From the NCBI GenBank assembly GCA_010405405.1, contig MU004238.1, positions 755,530 through 819,529 of the forward strand: DNA of 64,000 nucleotides, in the 5' to 3' direction. The notes beneath the pieces were generated by a model, which saw nothing but the letters and a program-made list of their open reading frames with translations, ran no database searches and was not told where the DNA came from. Below, one piece after another: positions 1-64,000 of this stretch. The DNA comes from Microthyrium microscopicum (lineage: Eukaryota; Ascomycota; Dothideomycetes; Microthyriales; Microthyriaceae). Within the stretch, counting starts at the first letter, position 1. Each line of letters starts with the position of its first letter. The position numbers and the translations under genes were made by a program.

Positions 1-3000
1 CCATACGATTCAAGAAGTACTGGGCAGTGTCGTCGTGCTTGATAGTGATAATTGGCCAGTTGGTCAAACGTGTTACTTCCTGAAGAACAGTCTCTACCCA
101 AATCTGCATGATAGAGTTGACTGATTGCGTTCCAACGGTGTAGGCGGGCTGACCGGCATTCTGGAGGTTGGCTTGATGGAACATCATGGGGTCTTGATGC
201 AATTGGAAAACGTGGCGAGTATGCTCGTTCTTTGCGTCAACCAAAAGGGCAGCAAAGTTGCCGCTTCCTCCAGACGTGGCAATCCACTCGGATGTTGTAC
301 ATGCTTGTGTGTTGCAATCGTAGAAAATGGTTGTGGACCAACGTGGCATGATAACTAGGCCGGCATATCCGTTAGCAGCGACGGTTGAGATAAGTGGCCA
401 GTAGTCGTTCGTTGGGTTTTGGAGTAGAGGGCGTGTGTTATCTCCAACGACGAAGCGGATGCCGTTGTCCATGAGAGCCTTGATAGAATCGCCGTTATGG
501 AGACCAGTGATAGCAGGTGGAACTAAACCGTTGGCTGAGAAATGCTGAGCCTGAGCAATACCGATTTGGTTAAGCCATGCGATGTTGAAAGTAATCTCCT
601 TGTTGACGTCGGAATAGGTAGCATTATTCAAGTTCTCGTGTGTAAATGTGTGCGACAGATGCATGAACTGGTCACGATTGGTTGGGTTGTTGAACCAGTT
701 GGCAACAGGATCAGCCAAGAGACATGCCAGACTCCAGCCGAAAGTAGCTGGTGTTGATGGCCTGGAAGAGATTAGTATGGTCATAGACAAATAAAGAATG
801 TTCAACAAACCAATAGCTCTTTCCAGTGCCTAAAGGCTTCTGGAACTCGATTGGAGCAACAGCAAAATCGTCATAGTAAATAGCAGTGTTTGGACTACAC
901 TGGCCATTTGGATATTTGATTGTAGCCGCGTCAATGTCACCATTGCCGTTGTGAGCAATCTCTAACGTATAGTTGGATCCAGGAGAAAGTCGGCCTTGGA
1001 GGCCTTTCTGCCAAGTGACAATGGCGTTCAAATCGTCAGGCACAAGTCGAACAACCGTAGTTTTTTGATAGATTGTGGTGCTCAGGTGCATGTCGTCGAC
1101 TTGCGTATTGAAGAGCACACGACGAAATCCGACATACATTCCTCGTGTCATCCAGTGGATCCAAGCATGTTGCAGGTAGTTGGATGTTGCAGACCAATCA
1201 GAAGCCCATTCGATAAAGAATACCATCTGTTGACGATTGCCAAAGTTGTTAATAACACCAGCGACAGTAACACTAGTAAAACCAGTGGCTGTTGCGAATG
1301 AAGCAATCGCAGTTGCGAGAGTAGCATTGGTGATAGTAGCCGGATAATGGTATAGACCCAACGTACTGGCTCCAGCAGTTGTGCCACTACAAAAGTTGGG
1401 TTAGCAATACGCGCGAGAGCCGGGAAAGAGTCCTCTTACATCTTGAGACCCGCAGTTGAGAAAGCGGCAGTATTGGTGAAATAGATCTGCTGTTCTGTAG
1501 TAGCTCCACAGCAGCCGGTTCCGCTTTTGGCATATGCGGTACCAAATTGTGTAGCCGGCTCCTCGTTGAGTCTTGTCATGCGAACTCCAAACTGAATTTG
1601 GTAGTTGTACAGAGTAGTCAACTGGGCTGCGGTGAGGGCAGGAACGTTGACAAGAACAATACCGGCATATTTTCCAGAGGTAGCTGTGGTGTTCAAAGCT
1701 GGAAGAGCAAATCCAGATCCAACGACGTATGTTTCATATGGAATGCCATAGCCCTTTAGACCTGAGTAGCCATGGAATGTGTTATCGGCTGTGTCCGCGA
1801 AAATGAGGATCGTCTGTCCAACTGTCTTCGCGCCTGCGGTTGCCGAAGCAGTAGCAGACGATGAAGAGGATGATGCTGATGAGCTCACTGAAGACGATTT
1901 GGATGATGTTGCCGACGAACTCGCGGAAGATGACTTGGAAGATGATGCCGACGAACTCAAGGAAGATGAAACAGAAGAAGACAAAGACGAGGTAGTTGAG
2001 GAAACTACAGATGAAGAGGAGTCAGTTGACGTCGCCGTGGATGAAGAAGTAGTTGACGCAACAGATAATGAATCAGACGATGAAGCAGTAACAGAAGAAG
2101 ATAGGGTAGATGAAGCAGGGACAGAAGATGACGAGTCTGTAGATGAAGCAACCACTGAAGACGACGAGTCTGTAAATGAAGCAGAAACCGAAGACGATGA
2201 ATCTGTTGATGAAATAACAACGGACGAAGACGAATCAGTAGATGAGGCTGCTACTGAAGACGACGAATCCGTAGATGAAGCAACAACTGAGGACGACGAG
2301 TCTGTAGATGAAGCTACCACGGAAGACGACAAGTCTGTAGATGAAGCTATCACGGAAGACGACGAATCTGTAGATGAAGCTACCACGGAAGACAACGAAT
2401 CTGTAGACGAAGCAATCACCGAAGACGACAAGTCGGTAGATGATACAACAGAAGACGACGAGTCGGTAGATGATACAATAGAAGATGATGAATCCGTAGA
2501 GGAAGCAATAACAGAGGATGACGAGGCTGCGGCAGAAGCAGACGACGACAACGAGGAAGACAGAGAAGCTGCGAATGACGATGACGACGAAACCGACTTG
2601 GTAGACGTACCCACGCTGCTGGAGCTTGCCTTGGCAGATGAAGTTGAAGAACTAGCCACAACACTGCTGCTTGATTTTACCGATGAGGTACTCAATGCTT
2701 TGACGGACGAAGAGGAACTCGACGGCTTGACGGACGAAGAGCTCGATACCTTGGCTGAAGATGACGAACTTGACGGCTTGACTGAAGATGAACTTGATGG
2801 CTTTATTGAAGAGCTCGACGGCTTTACTGAAGAGCTCGACGGCTTTACTGAAGAGCTCGATGGCTTCACTGAGGAGGAACTCGCCGGCTTGACTGAGGAG
2901 GAGCTCGCTGGCTTGACGGAAGAAGAGCTTTGAGCCTGAGCAGTGCAGAAACCTTGTGAGAATCCCGTTTGGCAACCAGTTCCGCAGTAGTCTGCTCCTG

Positions 3001-3467
3001 TACCGCAGTTTCCGAACGACGAGCAGCACATGGAGTACTATATATTAATTAGAGGCGCATTGTAAATGGGCGAATGCAAACGTACTGGGCAGACATAAGT
3101 AACGCCGCTAATGACACCGCATTTCTCGTTCTATCGACTCGTTAGAAAATGACAGTGCTGCGTCATATCTTCTTACTTACCGTAGAGACGGTGGTCCCTG
3201 ATGGGGCAGGATGAGGAGTTGGGTCGGTGCAAGTGCCGTACGCAACGACGCATCCAACACCACAGAAATCAGCAGTAGAACCGCACCATCCCCATTCGGA
3301 ACAGCACGGCGCAGTGGACTGTAACTTTGTCAGTGATGTAGTCGAGTCCCAGATACAACGTAACGTACTGGACATGTATACTTATTGGTACCACCACAAC
3401 TCATATCTGGAGAGACGACTGCGAGAGCCGCTCCTGCGAACAAGGCGGAAAGTTGAATGTATTTCAT
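1..3467 (-). CDS. Agd3-like (CE18) polysaccharide deacetylase with two chitin-binding modules, partial
   Basis: Five exons are visible: 3369-3467, 3181-3318, 3086-3130, 1440-3037 and 1386 leftward past the window edge. The product starts with a signal peptide (MKYIQLSALFAGAALA), then two hevein-type chitin-binding (CBM18) modules rich in paired cysteines (CCSEWGWCGS and CCSSFGNCGTGADYCG). A Ser-rich linker of about 380 residues with tandem repeats follows, then a region resembling the CBM87 and CE18 domains of Agd3, the galactosaminogalactan deacetylase of Aspergillus fumigatus (QTILIFADTADNTFHGYSGL; later SHTFTHEN, like the H(S/T)xxH metal-binding motif of polysaccharide deacetylases). Inferred role: deacetylation of an extracellular or wall amino-polysaccharide while anchored to chitin. 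The conserved reading frame shifts by one base near 716, so the gene may be broken or the base may be a sequencing error. The C-terminus lies outside the window. Family assignment is from recognised motifs, not a search. Confidence 0.75.
711..719 (-). other. Apparent +1 frameshift inside the CE18 coding region
   Basis: Reading leftward, the frame runs ESGMSLG then stops at 711-713. Skipping one base at 715/716 (the second G of CTTGGCTGAT on the minus strand) gives ESGMSL joined to ADPVANWFNNP and on to the SHTFTHEN motif, with an open frame to the window edge. A nearby GT...AG pair of about 65 bases does not restore the phase, so a missed intron is unlikely. It is either a real inactivating indel or an assembly error. 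Confidence 0.7.
2098..2520. repeat. 33-base coding minisatellite in the Ser-rich linker
   Basis: About a dozen degenerate copies of a 33-base unit lie in tandem; on the minus strand each encodes an 11-residue unit of the type ASSTDSSSSVV. Most differences keep the serines. Such Ser/Thr arrays are typical O-mannosylated stalks of fungal wall proteins and often vary in length between strains (inference). Confidence 0.85.
2690..2935. repeat. Short coding repeat, SSSSVKP type
   Basis: Directly after the second chitin-binding module, the minus-strand frame encodes about nine copies of a 6-8 residue unit like SSSSVKP. It differs in period and sequence from the 33-base array farther along the same linker, so the stalk was built by at least two separate expansions. 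Confidence 0.8.
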
Positions 3468-4998
3468 ATTTGCTGTGAATGAGCGACTAAGGGACGAGCC
3501 CAGGAACGAATGACTATAACGATTGAAAGAACAAACAATGAACGACTGAAGAACAGAGAGCGACTATGTGGTTAACATTCACAACACACCAGCAAGTAAT
3601 TCAAGGAAAGTCTCCGAAGAGAATGAGCAAACGCGACATTCTTAAAGCTCACACGACCCCAAGAAGCCTAGACCGATCCAAGATTCAAGATTGCAAGTGG
3701 CTTTACTCCAAGACTTAAGCGTTGTGTTCGCGATGAAAGCAGCGGCATCCTGACGGCCTGCTGAAGTTGTGCTCGGTTGCAGGGCGAAAAGCAGAATCTA
3801 GACTGACATGGGGATTGGATTCAAAGCAATGGGCTTTGCGGAGGCGTCACGCAGTGGCGTCAATTAGTGTACGATTCTTGAGGTGCCAAGATCTGGGCTT
3901 GCTTTTCGCCGTAAACGTCAACTTCCTACCTGAATTCTGACAGGCATCGGCGAGCTCTTCAGGGGGAAAACGTGAGAGGCTGTGGTGGGTTTCTTGGAGT
4001 CTTGGAGAGCGCAATACAAGTCTTTGGCGTCGCATTACTCTCAAAATCGTATGAGGAAGTACCCCGAACGCCGTCAAGTACGAGTATGAGCTGGTAACCT
4101 CTCGTGAGTCGTGCGTTAGACCGTCAGGCCTGGAGTTTTGAGATTTGGTGGTTCGGCGCGGTAGCAGGCCGGCGAGAAGGCGGCTCGCAGGGCGATTTAA
4201 CGTTTACTAGCATTCTAGCACAACGCCACTGGTAATTCCTTCTTACCCCTTGCCTTCTCAATCATATAATTTTGTCACAAGTATGATGTATGATGATCGA
4301 GTTGTAACAGTCCAACTCCCAAAACCTGCTCATTTGTTCCACGATCTTTCTCGATATCTGTATAAGCCCCTATAAGCAAGGTATCAGCCCAGCATTGCCA
4401 GCAGGTGGCGTTGGAATCTTGTAAACTCTTTCTTATCTATCTAGTACCTGTCAAATAGAGTTTGATTTGGGGATTTAGGCGCATGTCATTTACGGGTGCT
4501 CGCGTTGATATCGGGAGTAAAAATATTCGTACTACACTTTATTTTCTGACGCGGTAGCACATCTTGAACTCTGTACCCAGTATTTCTTTCTAGAACAACA
4601 ATTTGAAGAAACTCCTCAAAAAGATCCTCCTAAAAAAAATCAAGCCCACGCTCGAGACTCAAGGCGGGCGTTGTGAGCCCAGATGTGACGAAACTCTACT
4701 TAGAGTACGCCGAGCCAGAGGCGCGACAAAATCTTGACTCAAGGTAGACTGATCGGTTATCAAATCGAACGCGACTTGACTTCATACATTCTACTGGCGC
4801 CTTTCTGTGGTTGCACAAATCGGAGAAATAGATGGTTTTCTTCGATCTCTGTGTGAAGTCTTCCAAGATTGTCGTTTCCATAGTGAGCACGATCTCCCAT
4901 CTAGATCACCATCAACTCCTATTCCACTCGTTGGTGCAGGTTCGACATTTTTATGTCAGTTCAATGCTAAAAAAAATTGGCCCAATAATTGACGCTTC
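3468..4998. other. Intergenic, no gene seen
   Basis: This 1.5 kb lies between the deacetylase start (reading left) and the stop of the dehydrogenase. Open frames are short with no recognisable product. It should hold the deacetylase promoter and the dehydrogenase 3' end; I see no convincing element. Confidence 0.5.
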
Positions 4999-6072
4999 TT
5001 ACCCTTCATATTTCCCAATCTCACCAATCTTCCTCAGAACATCCTTCGTATGCTCCCAAACCTTCTCCCCCGACCCATCCTTCTTCAACCCCTCAAACAC
5101 CTTCCCCGAAGCCTTCTCCCCGTTTAAATTAATCAAACTCAACCCACTCGCAAACCGATCCACCGTGCCCGCCCAGACATGTCTCTCCCCACTCTCCTTC
5201 GGACTCACAATCATGCCCGTTGGCCTAAGCATGAAAATGCCCACCGACACGATCTTTGACACGACAGGACCGAATCCTCGCGTAAGATTTGTGTCGACGC
5301 CGCCAGGACTCGAATGTATGAAGCCAACGCCCTTGTTGGCTGGGTCAGATGCTAGATGGTCGAATGCTAGACTCGTCATGCTGGTTGCTGTGTCGGCGGC
5401 GGCGCGGGTAGAGTATGAGTTTGGATTGCGGAGAGAGAGATCGGATGTGTTGATGGCACCTTCGAAGCCGGCGCCTAGGACGGATATGACGCGAGCGAGG
5501 GGTGGTTGGGCGGTCGATGCGGTGCGGAGGAGGGGGAGGAGGTTTGTGGTGAAGCGTAGGCGGGAGTAGTAGTGGAGGGAGAGTTTCTTGTCTAGACCTT
5601 CGACTGTTTCTGTGAGATGTGTGTTAGCTTTGCCGACTGTATTGGAGGGCGCTTGGGATATGTACCGTCTCTGCCTTTCATGGTCATGATTCCGGCGCTG
5701 AGGACGAGCAGATTCACCTTCTCCTCTTTGGCACTGATCTCCTTGCAGACTCCATCGACGTTGCGTAGGATTGACACATCGCTCTGAATGAAGTGCGTTT
5801 GTGATTCCTTGTTCAGGGCTTTGAATTCGGTGATTAGACGATCTGCTTGCTCGCGGGAGCGGCCGACGAGGTACACGCGTGGTGAAGTCGCATGGCGGAC
5901 GAACTCGCGCGCTGTGGACTCGCCAATGCCTGAAGTGCCACCAACTAGGCCCCTGTTAGCTACGGTATCGGTTGAAGAATACTTCGAGCAACGTACCAAA
6001 GACTCCAACTAGGTTAGGACCAAGTTTGGATATGCCGGCGAGGTGAGCGCGGATTTCTGAGATGGATACCAT
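4999..6072 (-). CDS. Short-chain dehydrogenase/reductase family protein
   Basis: Three exons, 5997-6072, 5666-5944 and 4999-5609, give a 321-residue protein. The first intron falls just before the dinucleotide-binding turn (VFVGGTSGIG, the GGTSGIG form of the TGxxxGxG motif). Further SDR features are the NAD(P)-ribose region VYLVGRSREQ, a DVSIL segment and LVLSAG, the counterpart of NNAG. The downstream part (LHYYSRLRFT, then HSSPGGVDT) matches a fungal subgroup of NAD(P)-binding proteins. A canonical YxxxK catalytic pair is not obvious, so activity and substrate are open. The start was chosen at MVSISEIRAHLAG because the splice phase leads cleanly into the Rossmann fold. No biosynthetic cluster surrounds it. 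Confidence 0.8.
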
Positions 6073-7160
6073 GGCGGAGTAGTAGCTTCAGATGAAATAA
6101 GGAGTTGGAGAGCAATTGAGTGTCTGCTCCAATCGGAACTGGGTCAATGGCCTTTAAATATTGATCCCATGGTGTCACGGCACGCAGTCGATGCGAAGTT
6201 CAATTATTGTTGCCTGTTGATGGGCTGTTCATGCTGAGCTCATCGACGGCTTCGGAGTAACAACTTGACAAGGAGTCTGAAAACACTGCCAAGAACTCGA
6301 AAGCAGACTCGCTTACTGCGGAATTATGAAAATTTCCGATGTGCCGATTTAGTACATTTCATAACTCGAAAATTCAAGCAGAACCATTTTCATGAAGTTT
6401 GTGCAAGAGCGTTGCAGAGAAGTTGGTGATTCCAACTCTAGTACTCCTTGAGGGGCGCAAGATTCCAGTTCATGGAAGCACGAAAGTCAATCACTACTTG
6501 ACTTATGTAACGAAAGGTGCTTTATTTCCCATCGCATACGAAAAGTACCGAGCATCGAAGTGCATTTTACGGTATTGAAGCATTCATTAAGACATCTAGT
6601 GATTAGCGGATGAATAGTTGTCAACGGGAGTGCGCCAGGTACTTTATCCGTCCGGTGGTTGAGTATGTTCAGCTGCCAACTAGGTAGATAGAGTTTCATT
6701 GGGAATTACTAATTTGGGTGAACTGTTGGTCCCTTGTATGAGCAGAAATTAGTCCCTCCGTACTCATTATGAATTGTCATGCTTGATCTTCTGCTCGTTG
6801 CTCATAGTTACTTACATGCCAATAAAGTTTGACTTGGGTATGAATGAACAACGAGATGGATAAGAGCGTGGCGTATGTTTAAAGCAATGCCAACGGAGAG
6901 TACCAGATGTATGGAAGGTGCTTATAACAAATCATACACAAAGCATAAATCTACGGCTCTGCATAGTGTTCCAGCGGAACCTTATACCAATAGTCCAAAT
7001 TTCTAATCCAGGCAATCTGTCCTGCTCCATATATATACACTACGCTTTTGGATAGTTGTCCCTACGAGTTTAGACTCCTGTCCCTCGTATGCGGCATCAC
7101 ATCGCGGACCACGACCCTTCTAACAGACATATCTTACGACAAATAGCACATTCGATCGCC
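6073..7160. other. Intergenic, divergent promoter region
   Basis: This 1.1 kb separates two divergently read genes (dehydrogenase leftward, small secreted protein rightward). No coding region is supported. The right end carries a TATA-like run. Confidence 0.5.
7030..7037 (+). promoter_or_regulatory. TATA-box-like element
   Basis: A TATATATA run lies about 125 bases upstream of the ATG of the small secreted protein and is followed by pyrimidine-rich sequence, a plausible core promoter. Position and composition are the only evidence. Confidence 0.4.
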
Positions 7161-7665
7161 ATGAAAGCAGCGATACTCACCTTCGCGGCCTTGGCCCTCC
7201 ACCTCGCCACCGCAGCACCCGCCGGCAACATTGAGCGCCGAGATAAGCCATACAGAGCCGTGTCGAACTTGGAAGCCAAGGCGTGGCAACAGGTATTGGA
7301 GAATGTGAACTTAAAGGTGTCGGTGGAAGACCGGAACGATATCGAGTTCCCAACATTTGTGCGGTAAGTTATCGCAAGGCATCATCTAGATGCCAACACG
7401 TAAATATCGCGTGTCACTAATAGTCATCAGCTGGCTTGCGGATGGTAAATTCGCTCGTTATCATAGCTGGGAGCATGATCATGGGAAAGATGGTAAAGAT
7501 TCGACAGAAGCACAAGTGCCTTACAATTCGATCCGTCATCGAACGCGTGATGATGAAGGGAGGTTGAAGAAGGGTTCGGCTGATTATGGTGAGGTGGAAA
7601 AATTAGCAGTCAATCTTGGGGAAGAAATCTTTGGTCCTTTGGATGGAAGTGAAGGCAAGATGTGA
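7161..7665 (+). CDS. Small secreted protein, function unknown
   Basis: Two exons, 7161-7363 and 7431-7665, encode 145 residues. The protein opens with a clear signal peptide (MKAAILTFAALALHLATAAPA) followed by a possible Kex2-type site (ERRDK, arginine pair). The mature part is charged, rich in Asp, Glu, Lys and His (WEHDHGKDGKDS), and has no cysteines, unlike typical disulphide-rich effectors. An in-frame ATG lies 72 bases upstream, but starting at 7161 puts the hydrophobic segment at the N-terminus. I do not recognise a family. It could be a secreted hydrophilic protein or a propeptide cut at basic sites. Confidence 0.65.
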
Positions 7666-7898
7666 ATTGGGAGAGAAGTGAGTGGCAGTTTTGTAGTAAA
7701 TGTAGAGAGTAAAGTCATCGGCTCCTTTTTCACGTTTCATCAGCTGCGACCTCCATCCACCCTTTCCCATCCAAAGACCTACATTTAATCACCTATCGGC
7801 CATCGAGTGATCTAAATCCATCAAAACGATGATAGTCGTTGCATTTAAGATGTGCCGAAATTCTTAGCAGAGGCGCACACTCCCCACTTCCATTTGCC

Positions 7899-8949
7899 AT
7901 GGCCATCAACAAAAGCTACTTGACCTCGTCGTCATGGTACAACCCTCTCCTTTTCAGGAGACCTCTACGTCTATTTGAAATTTGCGATTTAGAACTGTAA
8001 GTGCTCGCGACGATGACAAAACTCAGCACTGACGATTTCTAGATGTCCCAATATCATTCGCGCAATGTGCCAGTCCATCCTGACGGCCGAATGGACCGCT
8101 TGTCTTCCCATCATCCAGAAGACTTCTCCAGCAGAAATGGCTGCATCTATCATCCTGGAGGCCATCGGAAAGCTTGACACTAGAGATGCGCGAATATCAA
8201 TCGTCGACTTTTGCTCTGGAGCAGGAGGACCAGTCCCGACCATTGAACGCATCGTCAATCAAAAACGAATGGAAAGGGGTCAACAGCCGATAAACTTTAT
8301 GCTCACCGATATCAAACCACATATTGAAGCCTGGACCGATGCCGCCTCAAAGAGTGAGAACCTCACCTTTATCTCGCAGCCAGTCGATGCTACCAATCCT
8401 CCCCAGGTAGTAATATCTAACTCAGAGACTGGTGCATCTACGCCAACTCGCATCTTCCGATTGTACTGCTTAGCATTTCATCATTTCGATGACCGGCTGG
8501 CTCGCAAAGTGGTAGCGAGTACGTTAGCCACAGCAGACGGATTCGCAATCATCGAATTACAGGACCGCCGCTTGTCATCAATATTGCTGATGTTCTTACA
8601 CTTCTTTCTCGTGCTCGTGACTGGGGTTTTATGGTTCTGGAGAAGCCCTGTGCAGCTGTTGTTCACGTATGTCATACCCGTCATGCCATTCATCCTGGCA
8701 TTCGATGGGGCAGTGAGCAGCCTGCGCACTAGAGAGTTTGGCGAAGTACTTGGCCTACTTGATTCTTCATCGAGCGTCGAGATGCGAGCTGGTCAGAAAT
8801 TGGGACAGGCCAGTGCGGTAGTGGAATTGAAGGATGGAGCAGAATGGCGGTTTGAAGCAGACCGTAAACAGCACTCGTCACCCTTTGGATATGCCAGTTG
8901 GATCACTGGAATTAGAATGATAGTACCTCCTAGATCTACTGGTAATTAG
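7899..8949 (+). CDS. Methyltransferase-like integral membrane protein
   Basis: Two exons, 7899-7996 and 8043-8949, give 334 residues. The N-terminal half holds an SAM-binding-like motif I (VDFCSGAGGPVPT) followed by an acidic end of the next strand (FMLTDIKPH) and a motif of the type AFHHFDD, a pattern of class I methyltransferase folds. The later part has two hydrophobic stretches (LLMFLHFFLVLVTGVLWFW and FTYVIPVMPFILAF), so it is probably membrane-bound. Fungal genomes carry such proteins of unknown substrate. The start at 7899 is supported because the first exon splices in phase into ELCPNIIRAMCQS. Confidence 0.65.
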
Positions 8950-9384
8950 ATTTGCCTGACTTCAATGCCTCCGGTGGGTATGCCCGCTGAGATCGAGTTT
9001 TCACGATATATAGTCCTTTGGCGTCAAACGATAACAAAGGATCACTGAAGCTACTTCGTTTGTAGCGTGTGTTTGTAATTCTCACATGCTACCAGCAAGA
9101 TAAGCAAATCATCAACAGATTTACAGTATCAAAATGGAAGCCACACATGATTTCCTGAATGATGCAGCTGCGATTTCAGGGTCTTGAAACGGTCTGGGGA
9201 TGCCTGCCATTGGCCGTGATCCCACCATCTGGCATCGACGTCACTTCAGATCTTCACCAAATCTCCTCCCATCAACATCTTACCATTTTCTGTCTAGCTT
9301 CATCTTCCTCTCATTCCAAGATATCCACTTGCTTCATACTTCTTTACAACTCTCCCTCTGATTACAGCCTCACAGTACGCCAAT
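8950..9384. other. Intergenic, pyrimidine-rich leader
   Basis: No gene. The last 120 bases before 9385 are rich in C and T, as in many fungal 5' leaders. Confidence 0.5.
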
Positions 9385-11599
9385 ATGGAAACTCCATACG
9401 GCGAGGCATCTGCCCCGCCATCCTACGAAGACACAATGAACAACCATCCATACGGCGCAGCAATGTCCTCTGCAGGCCACGATCCGCGCTCCTCTTCCAT
9501 GCAATCGCTAGTCCCCGAAGAAGACACAAACGAACGAAGACGCAAACTCCTACTGATCTACCTCCACGGCTTCATGGGCAACGAGACGAGTTTTCAAAGC
9601 TTCCCAGCTCACGTCCACAATCTAGTAACCATCCTCGTCGCCGAAAGCCATGTAGTCCACACCAAAATCTACCCCAGATATAAATCGCGACAAAATATAA
9701 CACAAGTCGCTGAGGACTTTAGTAAATGGTGACGCGTGTACCTGCGCTCACTTTGTAGCAGAACTAATGTGATGCTATAGGCTAGAACCACACGAGTCTC
9801 GCGACACCGATGTCATTCTCCTCGGCCACTCAATGGGCGGTCTTCTCTCCGGCGAAGTCATGCTACTTGCTCCTCCACCACCACCTTCCTCGCAAGCCTT
9901 CAGACATCGTATTCTCGGCACCATAAACTTTGACGTACCCTTCCTGGGCATACATCCTGGCGTCGTTAGCAGCGGTCTCGCCAGCATATTCAAGCCAGCA
10001 CCCGCTCCCGCTGAGTCCCCAACAGCCAGCCCGAATGCAACGACGTCCACTAGCTCCCTGACACCAACCAGCCCATCCTCTGTTGACAATCTCTTCGCTT
10101 CTCCAACCGATCCCAACTTCAATCCCAAGTTCGCCAACGACACCAATATAGCCGTCCGCAAAGGCTGGCAGTCTACTCTACACTTTCTCACGAAGCACTC
10201 TGACGGTCTGCGACAGGCGACGAAGCAATATGTCAAGTCCCATCTGGAATTTGGTGGCGCGATGGCGGATTACAAGAGTTTGCTTGCGCGATATGAGAAG
10301 ATGCGGGGACTGGAATATGAGGACGCTGGGACGAGACGGAAAGCAATAGGCAGGGATAGTAGCTTGACGGTGCCGAGGGTGCGATTCATCAATTATTATA
10401 CGGCTTGCTCGGGGAGGCCGAAGAAACTAAAAGAGGAAAAGGAGGAAGGGAGGGATGGTGGCCGTAGCTTGAGTCCGAGCGGAAGGAGTTCAGTCGATGG
10501 GGGACGAAGTCGAAGTCGAAGTCCACGGATTTCGATTGAGGAGTTCAGAGATGATGGGAGTGTGGTTTCGGTGCCGTGGGAGGAGGCTGATGAGCCGTTG
10601 GCTCAGGTGGCGCCGCAGGCGGTGTCGGATTATGAGAGTGAGGAGGACAAGGAGGAAGTTGGTGATGCGCATTCTGAGCATGATGCGGAGGAAGCTGACG
10701 ACGGGGAGTTGAAAGCGATGGAAAGTACTACGACGCTTGGGACGATGGATTCGGAGACGGTTGAAAAGACGTTGGCAGGACATCATGTACCGATGCCAAT
10801 GTGGCCGCCCATGCCCATGGAGCCATCGGAGCCAGGACCGTTGGAGTATGGAATATATTCCGACAAGCTGGTCCAGGAAGCGATGAAGAAGGATCACGAT
10901 AGGCGCGTAAAGGCGTATAAGCAGGCGATGAAAGATCGCGAAGCAATGATCGGCGATCGGAAGAGAGCCGAAGATAAGATCCGCAAAGCGGCAGCGAAAG
11001 AGATCATGAAGAAGCAAAAGGCCGAAGAAAAATCAGATACCCAGAAAGCAGAGGAGAAAGCTAAGAAGCAAAAGGCAGAGGAAGAAGCCAAAAAGAAGAA
11101 AGCTGAAGAGGAAGCTAAGAAGAAAGCTGCCGAAGAAGAAGCCAAGAAGAAAAAAGCCGAAGAAAAGGCAGCGAAGCAAGCCAAGAAGGCTGAAGAGAAG
11201 GCACAAAGGAAGGCCCAGAAAGCAAGGGCAGATGCTCGACAAGATGCAGATACGCATGCACTGTCTACTGTCCCGACGGCTTCCAGCGCAGCTAGTGGTT
11301 CACTTGCATTGAATACAACCCACCCGACTGCGTCAACATCATCTTTGCCAACATCACCGGCAGGAGAGAACAAGAAACCGGCTAAGGATCGGAAGTTCTG
11401 CATGTTACCATCCAAGGGCGAGGACGGTGAGCGCGATCCCACGTGGGTGCGTGTGTATATGGAGGGCGTTGACGAAGTGGGTGCCCATTGCGGCCTGTTT
11501 GCTGTCAGTCCTACGTATGAGCGGCTAGTAGGTGAAGTGGGAGCAAAGGTTGAAGAGTGGGTTGGTGATGGAAGATATCCCAGCGCCAGGAAGAATTAG
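9385..11599 (+). CDS. Alpha/beta-hydrolase domain protein with long charged C-terminal tail
   Basis: Two exons, 9385-9728 and 9781-11599, encode 720 residues. The N-terminus has a PPxY motif (APPSYED, residues 10-16), a known ligand of WW domains such as those of Rsp5-type ubiquitin ligases. The hydrolase part shows an oxyanion-type HGFMGNE and the nucleophile elbow GHSMGG. The middle is Ser/Arg- and acid-rich, and residues of roughly 510-610 form a Lys/Glu/Ala repeat (AEEEAKKKAAEEEAKKKK type) predicted to be a charged helix or coiled coil. A short conserved-looking end includes DPTWVRVYMEG. It resembles fungal DUF676/lipase-like proteins; the substrate is unknown. It converges with the next gene, with only 87 bases between stop codons. 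Confidence 0.75.
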
Positions 11600-11686
11600 G
11601 AAGCTGTGTTCTTTTTGAGTTTATCATCGTTTTGCACGATACCCACAAAATTTGTTGTTATTATATTGGATAGAGTCTAGTTTTCG

Positions 11687-13546
11687 TTATACAAGGACAT
11701 AGAAGGAACACATCTAAGTCATCTCATTAGTAATTTGTGACGAAAGCTTGAAGAGGGCGTACCATGGAGAGTCCAAGTATCATGGAGCACCAAAACAGCA
11801 CATTCTGTAGAGCGTCAGTATCGTAGTCCAAAAGCGAATTGCAAACCTTACATTCAAGAGAGTTCTTCCCCTGAGCCACCTGCTTCTTTGAACTAATACT
11901 ATTGGCATCTGCATCATCATCATGAAGAACCCGTATCCTCTGAGCTTCTTCGTGATGCAGCCCATTACCAACTCATGCGCCAGTGCTGATATCAGAAAAG
12001 TAATGAAGGTTGCAAATGGACGCGACATGTGTCCACGAGAGGCGCTGTACACATGTCGTAAGAAGAAATGGTGGACGGGAATGTTCCATTCTCGAGAGAA
12101 CTCTAGCCAGTCACAGGAATTCCACCAATCAGAGTAGAAATGGCGGTCAGCAAAACCTTGGTATTGTTAGATCGTGCCCATCAGCCAATGATCAAAGAAA
12201 GACTTACATGTGAGTTCGGCGAAAGCACCACAGAGGTATTCAAATATTACTAGAAACACTAGGAGGAAGGATATCATGAAAGGGAACAGGAGACGGCTGG
12301 TCGATTCAGCAAGGACTAGAGCGAAATCCGATAGTTGAGTTGCTGCACGTATGCGAGGTTGTAGTTCTTGCAGCACCGGTATTATGAATTCTTCGCTCGT
12401 AATGGCGAGAAGGAAGATGCAGCCAAAGACGGCCAAGCTTTTGTAAAAGAGCTCCAGCCAGTCGATGCCATCAGTTCGTGGATATTCCAGTTCGTAGCAG
12501 AGAGTGGGACAAAAGAGGAAATCGGTGAAGTTGTTGATTGTAAGGTTGGCTGGATAAGTCACCTTGCCCATAGGGGAGACGAGTTCCAAGGCCAAGTCGT
12601 CACGCAGATGGTTGATGGAATCGTTGTTGTCTTCAGACTCAGAGTCAGAATCTTGAGGGATCTCTCCAAGTCGGGATTGAGCGCTTGGATAGCGGCGAAC
12701 GGCTGCTTTGGAGGCGGTTTCTGGCTTGTCAAGAGCATGAAGTCTACGACGTGTCTCTGAGAGATGGCCATTGTAGAACCTAGATTTATCAGCTTGAATC
12801 GATATCATGGTCATTGGTATAGATAGCTTACGCATAAGAATGCATCTTCATCGAGAGAGCAAGAGTGTGTAACGTAAAAAACACTTGAGCAGTCCAGGTC
12901 CAGGTGCGAAGAAATGGCCATCTAATCCAAAAATAAAGCCAACAGGCCTGGAATATAGATTGAATTGCCATTCCAGTATAATGCCATCGAAAGAGACTAC
13001 TGCTTTTCATGTACATCAAATGTAGTGGAAGACACAGAAATGTGCTTGCGCCCATGAGCAATTCGCTCAAAGCTAGTTCATAGATGTTCTCTGTTAGTAT
13101 AGCCCATTGACTTAGGATCAATGGTGCGCCATTCTCTCGTAGATTTCTCAACATGGTCGTAATGACCATGATAGTCAAGGCTACCCAGAACAGGACAAAG
13201 AAGCCCCGAAAGTCACGATAGTCCGACTTTGGGTCGAAATGAGAGACACGCGCAGCATATTCGATGGTTGGAAACATCCGATGCTTATTGGCAGCTCTTT
13301 TCTGCTTCCTAGCTGAGAAGGTTGCCTTTACAGATGGCGGCGCATCTGAGGGCACTGGTGTTGACGTTCCACTATCACGCATTAGTCGTAATTCCTGGCA
13401 AAGGCTTGATTGAAATACCTAGAACGACCAGACTCAGCGCGAGGATCATTGACAGCCAAATGGTCTTCGTGAGCGCTGGTTCTATTGATTATAGACTTTT
13501 TGCCTGGCCGTCTGGCTCGAGGCTGTACTATCTCCGGCTGAGACAT
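11687..13546 (-). CDS. Sterol O-acyltransferase (ACAT/ARE family, MBOAT)
   Basis: Six exons (13371 down; full list 13419-13546, 12832-13371, 12208-12779, 11852-12156, 11763-11804, 11687-11713) give 537 residues. The protein is polytopic, and shows the ACAT signature FYSDWWNS and the MBOAT catalytic histidine in SALAHELVMG. The extreme C-terminus (WCSMILGLSMMCSFYVLV) is spread over two mini-exons of 42 and 27 bases. The family esterifies sterols with long-chain acyl-CoA in the endoplasmic reticulum for storage in lipid droplets. The start at 13546 (MSQPEIVQ) was preferred; an in-frame ATG at 13582 would add 12 residues. A disordered N-terminal region precedes the first membrane span, as in yeast ARE proteins. 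Confidence 0.9.
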
Positions 13547-14274
13547 GGTAGTGTTATTCGATAAGGCTGAAATTTGAAACAATGGAGAAAAGTTGAGATG
13601 GCGTTAGCAGTTTACAGCTGCCACATTCTGGTGTTTGACATATATGCTGAGTCCTCAGCTCTTTTTCGCGATAGTGAATGGCGGATGATGTCAAAGTATC
13701 AAGGCAACAGAGTTTGCCCCTTTTACCAACTTTAGGACCCTGGCAAGTAAAGGGGTAGGTTTGGAAAGGGAAAATAGATCGAGTCTACGCTGAAAACGCT
13801 GTCAGTGATGCTTGATGGAGTACCTAGAGATAGGAAGAAGAGATGGCAATGGAGGTTCTACATTGTACAAAAGCTTCACGTTGCTCTTCGAAGCGAAACC
13901 CAATTGAAGATAGGGAGGCGTTTATGGCGTTCCTTCTCAACAAGGTAAGAAACCAGATCAAAGCTCCTGCATAATTGGAAGAATAATAATGGCGCTTATC
14001 GGTCAAACTGCGGGTTGGTGGGCAGCCACGCGCTTACCTCTTCCGCTGCCGCTTTTGAATTGCTACAAGTTGGCTCACGGTCATCTTGTGCGGTCTCGCA
14101 ATATCAACCTCGCCATACCAATTACTTCTTTTTTGTTTTTGCTTTATAGACGAGTCGTGTCAATCGATGATGCTCCAGCTTGACACATCTGCGTCTGTCT
14201 AGTCTTGTATTTGCGCATTACTTTCCGGGCAACTTTCCTCAAGGCCCCCGAGTTGGGCCTGGAAGTGGGACATA
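13547..14274. other. Intergenic, divergent promoter region
   Basis: This 0.7 kb lies between sterol acyltransferase (leftward) and gamma-adaptin (rightward). No coding sequence is supported and no clear element stands out. Confidence 0.5.
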
Positions 14275-17082
14275 ATGAGTTCACGTAAATATCTCTCTTC
14301 TTGGTGGCAACGCTGTAGCTAACGTCGCTGTCAAAAGTCAAGCAGTTCATTCGAAATGTTCGCGCCGCCAAAACAATCGCCGACGAGCGCGCCGTCGTCC
14401 AGAAAGAGAGTGCCGCCATCCGTTCTAGCTTCAGGGAAGAAAGTCACGACTCCAACGTTCGGTACGATTTCTCAATAACAATGGGTACGGATTGGCATGT
14501 CTGACAGTCCATCTAGGCGGAACAATGTCGCTAAACTCCTCTACCTTTTCACACTCGGCGAGAGAACACATTTTGGCCAAATCGAATGCTTAAAGTTGTT
14601 GGCGTCTCCCAAGTTTGCCGACAAGCGATTGGGCTACTTGGGAACTATGCTTCTGCTAGATGAGAATCAAGAGGTTTTGACGCTTGTTACAAACTCCCTC
14701 AAAAAGTATGCCATTATTCATACTCGCATCGGGTTTTGGCTAACTTAGGCAGTGACCTGAATCACTCGAACCAATACATTGTTGGACTAGCCTTGGTGAC
14801 GCTTGGAAACATCGCCTCCGTAGAAATGTCTCGAGATTTATTCCCCGAAGTCGAAACCATATTATCGAGTTCGAATCCTTATATTCGCCGGAAAGCTGCG
14901 TTATGCGCTATGCGAATCTGCCGTAAGGTTCCCGACTTGCAGGAACACTTTTTGGACAAGGCCAAACTTCTACTCAACGACCGGAACCATGGTGTATTAC
15001 TTTGCGGCTTGACACTGGTCACAAATCTCTGCGAGGCTGATGAGGCTGAAGACTACGAGCTTGGAGTGATTGAAACGTTCCGACCAGTGGTCCCGTCTAT
15101 GGTCAAGGTTCTCAAAAGTCTAGCCAACTCGGGCTACACACCGGAGCACGATGTCAATGGTATCGCAGACCCATTCGTCCAAACCAAGATTCTGAGACTA
15201 CTCCGAAGTCTTGCCAGGGGTGACCCAGAAACCAGTGAATTAATCAATGATATTCTCGCTCAGGTATAGTAATTTTCGGAACTATCAAGTATTTTGTTAA
15301 CAATTAATAGGTTGCCACCAACACAGATGGCTCCAAGAACGTCGGCAACTCCATACTTTACGAGTCAGTCCTGACTATCCTAGATATTGAGGCCGACTCA
15401 GCTCTTAGAGTGCTCGGTGTGAATATTCTAGGCAAATTTCTAACGAACAAAGACAACAACATTCGATACGTAGCACTAAACACATTGGTGAAGGTCGTCG
15501 CTATTGAGCCAGCGGCCGTACAACGACATCGCAACACGATTCTCGACTGTCTCAGAGATCCTGACATCAGCATTAGGAGGCGAGCACTAGATCTGAGCTT
15601 CACTTTAATCAATGAGAGCAACATCAGAGTGCTAGTCCGAGAGCTACTTGCTTTCTTGGAGATTGCCGACAATGAGTTCAAACCGAACATGACCACGCAA
15701 ATTGGTATTGCAGCGGATCGATATGCGCCTAGCAAACGGTGGCACATTGACACCATGCTACGGGTGCTCAAGCTGGTAAGTACCTTTCAACATCTGAATC
15801 AAAAGCAAATGCTGACAAATTTAGGCCGGTACCTATGTCAAAGAGCAGATCTTATCATCATTTGTTCGACTCATCGCTACCAACCCAGACCAGCAAACTT
15901 ATTCTGTCAAGAAGCTATATGCTGCACTAAATGATGATATCACTCAAGAAGGTCTTACACTTGCCGCGACCTGGGTAATTGGCGAGTTTGCGGACAATCT
16001 TTTACGAGGTACTGATGCTCAAGAGCAAGACCTCGTTCAAAATGTACAAGAAAGCGACATTGTCGATCTGTTCACCAACATCCTCAACAGCAGCTACTCC
16101 GGTCAAATCGCGACCCAGTATATCATAACTTCCCTCATGAAGCTATCCTCTCGTCTCCAAGACCCTGCTCAAATCGAACGGATACGACGTCTTCTCCAAA
16201 ATAATCAAACAAACCTCGACGTTGAAATCCAGCAACGAGCCGTTGAATACACCAATCTCTTCGGCTACGATCAAATCCGGCGCGGCGTTCTTGAAAAAAT
16301 GCCACCTCCCGAGATCCGCGAAGAGCAACGCGTCCTCGGCGAAGCATCAAAGAAACACTCGACGCCCAAGGGCAAGAAGCCAAAGCAAATAACAGAACAA
16401 GACATGCTCCTCGACATCATGGGCGGCGACGAACCCTCTGCGCCTGCCAACCCTACCAACGGCTCTCAAAACAACGCCGACCTCCTTATGGACCTCTTTG
16501 GCGACCAGCCTACATCTACTCCCGCCGCCGCCGCACCAGCCGCCCGCTCAAACGTTGACGCCATCATGGGTCTCTACGGCGGGAACACTGGCGCGCCAGC
16601 ACCAGCAGCCTCCAACGACCTCCTATCCGGCCTTGGCGACACATCCTCTCCACCACCATCCGCAGCCGGCGTGCGCTCTCCACCTCCAATGGCAATGCAC
16701 CAAGCATACAACAAGAACGGCCTACAAATCGGCTTCCAGATTCAACGTAATGCGCAAGCCGTACTAACACTTGCGCGCTTCCGGAACGCAGGCAATGCAC
16801 CACTCAGCAATGTGTCGCTGTCAGCGGCGGTGCCAAAGGTACAAAAGTTGCAGTTGCAAGCGATTAGCACGTCGGAGTTGGGGCCTGGGGCGGAGGCGAC
16901 GCAGCAGTTGCGTGTGGTCAGTGCAGCCGGAGGAGTAAGTTATATGTCTTTTGGTGTGATAGAGTCTGGACTAACAATGTGCGTAGGCGCCGCCGGCCAA
17001 GTTGAGGTTGAGGCTGAAGATTGGGTACTCGGGCGAGGGAGGCGTGGTGAATGAACAGGTGGATTGGTCGGAACCTGTGTAG
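14275..17082 (+). CDS. apl4: AP-1 adaptor complex subunit gamma (gamma-adaptin)
   Basis: Seven exons: 14275-14284, 14338-14461, 14517-14705, 14753-15263, 15311-15775, 15825-16934 and 16987-17082, 834 residues. The first exon is only 10 bases (MSS plus one base), and splices into [19 protein letters not shown], the strongly conserved adaptin start. The N-terminal two thirds are the alpha-solenoid trunk ([35 protein letters not shown]). A hinge rich in Ala, Pro and Gly follows, with clathrin-box-like and LMDLFG segments, and then the gamma-ear domain ending in [10 protein letters not shown]. The protein recruits clathrin and accessory factors at the trans-Golgi network and endosomes. The third acceptor is TAGGCAG, chosen because it alone keeps the conserved KNDLNHS reading. 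Confidence 0.95.
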
Positions 17083-17782
17083 ATGTTGTAGGTTTTAGCA
17101 TGCAAAATTCAATCAAGAAGGATTTATGAGCGTATCCTTGCGTCAGATCTTAATAGTGTCTATCTACTGGTGGCCAAAATAGCTTGCGCGCCTCGTTGCA
17201 ACTTTGATAGCTCCTATCTGCTACCCTTGGCCAACGACGACTTTATGGCTCATCAACAAGTATAAGGGTGTAGACTATTGGGCTGATCATTGACTACAAG
17301 GGGATAATGGTTGTGTCCTCATCGCAGTGGATGCTGATGGACATTGTAGACGAGACGCGCTATTTATCTTCTTCACTGATTGTTGGTCTTCAACAATACT
17401 GGAAGCACAGTCAATAATTGATCACACATGAGCACTGGAAAGTCAAAGGTTTTAAGTTACATCATCTATCATTCGCTCTGATGTCTAAGTCTGTCTGTCT
17501 GTCTGTCTATCCACTAGCGAGCTCTATAGCAACCGCAACAAACAACTAAATGTGATATCAAAGACAATCGGAACCCAAAACACCTTTTTGTCCGTCTATC
17601 GTAACAGATGGAAACACAATACGCAGACCCAAACCCTCTGAACAAAAAAAGAACAAGCCCATGGCGAATGCTTCTGATTGTGGGTTGAAAAAGGCCAAAA
17701 ATAAGAATAATCATTTGCTGCATCGTAAAAATTTCTCCGACTTTTTGTTTCGTTACCGTTTTTCGTTCCAAGCCACAGTCGT
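17083..17782. other. Intergenic between convergent genes
   Basis: The 3' ends of gamma-adaptin and elongation factor 3 face each other here across 0.7 kb. No gene is seen; one tetranucleotide repeat is present. Confidence 0.5.
17489..17508. repeat. GTCT tetranucleotide microsatellite
   Basis: Five perfect GTCT units lie in the shared 3' region of the two convergent genes. Confidence 0.8.
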
Positions 17783-20700
17783 TTACTCATCCTCGTCGCT
17801 GAAGACCTCCTCACCACGCTTGCGGCGGGCCATGCGGTCCTTGCGCTTCTTGCGGAGCTCGGAAGAATTGAGCTTCTTCTTTTTCTTGATGTCGAGCTTG
17901 TTGCCCATAGCATCGAACTGATCTTCTTCTTCGCCCTCCTTCTTGTCGAGACGAGGACCAGCACCTTGACCTTGAACCCACTATATAGTATGTTAGCAAT
18001 TGTAGATTCAAAAAAAAGTATGCATAAACTTACGTTGTGACCACTTGGGCTCATCTTTCCGTCTACGACGGACCAAACTTCGCTTGTAATTTCCTTTGTG
18101 AATTCTGCCGAATGGGAAATAATCACAACACCACCCTCGAACGCCTTGAGAGCCTTGGACAAGGCACCGAGGGAATCCCGATCCAAGTAATTGGTCGGCT
18201 CGTCAAGGACGATAACGTGAGGCCGTAGCCACGAACCGGCAGCAAGGACGACCTTGACACGCTGACCTCCAGAGAGACCACGCATCCGCGAGTGGGAGAT
18301 GAGCTCGGCATCGAGGCCGAAGAGAGCACCGTGAGCCTCAATCTCACGACGGACAAGAGGGCGGAATTGACCGCTAGCGAGGGCCTCCTTTTGATCAACA
18401 TCGGCGACCATCTTTGCATGGGAACCGGTGAGATCGGAACGTGGGAGCCAGAGATTGTCGGCGCTCATCATTGGAGTCCATCTCTCGTTCTTTAGGCCAA
18501 CGTTCTCACCAAGGGCGAAGGAGCACTCATACTCGTAGGAGTTCTTGAACTTTCTCCGCGAGGAAATGCCGATGACACGACGTTGGGTATCCTGGAGGTG
18601 GAAGATCTTGTCCATGGCCTTCTCGTCTTCCTCGGTGATGATCTTATTGGCGCGATCCATGGTTTCACGATCCTCACCAGTCTGGTAGCGCCACTGGATG
18701 TACTCGGATGGAGTTTTGTCCAAATGATGATCGATATGGGCGAATGCGTGTTGCTTAACGTAAGCAATACGGATATTCTCGTGCTGGTAAATCGTACCCT
18801 TGGTAGCGATGAGATCACCACACAGAACGTTCACAAGTGTTGATTTGCCGGCACCATTTGGTCCAATAACGGCGATACGAGACCCAAGAGATACTTGGAA
18901 GGTAATTCCAGAAATCTGAGGCTTGCTTGTTCCTGGGTATTGGAATTCCATGTCAGTGACACGGCAGATGGCCTTGGCCTTTGTCTTGACACCTTCCAAG
19001 AAACCCGGATCGGGGAATTGGAACTCCATGTCGGTAGCTGACAATTCGTAGTAAGAGCGAGCTGATGGCACCTTCTTAACGAACTCGGTGATATTTCCAC
19101 GATAGCGCTTGAGCTTGAAGCGCTCGTAGTGAATAACATTTTGTACGACGTTGTCTAGAAACTTGACGTCGTGAGAAATGATCAGCGACGTACATGGCGA
19201 GGTGATCAGGTAGTTTTCCAACCAAGCAACGTTCTTCACGTCCAAATGATTGGTTGGTTCGTCGAGAAGGAGGATATCAGGCTTCTCGAAAACGGCACGA
19301 GCCAAGGCAAGCTTCATCTTCCAACCACCAGAGAGAGCAGTGATTGGGTCCGCAGTTTGTGCTTCAGTGAAGCCGAACTCGAGGAGCTGTTTCTCGACAT
19401 CCGTTTGCGATGTAGTGATGCCCACCGATTCGAGCTTCTTCATGGTCCAGCCGATAACGGTCTGCTCAGTGTCGGCAGAGTCGAGATCGTGCTCGACGTA
19501 AACAGTCTTGACCTCGTTCTGCTTGGGGAAGCCTTCGACTTGTTCGTTGTTGATTGCGCGCATCAGTGTAGTCTTTCCAGAACCATTTGGTCCAAGAATT
19601 CCATACCGCACACCACGCTTGAGTCGGAGATGTGTCTGATTTAGGAGGATCTTGGCACCATAGGCCAGGTTGAAAGTGCAGTTGCACAGATCCTCGCCCT
19701 CCTCTTCGTCAGAAAGGACTTCATCCTCTTCAGTCAAACCAGGAAGGGAGCGTTTTCGGAGAGTGTCAGCAATGCCCTTGGCATCGTCACCAACCAGCAC
19801 AGAGAGGTATGGTTGGGTGCTGTTGACCCACGAAAATGTCTCGGTCTCTTTCTCGTCCACGAGCTGAGCACCGATGGCAGCGGTATACTCAAGAAGAGGA
19901 GCGAACTTGTCATTGATGACAGACTTGTGTTTGCTGGAAAGAATGTCCTTGAGGGTGGCGAGGACTGTTGCAACATCGCCGGCTTTGGAGAGCTCGGGAA
20001 TCTTGTCATCGTCCTTGACATCACCAACTCGTCGGAGAGTCTCGAGACCTTGCTTGGTCTTCTCGCGAGCCTCAGGATCAGCAAGGGTTTCGTAGTTTTT
20101 CTTCAAAGCTGGAATGAGTTTTGGCAAGAAAGAGGCGACGATCTGAGGATCTTCGACGAGCTTGCACATGTTGTCAACGATGACAGCTGCCTTACGCTTG
20201 ATAGCAGTGTCACGTTCACCAAGACCACGTTCGAGGAGAGGAACCATGAGAGCCAATGTTGGCTCGTGGACATCAGTAACGAAGGTGGTGGCACCGAGCA
20301 AATGAATGGTCTCAGGCACATTTTCTGGCTTGGCGACACATTTGATCAACTCAGGGATGAAGCGCTCGATATCCTTATTCTGGATCAAAGCGCAGACTTT
20401 TTCCATGGTGCCGTACGCGGCAGCCTTGACTTCCTTTTTGGTATCCCACATTGCCTCGGAGACAGCGGGGATAAGATCAGGAGTACGAAGGGCGACCTGG
20501 ATGGGTGATTTTGCAGAGATGACCTCGATAAACTTGAGGCAAGTTGCCTTCTCTTGCCATTTAGGCGCATTTCGAAGAGAGTTGATGACATGTGGTACAA
20601 TGGTCTTCACGGCATTGGCGTTGACAGCTTCGGCAATAGCCAAAGCGGCAGGCTCAGCAGCATTTTTGACGGGGGCTGCCTTATCGCCGACGAGGCTGAA

Positions 20701-21091
20701 AATAACAGGAAGAAGGCTGACAACGTATGGCTCGACAGCGGGAGAAAATGTGCTATGTGATGCAATAGCTTTGATGGCATCCAGAGCACGCTCGCGGGCA
20801 AGGGCGTCCTTTTTGTTGCTCATTTGAGTTTTTAGAGAGTCGAAGAGTCTGGTGGCGGTTAGCGATGTTGGTGCGATAAAGGTAAAAAATTCAAACTTAC
20901 TTGGTGGGAACATCGCCCTCTTCAATATCACCGTTGACAAAGGTTGCGAGAGAAAGAGATGACTCGCGGATTTCATCTTCGGCTTGAGAGACGTTCAATT
21001 TCTTGAGCATCTCCTCGATGGCCTTGACGGATGTGGCATTCTCCTTGGCCGAGCTGGCCGCGGATGGCTTGGCGTCAAGTGCTGGAGCCAT
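17783..21091 (-). CDS. tef3: Translation elongation factor 3 (ABC-F type ATPase)
   Basis: Three exons, 20901-21091, 18034-20848 and 17783-17980, encode 1067 residues, close to the usual 1045-1050 of the family. The order is N-terminal HEAT repeats, a four-helix region, ABC domain 1 (Walker [10 protein letters not shown], signature [14 protein letters not shown], Walker [12 protein letters not shown]) and ABC domain 2 ([32 protein letters not shown]). The inserted chromodomain-like segment sits between Walker A and signature of domain 2, and the tail is Lys/Arg rich. EF-3 is an essential fungal ribosomal ATPase that helps release E-site tRNA and drives translocation. An extra N-terminal stretch of about 20 residues ([20 protein letters not shown]) is typical of filamentous fungi. 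Confidence 0.97.
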
Positions 21092-21480
21092 TATTTTTTT
21101 AGTGAAGTAGGTTGTGATTTGGTAAAAGGAAGAGGTGATCTGTGTCGAAATTGAGGCCTACAGGATGTTGAGCTCTCTGTTGGTGGGCGATGACCGGTAG
21201 GACCGAGTCAAGGAGAGCAAAGGGGCAGACCAGCGCTCGCAAAGGCGCGCACAGAAAAGGTAAAAAATCTGAAGGATAGAGGATTGCCAGTTGACTTGAA
21301 GGCAGAGGCAGAGATGCAGATGTGCAGAGGAGGATGAGGGTGGGTGGGTGTAAGAAGGATGCGGAGTGGGCGATGGTGTTAAATAATAAAATAAATTTTC
21401 TGAGGGACGCGCTAAAAACCCGAAAGGCAAGGGTGGGAAGGTGCGGTTTCCGTCTTAATATTACCCAAGGTTCACTGACC
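21092..21480 (-). promoter_or_regulatory. Pyrimidine-rich leader/promoter of elongation factor 3
   Basis: Read on the minus strand, the 250-300 bases before the ATG are strongly C/T biased (around 21290-21360 the plus strand is nearly all G and A). C/T blocks before the start are typical of highly expressed fungal translation-factor genes. Exact transcription start is not visible. Confidence 0.5.
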
Positions 21481-23551
21481 CGCTAAGCCCACTGCTCTTT
21501 CCCAAGAGGTTGAAGAGTACTTTCCGCACCTAAATCAGAGGTTACTATCAAGTATAGATCTGGAAGGAGCCGACAACAAAAATGGCAGCTTTAGCTCTCG
21601 AGAAGATCTACTTGAGGCACTTGGTGATAGGCAAATTGCCCCTCTACAAGCCCAACTAAAACTAAAAAATTGGAGTTGAGGTTGACCCCGCCACATGGAA
21701 TTGTTGATAGGGTACCACTTATCGATTGGCGTAAACGCCACCCTCTTTAACCCACTATCTACCTTTCTCACCCTTTAAGAGGTTTTCTTTGTATGTTTCT
21801 ATACCAAAAGTGAAATTTCGCTTTGTAGTTGAGGTAGTCGCTAGTTACCAGACTAGTACAAGCCGTGAATTTAAGGGCAGTGAAATTACGGGGTACCTCA
21901 AGCATGCATTCACCATGGGCTCACTAAGCCCATCTGCATATGGCCTCTGCCATTTTCGAGCTTCGATTGCCAATCAAGGAATATTACCTAGAATACCATC
22001 TGATCTTTAGATGTAAAGTCAAAACTACCTTATCTCGAAAAAATCCAGCCGATTCGTCAGGCTCGCCGATTACCCCGAGGGTATCCCACACTTGCCGTTC
22101 TCCCAAAGCTGTCGTGGTTTTGAGCTTTGAAGAGAAGCGGTGAAAGAAAGCCTACGGCGATCGCTTGGTCGAGAACAACCTGTCAGACCCTGGAAATCAC
22201 TGTACAGATTTCGCTGGTCAGAGGCATTCTTCGTCAAGTAATATTTCGTAAGTCCATAAACTGGTTCATCTGATCTGTTACACAACAGACCAGGCGATTT
22301 GTTGGCTCCCAATAGAACTTAGTTGGAGACTGTCGCCCATGTGCGCTGACATTTATATTTGGAGTTTGGCGTTACCATCATACTCCCATAATATATCTTG
22401 AGCCTCTTACTTTTGACAACACCAGGGGCCTTGACTTAGAAGCATTCTAATAATATATTCTATTATCTCAAGCCTGATTGCTTCTGGGTCTGCCCTATTA
22501 TAGAGGACATTCTTCATATTATTTCTTGGATTGTAGATCGATATCAGATGGAGGAATCTTGTGCAGTCCCGACTTACAGTAGCTTGCGGCTCAATTAAAA
22601 AAGCGGTCCAGCTTCCCGTAAATGCCCAGGATCTTAACAGCACAAGCCTGCCAGGTGTGGACCTGCACTAAAGTATCATTGATTCTGGAATTCTCATGCA
22701 TGATGCTGGTACCGAAACCATGAAGATCTCGCAGAGAACCAAAATATCTGCTATGTCCTTTAGCAATAATCGTTTTGAGTTCGGTTTCTTGAGCACAAAA
22801 CTCTCACTTGATGTTGGACACGCAATTCTAGTAATTTAAAGCTACGCAATCCTATAGTTGTTAGGCGAGAACGGGAGTTTCAGGAGATGAAGTTACCACA
22901 CCAATACACTAGCGCCTTTATATCTCGAATCCAGAACCGGGGGATCTGTAGGCGCTAAGATGTACCCGATATGTACCAAACATTTGAAGTAACTAATTCA
23001 AGGCGGAATCCTTCCAGGTTCTGAACTTGCGCCGAGAAGTGCCCAGAACACTGCAGATGTAGGTATTCACCATGTCAAATGCAACTGTAGTCTTTTCACT
23101 TTTTCTTCACCTGATACGAAATGAACTCCAAAGGCCAAAACAAGAGTTACCAGAACCCGGCTCCAACAGTCATGAAATTTTCTCGGCTCCTTGGATGCCC
23201 TGTCCATTTACTATACTAGCCTAACTGTAACAACGTTCGCTAGCGACAAACCGCCATGTTATGCCTGCACGTGGGAGCATCAAGACACAACAGACGTTGA
23301 TATAAGCAATCTTTTAGGATTTGCCGCTACCAGCTAATATCTAGTCAATCACTTACTTTTCCCCATGGGGTATTCTTCCCCACATGGACGTGGCTTGGAG
23401 CACACCAAAGAAAGGGTTACTCCGCCTGCATGAACGCTGTGTATGTGCGTTTCACACAGCTGCTAGATAGGTAGATTGGTCACTGCACATTTGTAGTAGC
23501 TTTTGGCACGAATTATAGATAAGAACTGCGGATATCCAAAACTCAATATAT
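21481..23551. other. Gene-poor stretch
   Basis: About 2.1 kb with no frame longer than about 80 codons and no recognisable product. Stop-rich in all frames and locally AT-rich (22380-22560). No terminal repeats or transposase motifs were seen. It may be decayed DNA or simply long intergenic sequence. Confidence 0.5.
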
Positions 23552-26500
23552 CTACCTCTTGGGACGCGGTTTGACTTTACCAGAAAAGCCCACCATCTTA
23601 TGGGGTGGCTTTGCGGTTTGCGTGGTCGTCGCTGGAACTGTCGGCGGAGCCATGTTCTGGTGATTGTTTGCAAGCCTTTGGTTCAGTTTTACCGCTGTGT
23701 CCTCTTCTTGTTCCTCCTCTTCTTGTTCATCTTCATCTTGCTCATCTTCATCTTGCTCATCTTCTTGATCTTCGTCATCTTCATCTTCTTCTTCTTCGTC
23801 TTCTTCATCATCTTCTTCTTCTTCGTTCTCTTCGTCGTCATTCTCTTCATCTTCATCCTCTTCATCTTCATCATCCTGTCTTTCCTCCGCCTGTTGGCGC
23901 AGAGTCTCTTCGATGGCCCTCCGTCGGTCAGGATCAGCATTGATCGTGAGCCTAAGACGTGGGCCCTTTAGAGCGTTCTTGAAAGGACGGTCTGGCGTTT
24001 GGCCGCGCACATAGCCTTGCTGTGTGGTGGCGTAAACAGGATCGATGACAGGCTGGGGAAAGCTTCCACCATTACGCTCCAGATAATTTTCCACCAGAGT
24101 GCGTGCTTTTTCAAAGTCTCTCCGTGTTCGTGTCCAGTGGAAATCGGCAATCTCGTCGCATATACCCTTCCTTTGGGACATGACGTAGTCCTCGAAACTT
24201 TTGCTAGACGCGTCCGCTTCGTTCAGTATAGTGTTGACGTAGACAAGAGCTTCTACGGCGGTGTATCTCTCAAATTTTTTCTGACTCTTTTTCGCAATTT
24301 CTACTGGACTGCATAATCGGTATACAAGGTAGGACAAAGCTGGCGAATACTTCCTAGTTCTGACCATCATGGTCCGTTCAGCTCCTTCAAGTATTTCATT
24401 CTGATACGCTGGCCCTCCGCCAGGGCGAAAATGGTTTGCGGGATCATCATGATTATCCCGTGTTGGTAGCTTGTTCAAGACATGAAGAGGTAGCACATTG
24501 ATAGGCTGGATACCAACTCTGAGAGTATTGTCCTCGAAGTCTTCACATATCTCCCTGATGCTCCACCTGGCTGTTTGATTAGTCAAGATAGTGTGTATAG
24601 TCATGCCCAGTCCAAAAACATCGCAAGCCGTGGTCAAGGCGTCGCCTGATCTTGCTTCTATGAACGGATCTTTATCGAGTCTTCGCACCATCTCTGGAGG
24701 CCCATAAACATATGTGCCAACGGAACCATGAATGTCACCTTGATAGTGAGCATGGCCAAAATCAGCTATCTTGAAAGTGTAGACCGGTTGATTATCGGGT
24801 CCGGTTTTATATGCAAGGATATTGCCCGGCTTGATGTCTAGGCTTGTTAGTATACATTCATGATACTAAAGTCTTAGGGGTCAACGGGTTCACAAAACAA
24901 ATGCAATGGTTCCATCGACTACGAGGTCTGTCATATCGCTCTGAAATGAACATGATCTGGTTCCCGGCGCACACAAGATAACCAACGAGCCGAAAGCAGT
25001 CAGTCAAAGTGTATGAGCTAATAGCCCCGTCCGTTGTGGGATTATGACAATCAATCTGCGGACTCGATGGGAGTGACTTGAGACACAGTACTTTGACAGT
25101 CGATATTCTGACAGATCGTTATTTGAAAAGGTAGAATATCGAGTACTGCCAGCACAGAGCACAACTTATTGAAAGTCAATATACATACCATAATGAATAA
25201 TGGGTGACCAGCTTGCAGCATTAGCGGGTCCATTATGCAGAAACATGAGAGCTTCAAGCATCTGCTTCAACAATTGCCAAACCTGTTTTTCGTCTAGACT
25301 TTGAGGTCTCTGAGGACCTGAACTACCCTCTGGAAGAGACGGCATATCTTTTGTCCTAGCGGCTAGTCCATAACGGTGCGACCATTTGTATAGATCTCCT
25401 TCGTCAGTCCATTCAGTGCAGTAGTTTATAAAGTAGTTGCTAGGCTTCTCGGACTTGCTCGCAATGTGTAGCGCTATATTCCGAGGATTGTGCCGTGTAA
25501 ACTTCTTCAAAAATTCCAGTTCATGTCCAAAGCTGAACTTGTAGGCAATCTTCAAAGCATAGCAATCTGGCTTCTCTGGATCTCCGTCTTCTCTGTCTAG
25601 CTTATGGACTCGACCGCAAGCGCCAGAGGCATCAGGCTCGATGTTCGCGCCGAACCTGGCAAGCAGCTCGCGCAATTGACGCTGACGAGCTCTTTCCCAC
25701 TTCATCAGCGTTGTCTTGTTCATGCCTTTGTTTCTTCTGTATCTCATCGCAACAGCCTTCTTTAGTTTCGGTCTAGAATCTGTTAGTGCTCGCTCTTCGC
25801 ACAATGTCACGCCGTTCGCAAGTCGTGCTTGGCCGCAGACTGGTGCCAGGTGCACTCAACGGCTCACTAGGTAGCTCAGACTGAGCGTTTCACCTGACGT
25901 TTGTCTTAGAACAAACCAGCTTTTTGACCTTGGCAAAATCGTATCCAAGTCCGTACGGGATCATACAGGAACGAAAGGATTCGACTTGTTTCATGATGAT
26001 ATGAATTCCTAGTTCACAATAACTTACATGTTTTCATCATCGTTTCGCACGTATTGAAGCTTGCGCCTTTTTGCGATGTTTCTTTGTCCATCGAGTTCGA
26101 GTGCCTCATTTTCTGCTTTGGCATCTGCAGTAGGGAGCTGTTTACACATGATGTCGGCGTAAATGTCGTTCTGCCTCTGCAACTCGGCCGTGGCGGCAGC
26201 CTTTGCGATCGCTCTCCTATCTGAATCCAATTTCTTGTTAGTATTATTGTAAACTGGTTACAATACCTTAACCACCGTAGTAAGTTCTTCGATCACCATT
26301 TGAAATGCTTTTCGAAAGTCATTCAAGCATCTCAAGTGGCCTCAATTAAAACTTGCGCTACCAATGTCTTTGAAAGAGGTATTCTCACCATTTGCCTGGA
26401 CTGGTGACAGTAACGCTGGCTGGCCGGGTAGTGTGGCTCCTGGTATAAACGCTGGGCTATAAGTTGTTAGTTTGAGGATCTCTAAACAAGTCCCCGTCTT

Positions 26501-26778
26501 CATTAACATTAGATTTCATACTGTGACCGATTTCTGAACAAGACATTGTTGGTTACTGGAAAAATAGAGACACAAACTTACTCTTCCGCATATCTATCAC
26601 GCACGAGGTACGAGACAGGTACATGTTCGTCTCTTCGACCTCTGTAATGAATGCCAGCTATTTGATTTAGGAAAAACGGCCTTTCCGATAGTCGAGTCCA
26701 AGTCTCCGATACAGTGACTCTTTGTCTGGGCTGCACTGGAGCTGGGAGACCATAGTCTTGATTACGAGTACGAACCAT
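23552..26778 (-). CDS. Divergent protein-kinase-like protein with acidic C-terminal tail (kinase pair, left member)
   Basis: Five exons (26582-26778, 26389-26456, 26028-26220, 25189-25772, 23552-24837) sum to 775 residues in a single consistent phase. The kinase core is visible: a weak glycine loop (SGACGRVHKL), the lysine strand YALKIAYK, the catalytic loop IIHYDIKPGN with Asp, Lys and Asn, DFG in KIADFGHAHY, GPPE in place of APE, and DVFGLG for helix F. After the kinase fold comes a region shared with the neighbouring gene (IQPINVLPLH, RKYSPALSYLVYRLC, FHWTRTRRDFEKA), then about 90 nearly all Asp/Glu residues and a short basic end. The introns of 351 and 255 bases are much longer than others here, so the 5' exons are less certain. 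Predicted Ser/Thr kinase; substrate unknown. Confidence 0.7.
23694..23882. repeat. GAA/GAT/GAG-type coding microsatellite (acidic tail)
   Basis: A purine-rich (minus strand) imperfect trinucleotide array encodes runs of Glu and Asp such as EEDEDDEDQEDEQDEDEQ. Its mix of codons shows it has diverged from any pure repeat. Confidence 0.85.
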
Positions 26779-27514
26779 TTTGAATTGATGTAGTGGTTAT
26801 TGGTCTCAATCTTGAATTCTTAGTTCGAAGCGTTATTATCGTGGAATTGGAATCACAGTTGATATTAAGAGTCTCAATTTCTGTTCTATTGTTTGAAAAG
26901 AGCATAAGGACCAAAAAGTCCAGCAAATAACAAAGAAATTACTGTTTTCGTACTTAGACAAACACCCATTGTCTTGATCACTGAGGTCAACAGAAGGATG
27001 TGGTCCATAATAATCTATAGCAGACCTCCCTAGTATCTGTAGCCACTAGAAAATCAATCATGGCAATTGACAAAGTAGTTCCACAGTGGAAAATCAATTT
27101 GGTAAGGAAATAAAGTTTTTAGCTGTTTGATACTTCACGTCCTTACAGACAAACATACATGTTCACTGACAGGAGCGCGACATATAGTGTTGACATTAGA
27201 TACAAAGAGTAATCGAAGAGCCATACTCCTTCCTCGCCTTTCACATAGCGATGGATTGACCAGTATATTTTAGAGCAAAATGCTCTTGACGATGAAATGT
27301 GGGCACATACTCTTGGTTCTTGTTGATTTTCTGTGCCTCATAAAGTCAGCAGCATAAAGAAACTTTTGTTTTCCGGAAACAGCTGAATGAAAGAGATTCT
27401 GGTCTAAACAACTACAGTCGCTTGTGATTTGATGTCCTGCTGACTTGTCTCGAATTTGCAGGAATTCTTGATTGACTTGTGATATCACACTATTACCCAA
27501 AAAAGTTATTCAAG
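26779..27514. promoter_or_regulatory. Shared divergent promoter region of the kinase-like pair
   Basis: Both kinase-like genes start here and read outward, with 736 bases between the two ATGs. No coding sequence is supported. The arrangement allows joint control; no specific binding site was recognised. Confidence 0.45.
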
Positions 27515-30011
27515 ATGGTTGCTGTGACTCGTTCTAGAGCAGCTGCTGGTGTACCTTTGGGAAGCAATCCTCCTCCTGCGGTAAGATGAAATGGCCTTCT
27601 CGAATGTCGAGTATGATTAGACTTATTTTCTAACAAAGTCCAGGGAGGTGCTCCCGCGCCAGCAAACCGCCATCAATCGTCAGTTCTAATACTTAAAAGA
27701 AATGACCCCTTCGTTATTACAGAGTGGATAGACTTGGATTGCGTCCCTATATGGTTTAGCCTGAGAAGCGCTGGCTATGACGAGCAAAACGATCCTGTTC
27801 TCATTCCTGGCGAAGTGACGAACCAGAACGAATTGGTTCAGCTGCTCTCTCCAATCCGGAATGACGAGGACATGGCCATTCAAGACCAAAAACGAGAGAA
27901 TCAAGAGGATTTTGAGTTTGATGACGAAAAGTTAGGTCCCTTTGTAGGCAAGTTCGACGCCGATTATCACTTGGAGGCAAATTGGAATCTCAAATTCGAT
28001 CTCAAGGAAGCTAAAGCTCTCCCCGTAAACCGGAAGAATGACAAGCACTACGGAAAGGCTTATGGGAGAGGTAGAAAGAAGGTTCGCGACTTGAGTGGAT
28101 GGAAGGAAGCCTGCCAGCATAGAGCAGATAATAGACGAATTGTCAGGAGATGGCTCAAGAATAGGCAAACCGAATTCCAGAGACTTATCAGACTACGACG
28201 GGCAGAGCCGTATCCTATGTTTAAGAATCACACCACGCGTATGCATAAAGTCAGTCGAGATGGCGTGGTTTATGCGCTCAAAATCGCTTACAAAATCGAA
28301 ACTCCAACGGAGATGGCGATGCTTCATCATCTAGACAAGTACCCAAAGCAGAGAAATATTGCTTCTATGGTTGGCGAGCTGTCTAATGAGCCTAGTGTCT
28401 ACTTCTACAACTTTTGCACACAGTGGGCAAACCACGGAGACATCATTTCTTTCTCACTAAGGTATGGTAAAGTCAACCACGCTACTGGTCAATATCTGCC
28501 CGGCATGAATGAAGCAACCTACGCGGATGGGATGGACGAAGAGATGGCCTGGGTCATGCTCGAGCAGCTACTCCAAGGCTTTACCTTCCTACACCATGGA
28601 CTCGGTGAAGATGGCGCGCGTGTGAATTCAACAGCGGACTCATCATGGAATGCAATAATGCATTTGGACTTCAAGCCCGGCAACGCACTCGTATATTACA
28701 ATGGTGACCACCATGAGGATCTGATGGATAGATGGACTTTCAAAATCACCGACTTTGGCAATGCTGCATATCAAAACCATAACATAAGGCGAGAAAAAAG
28801 AATAGGCACTCTCCGTTTCGCTGCCCCCGATACCTGGCGTGAGAAATTCAATTATCCGCATTTTGGATTTAGGAATGATTTGACCGTGGCTAGTGATGTT
28901 TTTGTAAGTTTGCTACCTACTCTTAGAAGATCGAGTCTTGATACCAAATCATTTCGTATCACCCATAGCACTGCAGGGCAAGCGTAGAGCGCGATGAAAC
29001 CTGGGCTGACAAGACTAAATGATGTTTTCACTGCGTGTTGACTAGATAACGCTCTTTCGTGATCGTAAACTGATGAACTTGTAGATGCTTGGAGCAACAA
29101 TTCACTACGCTCTGACAAATATGATCCCGATATACTATGGAGACACGAGGCGCTATCTTCCCATTGGAGCAATACTTGGCCAGGAAGTTAAGAAAAGTCT
29201 GAAGAATTCTTTACAGCCTGTAAATGTGATTCCACTGCACAAGACACAGCAATGGTATGAGCGTGCAGACGATGCAAGGGCAGCTTTGGCGACAGACTCG
29301 TATATCAATCAGGTATATGAAGACTCCCAAGAACGCTTTCGGCCGAGAAAGTACTCAAAGCTGCTCAGTACTCAGATCTATAAGTTATGCAACATGGAGC
29401 AGGACGATAGCAACGATCCATTATTCATGCGTCCTACTGCAGGTGATGCTCTTATTGAAGTTGGCACCATCTACGATCTGATAAAAACCACAGCCGCGGC
29501 GACTAGTGAAACATTTGAACAAGTAGCTCTGAGGCTTGGACGAAGCAATGAACACAGTAGTGTATGCGACCGGCTGGCGAAACATCACTGGACGCTGACT
29601 CGCAAACAATTTGAATTTGGGCGAGAACTTGTCCAGACGTACAAGACACAATGGCGGAAGAAGCGTCGACTGAACTCCGATTACCATGAACCATCTAGGG
29701 ATCCTCTATATGCTAGTCGTTCTCCACCTAAGCCTGGTGTCATTCCAGCGACATATATTCCTGGCTTGACTCCTCCACCACCTGCGCGTAGGTCTATATC
29801 ACCGGAGCAACCGGAGGAAGAGCAAGGACAACAACAACAAGAACAACAGGGACAACAACAAGAAGAAGAAGAGCAAGAAGAAGAAGAAGAAGAGGAGGAG
29901 GAGGAGGAGGAGGAGGAGGAGGAGGAGGAAGAGGAAGAGGAGGAGGAAGAACAACAACCTGATTCGACCGTGATTGATACAGACCGTATGATATATGATC
30001 AGGGGGTATAA
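27515..30011 (+). CDS. Divergent protein-kinase-like protein with poly-Glu C-terminal tail (kinase pair, right member)
   Basis: Three exons, 27515-27580, 27644-28903 and 29085-30011, encode 750 residues. It opens MVAVTRSRAAAG, like the MVRTRNQ of its neighbour. The kinase core has YALKIAYK, catalytic loop IMHLDFKPGN, DFG in KITDFGNAAY, APD for APE and DVFMLG for helix F. No glycine-rich loop is seen: the matching position reads FKNHTTRMHKV. The 181-base intron lies inside helix F (DVF then MLGATIHYAL), whereas the neighbour is uninterrupted there. The post-kinase region repeats the neighbour's motifs (LQPVNVIPLH, RKYSKLLSTQIYKLC, HHWTLTRKQFEFG) and ends in Gln/Glu runs. ATP use may be altered because of the missing loop. 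It converges on RFC1. Confidence 0.7.
29816..29956. repeat. Trinucleotide array coding for Gln/Glu run
   Basis: CAA/CAG-type codons give way to an almost pure GAA then GAG array of about 30 units in frame, a classic slippage-prone purine tract near the 3' end of the right kinase-like gene. Confidence 0.9.
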
Positions 30012-30474
30012 ATAGCTTTACATGGATTTGGAAACGCACTTTGAGGACATAGTCGATTCAAAGATTATATCTATTGTAAAGACCTTTGGTGTATGCCGAG
30101 TGGTTGGAGGAATCATGTAGGAAATACTGTATTGAGAAGGCGCTTGTAGAACATATGAGAAGTTAGAGCACTAGACCGAAATTGTTTCTTCGAGCAAACA
30201 TCAGACATCTGTAGCATCGCGAGATGACATAGGCCCGGTTTGCCGTGTATAAAGGGGTGATGAGGAATAACGAGATCGCCAGTAACAGTGTAAATATACC
30301 ATTCGGGAATGAAACTAAGCCGTATGTTACAAGTCTACCAATTGCAAACCAATGCCCAAATGCCCAAAACCCAATGCACGCGATATACTCTAACCAAGCC
30401 GTAGCGCCGAAGCAATGATCATACTGCTAGGTGTATGTACAATAACACAATAACACGCAGTCACACACAATGGA
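30012..30474. other. Intergenic between convergent genes
   Basis: Shared 3' region of the right kinase-like gene and RFC1; no gene seen. Confidence 0.5.
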
Positions 30475-33400
30475 CTATTTCTTAGCCTTGGGCTTGGCCT
30501 TGCCTTTCGCCTTCGAAGCTGATGCCTTGGCCTTTTTAGGTTCGCTATCGTCCACATCACTATCTGCGGAACGCTTCTTGCTGGCGGCCGCCTTCTTCTT
30601 AGGCTTGGGTGCCTTGATGTACTTGTCCTTGGAGATATCCGCTTCGTCTTCCTCTTCCTTGGTAGGGCCTTCCTTTTCTTCGACTTCTTCAGCTTCGATG
30701 GCCTCTTCAAGATCAGGTACGTCCTTGGCAGCTTTCTTGGGAGCAAAGACTTGAGAAGCTTTCATGAATGGTAGAGGATGAGACTGCGAGTTGTATCTAT
30801 TGAAAGTTAGTAAGTTTCACACGCACATCGGGGTTATAGGCTTACACTCTGGTGAACGCGGACTTGGCAGCGGTCTCAATCTTTAGATGCTTCTCGTCCA
30901 TTCTGCCAAGACCAAGCTCTTGTATCGCATCGTAGTCGTCCTTGGTGAGATAGTAGCTGTCCATGAGGTCAATGACCTTGCCAGCTGCCTCTTTACCCTC
31001 GATCATCAGTCGTTTAGGCATGAGAGTCCAGAACATTGGCATGTAAGACTGGCGGACCTCGTAACGATCGGCGGAAGATCGAAGGCGCATATGACCCTGA
31101 ATTTCTCTCACCATACGCGTCAGTTTGTTCTGCTTGCTGAAATTGCCTAGCCAGCTAGTAAAGCCAGTGCTGCCGTATGCCAAGCTTCCAGAGATGTAGC
31201 TTGCCGGACGTACGAAGCTGAAGACTGCGTGGGTGGGCATCAGGGACCATTGCTGCTGAGAGCCGTGGATCATCCGATCGACCAAGTCACCGTCTGAGAT
31301 ACTGTCTGCAGCTTTGCTGACAAGCTCAAGGGCTTTGAGGCTTTTCTCTCGGCCTTCGAATCCATTGGCAAGAATGGGCTGAGTGCCTAGATAGTTTTCT
31401 TGAAGCATCAGAGAGGACATTTCATGATCGTTGAAGTACAGCTCAATCTTATCGTTCAATGTAGCGGTGCTGTTTGGAGCAAACAATCCACCACCTAAGA
31501 TCTTCGAGGTAATATCAAATGGCTTGAGGACGATATGTTTCTCCCAGGCTTTAGACATTTGCTTGCCCTTTGCATAATCCATGGATTCGTCTTCGTCAAC
31601 TTTGACAGTGGAGAGCATGTTAACGACTTGACGGATGTCAGCGCCGGTGCCCTCGATTAGCGCGTTGAGAACTGTAGGAGGAATCTTCATCTTCTCACGG
31701 AAGGCAACAGTCATCATTCGACCTCGAATTTGTTCAGTGGTAGGCCGGCGAAAGGGAACCTCAAATGCGACATTGTCAAACGGTCTCATTTTAGGCAGTC
31801 TTCGCTCATTGCAAATGAGAATCATGGGGATAGAGGTCTTCTTGCACATTGCGGCAAGTGCACCAACACCGCCTCGATCACCAGCTGACATACCGTCCAC
31901 TTCGTCCATAATCAGAACTAGCTTTCGTTTAGACTGCTCAACAGCTTTACCATCACCAGCGAAGTAGCCGAGTAAAGAAGTGGTGCTGAGTACGCCTTTC
32001 AATCCATCTTCGACCATTCGCTTGCTTCGAGTATCGCTAGCGTTGCTCTCGACAATATCATAGCCTTCAAGCTTTGCAACCAAATGAGCCGCCGTAGTTT
32101 TGCCAATACCAGGAGGTCCGTGAATAATGACTGCACGATAGGTTCCACTGCCATCCGAGCCAGCAAGCTTGAACTTCATGCGGGCGTTTTTGCTGAAATT
32201 CGCAAGCCATCGCTGTAGTCGTTCAACTGGAGCTTTGTTGCCGACGATTTGATTTAGCTGAGTTGGAGCATACTTGACGGTCCAGAGTTTGCTGGATTCT
32301 TTGACTTGTGGTTTTATGGGGGCCTTTCCAGAATCGCCAGAGGCCTTGGTGGCAGTAATCTGCTGTTGACGAAGCTTCTTGCGTTCCTCTTTCTCTTTGG
32401 CCTCCATTTCCAACGCCGCCTGTTTGGCTTTGTCTTCCTCTTTCTGACGTTGTGCCTCTGCAACCTTGGCGCCGGGACCACTGCCACCATTTGCTGGGAG
32501 AGTTCGAATGAGCGCGAATAATCCATCCTCGTTGATGGTCTTGAGTTTATTGGCTTCGATTTTTCGCAGTTTGCTGGGACCAGCGTCCTCGCCGAGGACG
32601 ACATAGCTCGTTTTTCCGGAGGGCGCGCCGGTCACTTTTCCGCCATATCTCTTGACGAGTTCCTGGCCTGCTTCACGTTCAAGTGTCTGAAGTACGCCAG
32701 TGAAGACGAAACTCATTCCAGCAAGGCAATTTTCTGCTCCTTCGGGAAGGTCCTTTGAGCCCGCAGCAGCAGGAGCAGCACGGTTTCCTTTGATCATACT
32801 TGGGTTCCACTTCTGACCTTCAGCAAGAGCTGGTGGTGGAGTAGGAGGACGAATTAAAGGGATTGCGTCAAGGATTGCTTCAACCTCTGCATCAACTTCT
32901 GGCTCAGGTTTCGTTTTCTTTGCTCTCGCCTTGGTTGGTGTTGCCTTTGCCGTCGTTTTCTTTGGGCGGCCACGTCCCTTTTTAGGAGCCTCTTCTTCGT
33001 CATCATCTACTTCCATCTCATCAGACTTGCGTTTCTTGGCACGAGTTCCCTTCCTGGCTTTGGGCGCTTCATCATCGTCAGGGACCACAAAGTCATCATC
33101 TGAATCCACATCTTTCATTTCAACATCTTCATCTTCGTCCTTTGAGGCCCCAAGACCACGTCCAGTCTTTCGGCGAGGCTTGACAACTTCCTCCTCTGAT
33201 TCTGACTCTTGGTAGTCATCGCCGCCGCGACCTGCTTTCTTAAAGTCGGCAACAAAAACGTCATCATCATTATCCAGATCTTCCATGTCATCCCGGCTCT
33301 CATGCTTGACATAGGTCTTGGGCTTCGTAGCTTTGGATCCATTGGTATTCTTCGAAGGTTCAAGTGCAGTAGTCTTGTTCGGAGGTGGGGATGTTTCTCG

Positions 33401-33857
33401 CTTGGGTTTGGTAGTATCTGGTCGTTTAGGCTTCGCGGAGTTGCTGAAGTACGCCGAGGCAGTAGTGGCAGTCTCTTTTGGGGGTTCGGGTTTACTGAAT
33501 CACATCGATTAGCACAAATCGCATAGGTTTTGACTTTGATTGACTAACGGTCGAGCCGCAATGGTTTTCTTTGGCGTGAGCTTTTTGACTCTAAAGCAAT
33601 ATTAGCACAGAGTATGAATTAGATCTAGATCGCGTACACAGCAAATTCGTCATCTGAATCAGACTCCACGACCTTCTTTCGTCCTTTTTTCGCAGTTTTC
33701 GTGGGACTGGCCTAGTTAATTGATTAGATGACATGCCAATGGCTTGGGGGGTAAACTCGAGGAGAATAATTACCTTCTTCTTGCTACTTGCGGTAGAGGG
33801 CGGGGTGGCAGAGGCGCCAACTTTGCCTCCAAAGAAAGCTCTGATATCTGCTGGCAT
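30475..33857 (-). CDS. rfc1: Replication factor C subunit 1 (large clamp-loader subunit)
   Basis: Five exons, 33774-33857, 33638-33711, 33549-33590, 30846-33494 and 30475-30796, give 1056 residues. The N-terminus MPADIRAFFGG resembles a PCNA-interacting (PIP-like) start of this family. A long acidic/basic disordered stretch follows, then a BRCT domain around residues 315-400 (LAGMSFVFTGVLQTLEREAG), the AAA+ module (Walker A GPPGIGKTT, Walker B LIMDEVDGM, SNASDTRSK) and the RFC1 C-terminal domain, ending in a Lys-rich tail. It loads PCNA onto primer-template DNA with Rfc2-5. The second intron uses GTACGC as donor; this is the only choice that keeps the frame into TPKKTIAARPKPEP. Confidence 0.95.
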
Positions 33858-34136
33858 CTTCGACAGACCAGCCTAGCTTCGAGATTAGGATGGTTGGTAG
33901 AGCGGAAGAGGGAGACTTCGAAGACGGGGCAGATCGAATTGAAGCTGCAGTGACGCGTAGAAAACGCGAAGTTAAGTGTCGCGCGAACACATGATGCCAC
34001 TAGTAGATTCAGGCCACCACTAGGCTTTCAGTCAGGCATAAACGCCAAGACTTTAATGTCTGAACTCTTTTTGAGCTTCACGACTCCTTCATCTACAGTC
34101 TACCCATGAGCTCCATTGAGCCCAATCACAGCTGAC
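33858..34136. promoter_or_regulatory. Bidirectional promoter, RFC1 / mitochondrial uL16m
   Basis: Only 279 bases separate the two start codons, which point away from each other, so the core promoters must lie together here. A sequence containing GACGCG (plus strand, about 33951-33957: TGACGCGTAG) resembles an MluI-cell-cycle-box core ACGCGT, fitting a replication gene (inference). Confidence 0.5.
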
Positions 34137-34967
34137 ATGCCTCCCCCAAGGATATCCAATGGCCTGCTAGCCCAATTGAGATCTCTCGCCCTCTCACCAA
34201 GCACTCATACCCGTAAGTCACCTTCAATCCGAACCCAATACAGAACTAACACACCATCTTCAGGACCAGCATGCATCAAACCTACCCAAACAATACTCTC
34301 CGTCCGATCCTTCTCTACCACCCGCCCTTCTCAAAACTGGCTTCTCCCCCGCCGCCGCTCCTCCCGCAAAACACAAAAAGGCTCCCCCCAAGTAAACACC
34401 GGCGGCTCCTCTCGCGGCACCACAATCGCACACGGCGACTACGGCATCCGCCTCGCTTCCCACGACCAACGCATCCCCGCCAAACAGCTCGGACTCGCCG
34501 TCGAAGTCATCCGCCGACGTCTACGAGGTGTAGTCTTCCGCTTCTATCCCCGTGTCGCCGCCAATTTGGCCGTATATACCAGCGGTAACGAGCAGCGTAT
34601 GGGAAAAGGAAAAGGTGGTTTTGACTACTGGGCAGCACGCGTGAGTCATGGACGGGTGGTGTTTGAGATTGGCGGCGATATTCATGAGCAGGTGGTGAAG
34701 GAGGCACTGCGGCTCGCGGGGAATAAGCTGCCAGGACAGTGGGAGTTTGTGAAGAAGGGAGAGGCGCCGGTGGTGGGGACGACGAGGTTGAGGACGGGGG
34801 TTACGAAGGAGGAGTTGTTTAGACCGAGGAGGTTGACGCCGTTGCATCCTTTGCATTTGCTGCCGGATGGACGACGGGCGGGTGAGCTACAGGCAGAGCA
34901 GGAGAATGTGGTTGTAGAAGATGTGGATGCGGTTGCTGAATTGCCTTCGGTTGCAGCAGCGGCTTGA
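34137..34967 (+). CDS. mrpl16: Mitochondrial large-subunit ribosomal protein uL16m
   Basis: Two exons, 34137-34212 and 34264-34967, give 259 residues. The 51-base intron has a good branch site (CTAAC) and is a multiple of three, so the unspliced frame stays open and could mislead annotation. The N-terminus is Arg/Ser rich, as expected of a mitochondrial targeting peptide (SFSTTRPSQNWLLPRR). The conserved uL16 core is clear: YGIRLASHDQRIPAKQL, an RRRLRG segment, RMGKGKGGFDYWAARV and FEIGGD. The protein binds 23S-type rRNA at the mitoribosome central protuberance and tRNA path. The C-terminal extension after LFRPRRLTPL is acidic and Ala-rich. Confidence 0.93.
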   Translation: MPPPRISNGLLAQLRSLALSPSTHTRKSPSIRTQYRTNTPSSGPACIKPTQTILSVRSFSTTRPSQNWLLPRRRSSRKTQKGSPQVNTGGSSRGTTIAHGDYGIRLASHDQRIPAKQLGLAVEVIRRRLRGVVFRFYPRVAANLAVYTSGNEQRMGKGKGGFDYWAARVSHGRVVFEIGGDIHEQVVKEALRLAGNKLPGQWEFVKKGEAPVVGTTRLRTGVTKEELFRPRRLTPLHPLHLLPDGRRAGELQAEQENVVVEDVDAVAELPSVAAAA

Positions 34968-35276
34968 ACGTTGAAATCATGTATTGATATGTAATACCCA
35001 ATCTATCTGCCAGTTTTGATCCCATCATAAAGTCATACAAATAGTTTGTGATAAAACACATTGATTCAAGAAAATAGAATCGTCGAACTTCCCGAAAACC
35101 GAGAAACAAGAATGATAGCAGAAGTGAAGTATATAGTATCGACTGCTGAAGTTGGAAATCCCATTACCATTTTCCACCACGAACACCATCATAACCCAAA
35201 GTGAAATAACCTGTAAATGCCACGCTAATTGACCGACTAATATCCAAACACTACTTTACCAATTACATGTTGCTTC
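34968..35276. other. Intergenic between convergent genes
   Basis: Shared 3' region of uL16m and the Zn2Cys6 regulator; no gene seen. Confidence 0.5.
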
Positions 35277-38200
35277 TTACTGGTGCTCTGCACCACCGTC
35301 AGCGTTGTTCCCATGCTGTGTTTCTCCCAAGTTGTTGATCACGCCATTCATGTGGAAGCCTTGATCGATGGCACCGGCATAACTTTGATTCAAATCCGCG
35401 AAATCCCACTCCAAGGTCATGGGCATTTGCCACAGATCTTGTGGAACGAATGGGTTATGGAAGGCATTCCCCATAAGCAATTGATCTGTAGCACCAAACG
35501 CTGGGCCGCCGTAAGGTGTAGGTATGGCAGTTCCGGGCATGGCTGGAGGCATCATGCCGCCCGACATGCTCGCGTTAGGTACGCCTGGGGGACTAGCTGT
35601 TGCCATTGGAGAGGTTGAAGTTGGTCCCGGGGACGAGCCTGGCCAGCCATTACCGTTGCCATTACCGTTGGCTGACTGAGCACCATTGAGACCAGGGGAG
35701 CCATAGGTCTAGACATTGCGTTAGTGGTGTATTTGAAAGAAGTGATCTTAGTGAAATGCTTACCTCAGAATTCAAGAACATGGAGGTTGAAGGTGGAGAG
35801 AAGACATTTGGAATATTTCCCGGCTCTCTGGGTGTAGGTGAAGTCGCATGGTGTATCTTAGGAGTTGTCAAGGGAGCTGGCGTTGTAGCTTTCTCGGATG
35901 TAGCCGCATCGGGTTGCTTTCGCTTTCGTCGAGAGTGAGACTCTTTGTCAGACTTGTCCAAAACTATTTTCGAAATCCGTTCAAATTCTGAGCATATGTT
36001 GAGCATGCGCCGCACAGCTCCGTTGCTTTCATCTGTGCATAAGATTGAGAGAAATTGAACGACCTGATTCATAAGTTTCAGGTCAGATCTTGCCCGAGAG
36101 TCTTGAGGATTTTGTAGTATGTTTGCAAACAGAGTTACGAGAGAGGAGACTGGGTAATAAAGGATCAACCTGCATTTGTTAGCTTTAGAGAGCTCCATCG
36201 TAGAATAATCCTTACCAAACACAATCAAAATCTCCTTGGGGAATGTATTTGATGAGATGAATTGAGGCTCGAGCAGCGGAAACGCAGAGAGCCGCCGACG
36301 AGAAAACTCGAGGATTGAGAGGTCGAACATTCAGACCTTGAATCGCATAGTTCGAAAGTCTGCTCGTCCAGTAGCCATGGTGAACAGACATGCGATGTAT
36401 CGTAGTGAGACAATTGTAGTACGCAAAGTGCAATACAACAACATGTAAAATCAGGGGCGTGTGCGAAGCCTTGATCTCATGTTCCGGTCTGAAGTCGATG
36501 GGGATTTCGTCTTTCCAATCCTCGAGCTCTTTGTCAAGCTCGCCAATGGTGTTCAGTAGCTCGCCGTCAGATTGCTTCGAGGCTTTCACAGAATAGAGTT
36601 TCTTGTAGACCTTGCTAGCAATGACCGCGAACGTGCACATGAGACGGAAGAGGTTGACTTTGCCCTTGCCATCTGCCAGAGGTATATTGCCAATGTTGTC
36701 CGGAGGATCTTCACTTGGGAGTTCCACGTTCATGTCATCATCATCCTGAATTGGAGGTCGCCCAGATCGTAGACAAATGCTAAAACGAGTTAGAAGGATG
36801 ACACCTAGAACAAAGCCATAACCTACTCCTTGTCAAGCATATAGGCGATCCAAAACACTCGCTTGCGCTGCTCTATTTCTGATGGGCTCAATCCGTAAGC
36901 CGAAAACTTCTTGTGCAGACCAATGCTATGTGCTAATCTTAAAGCCGCAGCAACAAGAAAGAATGATGGTTGCGGGTTTGGTGTGCCCATGAGGAAGAGT
37001 GCCTATATTCTGTTAGAGGTAAGTTATATCAACCAGTGGGATAAACTCACCATTCCTAGGAGAGCCTGGATGCTCAGCAGATCAGTGTTGCGAATTGTCA
37101 GTTCACTTTGGACTGCAAGCGCATTCTTTAAATAACCCCATGCCTTTTGATCTTCCTCAGCGGGGACCAAATTACTCATAACTCTTAAACGATGCGCAAT
37201 GGCCAGAGCAACATTCAAGCTGGCCCACCAACCAGATCCCTCGTATGGGTCTCTTGAATAATGCTTATCCACCAAGTGCATAAAAGTTGGCTCATGGAAT
37301 AGAGGGAACATGCAGTTGAAATGCGTGAAGTAGTCCTTCAATAGGGATATCGCTTCTGCTTTGGGAGGCAGTGGCTTAAATATCCGTCGCTGAAATATGT
37401 CGCCGAACACGTCTGGCTTCCATTGTACCCACTTATTATCTTCTATCGAAGTAGTCGATATCATGTCCTGAAAAGAAGTATCTCCAGTTTTCTCGTTGAC
37501 CCATTGTATGCCTTTAGGTGAGAATATTGAGAACCCAGATGAAGAGCCTGTATCTGTCAGCAACCACAAAATCACGTAAGGAAATAAAATATAATCTACC
37601 AATATAACGAGTTTCTCCAGAGTCGCTTGTGATTAGAGAGCACATGGCATCAGCAATTGCTTCAACCTCTTCTTCGCCGTTTTCTTTGATCGAATCTTGT
37701 AATGCTCCTTGGCTTCTACGTTTCTCTCGCTTCTCTTGCTCCATGGACTTGCGTACTTCTGCAGTAGGGGTAGTACCATCCCTAGAATCTCCAGGAGTAG
37801 AATTCCTTGGTGTTGATTGGTCATTCTCCTCGTTGTCTCCTTCTGTGTCCTTGTCCTTGTCCTTATTCGCACTACGGTTCTTTGCGCTCAATCTTTTTTC
37901 TAATGTGTGAAGGTCTGTAGCTCCATAGTCATCTTCATTGACAATTCCCGATAACCTGAGCAGTGCCTCCATTCTACCCAACCTATTCTCGAGGCCTTCA
38001 ATGTATTTTGCGCTGTTCGAGTCAGTATTCCGTGAGAGTGCAAGTGTTGATTCTCACCCTTTTGGGGGATTTCTCTTCTTTTCTACTTGTGTAAATATGC
38101 ATTCTGTCTTGTAGTTTTGGCAGTGCGAGCAAGCAGGCATCTTGCCATCACACTTGATTTTCTTCTTTCGACACATATCGCATGCCTTGTATGTTGTTAG

Positions 38201-38709
38201 TGATGCGCGCTTCATAAAATCATATACCCCAAGGTGGGCAAAATAAATGGTATGTGCTCATCGATGATGGCGGCCACTGTCACCCTTTGTAGAAACATGC
38301 GCTATATTTCCCATCGATCTCGACAGCCGAATCTTTTCAGTACGTGGAAGGTCGATGGAATCAGAGCAATTGTTACCCAAGGAGGCAGATGGCAGACATC
38401 GTAATTTATGAAAGCATGCCAAACATCTTGGTACCCCTTTGTAGATCAGTAACGTACCCGCGCAATCCGTCTTCTCTTTGGGTCTCCTTGATCTCCATCG
38501 TCGAAGCCTAACATCGCCAGGTCATCTGTTGAGAACATGTTCGAGGGTATATTCTGGGGAAAGGAAGGGCCGGTACTATCGTTAGAGAAGCTGCTGAATG
38601 CGCGCCGATGCGCTCCGGCGAAGTTGGTAGCTGCGGCTTGCTGGCCAGCTTGAAAGTAACTCGGGTTTGACTGGCTGCCGTCGGCGGCTGGCGGAATATG
38701 AAAGTTCAT
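35277..38709 (-). CDS. Zn2Cys6 fungal transcription factor
   Basis: Eight exons: 38458-38709, 38058-38185, 37600-38012, 37051-37553, 36827-37002, 36216-36779, 35764-36169 and 35277-35708, 957 residues. The binuclear cluster ([14 protein letters not shown]... CSHC...C, spacing C2C6C6C2C6C) starts exactly at exon 2, and is followed by a linker and short coiled coil ([20 protein letters not shown]). The fungal-specific regulatory domain follows ([49 protein letters not shown]). The C-terminal part is Pro/Gly/Asn rich and probably activating. The cluster is preceded by 84 residues with a nuclear-signal-like PKRRRIAR. The 272-base first intron is long for this window. Target genes are unknown. Confidence 0.93.
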
Positions 38710-39452
38710 GATGGCGTAGGGTAGAGTATTCGAGGGGTGCGGTTAGGAGATGTGTGGAGTGAAAGTAGCGATGGCTGATCAATGTGGTTGTCAGGAGTGG
38801 CGGATGAGATGGGATGGGGCGGCAGACAGTCGGTACCCGTCCAACAGTACAAGGATCAGGCGTAGCCTCGTAGGTACAATTTTGACGCGGGGTGGAGAGT
38901 GGAGAGTGCAGGCAGTACACACTATCTCGAGCTGTTAAGACGCAAAAGTCAATGGATTATGGATACAATTGTTGATCGAAACAAAGACCTGGCAAGGAGT
39001 AAGGCGTAAGGAAACGCCAATATCACATCAATTGCTAGCTGAAGTCTAGATTCTGAGTGGGATAAACAGGACGGTAAGGTACAAGATACGGTACTCAGTA
39101 CAAAAGCTTAAAATGAATGAAGCTGCAAGTGTTCGGTATCGATGTAGGAACATGAAACACCAACTCGTCTCATTGATGCGCCCGGCAGCTCAAAATCCCG
39201 CCTGCTTCAACAGATTGGAAAGCAATTGGTGCTTCTTTGAAGAGTGCCTGAATGATAATATTATTTGTTCTTGTATACAACCATTGATGATTCGTTTAGA
39301 TATAAGTCTGCACTTGATGTACTAGTAGTACATATGTACGTTTGTATAAGCAGATGAAAGATCACACGAGCCCTTTACGCTTTCCATCACCCAAGCTTCA
39401 AGATCTGGCATACCAGGCCTATACTTGTATGTTGCATTAATCAGCACAACAG
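38710..39452. other. Intergenic, promoter of the Zn2Cys6 factor
   Basis: No gene is supported in this 0.7 kb. It should hold the regulator's promoter and 5' leader and the 3' end of the small gene. Confidence 0.45.
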
Positions 39453-39660
39453 TTATGCTGCGTACTTGCGTGCTTCTTCATTGTTCAACCTGTCATACGC
39501 AGGATGATGTTTGGATAGGCCAGCAGTCACGATGCTTGCAACTTTCTGGATATCGTAGCCTGTTGTAGTTTAGTGGTCAAGCTTGCTGATATCAGCCAAC
39601 ACCTGTTGACCGCTCGCCAATCTTGTTAGCTGCAACCTGCCATCGCCAACGCGGCGGCAT
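39453..39660 (-). CDS. Putative 54-residue spliced microprotein
   Basis: Two short exons, 39603-39660 and 39453-39559, join across a 43-base intron (donor GTGTTG, branch-like ACTAAAC, acceptor CAACAG) to an in-phase 54-residue frame. It starts MPPRWRWQVAANK, and ends HHPAYDRLNNEEARKYAA. An in-frame stop lies a short way upstream of the ATG, so the N-terminus is fixed if the gene is real. The basic amphipathic N-terminus could suit a mitochondrial peptide (inference). I recognise no family. Support is the splice-site quality and protein-like composition only. Confidence 0.4.
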
Positions 39661-40495
39661 AACGAACAATATCTATACGAAGTACGAACGTCGAACAGAG
39701 ATCACGAAAGAGAATGAAGATCAGGACCGGGATTAAGGCCCTGAATCTTTGCACAGCCTCGTCTTAACCGCGCTGCCGTACTAGGATCTGGTTGATCCAT
39801 CCCGAGCCCCTGACATGATTCATTCTTATTTCTTGCAGCTACCATTCTCCGTCAGCTCCCGTAAATTCAATCCTACATATTCTCAGAAGATATTGAAGTT
39901 TTTGAGCCCATGTTCGATGCTTCCGTTCCTACAGAACATATCATACTCATTCAAGCCTAAGCTTGCCTAACAAATGCAAAGTAGTGGGTCGCAAGTTTTA
40001 TATGCAGCTACATGTGGCTGCAGATCCTAGAGTAAGCCGAGACGATGACCCCCAGCCCCGACTGTCAAAATCGACCTTTCCAGCCCTACAACAAAACCAT
40101 TCTGGAAGTTCCTGAAGAACTCGCAGATATCGAAAAGGACGCGCCAAGAGTCCAAAACGTCATACTGTCAGGAGTCTACTTGAGAGTAGTGGCGTGGACA
40201 CTGGAAAGCTGTGGCTAGGAGGTAGTGACAGCCACGCGACCCGTTTCCATGCTTTTGCCGCGTGCTTGCCAACGTGCGTACAGCGAGGTGTCTTCAACCT
40301 CGTCGTTACTGTAATATCCGTCATTACCATCACATGTGAAAATGGTTTCATTGCCTTCATCGCGTGCCACAGTAAACTTTGTTTTCTGCCTCTCTCTAGC
40401 TCAGTAAACCCATCTGACCTTAAGCTCCCTTCGACCTTAGTAGTGACTAGTAAGACTTGAAAAGTTCAACCGCGATAGAGAAGTACGCTACTGCC
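39661..40495. other. Intergenic, divergent
   Basis: This 0.8 kb lies between the microprotein start and the start of the hydrolase. No gene or clear element seen. Confidence 0.45.
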
Positions 40496-41799
40496 ATGGT
40501 GGATCGAAGTAATGCTGCTGAGGCGGTTGAGGACCTGGGCCAGCAAGAATTCCCGAGGCCAATGACCGCAGCTGAGATCGAAAATCATCCAGAATATCCG
40601 CACACGACATGGACTCTGGAGCCAACAAAAGCCGGATATGCGCCTGTTGGAAGCGGGAGAGGTGGTCCATTCAAGATATCATATGAGATCCATGGTCATG
40701 GTCCTCGGAAACTAGTGGTAAGTGTCCCAAAAATTTCTACATATCTGTTCAGCATTGATATGATAACAGTGGATTATGGGTCTAGGAGGAATCAAGTCTG
40801 CGTGGCAACGACAAACGAAAGACTTTGGGCACAAAGAAGGAGACAAGTACAGCTGCCTCATTATAGACAATCGTGGCATCGGTCATAGCGATAAACCATG
40901 GATGAGATACTCAACTTCCCAAATGGCAGAAGACATCGTCGAGGTTCTTGAGCACATTGGATGGACTGACAGGAGATCGTTACATGTCACTGGCATCAGC
41001 ATGGGAGGCATGATTGCACAAGAACTAGGACTTTTGATACCTAAACGAATCGCAAGCTTAAACCTCATATCAACCGGTCCCTACATAAAAAACACAGTGG
41101 TACGTGTAGTCATCAACAATTTGAATTTTGCTAACCTCCATAAGGGATTTTTCGAAAATTTATATAATCGCGCCATGCTCTTGTGCGTACACGGTTTCTG
41201 GTAAATATCACAAATACCAATACTAACATTCAAAAGTATACCTCGACCCATCGACACAACATTAGCAAACATAAAATACAACCTCTACTCCGACAACTTC
41301 CTCCAGCACCCGGACGAGCTCGAATTCACTGTCCAGCCATTCCCCACCAACGGCGATAGATGTATGGCCGGCGAACTCCATAAACGCTCCAGCCCCGCTC
41401 TCTTCCCAAAGTAACATCTTCCTGCCTTTCCTCCATGTTTCCTGCTGACGAAATCACAGGGCTAGCTTCATTCTGCAAGCAATCGCGGCCGGTTGGCACT
41501 ACAAATCACCCGCACAGCTCAAACAGCTCGCCACTTTAGTAGGTCCTGAGCGCATTCAAGTCGTACACGGTACGCGCGATCGCATGGTTACGTTTCCGCA
41601 TGGTGAGGCGCTTTTGGCTGGACTGGGAGGAGAAGGGTCGGGTGTTACGTGGGTTTGGCTGGAGGGACAGGGGCATGTGGTTCCGATTGAAATGCGCAAG
41701 GAATTTCATGTGTTGATTGCGGGGATGGTGGAGCGGACGCGCGTGATGGAGCAAGAGATTGAGGAAGAGCAGAAGGAGGGTGTTGCTATGGCTTGGTGA
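40496..41799 (+). CDS. Alpha/beta-hydrolase fold protein
   Basis: Five exons, 40496-40717, 40770-41099, 41145-41182, 41237-41410 and 41460-41799, give 367 residues; exon 3 is only 38 bases. Features are the oxyanion region MGLGGIKSAWQ, the strand-loop IIDNRGIGHSDKP, the nucleophile elbow GISMGG with Ser, a late Asp in HGTRDRMVTF and the catalytic His in GQGHVVPIE, a complete catalytic triad. No signal peptide, so cytosolic or organellar. A Glu-rich C-terminal helix ends the protein. Esterase, lipase or related activity; substrate unknown. It lies tail to tail with the tautomerase, 243 bases apart. Confidence 0.9.
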
Positions 41800-42042
41800 T
41801 ACGTGCAATCAATCAGAGGATGTTGAGAATATATAGACGGTCAGTTGCTTTAGAAGTGTACATTACGGTACTGAGGCGCGTGTAGTGATACTGTAATACA
41901 TGGTATCTGAACAAAATAGCAACAACAGCGGGACTGGCAAGCTGTGAGAGGATGACATTGATGGTTATTCATGGGCATCAATGGAACAGCACAACACAAA
42001 ACGCACGACGAAGTGTGCAGGGACGGATCTGATGTATTCTTG

Positions 42043-42573
42043 CTACTCGGCCAGAACTCTATTGAAGTCCTCTCTAGTCCTCAACTCCTCCATCAAACCC
42101 AGCATATCTTCATCACCTTCATTCGCCAACCTTTCAAACTCTCCTCTATGCTCCTTCAGCCACTGAATCTCTTTGCCAGCCTGTGGTCTCTGGATTCCCA
42201 TTTCTACCGCCGTCGTCAATGCGCCAAGAATCCACACCGTTCGAAGACTGTCTTGCTCTGATACAGCCTTATTCTCCTGCCTACCAGGCCCTCCAACAAT
42301 CTCATCCCATGCTTTGATCAAGTCGCGACAGTGCTCACCATACAACTCGGCAGAGCGATTTTCACTGACACGTGTTCGCAGAACTGCTCGATTGTACAGA
42401 CGCAGTACACCACCTCTGTAGACCTTCTGGGCAGAAGCATCCGTAAAACGTACGTTGATGAAGAAAGAAGGTGTTTGGAATCGTTTGGCGTGAATCGCAG
42501 TGAAAGCTTTGGCTAATGCTTCTTGTTGGTTGTCTGTGAGAGGGATTACGTGCTCGATGTCGTAGAGAGGCAT
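42043..42573 (-). CDS. Tautomerase-superfamily protein, cis-CaaD-like
   Basis: A single exon encodes 176 residues. After removal of Met the chain starts with Pro (PLYDIEHVIPLT), the catalytic N-terminal proline of the tautomerase superfamily. A His near position 27 (FTAIHAKRF) corresponds to the active-site His of cis-3-chloroacrylic acid dehalogenase, and PSFFINVRFTD with following Arg residues fits the fungal cis-CaaD-like group. Known members do tautomerisation or hydrolytic dehalogenation; the actual substrate here is unknown. A good TATA box lies about 90 bases upstream of the start. Confidence 0.85.
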   Translation of the reverse strand: MPLYDIEHVIPLTDNQQEALAKAFTAIHAKRFQTPSFFINVRFTDASAQKVYRGGVLRLYNRAVLRTRVSENRSAELYGEHCRDLIKAWDEIVGGPGRQENKAVSEQDSLRTVWILGALTTAVEMGIQRPQAGKEIQWLKEHRGEFERLANEGDEDMLGLMEELRTREDFNRVLAE

Positions 42574-42971
42574 GTTTAAAGTGAATAACTCTTGCTTGCG
42601 TTGAATGTTCTAGAGATTTGATAGTCAAGGAGTGCTGTGGATACTCAGCCTCGTGCTGATATTTATACTTGCGATGGACCTCGGCTCAGCCTTGCGATGG
42701 ATATCAGAATACATCGATACGCCCTTCGAGGCTACAGTTTTTGTCTAATGAGTAATCCGATTCTTCTGCTAGTGGTAATTACATTAATATTGGATAGCAC
42801 GAATCACTAGCCAGAGCTAGGCATCCCGACTGCTCACACACTCACAGGTTGATACGCAAGTCTTTTGAACAGCTCAACAAATGTGTAATAGGACCATATA
42901 GGACATCATTTCATGGTTTCATCTTCATAAACCAAATTATAACTAAAGTAGGCTGTCTGTTGTGTGCGCAA
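42574..42971. other. Intergenic: tautomerase promoter and hydrolase 3' end
   Basis: About 400 bases between two genes on the same strand. No gene; contains the TATA box described separately. Confidence 0.5.
42661..42667 (-). promoter_or_regulatory. TATA box of the tautomerase gene
   Basis: TATAAAT on the minus strand, about 90 bases before the ATG at 42573, a normal spacing for a fungal core promoter. Confidence 0.55.
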
Positions 42972-44891
42972 CTACGCCTTTTTGAGTGGCACTAACAATT
43001 GAGTGTCGTACTTTCCACCAAAATGGATAATATGCTTCCCCTTATTTCGAGTTGGAGGTGACTGAACACCCTGTGCTCGCACAAAAGCGGCATTCGCACC
43101 AAATCCACCACCAATAGGGGTCATGGGAACTTTTGTGCCTGGCTCATAGGTTCCTCCGTCTGCGGGCACGGGGATAGTGGTATGTGCAAACATTCCCAAG
43201 GAGACCGGCGGAATCGTCGTGGCAGCAATTGACAAGACCATTGTCTCACCAGGACGGAATCGAAGTCCAATGGGCCAGAGAGCGATCTCAACGGGGACAA
43301 TCTCGCCTGGCTTCAATAACTCTTCCTTGGTGTGAAGTTGGAATGGTTCTGATTCTGTGGATCTTTTTGTGTCCAATGCTCTCTGTGAGACTCGTAGAAG
43401 GCCTGCTGCCGCGATATTTTGAACTTTCCCAGCACCACTCGTCAATGTGCCGTCAAGTTTCCGTTTCGTTACCGCGACTGTCAGTTCTATGTCATCAGAT
43501 CCTGCAGCTTCGACCCAGAGCTTTACTTTCGAATAGCCTATCAGTTCTGTTGTTTCAGTAATGTTGAATGAGATCAAAACCTCTCCACCTTTTTGTGTCG
43601 CTTCGTAAGATAAAGATTCCTCCTTTGGAGAAGCGGCGGACCTCAAAGTTTTATCTGCTTGAGGATAGAACTTTGTAAATGTTGTTCCAGGTACCGGCCA
43701 TTCAGTCGTCTCAATATCGATGGTGTCTTTGGCGCCTGGATCTAGAACGGAGTATCGAACGCGAGGAGTCTTCTCCCATTCATTTTTGATATCCTTCAGG
43801 TACCGGTCAAAGAACTTTCGCAAATCCTCGACATGCGCCGGATTGTAGTAATCGTCCCACTCTCCCGTATTATGCACTCTCAGCCATTTATCCTTGGTCG
43901 CAATCCTCCTGAACCCCTCGAAGGAACCATGTGTATGGATGGGGCTCGTATAACTTGCTACCACATACGCTGGCACGTCAATCCGCTCAATTCTCGCAAT
44001 TTTGTCCTCCCAGTATGGGTTCATCAAGTCGTCCTTCAGCTGCATACGCACATGATCCTCAATGTACGCGTTGCCCGCATAAGTCTGAACAATCTCCTCT
44101 CCAAAACCTGGCTGAGCAATACCGCCACGTCTTCCAGCCTCACGATAGCCATCATAGAAACCTTCCCAAGGCGCAATCGCTGTCAAATGTGGTGGCTTTT
44201 CCGCTGCAATGAACCACTGCGAAATCGCTAAATACGAGTTTCCGGAGAAAGCCGTCTTCCCATTCGACCAGCTCTGCGCCGCAGCCCATTCGACAAAGTC
44301 GTATCCATCCTCAGCCATCTGGCGCCCGTAGTAGGTCTGATTGCCCTCACTCATGTACGCGCCTCTCGCGTCTGGGTTTAGTACAATGTATCCATGAGCG
44401 ACCCAGTATGCAGGATCCGGCGCTTCGAACTTTTGTAGCTCCGAGACCATACTCAAAGGCACACCAGCTCGTCCTGGAACATCATCGAGCCACTGGCCAC
44501 CAATTTCCTTGCCGTAAGGACCCCAAGCAATGATGGCTGGTGATTTGACAGTGGTGTTGGCTGGACGAAAAACATCGGTGTAGATGGTAATGCCATCTCG
44601 AAGTTTGACAGCGACATCGCGCTCGAAAATGATGTCGCAGGTCAGTTTGCGAGCGCCGTCGCGACGAATGGTTCCCGACTTGAGGAGAGTGGTGCTTGGT
44701 TTGAAGCCAGGGTAGCGGGCGCGAGGAGAGTCGATTGGTTGAGCTTTGCGGTAGAGAACTGGATAAGCGTCGTTGCCATAGATTTTCAATGTGCCAGGAA
44801 CGATGGCTCCTCCAAGGGCGGCGATATCTTGAGCGAAGATGGAAGTAGCGAAAGTGGTGGCTGCAAGGAGCAGCGACGTGGAGGAGAGCAT
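42972..44891 (-). CDS. Secreted CocE/NonD-type (S15 family) serine hydrolase
   Basis: A single exon encodes 639 residues. A signal peptide (MLSSTSLLLAATTFATSIFAQ) precedes an X-Pro dipeptidyl-peptidase-like fold: DGITIYTDVFRPA, IAWGPYGKE, the DARGAYMSEG loop, nucleophile motif FSGNSYLAIS, and the APWEGFYDGYREAG segment. A jelly-roll-like C-terminal domain (XPP C-terminal type) ends with KHIIHFGGKYDTQLLVP. Family members hydrolyse esters or amides, including cocaine esterase and alpha-amino acid ester hydrolases; the substrate here is unknown. Secretion suggests scavenging or detoxification outside the cell. Confidence 0.9.
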   Translation of the reverse strand: MLSSTSLLLAATTFATSIFAQDIAALGGAIVPGTLKIYGNDAYPVLYRKAQPIDSPRARYPGFKPSTTLLKSGTIRRDGARKLTCDIIFERDVAVKLRDGITIYTDVFRPANTTVKSPAIIAWGPYGKEIGGQWLDDVPGRAGVPLSMVSELQKFEAPDPAYWVAHGYIVLNPDARGAYMSEGNQTYYGRQMAEDGYDFVEWAAAQSWSNGKTAFSGNSYLAISQWFIAAEKPPHLTAIAPWEGFYDGYREAGRRGGIAQPGFGEEIVQTYAGNAYIEDHVRMQLKDDLMNPYWEDKIARIERIDVPAYVVASYTSPIHTHGSFEGFRRIATKDKWLRVHNTGEWDDYYNPAHVEDLRKFFDRYLKDIKNEWEKTPRVRYSVLDPGAKDTIDIETTEWPVPGTTFTKFYPQADKTLRSAASPKEESLSYEATQKGGEVLISFNITETTELIGYSKVKLWVEAAGSDDIELTVAVTKRKLDGTLTSGAGKVQNIAAAGLLRVSQRALDTKRSTESEPFQLHTKEELLKPGEIVPVEIALWPIGLRFRPGETMVLSIAATTIPPVSLGMFAHTTIPVPADGGTYEPGTKVPMTPIGGGFGANAAFVRAQGVQSPPTRNKGKHIIHFGGKYDTQLLVPLKKA

Positions 44892-45801
44892 CCTGTCGGT
44901 TGAAAAGAGGTGAGAATCGTCATTTTGGAGATGGGATACCTTTATATGGAATTACGCTTTGAAAAGGGAGGAAATTTATCTAGATTCAGACTTGATATTG
45001 CGAACGAAATCGCATGTGGAGAACTGCCTATAACCTCGCATGTGAAGTTGGTGGCTCAGCTTGAGCCCCAATTTGATTCTAGATACTGCGGTGCCAAAGC
45101 TGGCGGTGCACTTAGAAAGCTATTTCCAGGACAGGTTCAGCGTGTTCTCAGGACCTTCGATATTGATTAGTTGGTAAGCTACCTAGTTGAGAGGCTGTCA
45201 ATGTTCAAGTCGTATGCCCCACAGACAGTAATATATGTCGGTTACGATACTAGTCACGCCAGGCACTGTGGAGACTTTATATTAGTTGTGGAGAAGGACA
45301 TATCGATCTGTAGGGCCACGGGAGCTTGAAAGTACTTTTAATCCATTTCTTGTTCATCGAGTCCCAAGCGAATAGATGAAGACTTGCTCGATACTTGCAG
45401 CATCATCGGTAAAGCTTAGCTGGAGGAGAAGAAATCAGGACTCGGGAACAAGACGACTGACCAGATATTTCATGTAACATTGCCATGAGGCTGAATTGCC
45501 ATAAGGCTGACGGCGGCACTAACCGTTGAGTAGCGTGGTTTTGAGCGACAGGGGCATTTCATCCCTGATGAACCTTGGAATTCGTGATACGTCACTGCCA
45601 CTTTTGGCATGTTTCAGGACAAAGAATCGATCCAACAACTTTTCATCATCGTCTCTTACTACGGACCATGATAGATCTAATAACACCAAAGCGATCAAGT
45701 TCATTTGTCAAGCCACTCACATATCACATGAACCGACCATTTCAAACGTTTAGCTCCCACCACTAGCAAACATATTTACCCTCCTGAATGCTTCCAATTC
45801 A
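44892..45801. other. Intergenic, divergent promoter region
   Basis: This 0.9 kb separates the secreted hydrolase (leftward) and the PTEN-like gene (rightward). No gene is supported. Confidence 0.5.
44939..44946 (-). promoter_or_regulatory. TATA-like element of the secreted hydrolase
   Basis: TATAAAGG on the minus strand about 50 bases before the ATG, suggesting a short leader. Confidence 0.45.
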
Positions 45802-47447
45802 ATGGTCCGTTTTCACATACAAGTCAGCTTGAGTTCACCCACTGATAAGTCCCCAGACCGAACTCCTTCGTCAGCTCGTCGCCGGCCCACGCGCCCGGCA
45901 CGCCGAAGCCAAACTCGACCTCTGCTACGTAACCGAAGACAGTCCGCAATCCTCTCATCCCCCCATTCCTTATACACTAACATCCAACCACAGTAATCGT
46001 AACCTCCGGCCCAGCCGTAACCTACCCATCTCGCGCCTACCGTAACCCTCTGCCTCGTCTCACCGCCTTCCTCCACTCCCGCCACAAAGACGCCTGGCGC
46101 ATCTTCGAGTTCCGCGCTGAAGGAACCGGCTACGCAGATAAAGATGTACAAGGCCGCATATCGCACTTTCCATGGCCAGATCACCATCCGCCGCCGTTTG
46201 CGGTGCTGCCACGGTTGATGGCGGGGATGCAGGAGTGGTTGGGGGAGACGGCGGTGGAACGAGGGGATGAGGCGAGACATAAGAGCGTCGCAGGACTCGC
46301 GGATAGTAAGGGATCAGAGGATAAGGGAGATAAGGAAGATCCGAAGCGTGTAGCGATATTACATTGCAAGGCGGGAAAAGGCCGGAGTGGTACGGTGGCG
46401 TGTAGCTATTTGATTTCGGTGAGAGGATGGTCGGTGGAGGAGGCGTTGACAAGATTTACCGAACGCAGGATGAGGCCAAATTGGGGAGATGGCGTGAGTA
46501 TCAAGAGTCAGAGGAGATGGATTGGATATCTGGATCGGTGGGCGAAAAATGATAAGAAGTATGCGGAGATGAAGGTCAAGATTGTGGAGGTGCGGATATG
46601 GGGTCGGCGCGAAGGTACACGGGTTCTAGTGAGAGGATTCATTCAAGAGGGAAAGAAGATCAAGGTGCTGCATACATGGAAAGACTCTGACTGCGATGAT
46701 ATCAAGATTGGAGATGAAATAAAACCCTCGGAGAGTGATCCATCACTCGTAAGAGACTCGGGTTCCTTATCGAGCGGTGCAAAGGATAGCTCGAAATCTA
46801 GTCCATTGCCCAACCGAGATGAGGACAGTGGAAATATACCAAGCGGCCCTGGTACACCTCAATCAGAGAGCAGTTTCAAGTTGCCTACGACAATCGCCAA
46901 TCCGAACCCATTAACTCTATGCATTCTACAACCTGTCGAGCCACTTATTCTTCCTACACCGGACATAAATATTGAGGTGGAACGGCGAAATCGCACCTCG
47001 TATGGCATTCCCTCAGTGGTGACATCGACAGCTCATAGTTGGTTCAACGCCTACTTTGAAGGTCGTGGACCTGAGCGGAATGGCGACCCTGAACGGACTG
47101 GTATCTATTCGGTCGAATGGGATGCAATGGATGGTCTCAAAGGCAGTTCACGCCGAGGCGTGAGGGCAGTCGAGAAGATATCCGTCGTCTGGGAACTGCT
47201 AGAAGAGGAAGATGCTCGGAAAGAGGAGAAGGTCGTTCAAGGGATTCACAAGGAGAAGGATGAGGCACAGAAAGAGCCCATGCCTGGGTCAACGCAAGGC
47301 CAAGACGATGTCAAAAATGACGAAATTGTCAAACCCGGCACTGATTCTTCGAACAACATTGTGGAAGGTGATCCTAAACTTCCTAGCGCTGAGAGTGACG
47401 TCGAGGAAGGTCTTCAATCATATGGCATCAAAGGCGAACAGGTATAA
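45802..47447 (+). CDS. PTEN-type phosphatidylinositol phosphatase
   Basis: Modelled as three exons, 45802-45804, 45857-45941 and 45994-47447, 513 residues. In this model the first exon is the start codon alone, giving MTELLRQLVAGPR, a usual start for fungal PTEN homologues; both introns use weak GTCCG donors, so the 5' end is the least certain part. The phosphatase P-loop is HCKAGKGRSG, matching human PTEN except Ser for Thr, and the WPD-equivalent is FPWPDHHPPPF. A long low-complexity insert between P-loop strands (ETAVERGDEARHKS region) and a C2-like C-terminal half follow. Family role: removes the 3-phosphate of phosphoinositides, linked in fungi to sporulation and development. Confidence 0.88.
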
Positions 47448-49103
47448 GGCATACATACACCGTAGAACTGGCATACAAACTTAACGCATTACGTTTGATA
47501 GCATCACGTTTATGATATCATAGACACACGCAAATTAGATTAAATGAACATTTTCAATGACATGAAGGGTATGAAGTGCTTTAGCCTTTGACATCAGGGA
47601 GATTCCAACGGAATGCTACGCCTCTGGTCTCCATTGAAAGTGGTGGCCTTCATTCGAGGCCGCTGTTGCCATCAAATGTATAGACTAGATCCATTGGTGC
47701 TATATGAGCCACTCGAGTCTTGGAAAAAGACACATCCTTAATATTGGAACAAAAAGAGATCGTGAGCCGATTCTCCTGCGCCTTGGTAGCGGTCAATGTA
47801 CACAGGCGTTAGTTACTGCAGTAGTAAGGCGCAGGTCGAGCTGTCACCGCTTGAGAACTGTATCAGTACTAGTTATTACTAGTAACAAGAACAGCTACAA
47901 TGCACAAGAAAGAGTAGCCAGCCACGTTGGCTAATCCGCTGTTCGGGGCATTGAAATACCCATACGAGCAGGAACACGTCGTTGTACTGTTGCGCTGTTC
48001 GTGGCACGAGTTACCACGGGTGTCATGGACTAATGCTGGCATAATGAGCCTTTTCCATCTAATTTATCTAATTCATCTGCTTCATCTGCTTCATCTACTT
48101 CGGAGAGATTAAACATAGCTGTATTTTGGACGAAATATGTTCAGACACAGTGTTGAGTGGATCGCCACAGAGGTTGACCGGCCTCATGAGCTGTTGGCGC
48201 GGAGGAGGCTGAAGCTATATGATCTGTCTTTGTGACGCCAAACCTACAGTATCTCCGCGAATAGGAAAGAGTTACAAGGCTAAGCCATGTAAAATTGATG
48301 GTAAAGGCGTCTCTTGCAGAGGGGATTGAGACCCTCAGGGTCTAATGTGGCAGTGGTTGCCTTGCTATTTCATCTGCCGCCTGGCGAGTCATCACCGGGT
48401 TGTGATATGGTTACCTACATAGGAATGGCGCCGTCCGGTGACTTTTGAGGTTATTTACGGCGAAGTACCTGCTAGAGACGCCAAAGATGAGTCGGGTCAT
48501 GAAGCTATCAGGTAGAGTAGACGAGAGAAGGATGAGGATGCTAATGCGCGCTGCACTCCTCAGTCCTAGAGTGACCATCCAGTTGCCTGAATGGATCTCG
48601 CCTAGCCACACCGCTCACCGGTTTGGTTACTTGTGGAGTACATGTAGAAGAGTGTGTAGACGTACAAAGATGCTGTTGAATCCTATAAGTCTCAGCTGAG
48701 TCCTTCTCCTTCTCCTTCTCTCTGCCTTGTTCACTGTTGAATTTCACGTTGATCCTCAATCGTTGCCGTCAACCCTCTTGTGCTTATATAGCGTGGATGA
48801 CCGCCTGTATTCAAAAGCTTACCTCTGACTTCTGCTCATTTCTGACACGCTACTGGACAAAGCGATTCAAATACGTCGGACTGTTGTTCGTGTGATCTCG
48901 GTTGGTGTTCACGATCCTCAAGGCTCAGCAGTCGTCGACGCCACTGCAACTCCTCAACCTTCCACTGCTCCTGCCTTTATAAGATTTGCCTATTGGGCTA
49001 CATCCGCCCCTCCATCACACAGTCATCTGTTGCCTATTTCATTCCCAATCATTTGCAATACTTCTTTCTGAATCTCCAATACCGGATTAACATACCGGAT
49101 TAA
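47448..49103. other. Intergenic, 1.65 kb
   Basis: No recognisable gene. A short degenerate TTCATCTGC/TTCATCTAC-like tandem lies near 48065-48105 and a CTTCTC run near 48700; the right end should hold the promoter and leader of the AAA+ gene. Confidence 0.5.
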
Positions 49104-52100
49104 ATGAGCGGGCCTCCGCCCTTCGACTACACAACTATCATCAACCAACTCACAGCAACACCTCAAGTCCCGCCGAGCTCAACTCTTATAGTCACCCCCA
49201 CCACTTCGCCTTCTCCTACGCCCGAATCATCCCCCCGCAAATCCTCTCACTCATCCGCTATGAACGAAACGAAGATGGACGGAAATCGTACCCATACTGC
49301 CGTTGTTACCCAAGAGGTTGAAGTTCCAAAGCCAGACGAGGAGCAGGTGCTGCCCGGAGCTTCCTCCAGTCCTCCGACTGAAGCTGTGGCCACCCCGGCC
49401 GCCAGCGCGGCAACTCCCGAGCAGAAAGACAAGAAGAAGAGCAAAAAGTCCAAGAAGCAGAAGGCGAAATGCAAAAAGAGTCACAAGCACAAGAAATTAG
49501 TACCTGGAAAGCACGAGTCTGACGCCGATGACGATTCCGACTCTGATAGTGAAGACTCGGAATCCGAGCTAAGCGACGACTCCGACTCTAGTTCAGATTC
49601 AAGCGCAGACGAGAAGCACAAGAAGAAAAAGAAGAGTAAGGCCAAGAAGAAGAAGGAAAAGGCTAAGAAGAAGGCGAAAAAGGCAAAGAAGGCGAAGAAG
49701 GATGATTCCTCAGACTCGGACTCGGATTCCGATGCAGACTCTGAATCAGAAGATTCTTCGAAGCGCAAGCGACGGAAACGCCGTGCCCGCAAGGCCAAGG
49801 AGGAGAATCCAGAAGACTCTGAGAGTGGCGAAGAGCACAAGGCTGCAGATGGCGAGGCTGTCGCAGCAGACCAGAGTGCTCTGATGGCACAGATGCTCCA
49901 GGCCTTTCAACAAATGTCAGCAGGCACCGCCGCGGCTGCGAGCATACCTGATCCAGATCCAATAGCAGATACTCTGGCTCAACTTGCCAAGGCTAATGCT
50001 GCCAAAGCTGCTGCTGTTGCTTCTTCTGGCTCGAGACTTAGAAATAGACGTCTTCGTCTCAGTCGTCATGCGGAACCTCCAATTGATGACAAGCCAGCAG
50101 ATGGGAAGGCTGCATACAAGCGGGTTGATCAGATTTGGGATAGTAAGTCATCAACCTTCCTTTGACAAAATCATTCCAGCTCTTACTTTTAATAGCAAAC
50201 ATCCATGACTATCGACTCCAAGAAACTGCCAAAGAACAAGTTGATGCATTTGATGGCTATGTTTTCCATGTTCGTCGGCGATTTGATTGGGAAAACAAGT
50301 ACCGAAACACTCAAGTCGACATCAAGTCAAAGTTCCTGCGAGATGCTCTACAAGAAGTGATGAAGGATGTTCGCGCCGTTTCTCTCGTTGAAAACGAGCC
50401 ATCAGTACGTGACACTGGCTCCCTTTTCATTGATATTTATCTGACTCTTTCTAGGTTGATCCCAATATGCTCTTCTTGCATCTTGAAGAAATGCGAGCTT
50501 TCTACAAGAAGACGCTTAAGGAGCGAATCAAGAAGGCCAAGAAGAACAAGAAGAAGAAGAAGCTTCGCAAGCGAGCAGAAACCATGCGAGAGCACCTCAA
50601 GCTAATGGTTAGCTATCTTGATAAGGATTTTGAAGCTACCAAAAAGACGCTTGTTCCGATGCTCAAGGCCGGTAACATAACTTTTGAATACATTTGGGCT
50701 CTTTTCAAACCCAATAGTATTGCGTACACCACTACCTACGGCGCTTCAGAGCATCCTCGATGCTTCAAAGTCGATCAAGCTTATCGGGAGAAGACATTCA
50801 CCCGAGGCGAATTCTACGTCGTTGAAGGCCGATACCTGGAATACGATGGCAAGAACTTTGGATTGGGCGACTTTGAAGTCAGCATCGATGCGTTTAAAGG
50901 ACCAAAAAAGATAACATCTTTGGCTGTTTACCCGCTCGAATATCACAAAGACCCAACAGCCCTTCGTGAGCAATTGATTGAGCGCGGCAAAAAGTTTGTT
51001 TCCTTGGCGGGCATGAACTTCAAGTTCATGACTGGACTAGCTTTTCAGAAGAAAAAGCGGAATATCTTGAAGTTCAACATCAATGGTCGTGTGATGATTG
51101 ATCCCAAGACTTTCCGCCGTGAAAACGCAAACTACCAGGTTTCAACTGTTCGCAATGCCGATGACAAAGATGATGACTCGGATTCTGATTCTTGCAATTG
51201 CTCCGATGAGGAGGATAATGATCGCGACATGGGACTTTCCGACAATGAATCCGATGGTGGCAACAAGACAATAAAATACCGCCTAGTTCGCGATGAGAAC
51301 AACAAAACACAAATCGTCGAAGTCAATAGTGATGATGAAAACGAAGTCATTCATGAAGAACATCTCGATAAGCTACCAAACGGCGATACCGTCGACGCCC
51401 TCAGCAAGAAGCGCGAGTTTGATGAAGAAGAGCTGCTAATATCGTCATCCATCGTCCTTGGCTTCTCTTTCGTAGAAAAAAGCTGGTTCGAGTTCTCTGT
51501 TGCTGGTATTGGTGAAATTGTTTGGAACGACACCGCCTTCGATTCTCTTGTGCTTGATCCCAACCACAAGTCTATAGTCAAGGCTCAGGTGTGCAGCCAC
51601 AAGTTCCACTCTGGCGAGACCATCGACGATGTTATCCAAGGTAAAGGCAAAGGTCTTGTCTTTGTTCTTCACGGTCCGCCTGGTGTTGGCAAAACACTCA
51701 CTGCTGAAGGCATCGCTGAGTTCCTGCGCTGTCCGCTATATGCTGTGTCGGCTGGTGACTTGGGCACTGATGCACGCATAGAGCACGAGCTCAACAAGAT
51801 TATGGCTATTGCCCATTCCTGGGGTGCCGTGCTGCTGCTGGACGAGGCAGATGTGTTCCTGGAAAAGCGTCAGCATCAAGATGTACACCGCAATGCACTT
51901 GTGTCTGTGTTCTTGCGTCTACTCGAGTACTTTCAGGGTATCTTGTTCCTGACTACGAACCGTGTTGAGACTTTTGATGAGGCCTTCCAGAGTCGTATTC
52001 ATATTGCGCTCAAGTACAATGAGCTCGGCACAAAGGCCAAGAAAGAGATTTGGCGCATGTTCCTTGACAAGGTCACCGAATCTGGCAGTCAAGTGTCAGC

Positions 52101-52366
52101 ATTCAAAGAGTCTGACTATGATCGCTTGGCCAAGAGCAATCTCAATGGCCGACAGGTAAGTTAAACCACCTCTCCCAGTACCGATTGGATATACTAACAA
52201 TGTGTAGATCAAGAACATGGTCAAGACAGCCCAGGCTCTTGCAGTGTTTGAGAAGAACCCACTCAACATGGAGCACATTAGACGTGTGCTTGATGTGAGC
52301 GAGTCCTTTGAGCGCGACCTCAAGGGCGGCACTGGCTATGATGATGCCATGCGCAGCTACACCTAA
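49104..52366 (+). CDS. AAA+ ATPase with charged low-complexity N-terminus
   Basis: Four exons, 49104-50142, 50196-50404, 50455-52155 and 52208-52366, encode 1035 residues. The first third is disordered, alternating Lys-rich blocks (KKKKSKAKKKKEKAKKK) with Asp/Ser blocks (DSDSDSDADSESED). A fungal central domain of the DUF7025 type follows (FKVDQAYREKTFTRGEFYVV), then a single AAA+ module with Walker A HGPPGVGKTLTAEGIAE, Walker B LLLDEADVFLEKR, sensor LTTNR and arginine FQSRIHIALKY. This architecture is common and expanded in filamentous fungi, with unknown clients. The Lys runs could act as nuclear or nucleolar signals (inference). Confidence 0.88.
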
Positions 52367-53103
52367 GGACTCCACTCATCCTACTTTTCTAGCGGTCCCG
52401 TGCGTGTGTTCGTTTTGCACGTTAAGCATTGTGCTTGATACATGACTTGCCCGTCCTTGCTCCTCTCCCCTCTTCCTCGTGAGCGTCTGCACCAATTCTG
52501 CTGCTTATTTTTCACGGCTTCTCCATTTTCTCACGGCCGAATATGATTCTGCTTCTTCAGCTTTTGTTTTCTGCCCTGTCATATTTTGCGTACGACACGA
52601 GAATGATACCAATTTGTGGGTTTGGGCGCTAAATTGACTGGTGGCGTTTTGTGTCTACTTCTTCGGTGTGCATTGGAACTACTACATACATACACATTAG
52701 GCACGGGTAGGACCATTCATAGAATCGAATCTGATTATGTTAGAGCTGCTCGTTGCTGCGTGACAACTAAATTGTTGACTGTATCTGAGAGTGCAGTATG
52801 ATGGATCTCACGAATTCAAAAAGATATTTTGTAAACAAATCAAACATTAAGCTACATCAAGTTGCTAAGGTGCCCTATGCAATGCCTAACATGCATGCCC
52901 AAAGCCCAGACATATAATAATTACAAGTAGAGCAAAAAAAAAGGGGGTATCTAATAGAACACACGCTGAACATACAACAAAGCTCATCGAGCAACAGATT
53001 CAAAGTAACACATTAACCCGCCCTAAGGCCATCTTCGACTCTTTTGTTTTCGCACAAACCGATAATGATATTCCCCTTGCGCTCTCTGTTCTTCTTCTTC
53101 TGA
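52367..53103. other. Intergenic between convergent genes
   Basis: 0.7 kb of 3' flanking sequence of the AAA+ gene and the membrane-anchored protein; an A-run and an AT-rich part occur around 52800-52940. No gene seen. Confidence 0.5.
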
Positions 53104-56100
53104 TCACATCCCATGGCGTGTGACACCCCACACCGTCAACGCAATCAGCAGCGCAATCGTCTCAAGCATCATCAAATTCCACGCCCAGGCCTTGTATTTC
53201 TTCGGCATGCCTTCATGTGGATCTATGCCGTACGCACTGTTCAACAGACCCAACGAATAGAGCGCAAGGCAGAATGGAACAAGCGCACAGACACAAAGCC
53301 ATACTTGTGCCGCACGTCGATGGCGCAGTGAGCCCTGGCTTGATTTCTTGTCGAAACTGATAGGCGTATAAAGACCAGCTTCGAGGTGATCGTGTCGCTG
53401 CGCAGACATTCCACTATGGCCCAGAGAGGGCATGGCAGATGAATGATGGTAGTCGAACGGTACGAGCGGCTCTGATGAGGCGGCGGTAGACAATGGGCGG
53501 GCATGAGCTGGGGAAGGCGTTTCGAGGCGATGGAGGTATTGGTGGTGACGATAGAGATCGCGTGGGTGTAGAGTAGCTCTTGCTTGTTCCTGGGCGCGGG
53601 CGCGCTCAAGTTGAGGATCCAGAGGTGGCGAGAGCTTAGAGTGCGCCATTTCATCGTGGTTGTCGGCGAGAGACACATCAGCCATGTCAGCACCGATGAA
53701 CTGAGTCATGCGGTTGTTGTTGCTCGATTTGGGCACTCGCAGGCTGCTCGTACGTTTTGGCATCTCTAATTCTATGAGGTCGCGCTGGTTGGAGAAGTTA
53801 CGGGAGCTACGTTTATTGCCACGGCCTAGAAACATGGAGAGACGAGTGTGTCGTTTTTGGTCGGTGGAGCTGCGTTGTGAGCCAGAATCGATAGTATCGT
53901 TCGGTTCAGAGCTGAGGGTATTAGGGTCCACCATACCCGGGACTTGAAAAGCTGCATCTGGAGTGTCGGGAGAGGAGAGATAACCGTCATTGGTATGATT
54001 GAAATGCTCTGTGAATTGCCCAACATGACGTCGATGCATTGGCTTTGGGCCCTGGTCTGGGACGCCTTGAGACAACTCATCAGCGTCCGCTGGAGGGAAC
54101 ATAGGCTCTAAACGAGGGCTTAACGGGACAGCGTATGGAGAATCTCCAGAGGCCAGGTTCATTATCCACTCCTTAGTTTCTCGCCGATCTGGAAGGTTGC
54201 TTGAAGGATGTTGTTGTCCAAGGTTGTTCGCGTGATCGTGTTGGAACTCTGGGACAGTTGAATGAGGACTTGGCATCTCGGGTATGTCTTCATATGTCAC
54301 AGTTCGTGGCTTTGGTACCGAATAGAGCATTGGCCCTCTGTTCAAAGGAGGAATCATTGAATAGTCAGCCCATTCAGCCATGGATGAAGGTTGATTATGC
54401 AAATCGTTTGCGCTATTATTTGCTGTAGTTTGCCATTCCGACTCCATTCTTGAGTGCGCAATCGATGCATTGTTCTGATGGTAGTATGGGTTTGGTAAGG
54501 GTGTTGCAGATGTGTCGTATTCACTTGGGGTATAGTCTTGTACAGGGTCATTATCATTAAGGGCAGATCGCGGGTACTCGTATGCTACGCTGCTGCTGTC
54601 AGGATGGAGAAGATCCTGAGTCAATCCGTAATCGATCGTTGGACCCAAACTAGACACCTCAGCAGGAACGATGGATTTCAGAAACGGGTGATCAGGTAGT
54701 GGAGGTGGCGGACTTGCAGGTGGTCTGCCAGCAGATCGGTAAGTTACAGGTCCTGCAGATGCTGTAGAATAGCGGCCATAGGCATCGAAAATTTGACCAG
54801 GTGCATAACTGTCGCTTGGTTCTCCAACATCCGAATAATCTGTAATGCCTAAAGCTCGGCCAGCTGGGATATCGAGATTGACGTCAACAATGCTCTTGCT
54901 ATCCCAATTGTCCACGTAGTGTGATTCTCTAGGAATATTCCGCTCGGATTGTACTTGGAGATGATTCGGATCTTCGGATTTCGGTGGTAGCGCAGTTGTT
55001 CCGTTACGTTTGGTAGAAAAAACAGGCATTTTTGGCAAAGACAGTTTTGGGGCAAATATCGGTAATGGTAGCAGCTCTGGTGAGCTCACCTCGCTCCGCG
55101 TAGGTGATATGTTCTCAGACTGGAGAGAGTCGTGCCTGTTAAGCAGTTCGAAATCCCCGCCATACAAATGCAGCAGATCAGTTAGGCTTGCGATACCAGC
55201 TTCACCAGGAAGCTTGAAAGGAGGAGATGATGGTAAGTCATCAGAAGACTGGCTAAAGCGAAGCTTGGAGGTGTTGAGTTGCCCAAGCGCGGGCGGCGGC
55301 TGTGGGAATTGATACTTTTGGAGGGAAAATGGAGAGTTGGTAGAGTCGTTCGTAGTTGGTGTAAGTGATGGAGGCTCAGAGACCGTTGGAGAAATTATGC
55401 GAAGTGGTGCGTTTGGTTGTTGAGCGGGTCGGGGTAGTCGTTTGTGAGGCTTGAAATTCCTCTCTTTTGGCGGGCCGGCCGGGTCCTCACCAGGAACAAT
55501 AGGGGAAGGAATGTTCATCGAGTGATGTAGCAAAGATCCGGGAGTAGAAAAAGTGAAGGCTGGAGAAACGGAGGGTGGTTTGGCTCGTTTTGGCAGTAAT
55601 GGTGTTTGTGGTGATGGAGGCGGACTAGGGTCAAATTTTACATGCGAATCAGGAAGGACTGTGTGTTTAGAGGTATCGGCTGCGGGGTACTGGCCATAGG
55701 TATTTTGATTCCTGCGAGAACGAGATTGGGAGCGAGCGTTAAATGGCGAGTTTGAAGATCGGGAGCGAGTGGATGTGGAAGAAGTGTGGTGGTGGTGTTG
55801 GTGGTGGTGGTGAAGCTGTTGATGCTGGATCGCTCCTTCCCTCTTGATACCTGTCGAATCTGGCATACGTCCCGAGCCTCCGCGATTCGGACCGACATCA
55901 TAACGAATGAATTCGCCCTCATAGTCTTCATCGTCCGAGTCTGCAAGCCCAAATTCAGCATCCAGTGGAGTGGAAGGCGCTGTTGGAATTCCCGTGGTAC
56001 CATTATGGAGACTCAACACTGCTACTTTTCTCTTAATCTTGCGCGGGCCCGCATCCGATTGTGGGCTTGCCGTTGACAACTGTCGTCGGTACTCATGGAG

Positions 56101-56208
56101 ACTTAGTTGTCCGGGAGTGCGTGATCTAATAGAGCCGAGAGATCCCTGGGGAGTATGTACAGGTGTACTTGGTGATAGAGGTTGGTAAATTGGCGATCTC
56201 GCAGTCAT
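53104..56208 (-). CDS. Large disordered protein with C-terminal transmembrane segments
   Basis: A single uninterrupted exon encodes 1034 residues. Most of it is Ser/Pro/Gln/Asn-rich and looks intrinsically disordered, with a His-rich patch (QQLHHHHQHHHHTSS) near residue 135. Only the last 70 residues are clearly structured: two hydrophobic spans (VWLCVCALVPFCLALYSLG and LMMLETIALLIALTVWGV) separated by a basic loop. That suggests a tail-anchored or hairpin membrane protein with a long cytosolic domain. Many SP/TP sites could be kinase targets. No family was recognised. Confidence 0.75.
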   Translation of the reverse strand: MTARSPIYQPLSPSTPVHTPQGSLGSIRSRTPGQLSLHEYRRQLSTASPQSDAGPRKIKRKVAVLSLHNGTTGIPTAPSTPLDAEFGLADSDDEDYEGEFIRYDVGPNRGGSGRMPDSTGIKREGAIQHQQLHHHHQHHHHTSSTSTRSRSSNSPFNARSQSRSRRNQNTYGQYPAADTSKHTVLPDSHVKFDPSPPPSPQTPLLPKRAKPPSVSPAFTFSTPGSLLHHSMNIPSPIVPGEDPAGPPKERNFKPHKRLPRPAQQPNAPLRIISPTVSEPPSLTPTTNDSTNSPFSLQKYQFPQPPPALGQLNTSKLRFSQSSDDLPSSPPFKLPGEAGIASLTDLLHLYGGDFELLNRHDSLQSENISPTRSEVSSPELLPLPIFAPKLSLPKMPVFSTKRNGTTALPPKSEDPNHLQVQSERNIPRESHYVDNWDSKSIVDVNLDIPAGRALGITDYSDVGEPSDSYAPGQIFDAYGRYSTASAGPVTYRSAGRPPASPPPPLPDHPFLKSIVPAEVSSLGPTIDYGLTQDLLHPDSSSVAYEYPRSALNDNDPVQDYTPSEYDTSATPLPNPYYHQNNASIAHSRMESEWQTTANNSANDLHNQPSSMAEWADYSMIPPLNRGPMLYSVPKPRTVTYEDIPEMPSPHSTVPEFQHDHANNLGQQHPSSNLPDRRETKEWIMNLASGDSPYAVPLSPRLEPMFPPADADELSQGVPDQGPKPMHRRHVGQFTEHFNHTNDGYLSSPDTPDAAFQVPGMVDPNTLSSEPNDTIDSGSQRSSTDQKRHTRLSMFLGRGNKRSSRNFSNQRDLIELEMPKRTSSLRVPKSSNNNRMTQFIGADMADVSLADNHDEMAHSKLSPPLDPQLERARAQEQARATLHPRDLYRHHQYLHRLETPSPAHARPLSTAASSEPLVPFDYHHSSAMPSLGHSGMSAQRHDHLEAGLYTPISFDKKSSQGSLRHRRAAQVWLCVCALVPFCLALYSLGLLNSAYGIDPHEGMPKKYKAWAWNLMMLETIALLIALTVWGVTRHGM

Positions 56209-57820
56209 CTTGCTATATGAGAGAATTTATTCTTTTCGGTCGTTGAAAGTTGTCGAAACAATCACACCAAGTATCTGTCAGCTGATGGGGATTTCCATTG
56301 GAATTGTCTACAGTGTCATTGTCAGTTGCGATGTTGATGATACACAACATGATACGAACCTGCAACCAAACGGGTCCACTCCCTCACCAAACCACTCGAG
56401 CAGATGAACTTGGAAATGATCATTCAAAAATGGCAGTTACAACGGTGGTTCCAACCGCAAGATCGGATGGTCAACGGGTATAGAGGCGGGAAACGGGTCT
56501 GCTATTACTTAAAAACGCCGAACGACGGGAGAGCGAGCAATGGCAACTCATAGACGCCACTCGAGACGGATTGATGGGAAGATATAAAGAGTACAAATAG
56601 GCGCGTCACGTTAAGAAAGAAAATACAATAATTCTCCTGTCTGGGAACATGGTGGACTATTGAATGAATTGGACCGGGAGATGCTATGGAGCCAGGATTG
56701 TACCTGGTGTTATTCAACCAGAAAATTGGTTGCGTGATGGAAAGCCATGTCTCTTATTCTTTTGCCCGTGTACCTCTGCCCAGTAGGCAGCATCAGACCT
56801 GGGCTATCGAGGTCAGCGTTCGCGATGACCGACCAGAACAAGTGGACATGATCGTCCGCCTTGCCTTGCTAAGCAAGTATTGCCTGTCTCTGCCATACTT
56901 GCTGCCGACTGGGCTGTCCATGGCCTTGGAAGGCCACTACCGAAGAGCAATGGTGGTCAAGTAGCAATATCGAGTGGTGAATCGTCCAAAGGGCAGCTCA
57001 CCGAAGGCGAAGGGAAGGCAGAAAGATGTGAAAGTGGACTGGGAGGAAGTTGCAGCAGCTGAGAGAATGACCAATCAAAAACGTGCTTGCCATTCGCGGT
57101 TCTGAGACCCCTGTCAAAAGCGGACGGGCTCGCCCGGCTTGGCGCATGCTTTGGGCGACATTCGCTGGGTCAGACCATCAAAGGAACCGAGCGCCGTCTC
57201 CATGTTCCAGGCTTGGTTGGGCGATTCCAACCAGTCGGAGTGGTTTACCACGAGGTGGATGTGCTCTCACGTACATCATCACTTGCACTTGTCTTTCCAC
57301 GGGATAAGCCTTGGTGATCCAACGTCCTTAACAATACGTTGTCGCCCATAAACATGATCACGAGCTCGAGTGAGGCTGAATAGCCTTGTGTTCCATGGTT
57401 GTTACTTGTATTCTCCATGCCCCAACGCGTTCATCAAAAGCTTTTTATATTGCATCAACGCGACGAAATACGCGAGGAGGCAAAGAGGCGACCTGATGTT
57501 GTCGCCTCATTCATTTCCCATGAGATATTGTTACTAAAACTAAGCCTTTTGCCTTTTTCAGCCAGACGTGGAGATTACTTCATGCGCGCCATCCAAGAAC
57601 AGATTTATATCTCCGACGCAATCATCAAGCCTATCGATTACGCTGGGAGTTGCGCAAATCTAGCGCAGCGCGATACACATCAATTTCAAAATCAAGGTAA
57701 CAACAACCGAATACCATGCTTCTCGCCACAAAGTGCTCAGCGCACAAGCGAGCCTGCTCAGCAGTCAAGATCGATATCATGAGCATCCAGTGGATATTCG
57801 ATGCAAAAAGGTGTGATAAT
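56209..57820. other. Intergenic, 1.6 kb
   Basis: Lies upstream of the disordered membrane protein and downstream of the LanC-like gene. Frames up to 127 codons exist but look non-coding by composition and lack any family motif. Confidence 0.5.
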
Positions 57821-59538
57821 CTATGATAAAAATGGACCCGCTAATCCAGGAATACCCAATCTCATCTTGAAAAGCCTTTGAAACTCTTTGTCATCCTTCA
57901 TCATCGATCCGTCCAGCCCGCTGCTCTTCAACTGATTCCATTTCAGCCTAGCCTTCACTGCAAAAAGTGCATCTGCCCAGGCATATGTTATTCCGGCCAG
58001 TCCCTCAAACAAACTGTATGGGGTATCAGGAAGCCTATACTTTGCATTATCAGCAAAAGGCTTGGTATTTCGACACTCCATCAGCAAAGCCAACCCCCTC
58101 TCCAAGAACCAATCTCCACTCAATTCCCCATCTTTGACGAAAAAGTTCTTGTCTTCAGCATCACAAATATCAAGTTCCTCATGCGGGATGTATTGATATT
58201 CAAAAACGTCATGGAGCAATAAAAATGCCCATGCATTCCCTGCCAGCCCGTGGCATAAACTCCCGCCTTTTGACAAAATCCCCTCTTCCCAAACCTTATT
58301 GGACGCAAGACGAATTGCTTTAAGCCACAATGGTGTGTATGATTTGTTAACTTTGCCGTGTAGGGCTGCCACGGCTAAAAGATAAAGCAAGCCGGGTGCG
58401 CCATGGCAGAGTTGGACCAGAAAGTTTGATGAGGTCTCTGTCGGCCATGGTGGAGTCGCCATTGGCAGGTGACCATTGTGTTTGATGCCAATGCGGCAGA
58501 GAGTTGATACTGCGGATATGATGGCTTTGTCTTCTTCTTTCTTCGTGGTGCGGGCTGATAGTCCGTGGTAGGATGAGGCAAGAATCAACACGGAGAGATT
58601 TCCTGTCATGCCGTGGACTGCGCCTAGACCGTAGTACTCGTTTAGCCATGGCCACATTAGAGGCATTTTATCCTCTGAGTTGTGTTGTTTGATGAAGTCT
58701 TTGGCTCCCTGTGCGATATCAGCCTTAGTCGTCTTATCTTCTTGACAAGATGAAGATATTTGACTGTGTCGGCTCGGAAATAATGTATGGTCCGAATGAA
58801 AACAAGCCTACCTCGATTCCAGAATCAATGATGACCCCATAAATCTTTTCCACGCTCCCGATAGTAACGCTCTTCACCTCATCATTTGCTTTACTCCACG
58901 ATGCCAGCGACGTGCTATCTGAAGTGTTCACCGACACGATCTGGAGCAGCATCCACAAGAAGCCACACCTTCCAGCCAAAACTTCATCAACACCTTTATC
59001 ATGTGCCCGCCTCTGGCCCTCTTGTTGGACATGAACAATTCTCTCAGGCTTTAATGCGTGATCCACAACATCCTGCAAGGCGCGAGCATCATTGTCAAGC
59101 GATTTTCCTTGCATAAAGCGGACTAGTAGAGCAGAAATTGGCCCATCTACAATCGGCGAACTTCTTCCAGGTCGTAAAGCAAGAGGAAATTCAGGTACAT
59201 CTGCAAGCTTTGCTAGAAAAGAGTCAAGTTGCTGTGTGATTGCGTTGCTGGGCTCAGTATCCAAGAAAGGGGCTCGAGTTTTTAAAATGATATAGGTAAA
59301 CACAACCCCTATTTTATTAACACATGTACGCGCTATGCTAGGTCTTCTTACCAATCCAGCCTGTGAATAAATGGCCATAGTCACTTTGTGTTACAAGAAT
59401 GGGAAAGCTGGCCTCAATCTTTGTTAATCCTTCAGTGATGGACCCCGTCAGATCTGAGACTGCACGCTCGAGACCTTCAACCGTCACTGAACTAAGCTCA
59501 AGCTCGTTCGGATAATAACGGGGCAATGCATCTGCCAT
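57821..59538 (-). CDS. LanC-like protein (lanthionine synthetase C family)
   Basis: Three exons, 59352-59538, 58812-59308 and 57821-58723, encode 528 residues. LanC hallmarks are present: AVHGMTGN, LCHGAPGLL with the first zinc-binding Cys, SLCHGLAGNAW with the Cys-His zinc pair, and the FEGLAGITYAWADAL end. The second acceptor (CTAAG before GCTGATATC) was chosen because it alone keeps phase; it makes an 88-base intron. In bacteria LanC cyclises lantibiotic precursors; eukaryotic LanCL proteins add glutathione to dehydroamino acids in proteins. No precursor peptide or LanB/LanM dehydratase is nearby, so a LanCL-type role is more likely. An alternative start at 59574 would add 12 residues. Confidence 0.85.
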
Positions 59539-60984
59539 CTTGAGTATTTTGTTCTTGATTCGTGTCAAATACAACTGTTGTAATCAAGTGAGGATCTCAT
59601 GTGCTGTTGTCTTGCAGCGGCGCAGGATTACCGATATCGCTACCAACCGGCTGGGTCTTCATCGTCTTCTATGAGGCTAGCTATGAGTTGGAAGCTTGAA
59701 GGTCATATTTCCGAGTCACAATATGGTCTACTAATTCAGGGAGTAAGGACAGCAAGAATAACCTCTTCAGTGCTTCCATCTCAGGCTCACTTTAATCACT
59801 ACCAATTTAGTCTAGAAGTAGATTTCCTAAGCATTATGATGCCGACTGAAGCGTTTGGTCGTTTTAAACCACAAGGATTCAGGGATTCCGATAAGACGAG
59901 AGAGTCAATGATCGTAGTTGGTTTGCACCTATCAGTGCCCTATAAGTTATGCAAATCACAAGGTATTTATGCTCCATATGCACTAGTCTGACCGGGCCGA
60001 TATGTTCAAATAGCATTAGCTGAGGCAAAGAGTCGAGTAATGATCAGCTTGAGGCCTTGTTTCGAAACTACCCGCCAAGAAAGATATCAACAGTTCTACG
60101 ATTTCATCACAGAGGCTCAAGTGACTGTCTTACATCTAGACTTCATTCAGAAGGTGAAGGATATTCTGATCCTACTGAGTGTTGGCATTTAATCAATTAT
60201 ATTACTTTATTGACGATCGTTCTTAGCAATCACAGATCTTCATTCCAGGTTGTTGGAAATCTTCCAGTTCACAGCTTTCAGATGATGCCCTCAAATAGTA
60301 CAGTATATAGTGGGACTAAATACGATAAGGCTGATCCCTACCATTCACTGCATTGTTTGAGAAAAGTTCAATAGGAAAATTAAAGGCCTAGTCTGTAACC
60401 ACGACATCGCATGAAGCTTTTGGACATATAGCAAGATTTAGTCAACATCCCAGATTCCCACGTTCCGTCCAAGTGGGCAGACCACGCATAAAGCATTCAT
60501 CCCAGGTCCGCTTAAGCACCAGACAAAGTCTAAACAGCCACCCGCTGCTGCAGGAACTTTTCTTATTGGGCACGATGCGTAATCCGTCGATCTTAACATG
60601 CAGGACCCCCGCAAAGATGTTGTTGTATGCCCCTGATTCAGTGGTGATTGTTGACTATGCCTGACAGTTTTGACAGCTCGGCACTTTTGAATTGGGGACA
60701 TTTCTTAGCGATGAGCTTTTTGTTCCCAGGTAGATACACATGGCACGATACACCCTACTAGTCGATCACATAGCGTTCCCCAGGCTTTGGCATGTATGCC
60801 TACTAATAGTCATGAAGATACTAGGAACCATGACTCGTTTAGTATATCCCGTCGAGTATGAAGATATCACACGTTTGCCTCCTTACCGGTTCTGTATACA
60901 AAGTGTTTCTACCCCATATTGCTTCCTTGGTAATGGTGATTATATATCTTGCGAAAATATAGTGGTTACTATTATCCATTCACG
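59539..60984. other. Intergenic, 1.45 kb
   Basis: Between two divergent genes (LanC-like leftward, 7TM protein rightward). Several frames of 60-130 codons occur with no recognisable features. AT-richer than flanks. No element identified. Confidence 0.5.
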
Positions 60985-62445
60985 ATGTGGTACGTTCCGC
61001 TAGCTGTTCTCCTGAAATGGCCATTGCCAAATTATATCAATCCCGAGACCAGAGGCTCCGAGGTTTGGGCTGTCAGCTTCATCTTCCTGATACTTTCAAC
61101 TATCTGTGTTGGTCTACGGCTCTACACAAGAGTCTTTGTGAGGAAATGGATAGGCCCAGACGACTTGCTTATCCTGATCGCCTATGTAAGTTTTGTAGCT
61201 CTCGATCCGATATTAACTTGCTAACCTATTGCCCAGCTGTCAACAGTAGCGGTGACTGCATGTGTGGCCGTAGGAAATGCGCACTATGATTGGGATAGAC
61301 ATGCCTACGATATACCAATTCCACTGTTTTCTTGTAAGTTGTACTATTCGAACATTCTGTATAAGAACTTACACCACTAACATCATCAGCATCCATCAAG
61401 ATGTTTTACATAACCAAGATCTTCTGGAGCATCGCCACATCTCTAGTCCGCCTCTCAGTCCTCTGTCTCTACTACCGTCTCATCAGCCGCTGCAATGCGC
61501 CCGCCCGATACATCTACACCCTCCACGCCATGACATTCGTCACCATCGCTCTCCTCATATGCTACCTCTTCGTCAACATCTTCCCCTGCAAGTCCGTCCC
61601 CCCTCCAATCCCTCTTCAAATTGACAATCACTGACACCACCCATAGCCCAATATCCCTGTACTGGTCCTGGCCCCCCACAGCCGACAGCAACTGCATCAA
61701 CGACGGAACCTGGATGATGGCCACCGCAATAATCAACACCCTCTCCGAAGCAATCATCGCCCTCCTCCCCATCCTCGCCGTCTACCGCTTACGCGTCGCG
61801 CCCCACCAGCGTTGGAGTATCATCGGTCTCCTATCTCTCGGTTTCTTCGTCGCAGTTGCCGGCGCATTCCGCACATTCTACATCTGGAAGACGGTCACAA
61901 CGTACGACATGTCCTGGTGGGCCGCGCCTCATTGGATATGCTCGGAAGTCGAAATCAACATGGCGTTGATTTCTGCGTGCGCGGCACCGCTGAAGCCGGT
62001 GATTACGAGGATATTGAAGAAGAGGAGATCGAGTTTTTTGCCATTTGCGCATACGAGTAGGCTTGCGACGAGGAGTAGCTATAGTACGTTGTCGAGGCTT
62101 TCGCAGAAGTCGGCGAAGGATGCGAAGAGGGGGGATAGTTGGACTAATAGTACACCGCCGAGCTATACAAACATTGATCTTGAAGGTATTGACAGGCACG
62201 ATGGGCTTGGGTATTCAGTGAAGATTACGGGCCCGCCACGACCTGAACGTACTGGAAAATTGCGAAAGCGATTCCGGCCGGTCAAGTTGAGTATTCCGTT
62301 GAAGACGGCGAGTGTTTCGCGCAAGATGAGTCTTTCGAGTGCAGGCTCCTGGACGTTGGACCGCAGACAGGATGTTTTTGCAGAGACGACGATTAGCATT
62401 AGTGAGAGCTGGGAAAGGGAGAACGCAAGGCAAGGGACGAGATGA
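60985..62445 (+). CDS. PTH11/rhodopsin-like fungal seven-transmembrane protein
   Basis: Four exons, 60985-61185, 61237-61333, 61390-61591 and 61647-62445, encode 432 residues. Seven hydrophobic spans are separated by short loops, with the fungal rhodopsin-domain marks LRLYTRVFVRKWIGPDDLL, FYITKIFWSIATSLVRLSVLCLYYRL and CINDGTWMMATAIINTLSEA. The C-terminal tail of about 150 residues is basic and Ser-rich. This family includes the PTH11 surface-sensing receptor and many uncharacterised relatives; there is no CFEM domain here. The role is probably sensing or transport at the plasma membrane, unproven. The stop is 128 bases from the urease stop (convergent). Confidence 0.88.
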
Positions 62446-62573
62446 TTGTATGACTTGGTGAATGACCTGGGGGTTTAGGAGGAGTTGGGAGGCAATATTG
62501 TCGATACCTTATTATGATATGATGAATTTACACAAAGCTCCATATGAAATATTTGGCAACTTTCGCTAAGGGA

Positions 62574-64000
62574 TCAATAAACAAAATATGCCTGACTCAA
62601 CGGTAACGTCTCCGACGGCTCCGCCGTACACACTTCTCCATCTGCCTCGACAGTCTATCACGCGTTAGCAAAAGGTCTACTGCTACGAAAAATGTACTCA
62701 CATATCGTTCCGGATCTACCTTCATCTTTGGCATAGCATCATTATACTTCATATCCTTCTTGCCCACCGTCCGACATCCCTTGACAGCCTCAATCCTCTT
62801 TCGCAGACCGTACGTCTCAATCACACCACTTGCGATACTCGCCTGACTCACAAATGTCACACTAGTACTCGGCACCAAAGGCGCAAACATAGGCCGCATA
62901 ATCACAGGCTCCACCGTCGGGATACTCGCGTTGGGATCACCCATCTGCGCATAACTCACCATACCGCTCTTGAGCACTAACTTCGGCTTAACACCGAAAT
63001 TTGCTGGCGTCCACAGTACAAGATCAGCCAACTTGCCCACCTCTACACTGCCAAGCAGATGGCCCATACCCTGCGCCAGTGCCGGGTTGATGGTGTATTT
63101 GGAAATGTAGCGCTTCACCCGTGTGTTGTCTGCGTCAGAGCCAGCGTCTTCAGGCAGTGTGCCGCGTTGTACTTTGTTCTTGTGGGCAGTGTGCCAGGTA
63201 CGTAGGATGACTTCGCCACAGCGGCCCATGGCTTGCGAGTCGGAGGACATCATGCTGATGGCACCGAGATCGTGCAGGACGTCTTCGGCGGCGATTGTCT
63301 CAGCGCGGATTCGGGATTCGGCAAAGGCGACGTCTTCGGGGATGTTGCGGGATAAGTGATGGCAAACCATTAACATGTCGAGATGCTCGTCCAACGTGTT
63401 GCGCGTGTATGGCCTTGTGGGATTGGTGCTGGATGGAAGGACGTTGGGGTGCTCGACGACGGAGATAATGTCCGGCGCGTGGCCACCACCTGCACCTTCA
63501 GTGTGATAGGTATGAATGGTACGGCCTTTGAAGGCATCGACGGTGGTTTCGACAAAGCCAGATTCGTTCAGGGTGTCGGTATGGATTAGGCACTGGACGT
63601 CCATTTCATCGCAGACGGTGAGACAGGCGTCAATTGCAGCTGGAGTAGTGCCCCAATCTTCGTGGAGTTTGAGACCGACGACACCGGCTTCAACTTGCTC
63701 TCTGAGTGGCACTGGTGACGAGTCGTTGCCTTTGCCTGTGATACCATAGTTGACTGGTAGTTCGTCAATTGCCTGAAGCATTTGACGAATGTGTGTTGCG
63801 CCAGGAGTGCATGTAGTAGCGCATGTTCCAGTACTATATCTCGTCAGCTGTTGGAACACATATACGGAACAATACTCACCTTGGACCCGTTCCTCCACCC
63901 AACATCGTAGTAACACCAGAAGCAATCGACTCGTACGCCTGCTGCGGACAAATAAAATGAATATGCGAATCCAGCCCACCAGCCGTAAGAATCAGCTTCT
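62574..64000 (-). CDS. ure1: Urease, C-terminal (alpha-type) part, runs off the edge
   Basis: Exons 63880-64000 (cut by the window), 62702-63833 and 62574-62654. The visible portion covers the alpha domain active site: [14 protein letters not shown] with two nickel-binding His, [10 protein letters not shown] with the carbamylated Lys, [14 protein letters not shown] and [18 protein letters not shown] with further nickel ligands and the flexible flap, and [20 protein letters not shown]. It ends [13 protein letters not shown]. Fungal ureases are single chains fusing gamma, beta and alpha bacterial parts; the upstream portion is outside the window. The reaction is urea to ammonia and carbamate, in the cytosol, needing nickel and accessory proteins. 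Confidence 0.97.

Follow-up and report, generated by a model that had tools for sequence, protein, structure and literature searches.

Genes A and B, two kinase-like genes arranged head-to-head in Microthyrium microscopicum, are probably members of a small, fast-diverging family of unclassified kinases, and the pair probably stems from an old local inverted (head-to-head) duplication. Evident at the sequence level are common descent, the divergent layout, intact spliced frames, complete kinase motifs in A, the lack of a Gly-rich loop in B and a post-kinase HWTxTR segment that is clear between A and B only. Some lineages possess many fungus-specific unclassified kinases, about whose roles little is known; three head-to-head kinase pairs in this genome, one of them with a loop-less partner, offer a concrete place to test paired working.

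Gene models, kinase motifs and acidic tails of A and B

The pair is located in a 64-kb stretch of DNA that was analyzed as a whole (the window, C9:755530-819529) and belongs to a genome of 36.9 Mb in 20 contigs. Its introns and gene neighborhood would be compatible with a filamentous fungus. The following features were annotated by their position in the window:

23552..26778, minus strand: gene A, kinase-like, 775 aa, five exons (26778-26582, 26456-26389, 26220-26028, 25772-25189, 24837-23552); intact frame, GT-AG splice model, Pfam Pkinase match
27515..30011, plus strand: gene B, kinase-like, 750 aa, three exons (27515-27580, 27644-28903, 29085-30011); GT-AG splice model, Pfam Pkinase match, without Gly-rich loop
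26779..27514, no strand: A/B intergenic region, 736 bp between the start codons, putative divergent promoter
23703..23875, minus strand: tandem-repeat-like DNA in the acidic tail of A (TRF, periods 6 to 30)
29859..29950, plus strand: GAG/GAAGAG tract in the acidic tail of B (TRF)

An earlier note had described divergent genes for 775 and 750 residues around 736 bp, and the splice models bore this out, with intact frames of 775 codons over four introns and 750 codons over two. The proposed common start of the MV(x)TR type was recovered as MVRTR in A and MVAVTR in B. The two proteins are paralogs, as had been claimed: with the acidic tails excluded, 158 of 489 aligned positions were identical (32%, 213 bits, E 3e-64), and the common motifs YALKIAYK (A224/B232), HxDxKPGN (HYDIKPGN at A346, HLDFKPGN at B362) and DFG (A373/B392) could all be mapped. 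Located nearby are genes for RFC1, an adaptin, an EF3-like ABC protein and a ribosomal protein of the L16 type, unrelated core genes which do not give the surroundings the appearance of an accessory region. As the start codons are only 736 bp apart, co-expression of A and B is plausible. In plants, sensor and executor receptor pairs are divergent in layout, to which the arrangement of this kinase pair can be compared.

Both proteins matched the Pfam Pkinase model above its cut-off of 31.7 bits (A 57.7 bits, B 38.6 bits). A has all features of a eukaryotic-type kinase, i.e., a Gly-rich loop (SGACGRV, one Gly short), the Lys in YALKIAYK, the catalytic Asp and Asn in HYDIKPGN, DFG and the helix-F Asp in ACDVFGLG, and is predicted to be an active Ser/Thr kinase. 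In B, the Gly-rich loop is gone, with FKNHTTRM and not a single Gly opposite SGACGRV of A, and the VAIK-type Lys, the catalytic Asp and Asn (YALKIAYK, HLDFKPGN) and DFG are retained. The APE position is occupied by PPE in A and APD in B. Pseudokinases are recognized by nucleotide-binding or catalytic motifs of which one or more are missing, as is the case for B, and it is possibly a degenerate partner of A. In pseudokinases, loss of the Gly-rich loop lowers the expected ATP binding but does not abolish it. B would bind ATP poorly or differently and have weak activity or none; since Lys, Asp, Asn and DFG are kept, it may be active.

The Asp/Glu tails reported for both proteins were confirmed by residue counts: 56 of 74 residues are D or E in A654-727 and 32 of 42 in B701-742. 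Both tails are encoded by trinucleotide-repeat-like DNA. Basic clusters are present as well (KRRK at A139, RKKR at B633), and together with the acidic tails they hint at a location of A and B in the nucleus.

Family members, duplication history and other divergent pairs

Searches of the genome with A, B, C and D as queries yielded these four close members, a distant relative G (C12:249459-250286) and weaker matches to other kinases. C and D form a second head-to-head pair on the same contig, 1.16 Mb away from A/B, and a third pair, E/F, belongs to another kinase-like family having DWG in place of DFG:

L032:1809-8068 (C9:1944808-1951067), divergent: pair C/D, second head-to-head pair of the A/B family, 1473 bp between the start codons
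L037:2178-5238 (C4:357677-360737), divergent: pair E/F, third head-to-head kinase-like pair, presumed start codons 939 bp apart

C comprises 592 aa in one exon and D 861 aa in three exons; the neighboring genes encode Spo7, an alpha/beta hydrolase and an Fe-S assembly protein. The corresponding motifs are GEGGYGRV, HRDMKPQN and DFG in C and NKGGFGQV, HFDIKPNN and DFG in D, so that among A to D the loop glycines are absent only in B. In C, 78 residues follow the last kinase helix, and the tail of D is long and non-acidic; acidic tails are therefore not common to all four proteins. Near the N-terminus of D, an alanine/proline-rich repeat of the APQVP type was observed.

The top non-self match in the genome was B for A, A for B, D for C and C for D. 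The search with C gave D at 75.9 bits followed by G at 45.1 bits, and that with D gave C at 83.9 bits versus 62.9 bits for B and 49.4 bits for A. BLASTP comparison of the whole models resulted in 206 bits for A-B, 117 for C-D, 114 for B-D, 108 for A-D, and 72 for both A-C and B-C. In phylogenetic trees based on two trimmings, A and B were sisters (SH-aLRT/UFBoot 90.1/94 and 94/95), D joined A/B with weak support (92/71 and 61.3/66), the position of C was unresolved, and monophyly of A to D was weakly supported. The topology ((A,B),(C,D)) passed the AU test (0.37, 0.39). Copying of the whole pair from A/B to C/D was considered as well, and both topologies representing it were rejected by the AU test (0.039, 0.028; 0.0019, 0.0066) but not by the SH test, which rejected no alternative topology (lowest p 0.078). 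The AU result favors a local inverted duplication as the event that would have given rise to A and B. The order of the duplications is not fixed by these data, given the weak placement of D, the weak monophyly of A to D and the outcome of the SH test.

E is a 515-codon frame, and F is in pieces and looks frame-broken, for which an intron might be responsible instead. Single relatives of the E/F family are located at C9:1639078, C12:810293 and C9:1425485. At least 110 kinase-like loci were counted in the genome (138 rows merged to 103 loci, plus 7 otherwise found), among which four neighboring pairs have less than 5 kb between the matched pieces, three of them divergent and one convergent; the orientations were counted after the pattern had been noticed. 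The three divergent pairs account for 6 of the 10 loci A to G, E2, E3 and E4. At distances of 7 to 11 kb there are five further neighboring pairs, of which three are in tandem, one is divergent and one is convergent.

Comparison of the A/B and C/D intergenic regions showed no sharing of words with k = 8 to 12 above that in 60 shuffles. One 9-mer, complement included, is common to the A/B, C/D and E/F intergenic regions (0.3 ± 0.9 expected). The A/B intergenic region shares eight ten-mers with its own complement (2.5 ± 2.7 expected from 100 shuffles), and no long inverted repeat was found in it. The 11-mer AGTGGAAAATC occurs in the intergenic regions of both A/B (window 27044-27098) and C/D (L032:3585-5057), the number of shared words not exceeding that in shuffles.

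The C-terminal segment and alternative explanations for the pair

The earlier note had also proposed a conserved extra domain following the kinase, made up of three matching blocks. These blocks, QP(I/V)NV(L/I)PLH (A458/B486), RKYS (A509/B530) and HWT (A581/B610), are indeed present in both proteins, but the QPxN block most likely sits in an insert after helix F and the RKYS block most likely at helix H, both inside the kinase fold. For these two blocks the extra domain was rejected, and most of it appears to be the ordinary end of the kinase fold; only HWTxTR is located beyond it. The RYTA Arg (A538) is invariant across A to D. As a counter-point, the bacterial post-helix-H Arg was paired in a 45-row alignment with a Lys of A located seven residues ahead of A538, and A538 itself was aligned with an Arg of B alone, the register being uncertain there. 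Six canonical kinases were also compared by profile, and this comparison stops just past helix F.

The claimed domain thus shrinks to one pair-specific segment, HWTxTR. With the acidic tail of A excluded, the post-kinase segments of A and B aligned with a score of 123 compared to 26.3 ± 4.6 for shuffled sequences, and none of 1000 shuffles reached this score. For the other five pairings, the score was reached by 44 (A-D, marginal), 337, 770, 963 and 999 of 1000 shuffles. Judged by these scores, the HWTxTR segment is clearly common to A and B alone among the four proteins, and it might serve as a shared docking element. The structure searches barely reach this part, and the segment may have a known fold.

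Several explanations other than that of fast-diverging family members from a local duplication were weighed. A and B might be two independent active kinases whose head-to-head layout is a mere by-product of duplication without functional meaning. We regard this as possible but rather doubtful: the catalytic Lys, Asp, Asn and DFG in both proteins, the long divergence indicated by 32% identity and the location among unrelated core genes are in line with it, but all loop glycines are gone from B, and three of the four kinase-like neighbor pairs within 5 kb are divergent, although this is a post hoc count on a lower-bound list. A functional link is assumed in the unlikely case that A and B constitute a module of kinase and pseudokinase, in which B would bind A or the substrate of A via the C-terminal segment and switch A on or off, the intergenic region keeping both in step. 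Such a module might explain why the Gly-rich loop was lost in B only and why the post-kinase segment is clear between A and B alone, and the divergent layout recurs in C/D and E/F. It is at odds with the remaining catalytic motifs of B, with the loop glycines in both C and D, which are likewise divergent, and with the promoter words, which between pairs were not above shuffles except for the one 9-mer common to three. The idea is a hypothesis based on one lost loop and one common segment.

The broader notion that lineage-specific fungal kinases have repeatedly been kept head-to-head, with A/B as a co-regulated active kinase and a loop-less partner sharing a pair-specific docking segment, is quite improbable. 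That A, B or both are decaying duplicates, turning into pseudogenes and retained by chance, is very improbable: the loop loss in B, the repeat-like tails and the apparently broken frame (or intron) of F would agree with decay, but the frames of 775 and 750 codons are intact across four and two introns, and catalytic motifs are kept in both proteins. With most of the extra domain apparently being the normal end of a kinase, the preferred explanation, a family diverging after local duplication, makes A/B an unstudied but fairly ordinary fungal kinase pair, the twist being one partner without the ATP-gripping loop.

Relation to described kinases

For comparison with the literature, extracts of PMC6001611, PMC2838846, PMC3591445 and PMC4817773 were used; in titles and the beginnings of abstracts, no description of head-to-head fungal kinase pairs was found. 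The closest described kind are the unclassified kinases of filamentous fungi (Ffk-like), to which A/B are likened by description and not by sequence. FfkA-K of Aspergillus nidulans are distinct from FunK1, bear little resemblance to kinases of animals and yeast and include a paralogous pair, FfkD/FfkE, with 49.8% identity (extracts of PMC3591445); the extracts mention no head-to-head layout. Those ffk genes that were deleted gave no phenotype in the screen described there. Ankyrin repeats are present in FfkA, FfkB and FfkC (PMC3591445, in extract), unlike in A and B, for which no ankyrin model gave a match up to E 0.1 (A residues 1-668, B residues 1-660). In Table 1 of the same source, the best Neurospora matches of FfkB and FfkC are consecutive (NCU06582, NCU06583), perhaps another adjacent pair.

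The unclassified kinases of Fusarium are similar in being lineage-specific and outside the named families, but amount to about 41 per genome with many on accessory chromosomes (extracts of PMC6001611), whereas here A to D number only four and A/B are surrounded by core genes. In F. graminearum, six of eight unclassified kinases tested showed a phenotype (extracts of PMC6001611). Pseudokinase paralogs such as VRK3 resemble B as kinase paralogs with an altered nucleotide-binding site and differ from it in that B retains the catalytic Asp and DFG.

FunK1 (PF17667, Pkinase_fungal) is likewise a fungus-specific kinase family, but neither A nor B matched its model at E values up to 0.1, and by profile A/B are not FunK1. 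Genome-wide, this model had three short and weak matches, one above the cut-off and none at A/B (C11:66654-66917, C14:327953-328177, C2:3976555-3976785), and FunK1 seems nearly absent from the genome. In wider searches, relatives were obtained from a genome contig collection (best 80 of 250) and at seven loci of a viral contig collection. Among the matches listed, the matched query residues stop at or before residue 333 of 453. One of the viral-collection loci, L066, was inspected and contains a kinase-like frame.
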